DNA from: Flavobacteriales bacterium
GTDB lineage: Bacteria; Bacteroidota; Bacteroidia; Flavobacteriales_D; Sanyastnellaceae
NCBI GenBank assembly: GCA_016780385.1
Contig: JADHLY010000013.1
Location: forward strand, 1-41,278
DNA: 41,278 nt
Direction: 5' to 3'
The number at the start of each line of letters is the position of its first letter. Positions within the stretch are counted from its first letter, which is position 1. This document shows, in pieces, positions 1-41,278 of this stretch. A program made the translations under genes and the position numbers. Below the pieces are notes generated by a model. It ran no database searches. It was not told the origin of the DNA and saw only the letters and a list, made by a program, of their open reading frames with translations.

Positions 1-1
1 G

Positions 2-2311
2 GTGGACGGGGCGCGGCTTGATGTCATCCTGAGGGCAGGTGTGGCCTTGGGCCAAGCGGAGGTGGAAGCCGATGGAACCCGCACCAGTCCTGTGCAAAAA
101 ATTGATCCACGCATGGCCTCCCGGGTACCGAGCGTGAGGGGAACGGTGGAAGACCTGCTCATACAGGCTCCGGTCAATTTCACCAGCGAACTCTCCAGTG
201 CCTACAACGTCCGTGGTGGCAGCTTCGACGAGAACCTCGTCTATGTCAACGGCATCGAAGTCTACCGTCCATTCTTGGTCCGCGCTGGTCAGCAAGAAGG
301 CCTCTCCTTCCCCAACCCCGATATGATCCAGTCCATCCGATTCTCTGCGGGCGGATTCGAATCCAAGTATGGGGACCGCATGAGCTCTGTGTTGGACATC
401 AACTACCGACGTCCACAGGGTTTCGCAGGCCGTGCCTCCATGAGTTTGTTGGGCGCTCAGTTCCAGATGGAAGACGTGTCGCAAAACAAGCGTTGGACCT
501 ACAACATGGGGCTGCGCTACCGCAACAATGGCTATGTCCTGGGCAGCCTCGATGAATCCGGGGAATACCGACCGGTCTACACCGACCTGCAAGGCTATGT
601 CACGTATGATCCCGACGGCTATGGCCCCTGGGAACTGCAGGCATTGGCCACCGTGGCACAAAACAAGTACCAGTTTATCCCGCAAACGCGGGAAACCAAC
701 GTCGGTACCATTAACGAAGCGCTGCGATTGACCGTCTACTTCGACGGTCAAGAGGTGACCCAATACCGCACGGGATTTGCTGCGTTGGCAGCCGACCGCG
801 TCACCCCTACTTCACGTGTCCGCTTCATCGCCTCGGCCTTTCGCACCGACGAGGAAGAGACCTTTGACATCCTCGGTGGGTATTTCCTCAGCCAACTCGA
901 ACGCGATCCTGGTTCTGATGCCTTTGGCGATGCGCTGGGGCTCCAAGGTGTCGGGTACTTTCTCAACCACGCCCGCAACAACCTGCAGGCCACAGTACTG
1001 TCAGGAAGCGCAAAAGGGTCCTTTACTTGGGACAAAGAGGCCCACCTCACCGAATGGGGCGTTCAAGCCCGCCATGAAATCATCAATGACCAGCTCAGCG
1101 AATGGGAGTTGGTGGACAGCGCCGGATACGTCTTGCCCCATCCTGCGGATGTCATCGGCTATGAGGACGAAGACGAGCGTCCGTTTCAAGAAATCCAGTT
1201 GCAAGATGTGGTGAAAACCGACAGCCGGACGGCTTCCAGCCGCATGATGGCCTACGTCCAAGACACCTGGAAAGGCAACTGGGCGGACGGCAGCGAATGG
1301 CAAGTGCACGCCGGAGCCCGTCTCCACCATTGGACCTTCAACGGACAAACGGTTGGCGGGCCGCGGCTCCACGGCTCCTGGAAGCCCAAGTGGACCATGG
1401 GGACGGATTCACTCGGCAACCGCATCATGCGCGATGTGGTGTTCAACCTCGCCGGCGGTTGGTATTGGCAACCGGCCTTCTACCGCGAGATGCGCGACCT
1501 CCAAGGTCAAGTCAACCCCAACATCAAGGCCCAACGGGCGCTGCACCTCATTGCAGGCGCCAATTATCGGTTCAATTGGCACGGACGGCCCTTCATCCTC
1601 AATGCGGAAGCTTACCACAAGGACCTGGCCTCTCTGATCCCCTATGAAGTCGAGAACGTCCGCCTGCGCTATTATGCCAACAACAATGCCGTTGGACGCG
1701 CCACAGGAATTGACGTCATGCTCAACGGCGAGTTCATCGACGGCATCCAAAGCTGGATGCGCATGAGCGTGCTGCGCGCTGAGGAAGACCTGACGGACGA
1801 CGGCTACTACAACTACTACAACGAAGCGGGAGAACTCATCGTTCCGGGCTTCTCTTTTGACCCGGTCGCCACCGACAGCACCCTGGTTGAGCCAGGGTTC
1901 ATCCCCCGCGCCACAGACCAGCGCTTCTCGATGTCCATGCTGTTCCAGGATGAGATGCCGGGCGCTCCAGAGTACAAGGTGCTGCTGAGCCTTTTTTACG
2001 GCACCGGCCTGCCCTTCGGCCCCCCGGACTTCGACCGCTACAAGGACACGCTGCGCCTGCCTGCTTACCGCCGGGTGGACATCGGGTTCTCACGCGACCT
2101 CTTTATCGGGGAACGGGGCCGCATCAAGAAAAACGGTTCGGATCGGGTCAAGCCGCTCGAAGGCTTCGTCGCGCTGGAGGTCTTCAACCTCCTCGGGATC
2201 CGGAACACGATCAACCACACGTGGATTCAGGACGTCACCGGCCGGCGCTACGCCATCCCCAACTATCTGACGTCTCGACGGATCAACCTCAAGTTCGCCA
2301 TCCGCTTCTAA
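2..2311 (+). CDS. TonB-dependent outer-membrane receptor, 5' end missing
   Basis: The frame is open from the window edge to the TAA at 2309-2311, and the apparent GTG at position 2 is probably internal, so this is the C-terminal 769 residues of a larger protein. The first 25 or so residues look like the end of a carboxypeptidase-regulatory-like domain. A plug domain follows at about 30-140, with the phrases YNVRGGSFDENLVYVNGIEV and SAGGFESKYGDRMSSVLDI. The remainder alternates short aromatic strands, as in a 22-strand barrel, and the protein ends in the aromatic FAIRF typical of outer-membrane proteins. Such receptors import a ligand across the outer membrane using TonB energy. The substrate cannot be read from the sequence. 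No SusD-like partner is next to it inside the window. The gene converges on the 947-residue repeat protein, with a hairpin between them. Confidence 0.9.
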   Translation: MDGARLDVILRAGVALGQAEVEADGTRTSPVQKIDPRMASRVPSVRGTVEDLLIQAPVNFTSELSSAYNVRGGSFDENLVYVNGIEVYRPFLVRAGQQEGLSFPNPDMIQSIRFSAGGFESKYGDRMSSVLDINYRRPQGFAGRASMSLLGAQFQMEDVSQNKRWTYNMGLRYRNNGYVLGSLDESGEYRPVYTDLQGYVTYDPDGYGPWELQALATVAQNKYQFIPQTRETNVGTINEALRLTVYFDGQEVTQYRTGFAALAADRVTPTSRVRFIASAFRTDEEETFDILGGYFLSQLERDPGSDAFGDALGLQGVGYFLNHARNNLQATVLSGSAKGSFTWDKEAHLTEWGVQARHEIINDQLSEWELVDSAGYVLPHPADVIGYEDEDERPFQEIQLQDVVKTDSRTASSRMMAYVQDTWKGNWADGSEWQVHAGARLHHWTFNGQTVGGPRLHGSWKPKWTMGTDSLGNRIMRDVVFNLAGGWYWQPAFYREMRDLQGQVNPNIKAQRALHLIAGANYRFNWHGRPFILNAEAYHKDLASLIPYEVENVRLRYYANNNAVGRATGIDVMLNGEFIDGIQSWMRMSVLRAEEDLTDDGYYNYYNEAGELIVPGFSFDPVATDSTLVEPGFIPRATDQRFSMSMLFQDEMPGAPEYKVLLSLFYGTGLPFGPPDFDRYKDTLRLPAYRRVDIGFSRDLFIGERGRIKKNGSDRVKPLEGFVALEVFNLLGIRNTINHTWIQDVTGRRYAIPNYLTSRRINLKFAIRF

Positions 2312-2316
2312 CAAAG

Positions 2317-2340
2317 AAGCCCACCTTAAGAGGCGGGCTT
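2317..2340. terminator. Bidirectional hairpin terminator between convergent genes
   Basis: A 9-bp stem with one A-C mismatch (AAGCCCACC / GGCGGGCTT) closes a 6-base loop just after the receptor stop codon. On the minus strand the stem is followed by a T-rich run, so it can also end the leftward repeat-protein transcript that stops at 2383. Confidence 0.7.
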
Positions 2341-2382
2341 CCGTTGTGTTCTAAAACGTAAGGTGTTTGACCGTTTGACGCT

Positions 2383-5226
2383 TTACTCGTCGTCTTCATT
2401 GGTGGCATCGTCGTTCATGCCGTCACCCATCGTGTCGTCCCCTTGGTTGTCCGCAGGCTGACCGTCGATCTCATCGGCTTCCAAGCAAGTCTGATACAAG
2501 GTCAAGAATGGAATGAGGTCGAAAGCGGAGTAGCAGGAGTCCGGACCGAAGAAGGGATTGTAGCCTTCCACTCCGGTGGTGTCTTCACCGCATACACCGA
2601 AGAGACACAGCAAGTGTGTCAAGTCGGCTACGGTATAGCAGTAGTCCCCGTTCCAGTCTGGGTTGTATGAAGGGGGGACAATGGCCTCCACTTCGTCACA
2701 GATGCCATCCTCGTCTTCATCATTGATACACGTGCCGTCGCAGTTCAAGTAGAACTCGTCGGGATAGGTGCAGCTGCCGTCTTCGTCGGTGGCGGCAGGA
2801 TTGAAGTTACAGGCCAGTGAATCCTGGCAGCCAGCAATTTCATCCTCGTCACAGACGAGGTCGTCGTCGGCGTCATTGAGGCAGTTGCCGTCACAGTCCA
2901 CATAGTCTTTACCATAGAGGTCAATGGGGTAATCACATGTACCTGCATCCGTGGCAGATGCGTCATAGTTGCACGCATCCTCCTCTTGACACCCAACAAT
3001 CTCGTCCTCGTCGCAGACCAGGTCGTCATCCTCGTCATTCAGGCAATTGCCGTCACAATCAACATTGTCGACGCCATACAAATCAACGGGGTACTCACAG
3101 AGTGAATTGTCCGTATCGGTGGTGGGGTTGCTGTCGTAGTTACAGGCGCTGGGCTCCGTGCAACCGGTGATTTCATCGGCATCACAAACACCATCGTCGT
3201 CCGCATCATTGTCCACGATTATACCATCCACGCAGGTGTCACAAATGCCGTCTACGTAAGTACAGGATCCATCGTTGTCGGTGGCCACTGGATCGTAGTT
3301 ACAGGCCGCAGCGTCATCGCATCCCGGGATTTCATCCTCATCGCAAACGAGGTCTTGGTCCTCGTCATTCAAGCAATTGCCATCACAATCGACATTGTCT
3401 ACCCCGTACAAGTCAATCGGGTACTCACACAAGGAGTTGTCCGTGTCCGTGGTTGGATTGCTGTCGTAGTTACAAGCGCTGGGCTCTGTGCAACCGAGGA
3501 TTTCATCGGCATTGCAGACGCCGTCCTGGTCGTCGTCGTTTGGATTGACGGTGCCGTCAGGGTTGCAGGTCTCACATGGACCGTCTGCTACAGCGCAAGT
3601 GCCGTCATCGATGGTGGCTGTTGCGTCATAGTTGCACGCCGCTGAGTTGGTACAACCAGCACAGCTGAGGTATTCGCAAGAACCGTCATCGTCGGTAGCG
3701 GAATTGTCATAGTTGCACGCGCCTTCATCGTTGCAACCGAGCACCTCGAGCTCGTCACAGACCCCGTCGCCGTCCGTATCATTCAAGCAGTTACCCGCAC
3801 AATCATAGTACTGGTCTGCATAGGTGCAGCTGCCATCGTCATCCGTGGCGTTAGGGCTGTAGTTGCAAGCTGAAGAATCGGTACATCCCTCTGCCTCGAG
3901 TTCGTCGCATGTGCCGTCTTCATCAGCGTCGTTGATGCAGTTGCCCGCGCAGTCATAGTACTGGTCGGGATAAGTACAAGACCCGTCGTTTTCTGTCGCG
4001 CCAACTTCATAGTTGCACGCTGTTTCGTCATCACACCCGGGGACTTCAAGTTCGTCGCACACGCCGTCAGAATCGGTGTCGTTCAAACAGTTTCCGGCGC
4101 AGTCGTAGTACTGGTCGGGATAGGTACAAGACCCGTCGTTCTCCGTGGCCGCTTCTGCATAGTTGCAGGCGGTATCATCGTCACAACCGAGCACTTCGAG
4201 TTCGTCGCACACCCCATCAAAATCGGTGTCGTTCAAACAGTTGCCCGCGCAATCAAGGTACTGATCGGCATAAGTACAGGAGCCATCGTCTTCTGTGGCA
4301 TCACCACTAAAGTTGCAGGCCGTTTCGTCTGTGCAACCGAGCACCTCGTCTTCGTCGCAGACCCCGTCATCATCGGTGTCGTTCAAGCAAACGCCGGCAC
4401 AATCCACATTGGCGGACCCGTAGAGGTCAAGGGGGTATTCACAGCTGCCATCATCCGTTGTGGCCGCCTCATCATAGTTACAGGCGGTTGCATCCGTACA
4501 ACCGGGCAAATCCACCCCTCCGAAGGCAAAGGTCTCGTAGATGTCGTTACCACCGTCGCCATTCGGGAAGATTTGGCAATAGAGCTGACCACTGAGGTCG
4601 CCGTCCGTCGTGAACTGACCGACCAACACTTCCAGATCGTCACCCGCAATGCCATTGGCATCACCATTCAACGCATACCATGCGCCTCCAATGGGGTCAT
4701 CGATGGCAATGTTGCCGCCAGGAAGGCCGCCGCCCGGATCGAAAATGGTGGACCAAGGATTCTCTGAAGACTGCACGGTCGCCACTGTGGCTTCACCAAT
4801 GGCAGCATTGGGAACACCTTCCAATCCAATGGTAACCCAGCTGTCGTAAGCAAGGTCTGGATACACTGCAAAGAGCAAGCTGTTGATGCCATTTGGCGTA
4901 GCAGCACCTAGCACAGCGTGGTAAAATGAAGTGGTGGTGTTGACGAAGGTCGAATTGTTGGAATCGCCAGAGACCGCAGACATGAAATCGTCAGTATTGA
5001 CCATATTGACGTACAAGCGGGTGCAGCTATAGCCCGTCAGGTCCGTAATTCCGAGCGCTCCAACGAGCATTCCAATGTCCTCTGACACGACCACCACTTC
5101 AAGTCCATACCCTTCAGGGGCAGAAGAATTGTTCATGGCGATCTGCTGTTGGGCAGAGAATGAAGAGATGCTGCAAGTCAGGGCAGCAGCGATGGTCAAG
5201 GCGAGCTTGTGAATTTGGTTGCGCAT
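2383..5226 (-). CDS. Secreted Cys/Asp-rich CNYD-repeat protein (947 aa) with degenerate EF-hand-like C-terminus
   Basis: The start ATG at 5226 gives a typical signal peptide (residues 1-25, ending SFSAQ). Residues about 37-240 form a domain I do not recognise, also present twice in the giant repeat protein downstream. Its landmarks are LAYDSWVTIGLEG, GGAWYALNGDANG and GQFTTDGDLSG. From residue 242 to about 846 there are 12 units of the type GCTDxxACNYDxxA...DDGSC, most carrying an extension of the type CAGNCLNDTDxDGVCDE that resembles thrombospondin type 3 calcium-binding loops. Residues about 849-918 hold two degenerate EF-hand/dockerin-like stretches (DWNGDYCYTVADL, then DSCYSAFDL). The protein ends in a roughly 29-residue acidic tail. 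No classical type IX sorting domain is visible. An extracellular, calcium-binding, disulfide-rich structural role is inferred; no enzymatic motif was seen. Confidence 0.85.
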   Translation of the reverse strand: MRNQIHKLALTIAAALTCSISSFSAQQQIAMNNSSAPEGYGLEVVVVSEDIGMLVGALGITDLTGYSCTRLYVNMVNTDDFMSAVSGDSNNSTFVNTTTSFYHAVLGAATPNGINSLLFAVYPDLAYDSWVTIGLEGVPNAAIGEATVATVQSSENPWSTIFDPGGGLPGGNIAIDDPIGGAWYALNGDANGIAGDDLEVLVGQFTTDGDLSGQLYCQIFPNGDGGNDIYETFAFGGVDLPGCTDATACNYDEAATTDDGSCEYPLDLYGSANVDCAGVCLNDTDDDGVCDEDEVLGCTDETACNFSGDATEDDGSCTYADQYLDCAGNCLNDTDFDGVCDELEVLGCDDDTACNYAEAATENDGSCTYPDQYYDCAGNCLNDTDSDGVCDELEVPGCDDETACNYEVGATENDGSCTYPDQYYDCAGNCINDADEDGTCDELEAEGCTDSSACNYSPNATDDDGSCTYADQYYDCAGNCLNDTDGDGVCDELEVLGCNDEGACNYDNSATDDDGSCEYLSCAGCTNSAACNYDATATIDDGTCAVADGPCETCNPDGTVNPNDDDQDGVCNADEILGCTEPSACNYDSNPTTDTDNSLCEYPIDLYGVDNVDCDGNCLNDEDQDLVCDEDEIPGCDDAAACNYDPVATDNDGSCTYVDGICDTCVDGIIVDNDADDDGVCDADEITGCTEPSACNYDSNPTTDTDNSLCEYPVDLYGVDNVDCDGNCLNDEDDDLVCDEDEIVGCQEEDACNYDASATDAGTCDYPIDLYGKDYVDCDGNCLNDADDDLVCDEDEIAGCQDSLACNFNPAATDEDGSCTYPDEFYLNCDGTCINDEDEDGICDEVEAIVPPSYNPDWNGDYCYTVADLTHLLCLFGVCGEDTTGVEGYNPFFGPDSCYSAFDLIPFLTLYQTCLEADEIDGQPADNQGDDTMGDGMNDDATNEDDE
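2689..4503 (-). repeat. Twelve tandem CNYD units coding for residues about 242-846 of the 947-aa protein
   Basis: Twelve tandem protein-coding units, most 50-57 residues long, start at 4503 and run leftward. Each begins with a GC-(T/D/N/Q) motif and has the ACNY/ACNF core and the DGSC-like closing cysteine. Most then carry a second half with CDGNC or CAGNC and a DxDxDGVCDE loop. The third half-type, seen once, is short and ends in LSCA. Units starting at 3495 and 3165 differ at only 3 of 57 residues. Confidence 0.9.
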
Positions 5227-5597
5227 AACAAAGAATTTGGCGCTTACAAGTTATCGAGCCGACCGGGTAAACATGACTGCATGATTTCAACAGCCCCCCC
5301 TAATTAGCCCTATATCTATCCTGTGTTACCGAAGTATTTAGAAAAATAGACAAGCCTATTATTTTTCGTTACGAATGCCCCCTTCAAGGCGGTGCTTTCA
5401 ACACCCGAGCGATGTGCACCTATATAATAAACGGGAGAAACGAAGTGTGTGGCATCCATGCCTGTTCCATTCGGCCCGACCCACCTCAATTGACAAATGT
5501 TGGTTTATGCTGCAGACCATAATCGGTCCACAACCCAGTGCTCAATGTTCAATTTGCAGGCCACCAGAATCATGGCCCAGCAGTCTACCTTCGAAAC
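5227..5597. other. Divergent intergenic region, 371 bp
   Basis: This stretch separates the leftward 947-residue repeat gene from the rightward lectin gene and must hold both promoters. Its centre (about 5300-5370) is clearly AT-richer than the flanks, and there is a near-palindrome TTCGTTACGAA at 5365-5375. I found no pair of boxes matching the Bacteroidota pattern (TTTG, then TAnnTTTG at suitable spacing) well enough to call a promoter. No RNA gene or convincing small reading frame was seen. Confidence 0.5.
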
Positions 5598-7655
5598 ATG
5601 GACAAGTCCCCTTCCATGCTTTGGCTCGCGCGCTGCATCATGGTCTGCTGTTTTTGGCAGACTGCTTTGATGTGGGGCCAAGATCAAGTCTATTACCTGA
5701 ACGGCAATGCCCTCAATACGGGAGAGGACTGCTATCAGCTGACGACGAATTCAGTTTTTCAGGTGGGCAGCGTGTGGTACGCTGACCAAGTGGACCTAAG
5801 CCAGCCCTTAGACCTGCAATTCGTCCTCAACCTCGGGAACAGCGACCAAGGAGCTGACGGCATCTGTTTTGTGCTTCAGACCGTGGGCGTCAATGCCTTG
5901 GGAGATGCAGGAGGCGGACTGGGGTTTCTCGGCACGGACTTCCTCCCCTCTTTTGCCGTCGAGTTTGACACTTACCAAAACGGCGATTATGGTGACCCAA
6001 TTGGTGACCACATCGCCATGGTCTCCAACGGCAATGTCGACCATACGGCGGGTACAGCGATTGCGGGCCCTGTTCAGGCGGATGCCTTCGATCCGAACAT
6101 CGAAGACGGCGAAGACCACCAAGGAAGGGTGACCTGGGATCCGGTCGACCAGGTCGTCCGCGTCTATTTTGACTGCGAGCTCCGGCTCGAAGGCTTCATC
6201 GACCTGGTGGATGACATTTTCGAGGGCCAGAACCAAGTGTTCTTTGGCTTCACCGCAGGCACAGGTGGGCAGGTCAACGTGCAAACGGTCTGTCTGGAAG
6301 AGAACATCCTCGGCAGCGCTGAGCAGAGCTTCATTTGTCCGGGAACTGAATTGCAGTTGAACGTCCCGAGCCCAGATGGCACAGCCACGTGGAGTCCCGG
6401 CGTCTATCTCGACGATTCGCTGTCGGCATCGCCCGTGGTCACCCCGCCAGATGGCCTCACCGACCCCTTGACTTATGTGGCGCAGTATCTGGACCAATGC
6501 GGTGCCGATGTCACCGATACGATTCAGCTCAATGTGGAGGTCATGACCGCTGAGGTCCTCGGAGTGACCAACCTGACCTGCGAGAACACGGCTTTGACAC
6601 TCAACGCGGTCAGCAATTTCCCTGGCCCACTGGACTTCAATTGGTCTGCAGAATCGGGAAGCATCACCGGCAATGGCGGGCTCGCCGAATTGGATGAGGC
6701 GGGCAGCTATACATTGCTCGTGTCCTTTCAGGATGGACTGTGCGAGGCGGCAGCCTCTTTTGTGGTTGGATTGGATACCGCCTCCTATACGGGGGACTTC
6801 CCGGAGGCCGCCTTCTTGACCTGTGACGCGCCCACTGTCGTTTTGGAAGGGTCAGGGTTCTCCTCGGCGTCAGCGGTGGTTTCTTGGTCTACCACGTTTG
6901 GCGAGATCCTCGGTGCCGGACCCCAAGTGACGGCATTGGCCGAAGGCGCGTATATCGCCACGGTGACCAATCCCAGCAATGGGTGCACGCGGGCGTATAC
7001 CGTGGAGGTATCCGACGCCAGTGCCCCACCTGATCTCTTCGCCGGCAACGTGCCCCCCCTCACCTGCCTCAACCCTGGCCAACCTGTTGTCGGTGCCAGT
7101 ATTGCGCCTTACGCCCCCTTCGGCGGAAACGGCCTCACCCCTTCCGTCTCTTGGACCAATACCTTTGACGGCACCACCAACGGTGTGTCTCCGTCCAGCG
7201 GCTCCCTGGGGCCCATCATCAATGCGGCAGGGACTTACCAGCTGGTGGTCGAATGGCAGGAAACCGGATGCGCGGACAGCGCCACTGTGACCGTCTTCGA
7301 AGGAGAGGATTTCGGCGTGGACATCAGTTCCATCACCTTCCCCAACATCCTGACTGCCGACAACAACGGGAAAAACGACAGCTGGTATCCGTTTTTGGAG
7401 GACCAGCCAGATGTGGAGGCGTTGGCGGTACTCACCAATTACGCCTTGCGGGTCTACAACCGATGGGGGCAAGTGGTCTATTCCAATTCAGGGGACGGAT
7501 TTGCCTCAGGAACCCCCATACGTTGGTATGGCAATGGCAACGATGGCGACCCCCTCGCACCGGGCACATACTGGTACGTTGTCGACTACACGTCGACATG
7601 CGGCAACAGCCAATCCGGAACAGACCAAGGACCACTGAAAGTCATGCGCCGCTGA
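5598..7655 (+). CDS. Secreted L-type lectin-domain protein with gliding/T9SS type B C-terminal domain
   Basis: The reading frame is open from 5538, but the ATG at 5598 is preferred because it places a signal peptide (hydrophobic stretch LWLARCIMVCCFW, ending MWGQ) at the N-terminus, giving 685 residues. Residues about 28-240 resemble the bacterial legume-type lectin fold, with VEFDTYQNGDYGDPIGDHI and a later FGFTAGTGG strand. Ig-like or PKD-like beta modules follow (about 250-580). The last 100 residues match the gliding-motility C-terminal (CHU_C, T9SS type B) pattern, with FPNILTADNNGKNDSW, LRVYNRWGQVVY and APGTYWYVVDY. It is therefore expected to be exported by type IX secretion and to act at the cell surface or outside, probably binding glycans. 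It lies between two CNYD-repeat genes on the other strand but carries no CNYD unit itself. Confidence 0.85.
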   Translation: MDKSPSMLWLARCIMVCCFWQTALMWGQDQVYYLNGNALNTGEDCYQLTTNSVFQVGSVWYADQVDLSQPLDLQFVLNLGNSDQGADGICFVLQTVGVNALGDAGGGLGFLGTDFLPSFAVEFDTYQNGDYGDPIGDHIAMVSNGNVDHTAGTAIAGPVQADAFDPNIEDGEDHQGRVTWDPVDQVVRVYFDCELRLEGFIDLVDDIFEGQNQVFFGFTAGTGGQVNVQTVCLEENILGSAEQSFICPGTELQLNVPSPDGTATWSPGVYLDDSLSASPVVTPPDGLTDPLTYVAQYLDQCGADVTDTIQLNVEVMTAEVLGVTNLTCENTALTLNAVSNFPGPLDFNWSAESGSITGNGGLAELDEAGSYTLLVSFQDGLCEAAASFVVGLDTASYTGDFPEAAFLTCDAPTVVLEGSGFSSASAVVSWSTTFGEILGAGPQVTALAEGAYIATVTNPSNGCTRAYTVEVSDASAPPDLFAGNVPPLTCLNPGQPVVGASIAPYAPFGGNGLTPSVSWTNTFDGTTNGVSPSSGSLGPIINAAGTYQLVVEWQETGCADSATVTVFEGEDFGVDISSITFPNILTADNNGKNDSWYPFLEDQPDVEALAVLTNYALRVYNRWGQVVYSNSGDGFASGTPIRWYGNGNDGDPLAPGTYWYVVDYTSTCGNSQSGTDQGPLKVMRR

Positions 7656-7680
7656 TGCGCTTCAGGGCACGGCAATATCA

Positions 7681-7709
7681 AAAAAGGCCACCCGATGGGT
7701 GGCCTTTTT
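7681..7709. terminator. Strong bidirectional terminator
   Basis: A perfect 13-bp inverted repeat (AAAAAGGCCACCC / GGGTGGCCTTTTT) with a 3-base loop. The A-tract and T-tract make it an intrinsic terminator in both directions. It lies between the lectin stop codon and the stop codon of the giant repeat protein at 7732. Confidence 0.92.
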
Positions 7710-7731
7710 GATTCGGTCATCCAACGGCAGA

Positions 7732-10700
7732 TTACTCTGCGCAGTTGGAGTCAAACACGACCAAGAAGTCGAGCAAGTCCGCTATACCGATCACGCCGTC
7801 ACCGGTGAGGTCGCCAGGGCAGTCATCTCCGCCGCCCGAATTGTCAAACAAGCAACTGCCGTTTTCCTGCGTCGCTTCAGCGTCGTAGTTGAGCGCATCG
7901 ACATAGGTGCAGCCCAAGCAGCTCGAGAGGTCACAAGACCCGTCGTTTTGCGTTGCAGCAGGATTGTAGTTGCAGGCCGAAGGCACCGTGCACCCGCCAC
8001 AACTGTCGAAGTCGCAGCTGCCATCGTCATCTGTGGCCAACGGCTCGTAATTACAGGCACCCGAACTGGTACAGCCTTCAATCTCGAGCTCGTCGCACAC
8101 ACCGTCGCCGTCGGCATCGTTGACGCAGTCTCCATCGCATGCGTACAGCAGGCCAACCGGGAACACGCAACTCGCATCGGCCAAGGTGGCCGCAGGATCA
8201 TAGTTGCACGCGCCAGGGGTCGTGCAACCCGCGCAACTCTCATACTCACAAGTGCCATCGGACTGGGTCGCGGTGTTGTCAAAATTGCAGGCCGTAGCAT
8301 CGAGACAGCCTAGGCAGCTCAAGGTCTCACAGGAGCCATCGTCGAAGGTCGCATTTGGATTGAAATTGCAGGCACCTGAAGCCGTACAACCGGTCACTTC
8401 AGTCGGATCACACAGACCATTCTGATTGTCATCCTCCAGGCAATTCCCATCGCAGTCCACGAAGGCACTGGCTGGGAAGCTGCAACTGCCATCATCTTGC
8501 GTCGCCGCATCATCATAGTTACAGGCCGCGCCATTGGTGCAACCTGCACATGTGATGTAGTCACAGCTGCCGTCATTGATCACCGCGTCATCCTCATAGT
8601 TGCAGGCATTGAAGTCTGTACATCCAGCGCAGCTCGTGCTTTCGCAACTCCCATCATCGAGTGTGGCATCTGCATCATAGTTGCAGGCAAACGGGCTGGT
8701 ACACCCTTCGGACTCTTCTTCGTCACACAAGCCATTCTCATTGCTGTCGTTCAAACAATTGCCATCGCAATCCACAAACGCGCTGCCTGGATAGGTGCAG
8801 GTGTTGGTCGAAATCGTCGCACTTGCGTCATAGTTGCAGGCCTGAGCATCCGTGCACCCATCGCAAGACGTATAGTCACAGCCTCCATCGTTCAAGGTGG
8901 CGTCAGCATCATAGTTGCACGCTGAGACGTCCGTACATCCGCTGCAGCTTTCGGTCTCGCAGCTGCCATCATCGCTCGTGGCATCCGCATCATAGTTGCA
9001 GCTGAGTGGCTCGGTGCAACCCGGTACTTCTTCCTCGTCGCATACCCCGTCACCATCGGTGTCATTGAGGCATTCGCCATCACAATCGACATAATCGACA
9101 CCGTAGTAGTCCTCCGGATAGAAACAGGTGGTCGCCAACGTGGCATCCGCATCGTAGTTGCAAGCCCCAGGAGTCAAGCATCCCGCACAAGAGGAGAACT
9201 CACAAGGGTTGACCGTATCCCCGAAGTTGCAGGCAAACGGCAAATCACAACCCGTCAGCTGGCCGGCCATCATCCCCGCCATGCCATAGGTGCAGCCATA
9301 GATGAGGACGGGATCCACTGAGGGGTCGTAATTGGTTGCCGCAGGATCTCCGCAGCAGGAGTAGAAATCACAGCTATTGTCATCCACCAGGGCGGTGGGA
9401 TCGTAGTTGCACGCAATGGTCACCGTGCATCCAGCACAAGAGCTGTATTCACACGAACCATCATCGGTCTCGGCGTCTTGGTCAAAATTGCAAGCTCCCA
9501 GTGATGTACAACCTTGGAGCCCCGCGTATTCGCACAAGGTGGCGTCATTGAAGTTCGCATCGGGGTTATACGTGAGCGCAGCCTCATCCGTACAACCAAT
9601 GATGATACAGCTTCCATCGTCTTGGGTCGCATCGGGATCGTAGTTGACCGCGTCGGGATTCAAACAGCCCTTGCAACTGAACAGGTCACAGCTTCCGTCG
9701 TCAAAAGTGAAGCCCGGCTCATAGTTGCAGGCAGCTGGGTTCAAGCAACCGTAGCAGCTTTCTGTCTCGCAGGTGCCGTCATCCACGGTGGCTTCGGAAT
9801 CGAAGTTGCACGCAAACTGGTTGGTACATCCCAAGTAGAAGCAGGAGCCATCACTGTAGTCGGCGTCGGCATCATAGTTGTCGGCCTCGGAGTCCGTGCA
9901 TCCTGTAAAGAGGCAGCTGCCATCATCCAAAGTGGCATCTTCGTCGTAGTTGATCGCATCGGCATCGGTGCATCCGCGACAGCTGAGCAGATCGCAACTG
10001 TTGTCGTTGATGGTCGCCGTGGGGTCATAATTGCAGGCCACACTGTACGTGCAACCATAGCAGGAGGTCAGGTCACATGTACCGTCATCCACATTGGCTC
10101 CGTCGTCGTAATTGCACGCTGTAGGGTCGGTACAACCGAGGAATTCACAGCTGCCGTCATTGAGGTCTGCACCTTCATCGTAGTTGTCCGCCAACGGGTT
10201 CGTGCACCCCTCGTAGAGACAGGTCCCATCATCTTGGGTGGCGTCCTCATCGTAGTTGACAGCGTTTGCATCGGTACAACCGCGGCAAGACGTAAAGTCG
10301 CAAGAATAGTCGCTGACCTCAGCCTCCTCATCGTAGTTACAAGCGGTAGGGTTGATGCATCCATAGCAAGAGAAGTCGCAGCTGCCATCATCGGCGTTGG
10401 CCACAGCAGCATAGTTACATGCCGCGACATCGGTACAGCCTACAATCGAGCAGGAACCGTCGTCTACATCGGCGTCAGCGTCATAGTTCTGGGCTGTCGG
10501 ATTGGTACACCCCGCCAACAAGCAACTGCCGTTGTCGATGGTGGCCGTGGGGTCATAGTTGATGGCGTTACCATCCGTGCAGCCGAGACAGCTGAAGAAA
10601 TCACAGGACCCGTTGTTGACGTCAGCCTCTGGATTGTAGTTACACGCCGAGGCTTCAGTACATCCAAAGATGTTGTCCGTGTCGCAGATGCCGTCTCCGT

Positions 10701-13572
10701 TCAAATCGGTGGGGCAATCACCGCCGCAATTGCCCAAGGCATCCTCGACCGCGCAACTGCCATCGTCGTCCGTAGCTGCTGGATCGTAATTGCATGACGT
10801 GAGGTTGGTGCACCCTGGCACCTCTGCATTGTCGCACACGCCATCCATGTCAATGTCACTGGGACAGTCTCCACCGCAGACCCCGAGGGCGTCTTCCTGG
10901 TTGCCTGCACAGTCACAAGCACCCGCTGGAATGTCCGCGCAGCCACAGTCATACACGGCGCCAGGGCCATTGCAAATGCCACAGGCATCCAATGCACCTA
11001 CGCAATCGTCTACGTCGTCGCAAATGCCGTCATCGTCGGCGTCAGCAGTACAATCTCCGCCGCAGATGCCGAGGGCGTCTTCTGCGTTTCCTGCACAGTC
11101 ACAAGCGCCCGTCGGAATATCGGTGCAACCACAGTCGTACACGGCGCCAGGGCCGTTGCAAATGCCGCAGGCATCCAACGCACCCACGCAATCGTCTACG
11201 TCGTCACAAATGCCGTCATCGTCAGCGTCAGCAGTGCAATCACCACCGCACACCCCGAGGGCATCGGCCTGGTTTCCATCACAGTCACAGTCCCCGGCTG
11301 AAATACCTGACCCACCACATACACCGCACTCGTCGGGGTATGTGCACGTGCCGTCATTGTCGGTGGCCGCAGCATCATAGTTGCAGGCCGTCTCATCGTC
11401 ACAACCCTGCACCTCGTCCTCATCGCAAATGTCATCGCCGTCTGCGTCATTGACACAGTCGCCTGCACAGTCGAGCAAATCAGACTCGGGATAGGTACAG
11501 GCGGGATTGCCGGTATCGGCCGTACAGTTTCCTCCGATGGGCAGGTTCAACGTGATGAAGTTGATGTTGTCTCCCTCTGGGAAGACCTGAATGTTCATGT
11601 TGCCACTGACCTGACCGTCCGTGGTGAATTGTGCAAGGAGCACGGTGCCGTCCGTATCGGGGTATCCATTGGCATCGCCGTTGAGGATGTACCATACGCC
11701 ACCGACTTCATCGTCGATCAGGATGTTGCCGCCAGGGGCGCCAAAGCCAGGCTCGAATTGCAATGCCCAATTCTGACTTGGAGAGTTGACCAGGGAAGCG
11801 GCATTCTCGCCGTCAGCGGAACTCGCCGGCCCATCCAATCCAATCGTCACCCAGCTGTCGTATGCAAGGGCTGGGAATGCCGGAAGGAGCAGCGGATTGA
11901 CGTTTTCCGGTGTTGTCCCGCCCAACGCATCTTGATAGAAAGACGTGGTGGTTTGCACTGAAAGCGGCTCGTTGATGTTGCCATAGACTGACGTCACGAA
12001 ATCCGTAGGGTTCTCTGCATGGAGCAGCACCCGATATGTGGTCATCCCCGCCAAAACGCCATCGGCATGTTCTGCGACGGTGCGCAATTCAAGACAATAC
12101 CCGTCGTCCACGGTCGGGGGCGTGTAGGGCAAGGCGTTGGGATCGTAGTTGCATGCCTCAGGATCGTCGCACGTTTGTTCCTCTGTGTCGTCGCACACGC
12201 CATTTTCATTGACATCGGCTGTACAGTTGCCACCGCACACGCCGAGGGCATCAAGGGTGTTGCCGTCGCAATCACATGCCCCATTGGGCAAATCAGTACA
12301 ACCGCAAGCATAGATCGCTCCTGGCCCGTTGCACACACCGCAGGCATCCTCTGAGCCAATGCAACCGTCCACATCGTCGCAAATGCCGTCAGCATCGGTA
12401 TCGGCTGTGCAGCCACCGCCGCACACCCCTACTGCATCCAATTGGTTGCCATCGCAGTCACAGTCTCCGGGTGGCAATGCTTCGCACCCGCAATCACCGG
12501 TGGCACCTGGACCATTGCACACTCCGCATTCGTCCAATTGGCCGATGCACTCGTCTACGTCGTCACAAATGCCATCGGCATCAGCATCAGCGGTACAATC
12601 GCCGCCGCACACACCAGCGGCGTCCAACTGATTGCCTGCGCAATCACAAGCGCCTGCCGGTAGATCGGAACATCCACATGCGTAGATGTCTCCTGGGCCG
12701 TTGCAAACACCACAAGCGTCCAACGCACCCAAGCACTCATCAATGTCATCGCAAATGCCATCTTCGTCTGCATCGTCCGTGCAATCGCCACCGCAATTGC
12801 CCAGCGCATCGTCATACAGACAACTGTCATTTCCACCGCCGGTAGAACAGTTCACATCCAAACCAAAGGGCAGGGTCAACAGCAGAAAATTGATGTTGTC
12901 TCCCTCGGGAAACACTTGGACATTCAAGGTGCCGGATAGGTCACCATCCGTCGTGAATTGCCCCACCAACACCCGTCCATCGGCATCGGGATAACCATTG
13001 GCATCACCATTGAGGATGTACCACACGCCGCCGACGGCGTCATCGATGACGATGTCGCCGCCCGGGGCGCCATTGCCCGGATCAAATTGCAGGGACCAAT
13101 TCTGACCGGGTGAGTTCACCACCGAAGCGGCATTTTCTCCAAGATTGGGGTCTGCGGGGCCATCCAAGCCAATGGTGACCCAACTGTCATATGCCAAGCC
13201 TGGGAAACTCGGCAGCAGCAGCGGGTTGATGTTTTGTGGCGTGACGCCCCCCAGAATGTGTTGGGTGAAAATGGTGGTGGTCGACACCGTCAAAGGCGTA
13301 TTCTGATTGCCAGAGACCGATGTCACAAAGTCCGTTGCATTCAGGGTCTGGACATACACTCGGTAGGTCGTCTGACCGGCCAGGACGCCAGAAGTGTGTG
13401 CGGTCACCACCTCGGTGAAGAGGCAGTAATCGGTTAACGGCTCATCCACAATAGGGTCGGCGAGCGGGTCGTAGTTACAAGCCAAGGGGTCACCACAGTC
13501 CTGGGCTGTGGCGATGGTTACAGTGCCAACAAAGGCCAGCAGCAAACACAACAATCGGTTCAAATTGTGCAT
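7732..13572 (-). CDS. Giant secreted CNYD-repeat protein (about 1946 aa) with a terminal dockerin-like motif
   Basis: The frame is open from 13647, but the ATG at 13572 is chosen because a clean signal peptide begins there (hydrophobic LLCLLLAFVG, cleavage after about residue 24). Order of parts: a lone CNYD unit; a roughly 200-residue unrecognised domain (about 47-241); a thrombospondin type 3-like block with ICDDVDECIG and CGVCNGPG motifs (about 247-461); another CNYD unit; a second copy of the 200-residue domain (about 487-684); a second thrombospondin-like block (about 700-914); then a long CNYD array to about residue 1910. I count roughly 36 CNYD units in all. The final 31 residues hold a single dockerin/EF-hand-like loop (DLTGDGVIGIADLLDFL). 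No enzymatic motif or T9SS sorting domain was seen. The very high Cys and Asp content suggests a disulfide-bonded, calcium-loaded extracellular fibre or adhesin; this is inference. Confidence 0.85.
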   Translation of the reverse strand: MHNLNRLLCLLLAFVGTVTIATAQDCGDPLACNYDPLADPIVDEPLTDYCLFTEVVTAHTSGVLAGQTTYRVYVQTLNATDFVTSVSGNQNTPLTVSTTTIFTQHILGGVTPQNINPLLLPSFPGLAYDSWVTIGLDGPADPNLGENAASVVNSPGQNWSLQFDPGNGAPGGDIVIDDAVGGVWYILNGDANGYPDADGRVLVGQFTTDGDLSGTLNVQVFPEGDNINFLLLTLPFGLDVNCSTGGGNDSCLYDDALGNCGGDCTDDADEDGICDDIDECLGALDACGVCNGPGDIYACGCSDLPAGACDCAGNQLDAAGVCGGDCTADADADGICDDVDECIGQLDECGVCNGPGATGDCGCEALPPGDCDCDGNQLDAVGVCGGGCTADTDADGICDDVDGCIGSEDACGVCNGPGAIYACGCTDLPNGACDCDGNTLDALGVCGGNCTADVNENGVCDDTEEQTCDDPEACNYDPNALPYTPPTVDDGYCLELRTVAEHADGVLAGMTTYRVLLHAENPTDFVTSVYGNINEPLSVQTTTSFYQDALGGTTPENVNPLLLPAFPALAYDSWVTIGLDGPASSADGENAASLVNSPSQNWALQFEPGFGAPGGNILIDDEVGGVWYILNGDANGYPDTDGTVLLAQFTTDGQVSGNMNIQVFPEGDNINFITLNLPIGGNCTADTGNPACTYPESDLLDCAGDCVNDADGDDICDEDEVQGCDDETACNYDAAATDNDGTCTYPDECGVCGGSGISAGDCDCDGNQADALGVCGGDCTADADDDGICDDVDDCVGALDACGICNGPGAVYDCGCTDIPTGACDCAGNAEDALGICGGDCTADADDDGICDDVDDCVGALDACGICNGPGAVYDCGCADIPAGACDCAGNQEDALGVCGGDCPSDIDMDGVCDNAEVPGCTNLTSCNYDPAATDDDGSCAVEDALGNCGGDCPTDLNGDGICDTDNIFGCTEASACNYNPEADVNNGSCDFFSCLGCTDGNAINYDPTATIDNGSCLLAGCTNPTAQNYDADADVDDGSCSIVGCTDVAACNYAAVANADDGSCDFSCYGCINPTACNYDEEAEVSDYSCDFTSCRGCTDANAVNYDEDATQDDGTCLYEGCTNPLADNYDEGADLNDGSCEFLGCTDPTACNYDDGANVDDGTCDLTSCYGCTYSVACNYDPTATINDNSCDLLSCRGCTDADAINYDEDATLDDGSCLFTGCTDSEADNYDADADYSDGSCFYLGCTNQFACNFDSEATVDDGTCETESCYGCLNPAACNYEPGFTFDDGSCDLFSCKGCLNPDAVNYDPDATQDDGSCIIIGCTDEAALTYNPDANFNDATLCEYAGLQGCTSLGACNFDQDAETDDGSCEYSSCAGCTVTIACNYDPTALVDDNSCDFYSCCGDPAATNYDPSVDPVLIYGCTYGMAGMMAGQLTGCDLPFACNFGDTVNPCEFSSCAGCLTPGACNYDADATLATTCFYPEDYYGVDYVDCDGECLNDTDGDGVCDEEEVPGCTEPLSCNYDADATSDDGSCETESCSGCTDVSACNYDADATLNDGGCDYTSCDGCTDAQACNYDASATISTNTCTYPGSAFVDCDGNCLNDSNENGLCDEEESEGCTSPFACNYDADATLDDGSCESTSCAGCTDFNACNYEDDAVINDGSCDYITCAGCTNGAACNYDDAATQDDGSCSFPASAFVDCDGNCLEDDNQNGLCDPTEVTGCTASGACNFNPNATFDDGSCETLSCLGCLDATACNFDNTATQSDGTCEYESCAGCTTPGACNYDPAATLADASCVFPVGLLYACDGDCVNDADGDGVCDELEIEGCTSSGACNYEPLATDDDGSCDFDSCGGCTVPSACNYNPAATQNDGSCDLSSCLGCTYVDALNYDAEATQENGSCLFDNSGGGDDCPGDLTGDGVIGIADLLDFLVVFDSNCAE
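7915..9183 (-). repeat. Four tandem copies of a three-unit CNYD block
   Basis: Twelve consecutive CNYD units in the giant protein alternate as one long unit (51-54 residues, with a CDGNCLND-type extension) followed by two short 27-residue units ending in SC plus one residue. The long-short-short pattern repeats four times, with block lengths of 108, 105, 105 and 105 residues. The lengths sum exactly to the 1269 bp of this interval. Confidence 0.9.
9433..10665 (-). repeat. Four tandem copies of a four-unit CNYD block
   Basis: Sixteen consecutive short units cycle through four types. These are an ACNY unit ending in SCL/SCR/SCK; a unit whose ACNY is replaced by AINY or AVNY and that lacks the SC tail; a unit with AQNY, ADNY or ALTY; and an ACNY/ACNF unit ending in SCY or SCA. 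The cycle repeats four times with block lengths of 101, 102, 102 and 106 residues, summing exactly to 1233 bp. Confidence 0.9.
10894..11265 (-). repeat. 186-bp coding tandem duplication (thrombospondin type 3-like)
   Basis: Two adjacent 62-residue copies (11265-11080 and 11079-10894) differ at only 4 residues. Each carries DALG(V/I)CGGDC, ICDDVDDCVGALDACG and CNGPGAVYDCGC. The duplication lies within the second thrombospondin type 3-like block of the giant protein. Confidence 0.88.
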
Positions 13573-13622
13573 CAGAATTTGGATAGTTCCCTGAAGATAC
13601 GGGCATTCCCTGCTTTTGTTTC

Positions 13623-13647
13623 CAAATTCAGGAATGACATTCGTCAA
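13623..13647 (-). promoter_or_regulatory. Possible promoter elements for the giant repeat gene
   Basis: On the minus strand TGAATTTG (13630-13623) matches five of the six fixed bases of the Bacteroidota -7 element TAnnTTTG. A TTG lies upstream at 13647-13645, but the 14-base spacing is shorter than the usual 17-19. The region lies between the ligA stop codon and the start of the giant gene. This is a weak call. Confidence 0.25.
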
Positions 13648-13673
13648 GTGCAGAAAATTCTGACGGAGCAGGA

Positions 13674-16612
<2,939 letters not shown>

Positions 16613-16620
16613 CAGGCGGT

Positions 16621-16983
16621 TCAGGCGATGTTGCGGGCGATCAACTCCGCTGTAGCCGGGTTGGTGGCCAAGGGGATGTTGTAGACGTCACAGAGCCTCA
16701 ACAGCATGTTGATGTCGGGTTCGTGCGGATGCTTGCCCATCGGGTCTCGAAAAAAGATCACCCCCGCCACCTTGCCCTCTGTGATGCGTGAGGCGATCTG
16801 GGCGTCCCCTCCTTTGGGACCGGACGCCACAGTTTCCACATTGATGCCCTTTTCGGCGAGCCTGCCTCCTGTCGTTTTCGTCGCCAGGGTCGGCACCTGA
16901 GAGAAGAACTTTCGGTTGCTCAACACGAAGTCGACCAGCTCCTGTTTCTTCCCGTCGTGCGCAATCAATGCGATGTACTTCAT
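16621..16983 (-). CDS. mgsA: Methylglyoxal synthase
   Basis: MgsA converts dihydroxyacetone phosphate to methylglyoxal and phosphate, bypassing lower glycolysis when sugar phosphates accumulate. The 120-residue protein has the phosphate-binding and catalytic segment SGPKGGDAQIASRI (Asp60 corresponds to the catalytic Asp71 of E. coli), the FFRDP segment with Asp80, His87 in HPHEPD, and the closing NIPLATNPATAELI. It is shorter than the E. coli protein at both ends but keeps the whole core. Its ATG overlaps the stop codon of the upstream GH13 gene (ATGA), so the two are probably translationally coupled, linking glucan degradation and overflow of triose phosphate. Confidence 0.95.
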   Translation of the reverse strand: MKYIALIAHDGKKQELVDFVLSNRKFFSQVPTLATKTTGGRLAEKGINVETVASGPKGGDAQIASRITEGKVAGVIFFRDPMGKHPHEPDINMLLRLCDVYNIPLATNPATAELIARNIA

Positions 16984-18407
16984 GCGCCTTGCTTGACGAA
17001 GACCTCAAAACTCCAAGGGTCCCAGGTCGTCTTGTCGATGGACTTCCGTGAATACGTAGCGCGGTAGCCCTCGAGCCCCTCCGGTGTGAATTCAACCGGC
17101 GCATCGCTGAGATTGACCACCACCCGCACCGAAGTGCCTTCCGCAGCGCGCTCGAAATAGAGCACATCACCTTCTTCAACGAGTTGTTGGGCGCGGGCAC
17201 CGAATTCACCGTTGTACAGCGGCGCATAACGGTGGTGGACATCGTGCAGGATGCGGTAGAACGACATTGAACGATAATCCCCCCAATTGATGGTGTCCTT
17301 TTCAAAGAAGCGGAGGCGCTTGTCCATGTCGCTTTCCTGACCGCCGTAAACCAACGGCATTCCGAACAGTGTTCCGCACATCACCGCCATGGCCCGCGTG
17401 GCTTCTCCATAGCGCTCAGCCGTGGTGCCGTTCCATGAATTCTCATCGTGGTTGGTGATGAAGTTTAAGCGGTAGGCCGAAGCCGGGAAACGATCAAACT
17501 CCTTGGCCATGTAAGCCCTGACATCATCGGCCGACTTCTCTCCCTTGGCGATTTCGTTGGTCAGATGGTGGAATTCCCACGCATAGCTTGCGTCGAAAGC
17601 CCGCTCATGGTGCTCAGGCTCTTCGGCCTCAGCCAACATGAACACCTCGGGATTTACCCCCTCCAATGTCTTGCGCACCCGGTTCCAGAATGGGGTCGGC
17701 ACCTTGCCCGCCACGTCGCAACGGAATCCGTCCACACCATGGTCTTCTACCCAGTAGACCATGGCTTCCTCCATGGCGTCGTAGAGGCCATTGGATTCAC
17801 CATTGTCCCAATCGAGCTGGGCTACATCCACCCAGTCGGTTCCCGTGGGCGGCTGCAACTGTCCGGCTTCATCAAGCAGGTAATAGCCCATACCTATGGA
17901 ATCGCGGGTCCACGTGGCATCGAAAGCGGTGTGGTTGGCCACCCAGTCGATGATGACCTTCAATTCATAGTCGTGTGCCCGTTGGACAAACGCGTCAAAA
18001 TCTTCCCAAGTGCCATAATCGGGATTGAGCGCCAGGTAATCCTGTACACTGTACGGACTGCCCAAGGAGGGGCTTCCGGGCTCCACCAGACGGTTGTTGT
18101 CGTTCTCGCCGCCTTTGCGGTTGACCTCGCCAATGGGATGCACGGGCATCAACCAAATCACATCTACGCCGAGCTGTTTGATGCGGGCCAAATCGGACAT
18201 TGCGCCATGCAGGTCTCCTTCGGGGGTGTGTTGGCGCACATTCATCTCATAGATGACGGCATTTTGCGACCATGCAGGGTGCACCAAGGCGTCGGAAGTG
18301 TCGGTAGCATTCACCGCTTGGGCTTGGGCCGAGTCGCGGTCTGCTGGTGCATTGGAGCATGAAAAAAGCAGCAGCATGGCTGCGCTAATGGAGAGAATGC
18401 GAATCAT
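16980..18407 (-). CDS. Alpha-amylase family (GH13) lipoprotein
   Basis: The 475-residue protein begins with a lipoprotein signal peptide ending LLFSC (lipidated Cys17). It is therefore expected to be membrane-anchored, facing the periplasm or the cell surface. The GH13 (beta/alpha)8 core has DWVANHT at about 154-160, the catalytic nucleophile Asp231 in DGFRCDVAG, the acid/base Glu260 in MLAEAEE, and the transition-state Asp321 in FITNHDENSWNG. A C-terminal all-beta domain (about 395-475) follows. It should hydrolyse or rearrange alpha-glucans; the exact specificity is not readable. It starts 15 bp after parC and overlaps mgsA by 4 bp. The placement of a surface glycoside hydrolase inside a topoisomerase/ligase operon is unusual. 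Confidence 0.92.
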   Translation of the reverse strand: MIRILSISAAMLLLFSCSNAPADRDSAQAQAVNATDTSDALVHPAWSQNAVIYEMNVRQHTPEGDLHGAMSDLARIKQLGVDVIWLMPVHPIGEVNRKGGENDNNRLVEPGSPSLGSPYSVQDYLALNPDYGTWEDFDAFVQRAHDYELKVIIDWVANHTAFDATWTRDSIGMGYYLLDEAGQLQPPTGTDWVDVAQLDWDNGESNGLYDAMEEAMVYWVEDHGVDGFRCDVAGKVPTPFWNRVRKTLEGVNPEVFMLAEAEEPEHHERAFDASYAWEFHHLTNEIAKGEKSADDVRAYMAKEFDRFPASAYRLNFITNHDENSWNGTTAERYGEATRAMAVMCGTLFGMPLVYGGQESDMDKRLRFFEKDTINWGDYRSMSFYRILHDVHHRYAPLYNGEFGARAQQLVEEGDVLYFERAAEGTSVRVVVNLSDAPVEFTPEGLEGYRATYSRKSIDKTTWDPWSFEVFVKQGA

Positions 18408-18422
18408 GGTGTCAAGATATCT

Positions 18423-21248
18423 CTAGAAGAGGGTCGGTTGAGCGTCGCCCCCCGAATCTGTCCCGGCGGGACCGTTACTTTCTTGTGAGGATGGCGCCTT
18501 GGGCGTTGCCGCTGACTCGGATGAGTCTGGAGCAGTCGCCTCAGGCGATGCGCCTTTCGGTTCGGACGCCTGTTCAGATGAAGGTGCTGGAGCAATGGGG
18601 CCAGGCGCTGCATCGCGTGCCTCCTTGACTTCGTCGTTGGGGTTGGGGGTGTCTTCTAAGGTGACCTTGGCCCTGGGGTCTGTGGACAACCGCTTGCCCC
18701 GAGCTTTGACCCCTTTGACTGCGATGAACTCGTTGAGGCTAAAGCGCTGCTCTCCCAGGTCCTTGGACTTGCATTTGATCACCGGTGCACCATGGTCCGT
18801 AAATAACAGCATGGACGAGCCTTCGGATTCTCCGATAAACTCCATCGTCTTGCTGGAGGATTCAGCGTTGAACCGTTTGACGTAAATGGCGCTCTTCTCA
18901 CCATCCTTGTGCACCACCGTCAGTGGTCGGTCTGAATGCCATTTGTCCAAAAACACCATGTCATCGGGGAAATGGGTACTCAACTCGGGCTTCATGAGTT
19001 CATAGGCACCGGATGCCAGCACCACAAGCAGCCGGTCCTCTGGACCAAAGGCGCCTATCAAGCGCCCACGTCCCTCGCTGTTTAGGCGTTTTACCGCCTC
19101 GTCGAACCAGACTCTGCGGGCACCCAGCGTGCTCGTTCCGGCGCTTTTGAGGTCCACCTTTCCGGTCACGGCATACTTGGTGGCGGTGTTGCCCGCGGCA
19201 CCCCTCCCCTTGATGGCGATCTCTGCGAAATTCACGTCGACCTTCAGGGTCTTCAGTCTGCCGATGCGGCTGAGGTGAATGGTGACCTCTTCGGCCTCCC
19301 CGTTAGCGTTGGCACTGAACCACAACACTTGGCTGCCCGGCGTCCCCTTCGTCAGGTGATAGACCTTGTCCCGGGTGATGGACGTCACGTGAAAACGCTT
19401 CACATACGTCCTGCCTCCGCCCGACTTCTTACCGTCGCGGTACAACAGGTTGTAGGTGGTGCGTTCATCCCCCCGCTTCCAGACCCCGACCTGCAGGATG
19501 TCCTTTCCAAAGAACGCCTTGGGGCTGACCTTGGAAACCTGCATGGTGCCATCCTTTCTGAAGACAATGATGTCTGCGATGTCAGAGCAATCACAGATGT
19601 ACTCCCCCTCTCCCCGAGGCATGCCGATGCCCACAAATCCTTCGTCCTTGTCGGCGTACAGTTTGTGGTTGGCCACCGCCACTTTGGCGCTGTCAATGTT
19701 GCCAAACGTCCGCAAGACGGTCTTCCTTTCACGGCCCTTGCCGTACTTCTTCTTGAGCTGGCGGTACCACTCTACGGTGTAATCCGTCAGGTGCTCGAGG
19801 TGGTTCTTCACCTCATCCATTTCCACCTCAAGATTGGCAATGCGCTGGTCGGCCTTGTCCGAGTCAAACTTGGAAATGCGCTTGATGCGGATCTCCGTGA
19901 GCCGGGTTACATCCTCGTCGGTCACCGGACGGATCAGGTGCTTGATGTGGGGCGCAAGGCCTTCATGGATGGCCTGCAAAATGGCTTCCCACGTTTCGCA
20001 CTCCTCGATGTCGCGGTAGATGCGCTTCTCGATGAAAATCTTTTCGAGCGAAGCAAAATGCCAGGCCTCCTGTAGTTCGCCGAGGCGGATTTCAAGTTCC
20101 CTGCCCAGCAGCATCCGCGTGCGGTCTGCGCTGCGCTTCAGGATTTCCTTGACCCCGAGGAAAATGGGGCGGTCGTCTTCAATCACACAGGCATTGGGCG
20201 CAATGCGCACCTCACAATCGGTGAATGCAAACAGGGCGTCGATCGTTCGGTCCGGTGAAACGCCAGACGCCAAGTGGATCATCACTTCCACAAACTCCGC
20301 CGTATTGTCCTCAACCCGCTTGACCTTGATTTTGCCCTTGTCGTTGGCCTTGAGGATGCTCTCGATCAACGAGGTCGTGGTGACGCCATAGGGCAGTTCC
20401 TCCACGATGAGGGTTTTGTTGTCCTCCTTGCGGATTTTGGCCCGTACCCGGATGCGGCCGCCGCGCAGGCCGTCATTGTATTGCTCACAGTCCGCCTCAC
20501 CCCCGGTGGGAAAGTCCGGCAGCAGCTTGAAGCTCCGTCCTTTCAGATACGCCACAGCGCCATCGATGAGCTCAATGAAGTTGTGGGGCAGCATCTTGCA
20601 CGCCAAGCCTACTGCGATGCCTTCGGCCCCCTGTTGCAGCAAGAGGGGGAATTTCACCGGAAGGGTTTCCGGCTCCTGGTTCCGGCCATCGTAACTGGAG
20701 AGCCAATTGGTGGTCTTGGGATTGAACAGGGCATCCTTGGCGAAGGTGCTCAGGCGCGTCTCGATGTATCGCGGGGCTGCCGCACGGTCACCCGTGAGGA
20801 TGTTGCCCCAGTTTCCCTGACAGTCCAAGACCAGCTCACGCTGCCCAATTTGCACCATGGCGTCACCTATGCTGGCATCGCCATGGGGGTGGTACTTCAT
20901 GGTGTTGCCGATGGCGTTGGCCACCTTGTGGAACCGCCCGTCCTCCAACTCCCTCAGGGAATGCAGGATCCGACGCTGCACGGGTTTCAATCCATCGTGC
21001 AGGTGAGGCACCGCACGCTCCAAAATGACGTAAGAAGCGTAGTCGAGGAAGTACTCATTGTACATCCCCTTGATGCGGATGACCTGCTCCATGTCCTCGG
21101 TGCTTTCATCGCCAGCCCCTTCGGCCTGATCCGCGCTATCGCCACTGTCCTCGGCTCTATCGGCGCCTTGCGCGCCTTCCTCTTGGCCTTTGGGCTTCTG
21201 GCCCTCTTGCTCGTCCCGTTCCTCGGGTCCCTGGGCTTCCTCGCTCAT
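18423..21248 (-). CDS. parC: DNA topoisomerase IV subunit A (ParC/GyrA family)
   Basis: This is the DNA-cleaving subunit of topoisomerase IV, which decatenates daughter chromosomes. After a roughly 52-residue Glu/Gln/Gly/Asp-rich N-terminal tail come the winged-helix segment ([35 protein letters not shown]) and the active-site tyrosine Tyr161 in [10 protein letters not shown]. The tower and coiled-coil regions follow, then a beta-propeller C-terminal domain. The last 80 or so residues are a Pro/Ala/Ser/Glu-rich low-complexity tail. At 941 residues it is longer than E. coli ParC (about 750) because of these tails and the C-terminal domain. Its ATG overlaps the parE stop codon (ATGA), as expected for a stoichiometric pair. 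The adjacent parE makes ParC more likely than GyrA. Confidence 0.94.
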
Positions 21249-23116
21249 GCCGCTTCCGTGGTTTCGGTGGGTTCATCCGGGTCTTTTTCGACGCGGAGGT
21301 TGTCAATGATGAATCGCTGTCGGTCCGGGGTGTTCTTCCCCATGAAGAACGACAGCATGTCGTCGAGTTGGTGCTCACCGCCGAGGTCGACAGGATCCAA
21401 GCGGATGTCCTCCCCGATGAAGTGGGAGAATTCGTCCGGACTGATTTCTCCGAGTCCCTTGAATCGCGTGATCTCAGGCTTGGGTCCCAAAGCTGCAATG
21501 GCACTGATGCGCTCTTCTTCCGAATAACAATAGCGGGTCTCTTTCTTGTTGCGGACCCTGAACAGAGGGGTCTGCAACACGTAGAGGTGGCCTTTCCGCA
21601 CGAGGTCGGGGAAGAACTGCAAGAAGAAGGTCATCAACAAGATGCGGATGTGCATGCCATCCACGTCGGCATCCGTTGCGATGATGACCTGGTTGTACCG
21701 CAAGCCATCCAATCCGTCTTCGATGTCGAGGGCGGCTTGCAGGAGGTTGAATTCTTCGTTTTCGTACACCACCTTCTTGGTGAGGCCGTAGCAGTTGAGC
21801 GGCTTGCCCTTGAGCGAAAACACCGCCTGGGTGTTGACGTCCCGCGCCTTGGTGATGCTACCCGAAGCGCTGTCGCCCTCCGTGATGAACAACATGGACT
21901 CCTCCGCCCGCGCGTGCTTCTTGGTCAAGTGCACACGGCAATCCCGCAGTTTCTTGTTGTGGAGGCTGGCTTTCTTGGCGCGTTCGCGGGCCAGCTTCTT
22001 GATGCCCGCCAGGTCCTTGCGCTCCTTCTCACTCTGAAGAATGCGCTTCAGCAAGGCCTCTGCCGTATCGGCATTGCGGTGGAGGTGGTTGGCCAGCTCG
22101 ACCTTCAGGAAATCGTAGACGAAGGAGCGCATGCTCGTGCCGCCAGGACGGACTTCGGAGGAGCCCAACTTGGTCTTGGTCTGCGATTCAAATATCGGCT
22201 CCTGAACCCGCACAGCCACAGCGGCCATCAACCCCATCCGAATGTCGCCGGGGTCGTATTCTTTCTGATAGAAATCGCGCACCACCTTAACATAGGCTTC
22301 GCGCAAGGCCTTCTGGTGCGTACCGCCTTGGGTGGTGTATTGGCCGTTGACGAAGCTGTAGTGGTCCTCGCCATAAGCCTGCGTGTGGGTCAATGCCACC
22401 TCGATGTCGTCTCCCCTGAGGTGAATGATGGGATAGCCTGGTTCTGCAGACAAATTCTGGGTAATCAGATCCTTGAGTCCGTGCTCGCTGTGGATCTTTT
22501 CACCGTTGAATACGAGTGTGAGTCCGCTGTTTAGGTAGGCGTAGTTCCACAACAGCCGCTCGACGTGCTCGCGGCGGTATTGATAGCCCTTGAATACTGT
22601 CGGATCCGGACGGAACCACGTTCGGGTTCCGTTGCGCAGTGAAGTGGCGGTTACCGCCTCATCGTCTTGCAGTACGCCCAACTCGAACCGGGCCGCCTTT
22701 ACTTTTCCTTCGCGGAAACTTTCAATCCTGAACTCGGTGGACAGGGCATTCACGGCCTTGGTACCGACCCCGTTCAGTCCTACGGTCTTGCTGAAAGCCC
22801 CCTCGCTGTACTTGGCGCCAGTGTTGATCTTGGAGACGCAATCCACGACGGCCCCGTGCGGGATGCCGCGGCCATAATCACGGACCTGAACGGCCCCCTC
22901 TCGAATGCTGATTTCAATGGTCTTGCCATTGCCCATGAGGTGCTCATCGATGCTGTTGTCGATGACTTCTTTGAGCAATACGTAAATCCCATCGTCCGCG
23001 CTGACACCATCCCCCAGCTTACCGATATACATGCCCGGTCTGAGGCGGATGTGCTCCTTCCAATCAAGTGACTTAATGTCACTCTCGGTGTAATCCTGTT
23101 TTGCTTGATTCGCCAC
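21245..23116 (-). CDS. parE: DNA topoisomerase IV subunit B (ParE)
   Basis: This is the ATPase subunit of topoisomerase IV. The frame is open to 23302, but the GTG at 23116 is chosen. It gives the standard N-terminus ([19 protein letters not shown]) and is preceded by AGGAAGG four bases upstream, whereas the longer form adds 62 residues with no family resemblance. The protein is then 623 residues. It carries the GHKL motif EVIDNSIDE (Glu50, Asn54), the glycine-rich ATP lid ([13 protein letters not shown]), the TOPRIM Glu in [10 protein letters not shown], and the metal-binding [10 protein letters not shown]. It is the first gene of the six-gene minus-strand operon and is divergent from the metalloprotease gene. 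Confidence 0.94.
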
Positions 23117-23120
23117 TCTA

Positions 23121-23127
23121 CCTTCCT
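23121..23127 (-). promoter_or_regulatory. parE: Shine-Dalgarno-like site deciding the parE start
   Basis: AGGAAGG on the minus strand is followed by TAGA and then the GTG start at 23116. Most genes in this window show no such motif, as is common in Bacteroidota, so this one supports the shortened start. Confidence 0.55.
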
Positions 23128-23294
23128 GATGTGAGGAAAGGAAAAGTACTGGTTTTTGTGGGGTTCCCGTGGTGAATTGCCCCCCCGTTTTCCACATGCT
23201 TACCGATACTTTCCCATCGACAATGACAAATCTCATGCCCCAGCAGCCCCCTGTTGGGTGCCCATGCGAAGCAAAATCGACGCTATCTTGTTGT

Positions 23295-25808
23295 ATGGAC
23301 ATGCCTTACCACCGTTTCAGCACCTTACTTATCGTACCTGCCATCTTGATGATGACCGCATCCGAAGCAGTCGGTCAGTGGCACCAAACCGCTCCAATGA
23401 CCAAGGATGCAAGGTGGGAAAGCGGACAGGCAAACCGTCCACAATCCCGGCAAACCATCGACGCAGCTCGGGCAGTGGCTTACGACCACGCTATGCTGTC
23501 CACAGTGCTGGATGGAGCGCCTGCAGAATGGGACCCCACGACGGGAAACGGCAGGACACTGGACCAGAGCACTTGTAGACTGACCTTGCCCGTTACCGCC
23601 GGCAATGATCGGGGGTGGGAAGCCCATCCATTCAGGGCGGTGCGCTCGGATGTGATGGCCCCCGAGCTGACGGCCAAGTACCCCGAAATCAGCAGCTACA
23701 TCGTCCAATCAGAGCGCAACAGCCTCATCTTCGGCAGGATTGACCTGAGCCCCCGGGGCTTTCACGGCATCCTGCATACCCCGAATGGCACGGTCTACAT
23801 CGACCCGTGGAATGTGGGCGAATATGACCAACTCATGGTCTACACACGTGCTGAATTCATGGCCGCCACAGACAAGCGCCGCCTGGACTGCGACGTGCGC
23901 ACCATGGGCGTAGGCAAGGGCGAAGAAGCCCACGGCTCGGGCCGCCTCGACGATGGCAAAATCACCCAGCGTGTGGGTCCACCTTATGGTCAGACCCGCA
24001 GAAACTACTCGCTGGCGCTCGCCTGTACTGGAGAGTACGGGCAGTACCACGGCGGCAACGTTACTTCTGTGCTCGCCGCGATGAACACCTCCATCAACCG
24101 GATGAACAGCATCGCCGAACCCGAGCTGGCGATTCGCCTGACCTTGATTCCCGACAACGACGAACTCATCTTCCTCAATGGCGCCACGGACCCCTACACC
24201 AACAACAATGTGGGGGCCATGCTTTCCCAGAACCAAAGCACGATTGACGACATCATCGGATTCAACGGATACGACATCGGTCACGTATTCGGGACGGGTG
24301 GCGGGGGCGTCGCCTACCTCGGTTCGGTCTGCACCAGCCTCAAGGCGGGCGGTGTGACGGGATTGCCCTCCCCGGTCGGGGACGCTTTTGACGTCGACTA
24401 CGTCGCCCATGAGATGGGCCACCAATTCGGCTGCAACCACACCTTCAACAACTCCTGCAGTGGCAACCGCTCGGCCTCCGCGGCTTACGAGCCCGGAAGC
24501 GGCTCCACCATCATGAGCTACAGCGGCATCTGCGCCCCCAACCTGCAGACGTATTCCGACGACGTGTACCACGTCCACAGCTTGATCGAAGGCACCGACT
24601 ACTTGCACAGCGGTTTCGGCAACAGCTGTTCCACCCAAATCACCAGTGGCAACTCTGCGCCAACGGTGTCCGTGGGCAGCAGTGGATTCAGCATCCCCAA
24701 GGAAACGCCCTTTGAGCTCACCGCCACGGCCAGTGACCCCAACCCGAGCAATGTCTTGACCTACAGTTGGGAACAGTACAACCTCGGTCCCTCCACCACG
24801 GTTGGGGACAACAACCTCGACAACCCATCGGGCAACGCCCCATGTGTGCGCTCATTCGCGCCGGTCGCTTCACCCACGCGGGTCATCCCGAAGCCAGACA
24901 AACTCCTCAACAACCAGGTGTCTTTTGGAGAACACCTGCCGGACTACAACCGGACAATGACCTTTAAGTGCACAGTCCGCGACAACAACCCCACTTGCGG
25001 TGGTGTCGCGGTCGCCACTAAGACTTTTTTCATCGATGCCAGTACCGGACCGTTTGTGGTCACCTACCCCAACACCAACATCTCCCGCCCTGGCAATTCT
25101 GACCTCGACGTCCTGTGGAGTGTAGCCGGCACTGATGGCGGCAATGTCAATTGCGCTGAAGTGGACATCTACTTGAGCACCGATGGTGGATACTCCTGGC
25201 CTTACATGTTGGCAGACGGCGTCCCCAACACGGGAGAAGCCACCGTATTGCTGCCGGCTGTGGCCACGTCCAGCGCCCGGATCAAGGTCAAAGGCCACGG
25301 ATCGGTCTTCTTCGATGTCAGCAATGCCAACTTCACAATAACAGCAGCGCTGGGCTGCACCGACCCCACAGCTTGCAACTACATGGAGTTTGCGGCCATC
25401 GACGACGGATCGTGCGTGGAGCCCGACCTCCTCTATGCCGATGCAGACGGTGATGGCTTCGGAAATGCCGCGGTGAACACCACCGGATGTGAAAACGACC
25501 TCATCGGATACGTCACAAACGCAACCGATTGCGATGATTCCCGTAATGACGTCTATCCTGGCGCGCCAGGGACGCAGGATGGCGTCGACAACGATTGCAG
25601 CGGAGGCCCACTCTCTCCAGAAGAAGAGAGCGATTGCCCCGGAGACCTTGATGACAATGGTCTTGTGAACGTCAATGACATCCTCCTGCTCCTCGGCGAG
25701 TTTGGATGCGCCACGGATTGTACGTTCGATTTGAACGGCATTCCCGGCGTGGATGTGGCGGACTTCCTGATTCTCCTCGGAGCGTTTGGACTGCCCTGTT
25801 CGAATTGA
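23295..25808 (+). CDS. Secreted metzincin metalloprotease (reprolysin-like) with CNYD, MopE-like and dockerin-like C-terminus
   Basis: The frame is open from 23169, but the ATG at 23295 (or the one at 23301) gives a signal peptide ([13 protein letters not shown], ending AVGQ) and about 838 residues. Residues 25-250 look like a propeptide. The catalytic zinc site [11 protein letters not shown] (372-382) matches HExxHxxGxxH, and TIMSYSG with Met407 is the Met-turn, so it is a zinc endopeptidase of the metzincin clan. Fibronectin/Ig-like beta modules follow (about 455-680). Then come one CNYD unit ([14 protein letters not shown]), a MopE-like metal-binding stretch (DADGDGFGN ... [14 protein letters not shown]), and two dockerin-like loops ([12 protein letters not shown] and [12 protein letters not shown]) each followed by a LLGxFG helix. 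No T9SS sorting domain was seen. It lies 39 bp upstream of the beta-propeller gene and may be co-transcribed with it. Confidence 0.88.
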
Positions 25809-25847
25809 CCCTTCCTCCTGACCGGGGATTGAAACACTGAATACGCA

Positions 25848-28800
25848 ATGCCCCGCGCAACCCTCCAAACAGCCCCCGTGCTGCACGCCCGTCTCGGGTG
25901 GTGGAAGGTGCTGCCTGCCCTGTTCCTCATGGCGGCGGTGTCGCTGGCGCACGCGCAGGCGCAGGAGACTGACCACTGGAGCGTGGGCATGCGCGACGGC
26001 AGTGTGGCGCTGGACTCAGTCGTTGAACAGTTCAATGCCGCCTCCCTCGAACCCGGTAGCCGCAGCAAGGGATTCAAGCCTTTCCAACGCTGGCTGGACT
26101 TCATGGGGCCGCGGGTGGATGCTGAAGGGATGCGCCCACCCAATGCCGTGGTACAGCGGGCTTTGCAGCGCGCAGAGGAAGACAGGCTTGCAGAATCAAA
26201 CCAACGCAGTATTTCCGACCCGGAGTGGGCCTATGCCGGACCATTGGGCCCCACCGGCCTCGGTGGAAACGGAAGGCTCAACCGCTTGGTCGCCCGACAG
26301 GATGCCTTGGAAGAATGGTGGGCCTGCGCGCCCTCTGGCGGCCTCTGGCGCACCACCGATAGCGGAGCAGCCTGGACGCCCATGGGCACGGACCAACTGG
26401 GCTCAATCGGTGTTTCCGACATCGCCTTCCATCCATTCGACGCAGACCAGATGTGGATCGCAACGGGGGACGGCGATTATGGCGACACCCGCTCCATCGG
26501 CATCCTCAAAAGCAATGACGGTGGCGGCTCTTGGGAAGAGACAGGATTGGATTGGGGCGCCCACATGGGCCGCACCTTGACCCGCATCTTGGTCCACCCC
26601 CAGCATCCCGATACGCTGTGGACCAGCTCCAGCCTGGGCATCTACCGCAGCATCAATGGCGGAGACAATTGGATCCGCACGCTGACCGGTGACTATGCCT
26701 CATTGGAACTCGATCCGGCAGATCCCGCCCACTTGCTCGCCGGGGCCTTTGGCAACAACGTCGCCGAGAGCTTCGATGCCGGAGCCACTTGGACGGTCAA
26801 CAGCCTCGACGGCACTTCTTTCGGCCTGAGCCGCATCGCATTGGCCTTTGCCCCTTCTGCGCCCGACACGGTGTACGCCGTAGCGGGCAAAAACAGCGAC
26901 CAAGGCTTTGCTGGTTTCTGGAGGAGCACGGACGGCGGATCGACATGGTCGGCCCAAATGCTGGACGGCGATGGCCCCAACCTGTTGGGGTGGACCGTCG
27001 GAGGTGAGGATTCCGGAGGCCAAGCCTGGTATGACCTGACCTTGGCCGTTCACCCCGAAGACCCGGACCGCGTGCACCTCGGCGGCATCAACTTGTGGGG
27101 CACTTTTGACGGAGGGACTTCCTGGGCGTGTGAAGGCCATTGGTATGCCGGGGGCGCCTTGCCCTACCTCCATGCCGACCAACACGGGCTGCAGTATTTG
27201 GAAGACGGCAGGCTGCTCGTCGCCAATGATGGCGGCGCTTTTGTGTTTGACCCTGAGGGAGGGACTGCCGAAGACATGAGCGCGGGGTTGGCCATCACGC
27301 AGGCCTACCGGGTGGACCTCGATCCGCAATCCATAGACCGCTTCATTGTCGGCACCCAAGACAACGGCACCTTCATGAAGCATGAGGGCAGCTGGGAGCA
27401 CGTCCTTGGCGGTGATGGGTTTCAATGCGCCTTTCACGGTGCCCTCTCGGAGCTCGTCTACGCTTCCCTGTACTATGGTCAGGTCTTTCGATCGGACGAC
27501 GGCGGCAATGCCTTTCAAGAAATTGCGGGAAATGCGGGCAGTGACGAGGATGGCCAAGGCGCTTGGCTCACCCCTTGGGAGGTCAGCCCCTTCAACCCCG
27601 ACTGGATTTACATGGCCAAGGACAGGGTCTATCGCTCCACCAACCGCGGAACGGATTGGGCGGCGCTTGAAGTGCTGCCGGGTGGCCCGTGTACCGACTT
27701 GGCCTTGGCCCCGAGCGACATCAGCCGCATCTATGCCGTCAAGGAGTACGAGCTCTTCCGCTCAACAGATGGCCAGACCTTTTCAGAGCTCGACCCCCCG
27801 AACGCTTTTTCCTGGATTTCCGACGTGTTGGTCTCCCCAGAAGACGCAGACCACCTGTGGATCAGCCTGTCCAACTACAACGACTCGACCAAGGTCTTGG
27901 AGAGCCAGGATGGTGGGGTGAACTGGACCAATGTCAGTGAAGGCCTGCCCCCTGCCCCTGTCAACTGCCTGACGACAGACCGGGAAACCGGCGCCCTGTA
28001 TGCAGGAACCGATGTCGGGGTGTATGCACTGAGCAGCGCGGTGGGCGCCCAATGGGAGCGGCTTTCGACCGGCCTGCCCAACGTGGTCGTCTCCGACATG
28101 CTGGTTCACGCACCTTCTGGACGCCTCATCGCCAGCACGTACGGCAGGGGATTGTATACCCTTGAACTGCCGTCTCCTCCCGAAAAGGATGCCGCTTTGG
28201 GCCGCATGCTTTCTCCGCGGGGCGCCACCTGTGAGGCCGCGCCGGAAATTGTCGTTCCGGTCATCAACCTCGGCACCACCGACATCCACCAATTGCACCT
28301 GCAATACGGGTATTTCGGCGGACAATCGGCGGACACCGTGTGGAACGGCACCATTGCACCGGGTGACAGCGCCCACCTGTACCTCACCCCGCTGGAGCAG
28401 CCCGGAGGGTGGGCCGACCTGTCCGTGATCATCTCGTCGGTCGACGGCAGCGCCGACGCGCGCACCTCCAACAACACAAGGGCCACGCAGGTGCTGCACA
28501 TCGAGGGCGGCACTGAAGTGGTCTTGACCTTTGCCTCAGACTGCTTCGGTTCGCAAAATGGTTGGCTGTTCAAGGACCCGATGGGACGTGTGCTCTACCG
28601 CAGCGGATGGCTGCCTGCCCTTTCCACGGTTTCGGACACGCTGTGCCTCCCGCAAGACTGCATCACTTTTGAGGTGCACCGTGACCAACTCAGCGGTTAC
28701 GAGAGCCTGATGGCGGACTGCGCCACAGGGCTCGACTTCAGCTTGACCGCACTCGGTGATGACGCTCCCTTTCTCTCGGCGCCATCCACCGAAGTTGAAG

Positions 28801-29984
28801 GTGAGTATGCCCTCTGTCTTTCCGACCTGGATGGCGGTGGATGCAAGGACCCCTATGCGGTCAACTTTGACCCGAATGCCGTGTTCGACGATGGTTCTTG
28901 TGAGCCGACGTGCTACCCCTTGGCCATCCACATCCAACCCGACTGTGCGCCCGAAGAAACGAGCTGGAGCTTAAGCCCGGGCGGACTTTCCATCGCCGCA
29001 GGTGGGGTCCCGCAAGGCGGCCAGACGTGGAACCTCTGCCTCGATGCCGGCTGCAGGATGTTTCAAATCCAGGACCTCTCAGCCAATGGTTGGACTCCCT
29101 GCCCAGAATTCGGGGCATCCGTCACCTTGACCTGCCTCGGCGATACCCTGTTCCACCAATTCAACCCCAACTTCAGCAGCGTGCTCCAGAGTGAGGTATG
29201 CCTTCCACCTGTGGCCCACGCGGGCTGCATGTTGCCCTCGGCCTGCAACTTCGACCCGCTCGCCGATGGGCCTGCGGCATGCGATTTCTCTTGCTATGGT
29301 TGCACCGACAGCCTCGCGTGCAACTTTGACCCCGCCGCCACGCTGGGAGACGGCTCCTGCATCGCCACTTCCGGCTGCACCCATCCGGCGGCCTGCAACT
29401 TCGACCTGTTCGCGCTCTGTGACGATGGCTCGTGTGCGTTCCCAGAAGAGGGACTCGACTGCTCTGGAAATTGTCTCGGCGGCGATGCCGATGGCGATGG
29501 GGTCTGTGACGGCGATGAATTCTCCGGGTGTACGCACCCCGATGCCTGCAACTTCCTCGCCGGTGCTACCGAAGATGACAACAGCTGTTTCTTCCCGACG
29601 CTGGCATGGCCAGATGCCGACGGAGACGGCTATGGAGACGATACCCCTGGGACCGCTCAAGGCTTCTGCGGCGTGCCCCCGCCAGGCTGGGTCACCAACG
29701 CCGACGACTGCCATGACGGCGACGCCAACTTCTACCCACAAGCACCGCTGGCACCACTCGGTGGTGATGTCAATTGCGACGGCTTCGTCTCCGGCGCTGA
29801 GCTCGCGCCGTGTTCCAGCGACATCAACCAAGACGGCATCACGGCGATTGACGACCTGCTCGGGTTGCTCAGCGAATTCGGTTGTAACACAGACTGTACG
29901 CAGGATGTCGACGGCAATGGCCTCGTTTCGAGTGCGGACCTGCTGGTCTTGTTGGCGGCTTTTGGCATGGAGTGCGATCCATGA
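25848..29984 (+). CDS. Secreted Asp-box (VPS10/sortilin-like) beta-propeller protein with CNYD, MopE-like and dockerin-like C-terminus
   Basis: 1378 residues, with a signal peptide ending AHAQAQ (cleavage near residue 38). Residues about 145-775 contain about nine Asp-box motifs (TTDSGAAW, SNDGGGSW, SINGGDNW, STDGGSTW, TFDGGTSW, SDDGGNAF, STNRGTDW, SQDGGVNW and similar), the mark of BNR/VPS10-type beta-propellers also found in GH74 enzymes. No catalytic assignment is possible. A CARDB-like beta domain follows (about 782-886). After it come two divergent modules with DC-x-SW/GW and paired cysteines (about 890-1000 and 1020-1120), one CNYD-like unit between them and four after them, a MopE-like segment (DADGDGYGDDTPG ... 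DDCHDGDANFYP), and a dockerin-like pair (DINQDGITAIDD and DVDGNGLVSSAD). It shares its C-terminal architecture with the upstream metalloprotease. pepD starts 36 bp downstream with no terminator between. Confidence 0.86.
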   Translation: MPRATLQTAPVLHARLGWWKVLPALFLMAAVSLAHAQAQETDHWSVGMRDGSVALDSVVEQFNAASLEPGSRSKGFKPFQRWLDFMGPRVDAEGMRPPNAVVQRALQRAEEDRLAESNQRSISDPEWAYAGPLGPTGLGGNGRLNRLVARQDALEEWWACAPSGGLWRTTDSGAAWTPMGTDQLGSIGVSDIAFHPFDADQMWIATGDGDYGDTRSIGILKSNDGGGSWEETGLDWGAHMGRTLTRILVHPQHPDTLWTSSSLGIYRSINGGDNWIRTLTGDYASLELDPADPAHLLAGAFGNNVAESFDAGATWTVNSLDGTSFGLSRIALAFAPSAPDTVYAVAGKNSDQGFAGFWRSTDGGSTWSAQMLDGDGPNLLGWTVGGEDSGGQAWYDLTLAVHPEDPDRVHLGGINLWGTFDGGTSWACEGHWYAGGALPYLHADQHGLQYLEDGRLLVANDGGAFVFDPEGGTAEDMSAGLAITQAYRVDLDPQSIDRFIVGTQDNGTFMKHEGSWEHVLGGDGFQCAFHGALSELVYASLYYGQVFRSDDGGNAFQEIAGNAGSDEDGQGAWLTPWEVSPFNPDWIYMAKDRVYRSTNRGTDWAALEVLPGGPCTDLALAPSDISRIYAVKEYELFRSTDGQTFSELDPPNAFSWISDVLVSPEDADHLWISLSNYNDSTKVLESQDGGVNWTNVSEGLPPAPVNCLTTDRETGALYAGTDVGVYALSSAVGAQWERLSTGLPNVVVSDMLVHAPSGRLIASTYGRGLYTLELPSPPEKDAALGRMLSPRGATCEAAPEIVVPVINLGTTDIHQLHLQYGYFGGQSADTVWNGTIAPGDSAHLYLTPLEQPGGWADLSVIISSVDGSADARTSNNTRATQVLHIEGGTEVVLTFASDCFGSQNGWLFKDPMGRVLYRSGWLPALSTVSDTLCLPQDCITFEVHRDQLSGYESLMADCATGLDFSLTALGDDAPFLSAPSTEVEGEYALCLSDLDGGGCKDPYAVNFDPNAVFDDGSCEPTCYPLAIHIQPDCAPEETSWSLSPGGLSIAAGGVPQGGQTWNLCLDAGCRMFQIQDLSANGWTPCPEFGASVTLTCLGDTLFHQFNPNFSSVLQSEVCLPPVAHAGCMLPSACNFDPLADGPAACDFSCYGCTDSLACNFDPAATLGDGSCIATSGCTHPAACNFDLFALCDDGSCAFPEEGLDCSGNCLGGDADGDGVCDGDEFSGCTHPDACNFLAGATEDDNSCFFPTLAWPDADGDGYGDDTPGTAQGFCGVPPPGWVTNADDCHDGDANFYPQAPLAPLGGDVNCDGFVSGAELAPCSSDINQDGITAIDDLLGLLSEFGCNTDCTQDVDGNGLVSSADLLVLLAAFGMECDP

Positions 29985-30020
29985 CATGGTGCCCCCCGAT
30001 TTTTGGCCGAATTTCGTGCC

Positions 30021-31490
30021 ATGTCCGAAGCTGTACGCCAATTGGAACCAAAGGCCCTCTGGGGTCGGTTCGCTGACCTCAATGCCATCCCCCGTCCCTC
30101 TGGACAAGAAGCCGCTGTTTGCCGATGGATGACCGATCTCGCCAATGCGGCAGGACTCGATGTCTCCTCCGATCCTGTGGGCAACGTGCTGGTCCGTAAA
30201 CCCGCCACTCCGGGCATGGAAAACCGCAAGACGGTCATTCTGCAGAGCCACGTGGACATGGTCTGTCAGAAGAACAACGACACCGTATTTGATTTCGAAA
30301 CCGAAGGCATCCGCATGCATGTCGACGGCGATTGGGTCCGTGCCGACGGCACCACATTGGGCGCGGATAACGGACTCGGTGCGGCCACCATGTTGGCGCT
30401 GATGGAGAGCACCGACATCGCCCATCCGCCCCTTGAATTGCTCTTCACCATTGATGAAGAAACCGGGATGACCGGCGCCTTGGAATTGCAGCAAAACTGG
30501 CTGAAGGGCGACATCCTGCTCAACCTTGACACGGAAGACGACCGGGAAATCGGCATCGGCTGCGCAGGCGGCATCGACCTCGGATTCTCTGGCACCTTCC
30601 CTACCCAACCGGCTTCCGGTGGCCATGGCATCGCCATCACCGTCAAAGGAGGCAGCGGCGGCCACAGCGGCATGGACATCCACAAAGGCATCGCCAACGC
30701 CAACAAGTTGTTGGTTCGGTTGGTGCGCGAAATGATGCTCCACAACGGAGGCCGTGATGCTGTGGAATTGAGCAGCCTCGATGGCGGTGGCCTCCGCAAC
30801 GCCATCCCCCGGGAGGCCGGAGCGGTCGTCGCCTCCAGCCGGTCCGCCGCGGATTGGACTGGGGACCTCACCGATTTGATCTCCGCCATGAAGGCCGAGT
30901 ACAAGACGACCGACCCCGGCTTGACCGTCGTGCTCTCAAACGCACCGGCTCCTTCTGCAGTGCTCTCCGGCGAAGCGGCCTCTGCCTTACTTTCCGCCTT
31001 GGACATCTGCCCCAACGGCATTGACCGCATGAGCCCGGACATTCCCGGTTTGGTGCAGACCTCCAACAATGTGGCCCGCATCAAGCTCAGCGATGGGGCT
31101 GTGGAAGTGCACTGTCTCACCCGCAGTTCTGTCGACACCGAGAAGATGGACCTGGCACGGCGCATTGAGGCGGGCTTCGCCATGGCCGGACTCTCTGCCT
31201 CTCGAGGTGGAGCGTACCCTGGATGGACCCCTGACCCGGACAGCGAAGTCGTGCGCATGATGGCCGATTTGTACCGCGAATTGCACGGAGAAGAACCCCT
31301 CGTCCTGGCCTGTCACGCCGGCCTGGAGTGTGGCATTCTCGGCAGCCGCTACCCCGGGCTCGACATGGTGAGCTTTGGCCCCACCATCCTCGGTGCCCAC
31401 AGTCCCGATGAGCGTGCGTCCATCTCTTCTACCCTCAAATATTGGGCTTGGCTCCTCGAAGCACTCAAGCGCACGCCCCTTCAAGCATGA
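30021..31490 (+). CDS. pepD: Aminoacyl-histidine dipeptidase (M20 family, PepD-type)
   Basis: This cytosolic zinc peptidase hydrolyses Xaa-His and other dipeptides. The ATG at 30021 is preferred over the TTG at 30003 because MSEAVRQLEPKALWGRFADL matches the family start; the product has 489 residues, the usual size. Metal ligands and catalytic residues lie in SHVDMVCQKN (His, Asp), GADNGLGAA (Asp), DEETGMTGA (catalytic and binding Glu), NLDTEDD (Asp) and CHAGLECGIL (His). The dimerisation or lid domain contains KGGSGGHSGMDIHKG. Its stop codon overlaps the surE start (ATGA), so it heads a tightly packed housekeeping run. Confidence 0.95.
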   Translation: MSEAVRQLEPKALWGRFADLNAIPRPSGQEAAVCRWMTDLANAAGLDVSSDPVGNVLVRKPATPGMENRKTVILQSHVDMVCQKNNDTVFDFETEGIRMHVDGDWVRADGTTLGADNGLGAATMLALMESTDIAHPPLELLFTIDEETGMTGALELQQNWLKGDILLNLDTEDDREIGIGCAGGIDLGFSGTFPTQPASGGHGIAITVKGGSGGHSGMDIHKGIANANKLLVRLVREMMLHNGGRDAVELSSLDGGGLRNAIPREAGAVVASSRSAADWTGDLTDLISAMKAEYKTTDPGLTVVLSNAPAPSAVLSGEAASALLSALDICPNGIDRMSPDIPGLVQTSNNVARIKLSDGAVEVHCLTRSSVDTEKMDLARRIEAGFAMAGLSASRGGAYPGWTPDPDSEVVRMMADLYRELHGEEPLVLACHAGLECGILGSRYPGLDMVSFGPTILGAHSPDERASISSTLKYWAWLLEALKRTPLQA

Positions 31491-32287
31491 GCACAGACTC
31501 CACCTCCCGACCCCGCATCGCCATCATCAACGATGACGGCATCACCGCCAAGGGCATTCAATCCCTGGCCAGTGCGATGACCGAATTTGGGGACGTCTAT
31601 GTCATCGCCCCCGACAGCCCCCAAAGCGGCATGGGCCACGCGGTCACTTTTAGCCGCATTCTGAGGCTGCATCCCTTTGAGTTTGGTCGGGGCGTGAAAG
31701 AAGCGCATGCGTGTTCCGGCACGCCGGTGGACTGCGTCAAGCTGGCCGTGGCCGAGGTGTTCGGCGAAGACAACCTGCCGGACCTCCTCGTCTCGGGCAT
31801 CAACCACGGGAGCAACGCCTCCATCAATGTGATCTATTCCGGCACGATGTCAGCGGCCGTGGAAGGGGCCATGTGCGGCATCCCTTCGGTCGGATTTTCA
31901 CTGCTCGACGAGCGCTGGGACGCCGATTTTTCCGCCTCGGTGGCCGTCGCCAAGACCGTGGCTCGCCAAGTCCTCGAGCGCGGTTTACCGCAGGGCACTT
32001 GCCTCAACGTCAACATTCCCAAAGTGGCTCCAGAGGACCTCAAGGGGATCCGGATTTGCCGCCAGGCCATGGGCCATTGGCGCGATACTTTCGACCAGCG
32101 GGAGACTCCGGGCGGGAGCCCCTATTACTGGATGCGCGGCGAATTCCACAATCCCGACAAGGGCGAAGACACCGACATCCATGCCCTGCAACAGGGATAT
32201 GCGAGTGTCGTGCCGGTCCAATTCGACCTGACCGCCCACCATACCATCGGCACCCTCAACAGCTGGAACCTCGGCCATGGGCAGTAA
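31487..32287 (+). CDS. surE: 5'/3'-nucleotidase SurE
   Basis: SurE is a metal-dependent survival-protein phosphatase acting on nucleoside monophosphates. The ATG at 31487 overlaps the pepD stop codon and gives 266 residues with the canonical N-terminal metal site INDDGI (Asp16, Asp17), the DSPQSGMGHAVTF segment, and the conserved SGINHGSN loop. The in-frame ATG at 31442 lies inside pepD and would add 15 residues unlike the family. Its 3' end overlaps the next small gene by 11 bp. Confidence 0.95.
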   Translation: MSTDSTSRPRIAIINDDGITAKGIQSLASAMTEFGDVYVIAPDSPQSGMGHAVTFSRILRLHPFEFGRGVKEAHACSGTPVDCVKLAVAEVFGEDNLPDLLVSGINHGSNASINVIYSGTMSAAVEGAMCGIPSVGFSLLDERWDADFSASVAVAKTVARQVLERGLPQGTCLNVNIPKVAPEDLKGIRICRQAMGHWRDTFDQRETPGGSPYYWMRGEFHNPDKGEDTDIHALQQGYASVVPVQFDLTAHHTIGTLNSWNLGHGQ

Positions 32288-32585
32288 AGGGTTGGACAAC
32301 TTGCCCGCCGGTGCCCTCGCCGGCATCGCCTCTGCCCTGCTGGGCTACCTCCTGCTCGGGGTGATTTGGGGCTGGACCCAGGACGCGTCCCTCGCCTACT
32401 TCCACCGCGAAGTTTTCTTGGGAAGCCCCCTGTACAAGGACCGCATCATCAGCCTCTGCGTGCTCTCCATTGTGCCCACCTTTCACTTGGCCTACCGCCG
32501 CGAGATGGACCGTTTCGCACGCGGCACCATGCTGGTGATGGTGGTCATGGTCATCGGCATCGTCTTTTTGCAATACGGAGAATGA
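32277..32585 (+). CDS. Small membrane protein between surE and lpxB (102 aa)
   Basis: I do not recognise a named family. The protein has three probable membrane segments: about 11-32 (AGALAGIASALLGYLLLGVIW), 56-70 (IISLCVLSIVPTFHL) and 82-98 (GTMLVMVVMVIGIVFL). A short charged stretch (AYRREMDRFARG) separates the last two. It overlaps surE by 11 bp at its start and lpxB by 4 bp (ATGA) at its end, which argues that it is a real, translated gene. Its position before lpxB suggests an envelope-related role, but that is inference. Confidence 0.75.
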   Translation: MGSKGLDNLPAGALAGIASALLGYLLLGVIWGWTQDASLAYFHREVFLGSPLYKDRIISLCVLSIVPTFHLAYRREMDRFARGTMLVMVVMVIGIVFLQYGE

Positions 32586-33712
32586 GTGCTACGCCCGAAG
32601 CATCGCGCCCCCTCGGCAGGCTGTACATCCTCACTGGGGAGCCTTCCGGGGATGCGCATGCCGCCGCAGTATTGGGCGCTTTGAAGGCCCAAAACCCCCA
32701 CTTGGAAGTCCGGGGCATGGGTGGAGACGCCTTGGCTCAAGCAGGCATGACGCTGGTGGAACACGTGCGCAACACCTCCGTCATGGGGTTCGCCGAGGTG
32801 ATCCGCAAGGTGGGGTTCTTTCGTGCGCTCATGCGGCGGGTTCAAGACGACATTGCCGCCTTTAATCCCGACCGCATCCTTGTGGTCGACTACCCGGGCT
32901 TCAACCTGAGGATGGCCAAATGGGCCCATGGACTCGGTTGGTCGGTAGACATGTACATCGCGCCGCAGGTCTGGGCATGGAAACGGCGGCGCATTCACGC
33001 CATGGCGCGCGACCTCGACCGTTTGTATGTGATCCTCCCCTTCGAGGAACAACACTACGCTGAAGTCGACCTTGATGTGGAATACGTCGGGCACCCCCTT
33101 GTGGACGCCTTACCCGGCCCGCCCTCAGCGGAATCAGCATCCGAATGGCGGCAACGATGTGGACTGCATGCAGAGGCCCCGATCCTGGCGTTGCTCCCTG
33201 GATCACGCCCGCAGGAAATCGAACGCATGCTCCCCTGTCTGGTGGAAGCAGCCAGCACGCTTTCGGACTGGACCCCCGTCATTGCGGGTGCTCCAGGCAG
33301 GAAGCCCGAAGACTACCCCACGGACCTCAAGGTCCTTTTTGGCGAGACCGCAGCCTTGTATCGCCATGCCTCAGGGGGCATCATCACCAGCGGCACCGCC
33401 ACATTGGAAGCTGCGTTGTCCGGGTTGCCGCAGGTGGTGGCTTATCGCACGAGCCCCTTCACCTACCGCTTGGCCAAGTGGTTCACCCAAGTGCGTTTCA
33501 TCTCATTGGTCAACCTCATTCTGGACCGCGAAGCGGTGCCCGAGCGCATCCAACACGACTGCACGCCGACTCAATTGGCGCGCACCATAGAAACGGTACT
33601 TTCTCCCGAAGGCACGCGGGCCCAGCAAGAGGAACACAGTGCGCTCAGAAGCGTCCTCTCAAAACGCGGCGCGGCCCAAGCCGTCGCCCAAGGGCTGATG
33701 CGACCGGTTTAA
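32582..33712 (+). CDS. lpxB: Lipid-A-disaccharide synthase LpxB
   Basis: LpxB is a GT19 glycosyltransferase that joins UDP-2,3-diacylglucosamine and lipid X to make the lipid A disaccharide at the inner membrane. The ATG at 32582 overlaps the preceding stop codon; the open frame further upstream (to 32366) lies inside the previous gene. The 376-residue product starts with the family signature LYILTGEPSGDAHAAAVLGAL and has GMGGDALAQAGM, the VDYPGFNLRMAKWA segment, PQVWAWKRRRI, the VGHPLVDALP segment, LLPGSRPQEIERMLP, and TSGTATLEAALSGLPQVVAYR. Its TAA shares bases with the stop codon of the convergent MuiA-like gene. Confidence 0.96.
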   Translation: MSATPEASRPLGRLYILTGEPSGDAHAAAVLGALKAQNPHLEVRGMGGDALAQAGMTLVEHVRNTSVMGFAEVIRKVGFFRALMRRVQDDIAAFNPDRILVVDYPGFNLRMAKWAHGLGWSVDMYIAPQVWAWKRRRIHAMARDLDRLYVILPFEEQHYAEVDLDVEYVGHPLVDALPGPPSAESASEWRQRCGLHAEAPILALLPGSRPQEIERMLPCLVEAASTLSDWTPVIAGAPGRKPEDYPTDLKVLFGETAALYRHASGGIITSGTATLEAALSGLPQVVAYRTSPFTYRLAKWFTQVRFISLVNLILDREAVPERIQHDCTPTQLARTIETVLSPEGTRAQQEEHSALRSVLSKRGAAQAVAQGLMRPV

Positions 33713-35214
33713 TCCAAATCGGGCACGCGGTCATCCCGCCCGTGGCTCACGTCGTAGGCGAACTGCAGGGTACGCGATTCTCCAGCCGCAAGCGAGACCG
33801 TCCACCGCACGATGCCCGACGCTTCGTCCAGCTTGCCGCCATCCAAAGTTTCAGCGACCACTTCGACCTCTGCGCTATTGGATATGGGCAAGGGCTCCTC
33901 AACCACCACCTCGCCTGCCCGATCGCTTCGGTTGGTCACGGTGATGCGAAATGCCCGATGATGTTTGATGCGGTTGCCCAATGAAGACTTGCCGCACAGC
34001 GCAGCTTCACGACGGCGCTCCACCGTCCAAGCGCGCGCCGCGCCCGCATCGATGAGCAGGCTGTCGCCGCTTTCACTCAGCCAGACCTTGCCCACAGGGA
34101 CACCATCGATCATGAGCAAGGCCTGCTCGGCCTCCGCCACAGGTTGTGCTGGCCGGGGAAGGGCCAGCCGCAAGTTGACCACGGGAGACTGCCTTGGTAC
34201 GGTGTAGAAGCGCAAGGTCGGGGCAAGCTCTTCTGCACCGAGGCTGACATTGCGGGTCCAATCCGGACCAATCTTCTGGTCGGTCAGGGTCCAACGGGTG
34301 CCTGGGCGCACAGACGCGGCCTCCGAACGGGCGGCCGACATCAGTCCGAGGTACGATGCATCACGGACTTTGCGGTCATAGCCCTCTATAGTCTGGGGGC
34401 GGGCATCCGGCCTTTCCGAGAGGCCCCCATAGCGTGCATCGTGGAAATGAACAGGGACTGCCTTGCCGGTAACGGGCACATCGAGGTGTACCTGTGCCCG
34501 TCGGTTCCAGACCAATTTTGGCGTGGCTGACTGGGTGTTCAACTCCAAGACATCGCTGGGTGTCCAGTACTGGCCGCCGCTCCACTCGGTGACTTGGGTC
34601 GCCACATCGCCTGTGGCACCCGCCGGCCAATCGGCCTTCCAATGGTAAGCCGATCGGGGCTGAGCCTCTCTTTCTTGTTGGGTCAAAGCTTCAACTTCCG
34701 CCCGCTTCTCCTCGACCTCCATGGACAGTTCGACCTGCCGAAACAGAAGGTCCTTCATCTCGTCGTGCATCCAATCGGCCACCTCCACGAGGTCTTCCAC
34801 CAGCACCGCTTCCGAGGTTCCACCCACTTTCCGGTTGGCCCGCAACAGCGCCAAGTCTTCTTCGACCAGCTGCAATTGGGCCTGCTTCAAAGCCCACTCA
34901 ACGCGGGCATTTTCCAGCATGTCGGTCAGCGCGCGCAACTGCCCCTCACCTGCATCGGTCTGCCAAGGGGCGACATCCATGCGTACAGCGCCCCATTGGT
35001 CGAGTGCACCACCCGGAAACAACAGTACATCGCCGACAGCAGAGCCATGAAAACTGCGCGCGATGCGGCCGCCTTCATCACCGGCATCGGCGCTCCAGGT
35101 CACCACAGCGGCATCCCGGAACACATCCACATGATCCACGGTCTGTGCATGGAGGGCGACATTCAAGGAGGCCCCAGCCGCCCATGCCACTGTTGTCAAA
35201 AGTGATAAACGCAT
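33709..35214 (-). CDS. MuiA-like protein (DUF4139/DUF4140 family)
   Basis: 501 residues with a signal peptide ending ALHAQ (about residue 24). The N-terminal part (VDHVDVFRDAAVVTW, then FPGGALDQWGAVRMD) resembles DUF4140. A long helical or coiled-coil segment follows (about 90-165, ALKQAQLQLVEEDLALLR and MEVEEKRAEVEALTQQ). The C-terminal half (about 220-500) resembles DUF4139 beta structure, with LNTQSATPKLVWNRRAQVHL and RAFRITVTNRSDRAGEVVVE. Such proteins are annotated as mucoidy-inhibitor-like; the biochemical role is unknown. It lies 22 bp after the DUF4249 gene on the same strand and shares 4 bp tail-to-tail with lpxB. Confidence 0.8.
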   Translation of the reverse strand: MRLSLLTTVAWAAGASLNVALHAQTVDHVDVFRDAAVVTWSADAGDEGGRIARSFHGSAVGDVLLFPGGALDQWGAVRMDVAPWQTDAGEGQLRALTDMLENARVEWALKQAQLQLVEEDLALLRANRKVGGTSEAVLVEDLVEVADWMHDEMKDLLFRQVELSMEVEEKRAEVEALTQQEREAQPRSAYHWKADWPAGATGDVATQVTEWSGGQYWTPSDVLELNTQSATPKLVWNRRAQVHLDVPVTGKAVPVHFHDARYGGLSERPDARPQTIEGYDRKVRDASYLGLMSAARSEAASVRPGTRWTLTDQKIGPDWTRNVSLGAEELAPTLRFYTVPRQSPVVNLRLALPRPAQPVAEAEQALLMIDGVPVGKVWLSESGDSLLIDAGAARAWTVERRREAALCGKSSLGNRIKHHRAFRITVTNRSDRAGEVVVEEPLPISNSAEVEVVAETLDGGKLDEASGIVRWTVSLAAGESRTLQFAYDVSHGRDDRVPDLD

Positions 35215-35236
35215 GGCGGCAATTTCCGCCTTGCCG

Positions 35237-36187
35237 TCAGGGGATGCAAATCACCGTATCCACAAAAGGTGAATACGCCACCCACAGGCCAATTCCGCCG
35301 TTGATATTGGACGCCACATCTGCAGGGTTGGCAAAAGGAGAACCTTGGGCCTGTATCTGCTCTTCCATGCTCGCGATGGCCTCAAAAGCACCGCGGTCAA
35401 TGTGGTCCCATCGGATGATGACGGTGTCCCCCGTTTTGTAAAAGCCAATCTCATCGGGATTGGCATCTTCCTCAAAATCTTCGGCTGTGACCGGTCGGAA
35501 TTGAGAGAACTCAAATGCGAGGCCGTTGAACAGGGCATCCTCAATCACCGAAATTGAAGTGTACAGAAATCCCGGGTCCTTTCCCTCGCGCATGGCGCTC
35601 CAACGGTAGGCATTGCCCAATGAATCCGGATCCTCAAAATTGGCATAGATAAAGCCGAGTGAATCGGTGTTGCCCGGCACCTCAAACCACACACTGTCGA
35701 GTGCAACCGCAGGGTTAAGCTTGCTGACGGCGGTGGCGGTGTCGCCATCCAAAACCGCTTCAATGCCATAGGTACGCCCCACTTCACCCAGCGTGGAAAA
35801 GCTGGTGTAGGCGCACAAGTTGCTCAGGGCGAGGACTTCCGAGGGTATGCCCAACACAGCAGCGGCGAGCGCCAACTCTTCTGGTCCCAAAGCACCCGCA
35901 CACACCTCGTCGAGCACCAAGGCGTCACCATCCACAGTCAGCGTCACGGTACCACCGCCTTCGTACAAGGAGCCCAATAAGGTCGCATCGACGGGCGCGA
36001 AGTAATCCTGTGACCGACTCAGCAAGACCACAGGCGGTTGACCTGGCTCGATCCTGCCCTCCACCACCAGCAGAGGCTCGGCATCAGGGATACTCACCGT
36101 GATGGGCGTCTCGCAGCCAAAAAAGGAAACGACAGCAACGCAAGTTCCCATCAACAGGAAGGTACGGAAGCGGGAGAGCAATGGCAT
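35237..36187 (-). CDS. DUF4249-type lipoprotein
   Basis: The ATG at 36187 is preferred over 36217 because it gives a compact lipoprotein signal (FLLMGTCVAVVSFFGC, Cys25), yielding 316 residues. The N-terminal half is beta-rich (EPLLVVEGRIEPGQPPVVLL) and the overall pattern matches DUF4249, a Bacteroidota outer-membrane-associated family often encoded next to TonB-dependent receptors. No such receptor is adjacent here; the partial one at the left edge is 33 kb away. Function is unknown. It is divergent from nusB and is followed at 22 bp by the MuiA-like gene. Confidence 0.75.
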   Translation of the reverse strand: MPLLSRFRTFLLMGTCVAVVSFFGCETPITVSIPDAEPLLVVEGRIEPGQPPVVLLSRSQDYFAPVDATLLGSLYEGGGTVTLTVDGDALVLDEVCAGALGPEELALAAAVLGIPSEVLALSNLCAYTSFSTLGEVGRTYGIEAVLDGDTATAVSKLNPAVALDSVWFEVPGNTDSLGFIYANFEDPDSLGNAYRWSAMREGKDPGFLYTSISVIEDALFNGLAFEFSQFRPVTAEDFEEDANPDEIGFYKTGDTVIIRWDHIDRGAFEAIASMEEQIQAQGSPFANPADVASNINGGIGLWVAYSPFVDTVICIP

Positions 36188-36312
36188 GTCTAGATGGGGT
36201 TCGACGAAAGAACGCACGGCGCGCTCCCATGTTCAAAATTACCACCATTCGCCCTACGAGAATGTCAAAAAAGCGGCCGCTTTGACCGACCTTTCGACCC
36301 TCGCTATTTCAC

Positions 36313-37257
36313 ATGTTCAATCGCCGTCAGCTTCGCATCAAAGTGCTCCACGTTCTGTATGCATTCCATGCAGACAAAGAAGGCTCGGTTCAGGATGCCC
36401 ACAAGCACCTGATGAAGTCCCTTGAGAAGACGTACGATTTGTACCTCCTGCTCTTGATGCTGATTGGAGAGTTTCAAGATGCCGCCATTGAGCGCATCGA
36501 GAAGGGCCGCATGAAGAAGCAGCCGACTTCTGAGGATTTGCACCCCAACACGAAGTTCGTCAACAACAAGCCCATGCGGGTCATCATTAAGAGCAAGGCC
36601 ATTGCCAAGGAGGCGGCCAACCGCAGCTTGGGATGGGGCCAAGAGCAGGATATGGTAAAGAAACTCTTCAAGTCCCTCGTCGCCAGCGAAGAGTACATCG
36701 CGTACATGGAAAACGAGGAGCGCGGTTTCCAGCACGACCGCGAATCCCTCAACCGGATGTTCCGCAAGCACATCGTCAACGATGAATCCTTGCAGGAGTG
36801 GCTCGAAGAGCAGAGCATCATGTGGAGCGACGACCTCGATCTGGCCTGCTCCATCGTCCTCAAGACGGTCAAGACCATTTCTGAAGATTCCGACGACCTG
36901 ACCTTGAGCGGCATGTGGAAGGAAGAAGGGGACGACCGTGAATTCCTCGAAAACCTGTTCAGCAAGACGTTGGACTTGGCCGGCGAGCACGACGCCCTCA
37001 TCGAGCAGGCTGCGTCAAATTGGGACCTCGACCGGATCGCAACCATCGACCTCATCCTGCTGAGAATGGCCTTGGCTGAAGCCCGTTCGTTCGAAACGGT
37101 TCCGCTCAAAGTGACCATGAATGAGTACATCGACCTGGCGAAGTTTTACAGCACGGAGAAATCCGGGGCCTTCGTCAATGGGGTGCTCGACAAACTTTTT
37201 GACGCCATGCGCGAGGATGGCACCATCGTCAAAACCGGAAGGGGCCTGATCGGATGA
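36313..37257 (+). CDS. nusB: Transcription antitermination factor NusB, long Bacteroidota form
   Basis: NusB binds boxA RNA with NusE (S10) and promotes antitermination of rRNA operons. The 314-residue protein begins with the NusB-typical MFNRRQLRIKVLHVLYAF and ends with the conserved core IATIDLILLRMALAE and VTMNEYIDLAKFYSTEKSGA FVNGVLDKL. Between these is an insert of about 150 charged residues (about 60-215), making it roughly twice the E. coli length; such long forms are usual in Bacteroidota. It is the first gene of a plus-strand operon, and its stop codon overlaps the DUF1573 start (ATGA). Confidence 0.92.
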   Translation: MFNRRQLRIKVLHVLYAFHADKEGSVQDAHKHLMKSLEKTYDLYLLLLMLIGEFQDAAIERIEKGRMKKQPTSEDLHPNTKFVNNKPMRVIIKSKAIAKEAANRSLGWGQEQDMVKKLFKSLVASEEYIAYMENEERGFQHDRESLNRMFRKHIVNDESLQEWLEEQSIMWSDDLDLACSIVLKTVKTISEDSDDLTLSGMWKEEGDDREFLENLFSKTLDLAGEHDALIEQAASNWDLDRIATIDLILLRMALAEARSFETVPLKVTMNEYIDLAKFYSTEKSGAFVNGVLDKLFDAMREDGTIVKTGRGLIG

Positions 37258-37733
37258 TGCGCGGGGTCCATCGGCGCGTTGGGCCTTTGTGCACCTTGGC
37301 ATGGCTGGCCATGGTGCTGGCGGGCTGCCAACACGGCGCTCCGGATGCCGTAGACAGTTCGTTCATCCACATTCCAGGTGAGGACGGTGCAAATCAGGCT
37401 CCCGCTGTCGCCTGGTCCACAGACTCCATTGACCTGGGCATACTGGCGGCAGGAGAATTGGCACAGGCTTCATACGCTTTTACCAATACCGGCGCAGCTC
37501 CCCTGGTCATTGCCCAGGTGCTGCCAAGCTGCGGATGCACCGTGGCCCGAGACTGGTCATCGGAGCCCATTGCACCGGGAGCGACAGGCACCATCACCCT
37601 TGAGTTTGATGCGGGCAACCGCTCAGGCTCCGTGACCGAATCCGCCACGGTCGTGAGCAACGCCATCCCGTCCTCCACAGTGTTGACATTCTCTGCCCGT
37701 GTCATGGGACCGGGAACCCCAACCACACCCTAG
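37254..37733 (+). CDS. DUF1573 lipoprotein
   Basis: 159 residues with a lipoprotein signal ending MVLAGC (Cys25). The body is a single DUF1573 Ig-like beta domain (about 55-150), with the hallmark IDLGILAAGELAQASYAFTN, the LVIAQVLPSCGCTV segment containing the CGC pair, and GATGTITLEFDAGNRSG. It is expected in the periplasm or outer membrane; the function of the family is not established. It is coupled to nusB by a 4-bp overlap and followed by yajC after 5 bp, an order commonly seen in Bacteroidota. Confidence 0.88.
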   Translation: MMRGVHRRVGPLCTLAWLAMVLAGCQHGAPDAVDSSFIHIPGEDGANQAPAVAWSTDSIDLGILAAGELAQASYAFTNTGAAPLVIAQVLPSCGCTVARDWSSEPIAPGATGTITLEFDAGNRSGSVTESATVVSNAIPSSTVLTFSARVMGPGTPTTP

Positions 37734-37738
37734 ATTCG

Positions 37739-38068
37739 ATGTTTATGAACGCATTCAACTTCATCCTCGCCCAAGCAGCCGGAGCCAGTGGTACCAGCAC
37801 CCTGGTCTTCATCATGGGCACCATGTTGGTCTTCTATTTCTTCATCATGCGTCCGCAGCTGAAGAAGCAGAAGGAGGCCCGGAAATTCCGAGAATCGATC
37901 GCCAAAGGTGACAAGGTGGTCACTGTAGGCGGCATCCACGGCAAAGTCTTGGATGTCAACGACAAAACCGCGCTGCTCCAGGTCGCCAAGGGCGAAATCC
38001 GGGTGGACCTCGGTGGCATCTCTGCCGATGGTGCCGCGGATGGAGAGGCCGTCAAAGCAGCGCGTTGA
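37739..38068 (+). CDS. yajC: Preprotein translocase accessory subunit YajC
   Basis: YajC associates with SecDF at the inner membrane. The 109-residue protein has one membrane helix (about 22-38, LVFIMGTMLVFYFFIMRPQ) with the diagnostic RPQLKKQKEARKF after it, then the soluble beta domain GDKVVTVGGIHGKVLDV. An internal ATG two codons downstream (37745) is an alternative start. Its stop codon shares one base with the next start (TGATG). Confidence 0.95.
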   Translation: MFMNAFNFILAQAAGASGTSTLVFIMGTMLVFYFFIMRPQLKKQKEARKFRESIAKGDKVVTVGGIHGKVLDVNDKTALLQVAKGEIRVDLGGISADGAADGEAVKAAR

Positions 38069-38481
38069 TGTCCGAACGCAAGCGCCTCACGGGATTGCGT
38101 TCGATCCACGGCAGGACCTTCGCTGTTTGCTTGGGCCTGGCGGCGTTTCTGTGGCTGTTGCGCACCATGCAAGACGAGCGGCAGGTGACCTATGTCTTTA
38201 ACATCGAACTCGTCGGCGCCGAAGCCAGTACCGGACTCAAGGCCGAGCTGCTCGACTCCGTGGCGCGGGCCGAAGTCACCCTCTCCCCTTGGGAGCACCT
38301 CAAAGGCCGCTGGATGCCCCACCGGGAGCCGGTCCGGTTGCGCGTTGAGGGGTTGCGCACCCCGAGAACCGAGGTGCCTTCGGCCCAGCTTGCCGCCGAA
38401 ATCAAGGCCCGACTCGGCAAGTCAGCGCGGGTGGAAGATATACAGCCATCCACCCTTGCCATCGACGTCACCCGACGCTAA
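38068..38481 (+). CDS. Short YbbR-like protein (137 aa)
   Basis: The ATG at 38068 overlaps the yajC stop codon by one base. One N-terminal membrane segment (about 18-30, FAVCLGLAAFLWLL) is followed by RQVTYVFNIELVG, then about 90 residues of beta/alpha character (VTLSPWEHLKG, VRLRVEGL, IQPSTLAIDVTRR). The position directly after yajC and the layout match YbbR-like proteins of Bacteroidota, but those I know of are usually about twice as long with more than one repeat, so this looks like a reduced form. No frameshift is visible, and the gene ends cleanly 11 bp before nhaC. Confidence 0.6.
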   Translation: MSERKRLTGLRSIHGRTFAVCLGLAAFLWLLRTMQDERQVTYVFNIELVGAEASTGLKAELLDSVARAEVTLSPWEHLKGRWMPHREPVRLRVEGLRTPRTEVPSAQLAAEIKARLGKSARVEDIQPSTLAIDVTRR

Positions 38482-38492
38482 TCCCGAAGACC

Positions 38493-39974
38493 ATGTCCAC
38501 TCCCCGTCCATCCTTGGGCCTGTCCCTGCTCCCCATTGTTGTATTGGTGATGCTGCTGGCTGCCGATGTGCTGGCGTTTGGAGAAGACAGCAGCTATGGC
38601 AGCAACCAAATCGCCTTGCTCCTGGCTTCCGGCCTTGCCGTGGCCATCGGGATGGGACGAGGGCAACAGTGGACGCTGTTTGAACAGAAAATCAAAGACA
38701 CCCTTGGGGATGCCGTTGGGGCCATCCTCATCCTCTTGCTGATCGGCGCCCTCGCGGGGACCTGGTTGGTATCGGGGATCATCCCGACCCTGATCGACGT
38801 GGGGCTCGACGTGTTGTCCAAGGAGGTCTTCCTCCCTGCGGCCTGCATCCTCTGCGCCGCGGTGAGCCTGGCCACCGGTTCGAGCTGGGGCACCGTCGGC
38901 ACGGTGGGCGTGGCGCTCATTGGCATTGGCCAAGCCTTGGGGCTCTCCGAAGGGTGGATCGCCGGGGCCATCATATCCGGGGCCTATTTCGGGGACAAGC
39001 TTTCTCCGCTGTCGGACACCACCAACCTCGCCCCTACCGTGGCGGGCACCGACCTCTTTACCCACATCCGATTCATGCTGTGGACCACCGTGCCCAGCAT
39101 CCTCATCGCCTTGGTGGTCTTCACCTTCGCGGGATTGGGGTCCGGAGAAGAATCGGCCGATTTGGGAAGGGCAGCCATGATGCAGGCCGAATTGGCCCGC
39201 CACTTCAACCTGCACTGGGCCTTGTTCCTCGTGCCGGTCGGGGTCATTGTCCTCATCGCCCGGCGCGTCGCGCCCGTGCCCGCGCTCTTTCTCGGTGTGC
39301 TCGGGGGCGCTGTGGCCGCCGCCATTGCCCAGCCCGACCTCCTCGCCACATTGGCCGAAGACGCCATCGGCCCGGCATTGGGCCTCGGTCCGACCCGCCT
39401 TGGAACGGCCTTCACGGCCCTCATGTCGGCCGCAGCCCTAGACACCGCCATCGAAACCGGCAACCCTGTCGTGACCGACCTCCTTTCAGCAGGCGGCATG
39501 AAGGGCATGCTCAACACCGTTTGGCTGATCATCTGTGCGCTGACCTTCGGCGCGGTGATGGGAGCAGCGGGCTTCCTGGAGCGCATCACCCAAGCCATCC
39601 TCACCGCTGTGCACGGCACGTTCTCCTTGGTGTTCGGAACGGCCTTCTCCAGCATTGTGTTTAATGTCATCGCTGCTGACCAGTACATCGCCATCGTGGT
39701 GCCGGGACGCATGTTCCGCGAAGCCTACCAGCAGCGCGGCGTCGCCCCCCAGGTCCTCAGCCGGACCCTCGAGGACGCCGGCACGGTCACCAGCGTCCTC
39801 ATACCATGGAACACCTGCGGGGTGGCCCAAAGCGGTGTGCTGGGCGTGGGTGTGCTGGCCTTTGCGCCTTACTGCGTGTTCAACTACGTCTCTCCCATCA
39901 TGACTTTGCTGGTGGCCGCCATCGGCTTCCGCATTCCGCCCGCGGAGCCTGCCGTGGAAGGCCAAGTTGACTAA
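38493..39974 (+). CDS. Na+/H+ antiporter, NhaC family
   Basis: 493 residues with about 11-12 membrane helices. It should exchange sodium for protons (or malate/lactate pairs in related members) across the inner membrane. The signature SGAYFGDKLSPLSDTTNLAP (about residues 163-182) is the NhaC-family ion-pathway motif. Also visible are AAVSLATGSSWGTVGTVGV and, near the C-terminus, VLIPWNTCGVAQSGVLGV. Placement between the ybbR-like gene and uvrA is not a functional association I know of. Sodium handling fits a marine or saline habitat. Confidence 0.92.
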   Translation: MSTPRPSLGLSLLPIVVLVMLLAADVLAFGEDSSYGSNQIALLLASGLAVAIGMGRGQQWTLFEQKIKDTLGDAVGAILILLLIGALAGTWLVSGIIPTLIDVGLDVLSKEVFLPAACILCAAVSLATGSSWGTVGTVGVALIGIGQALGLSEGWIAGAIISGAYFGDKLSPLSDTTNLAPTVAGTDLFTHIRFMLWTTVPSILIALVVFTFAGLGSGEESADLGRAAMMQAELARHFNLHWALFLVPVGVIVLIARRVAPVPALFLGVLGGAVAAAIAQPDLLATLAEDAIGPALGLGPTRLGTAFTALMSAAALDTAIETGNPVVTDLLSAGGMKGMLNTVWLIICALTFGAVMGAAGFLERITQAILTAVHGTFSLVFGTAFSSIVFNVIAADQYIAIVVPGRMFREAYQQRGVAPQVLSRTLEDAGTVTSVLIPWNTCGVAQSGVLGVGVLAFAPYCVFNYVSPIMTLLVAAIGFRIPPAEPAVEGQVD

Positions 39975-40013
39975 GGGGGAAACCCCAGGCCCTCCCGCTT
40001 GTTGAACCACCCT

Positions 40014-41278
40014 ATGGCACAGGACGTCTACCCTTCCCTTCAAGACGAGCGGATCATCCGGGTGGAACGCGCCGGAGAAAACAACCTGCAAGACATCGAC
40101 GTCACGATTCCGCGCAACAAACTCGTGGTCATCACCGGGGTCAGTGGATCTGGCAAATCGAGCCTGGCCTTTGACACGCTGCACGCCGAGGGACAGCGCC
40201 GATATCTGGAGACCTTCAGCGCCTACGCCCGTCAGTTCATGGGGGGACTTGAGCGCCCCAAGGTCGAACGCATCACCGGCCTGAGTCCCGTCATCGCCAT
40301 CGAGCAGAAAACGATCAGCCGCAACCCCCGCTCTACGGTGGGCACGGTGACCGAACTGCTGGACTTCCTGCGCGTGCTGTATGCCCGTGCCGCCACGGCC
40401 TATTCAAGCGCCACGGGTGAGCCCATGGTGCGCTTTACCGACGAGGGCATCCTGGCCCGCATTGCGCAGGACCATGCCGGAGAGCGCCTTTTGCTCCTCG
40501 CTCCGCTGGTGAGGGGCCGCAAAGGGCACTACCGCGAACTGTTTGAATCCATCCAAAAGCAAGGCTACCTCAGGGCGCGCGTAGACGGCGAGGTGGTCGA
40601 GTTGGAACCGGGTTACCGCGTGGACCGCTACAAAGTCCACGACATCGAGGTGGTGGTCGACCGCATCGTGATGCCGGAGGTGCCCGCGTTAGACGACGAA
40701 GGCAAACCGGCCGATGAAGAGACCGAACGCGTCATGCGGTCCGTGCGCACCGCACTGGCGATGGGCAAGGGCAGCATGATGGTCCTGCCGGTCGATGACG
40801 CCATCCCCCGGCATTTCTCCCGTGCCCTGATGTGCCCGACCACGGGCATCAGTTACCCCGAGCCCGAGCCCAACCTCTTCTCCTTCAACTCGCCCTACGG
40901 CGCGTGCCCCAGTTGCAATGGCTTAGGCCAGGTGGCGGAAGCCGACCGTTCCCTCATCATCCCCGACGAGACCAAGAACCTCAGGCAGGGTGGCCTCGCT
41001 CCATTGGGCGCACTGAAAGCGGGATGGACGCGCGACGTGGTGCTCGCATTGCTGGTAGACGGTGGACACAGCGCACGGACGCCCATGGGAGACGTCGATG
41101 AGGCCACGTTGTCCAAGATTCTGTATGGCGACGACAAGCCAGTGGTCCTTCCCGGTAAGGCGGGGACGAAAGAGCGCAAGGTGCGGTTCGACGGGGTCAT
41201 CGCCACCATCGAACGCGCCGCCAAGGACGGATCAGGCGCACCGCTGCGGCGCTGGGCCCAGCGCTTCCTCCACAAGCG
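40014..41278 (+). CDS. uvrA: Excinuclease ABC subunit A (UvrA), 3' end cut by the window
   Basis: UvrA is the damage-recognising ABC ATPase of nucleotide excision repair. The ATG at 40014 starts 39 bp after nhaC. 421 codons are present with no stop before the edge, out of the roughly 940 usual for the family. Visible parts are IRVERAGENNLQDIDVTIPR, the Walker A motif GVSGSGKSS (about 42-50), FDTLHAEGQRRYLETFSAYA, RQFMGGLERPKVERI, QKTISRNPRSTVGTVTELLD, and the first zinc module. In that module the N-terminal CxxC is CPTT (LMCPTTGISYPEPEP), so the second cysteine is missing, while the distal pair CPSC is kept. The C-terminal half, including the signature motifs and second ATPase, lies outside the window. 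Confidence 0.96.
   Translation, partial: MAQDVYPSLQDERIIRVERAGENNLQDIDVTIPRNKLVVITGVSGSGKSSLAFDTLHAEGQRRYLETFSAYARQFMGGLERPKVERITGLSPVIAIEQKTISRNPRSTVGTVTELLDFLRVLYARAATAYSSATGEPMVRFTDEGILARIAQDHAGERLLLLAPLVRGRKGHYRELFESIQKQGYLRARVDGEVVELEPGYRVDRYKVHDIEVVVDRIVMPEVPALDDEGKPADEETERVMRSVRTALAMGKGSMMVLPVDDAIPRHFSRALMCPTTGISYPEPEPNLFSFNSPYGACPSCNGLGQVAEADRSLIIPDETKNLRQGGLAPLGALKAGWTRDVVLALLVDGGHSARTPMGDVDEATLSKILYGDDKPVVLPGKAGTKERKVRFDGVIATIERAAKDGSGAPLRRWAQRFLHK

Follow-up and report, generated by a model that had tools for sequence, protein, structure and literature searches.

Domain copies and carrier proteins in the window

The window analyzed here, a stretch of 41,278 nucleotides from a Flavobacteriales bacterium (contig JADHLY010000013.1), encodes three copies of a domain of ~190 residues, which we call the YDSWVTIG domain, in two proteins on the minus strand. 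Copy C (4519-5112) is N-terminal in carrier 1, a 947-aa protein (ORF 2383-5226, minus strand) in which a signal peptide-like N-terminus and the domain are followed by CNYD/TSP3-like Cys-/Asp-rich repeats, a degenerate dockerin-like tail (13 bits against the dockerin profile) and an acidic end. Carrier 2 (7732-13647, minus strand) contains copy A near its N-terminus (12844-13434) and copy B internally (11530-12102), along with TSP3-like and CNYD arrays and a single-F-hand dockerin-like tail. The TTG start listed for this ORF is doubtful, as an ATG at 13572 precedes what reads as a typical signal peptide (MHNLNRLLCLLLAFVGTVTIATAQ). At the opposite end, the half-dockerin C-terminal tail (DDCPGDLTGDGVIGIADLLDFLVVFDSNCAE; 7735-7827, minus strand) scored 23 bits against a two-F-hand tail profile built without it.

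The original prediction placed three copies of this domain near 5115-4510, 13430-12850 and 12110-11520, which agrees with the positions we found, and the motifs it gave, i.e., LAYDSWVTIGL(D/E)G, GG(V/A)WY(I/A)LNGDANG, (G/A)QFTTDG(D/Q)(L/V)SG and FP(E/N)GD, are exact. Protein alignment showed copies A and B to be 71% identical, and copy C to be 47-51% identical to either of them. When the window's own genome was searched at the protein level with copy A, copy B was returned at E 2e-89 and copy C at E 1e-52, which excludes a chance likeness between the three. The placement proposed for the copies needs one correction: copies A and C are N-terminal, both close behind the signal peptide (with one CNYD unit preceding copy A), and copy B is internal and located between a thrombospondin-like array and CNYD arrays.

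The CNYD repeats (GCTDPxACNYDxxATxDDGSC) and TSP3-like arrays (2383-4510 and 7828-11520, minus strand) matched no Pfam or NCBIfam model in either window protein, and the CNYD repeat seems to represent a separate family that has no name. Adjoining the domain carriers, and on the plus strand, is a gene encoding an L-type lectin domain protein (5538-7655; PF18483, E 8e-43) that bears a type IX secretion signal of the CHU_C type.

A protein search identified 29 copies of the YDSWVTIG domain in the window's own genome (1.86 Mb in 71 contigs, 83.6% complete), with E values from 5e-132 to 1e-4, and with five copies present in a single 4415-aa ORF. In the loci of relatives we found 179 domain copies in 99 ORFs, with individual carriers holding 1-5 copies. 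The first copy begins within 100 residues of the start in 87 of 90 carrier ORFs with a complete 5′ end, and further copies are interspersed. Of 57 carriers from relatives with a complete 3′ end, 36 have a T9SS type A sorting domain (PF18962/TIGR04183) as their tail, 17 have a dockerin-like tail, four have neither and none has both; the tails of both carriers in the window are dockerin-like and not of the T9SS type A kind. Many domain-carrier tails consist of a single F-hand only. A contrast drawn by eye between half dockerin tails on carriers and full ones on enzymes was dropped; detection favours full tails. Other parts of the carriers include SprB repeats, a fasciclin domain, HYR_4C, TSP3 and EF-hand-like repeats. 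These parts, together with the T9SS and dockerin-like tails, lead us to infer that the carriers are secreted and surface-displayed proteins, with both the export route and the surface location read from tails and signal peptides.

Two further features of these carriers were apparent. A second recurrent and unannotated module, FxLGxGANNxNxDxxGxxxWFxWxG, occurs downstream of the domain in T9SS-tailed carriers at several loci (L017, L026 [G000:C42, C40], L083 and L085). Apparent orthologues of carrier 2 (7732-13647) at three loci (L038, L039 and L044) have three domain copies as opposed to two, i.e., domain copy number varies among close relatives.

Family identity and taxonomic distribution

The original prediction described the domain as unrecognised, and our searches of Pfam-A, NCBIfam, PHROGs and the sequences of the PDB bore this out, as none gave a match that we consider credible. 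Each of 25 aligned copies returned nothing beyond chance from Pfam-A, NCBIfam and PHROGs, and a profile of 126 sequences (A3) had no match among PDB sequences, where another profile (A1) had returned one match at E 0.22. Family scans of each individual copy gave SSURE (E 0.005), SET7_N (E 0.008) and 4PPT_Npt (E 0.004), all of which we regard as chance matches. The cohesin family PF00963 was absent from the scans of the 25 copies, and from the window's genome at E<=1. Alignment of the A3 profile to a profile of three CipA cohesins with hhalign, the first of these an exact match to a PDB sequence, gave a probability of 0.1%, the CipA profile being a narrow one (type I cohesins from one organism). 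A literature search for the motif text of the domain found nothing, nor did one for the phrase “GC-type dockerin”. The YDSWVTIG domain is an unnamed, lineage-specific domain family, and what is known already is its kind of fold and its kind of carrier protein.

Profile searches demonstrated that the domain is present in 112 of the 114 genomes of the host family, covering all 21 genera, and in 152 of the 399 genomes of the order, where positives outside the host family come mainly from one further family, whose diverged copies retain the motif. In a sample of 395 genomes from the phylum there were three positives, all within this order. The highest copy number, from uncapped counts, is 44, in a 2.5-Mb genome of a relative. 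Named matches are nearly all to metagenome-assembled genomes of Flavobacteriales/Crocinitomicaceae, and more diverged copies occur in a few other Flavobacteriales families. Searches of phages, plasmids and viral contigs gave no domain match, so a mobile or viral origin is unsupported.

One contig labelled “Euryarchaeota archaeon SP189” (L064; PBNL01000005.1) also encodes this otherwise Flavobacteriales-specific domain, and as its best profile E value equals that of a host-family genome, an error in either the archaeal label or the binning is likely. Several neighbouring ORFs from another Flavobacteriales family (G121:C3, 4356-15521; L117, L120 and L122) encode diverged copies in which the central insertion is larger.

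Predicted fold and structural neighbours

An AlphaFold2 model of copy B (modelled as 11521-12111, with 126 sequences) had a mean pLDDT of 96.8 and a pTM of 0.92, and a second model, of a short copy with 39% identity to copy B, had values of 94.3 and 0.89. Both models are beta-sandwiches. In the copy B model, strands at residues 6-14, 24-31, 38-44 and 50-54 are followed by a conserved insertion with short helices, and then by strands at 130-132, 138-141, 156-164, 168-177 and 186-191; the insertion carries the YDSWVTIG motif and, before the later strands, GGxWYxLNG. Five residues (D85, G91, F119, G137 and Q161, in the numbering of modelled copy B) are invariant in the 126 sequences, and a further nine (S86, T89, I90, W140, V157, L158, T163, T164 and G166) are nearly so. 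The suggestion that the copies represent a conserved module is therefore upheld, by a confident predicted fold and by these five invariant residues, although the conserved residues could be mostly structural.

Foldseek found no strong match in the PDB for either model (best E 2.4e-3 and 2.6e-3), and a viral fold library gave no match (best E 5.5e-3, TM 0.25). Using VIA-align 2, we observed that cohesins account for 30 and 23 of the 50 matches listed for the two models, as counted by hand, with MSCRAMM/Als-type adhesins the next group. For example, copy B aligned to the cohesin 5nrm with Z 5.7 (118 residues, 3.6 A), and the short copy aligned to Als9-2 with Z 6.5 (123 residues, 3.6 A), to the cohesin 2vo8 with Z 6.5 (125 residues, 4.3 A), and to the GspB, ACE and CNA adhesins with Z 5-6. 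With this program a Z below 8 may reflect merely a common arrangement, and the highest Z here is 6.5; we therefore use “cohesin/adhesin-like sandwich” as a label, and claim membership in neither group. There is precedent for divergent cohesins visible only by AlphaFold2, with a rule of TM>0.5 normalised to 140 residues (PMC11557425), a value that the TM of 0.3-0.4 to cohesins in Foldseek's own alignments does not reach. In the models, then, the YDSWVTIG domain resembles an Ig-like beta-sandwich of the cohesin/MSCRAMM-adhesin kind, with weak structural scores.

Like the type I and type II cohesins of cellulosomes (PF00963), the YDSWVTIG domain is predicted to form an Ig-like beta-sandwich, in which the main strands would follow the same order across 118-136 aligned residues; it also occurs in multiple copies on large extracellular proteins, and dockerin-type modules are present in the same genome. 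Unlike cohesins, the YDSWVTIG domain has ~50 extra residues in its conserved insertion, and it gave no profile similarity to the narrow set of CipA cohesins, in a genome where PF00963 itself has no match and with structural Z scores of at most 6.5. The N-terminal domains of MSCRAMM/Als adhesins (CNA, FnBPA, UafA, GspB and Als9-2) have a sandwich that the predicted fold resembles, with Z up to 6.5 (Als9-2), and also N-terminal display on long surface proteins, but they differ in anchoring, belong to an unrelated group of organisms and have no detected sequence similarity to the domain.

Dockerin tails and the role of the domain

The window also encodes two enzyme-like proteins on the plus strand with two-F-hand, GC-type dockerin tails: a reprolysin-like metalloprotease (23169-25808; PF13583, E 3e-32; tail ~25635-25799) and a sortilin/VPS10-BNR-type protein (25848-29984; PF15902, E 3e-16; tail ~29811-29975). 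Both tails score 18-21 bits, below the cut-off of the GC-type dockerin model (NF041540), and it is possible, as a hypothesis, that these two proteins are ligands of the YDSWVTIG domain through their tails. NF041540 has 26 matches at E<=1 in the window's genome, three of them above the curated cut-off of 29 bits, and these tails are C-terminal; elsewhere in the genome they occur on trypsin-like, endonuclease I, beta-lactamase-fold, haloperoxidase-like, lysyl oxidase and alpha/beta-hydrolase proteins. About 20 genes beyond the two in the window (L141-L156) contribute to this large set of secreted enzymes with such tails, in a genome that has no recognisable cohesin. Searched against the PDB, the tail profile gave a dockerin (2y3n_B, E 9e-8) as its top match, followed by EF-hand proteins. 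The likeness to GC-type dockerins, where C-terminal tails of co-encoded enzymes match the model and some exceed its cut-off, bears on a possible partner and not on the YDSWVTIG domain itself.

Based on these findings, the YDSWVTIG domain is probably a binding module specific to a lineage of marine Flavobacteriales, displayed outside the cell on their surface proteins. Carriers would be exported by a signal peptide and end in either a T9SS sorting domain or a dockerin-like tail, the Asp/Cys-rich CNYD and TSP3-like repeats, which probably bind calcium, would space the domain copies apart, and the domain itself would most likely bind a protein or other surface partner, contributing to assembly or attachment of the cell's outer protein coat. 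The structural neighbours count towards a binding role, since cohesins and MSCRAMM/Als adhesins are both binding modules of extracellular proteins; against this, a Z of at most 6.5 in the model comparisons may reflect just a common arrangement. The original prediction saw a functional head domain carried by a stalk of repeats. This role as a head is plausible, and in almost every carrier the first copy is indeed N-terminal, but numerous carriers have 2-5 copies distributed among their repeat arrays, an arrangement closer to a scaffold of several modules than to one head.

What the module binds can be read in more than one way. It is a distinct possibility, though one we would put short of even, that it is an adhesin for an external ligand, recognising glycans or proteins displayed by algae, particles or other cells, with the dockerin-like tails simply replacing the T9SS domain as a signal for sorting or anchoring. 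MSCRAMM/Als adhesins rank high in the list of structural neighbours, SprB, fasciclin and HYR-type domains are found on carriers, the two tail types are mutually exclusive there as expected of interchangeable signals, and the domain persists in genera without dockerins; adhesion alone does not, however, explain the joint rise of domain and dockerin numbers or the need for up to 44 copies.

A narrower form of the binding-module explanation, which we offer as tentative, is a cohesin-dockerin-like scaffold. In this version the modules would be divergent cohesins into which secreted enzymes dock by their GC-type dockerin tails, carriers with several copies (for example, the 4415-aa protein and its five modules) would be scaffoldins, and T9SS-tailed carriers would be surface anchors. 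Cohesins outnumber every other group among the structural neighbours, the 26 dockerin matches lie on proteases, a nuclease, a lysyl oxidase, a haloperoxidase-like protein and hydrolases in a genome without PF00963, and the top PDB match of the tail profile is a dockerin. When medians for the 21 genera are compared, domain and dockerin counts are correlated (rho 0.61, p 0.003), and no correlation is seen between domain counts and T9SS tails (rho -0.30, p 0.18); some of these counts are lower bounds, and phylogeny is uncorrected in both tests. In addition, 97 of the 100 dockerin-positive genomes of the order contain the domain, and dockerin tails are rare in the remainder of the phylum. There is also a precedent in the “planctosome” proposed for freshwater Planctomycetes (PMC6461901), where cohesin and non-cellulosomal dockerin modules occur alongside reprolysin_4 proteases and repeats of the TSP3 and HYR types; cohesins were recognised there, whereas the candidate receptor here is an unnamed family and the host is a member of the Bacteroidota with a T9SS. 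Against the scaffold, the domain occurs without any dockerin match at E<=1e-3 in genera g3, g6 and g11 and in about half of the genomes of g9, g12 and g13, which argues against an obligate domain-dockerin pair; the Foldseek TM and profile comparisons with cohesins tell against it as well, and carriers are themselves often dockerin-like-tailed.

That the domain is instead a partnerless structural spacer, a stable folded unit lengthening repeat proteins, is improbable: its invariant residues are largely Gly, Asp and aromatic, i.e., possible core or turn positions, its copies are interspersed with repeats and its copy number differs between orthologues, but the N-terminal preference and the long conserved insertion are unexpected for a mere spacer.

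Returning to the binding-module reading, we have here a nameless domain present in nearly all sampled members of a marine family, with as many as 44 copies in one genome. Should it prove to be an adhesin and nothing more, many giant “hypothetical” surface proteins could still be annotated. Dockerin binding, if shown, would raise the interest of the domain greatly; a true receptor for the dockerin tails of co-encoded exoenzymes would explain the surface retention of secreted enzymes and would give the GC-type dockerins of this group a testable partner. In its fullest form, which we regard as doubtful, the YDSWVTIG module would found a new cohesin-like receptor family that, with GC-type dockerin tails, keeps exoenzymes, among them proteases, nucleases and oxidases, attached to a scaffold displayed through the T9SS. 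Were this true, it would represent a cellulosome-like system in ocean Bacteroidota, and one that is not directed at cellulose.
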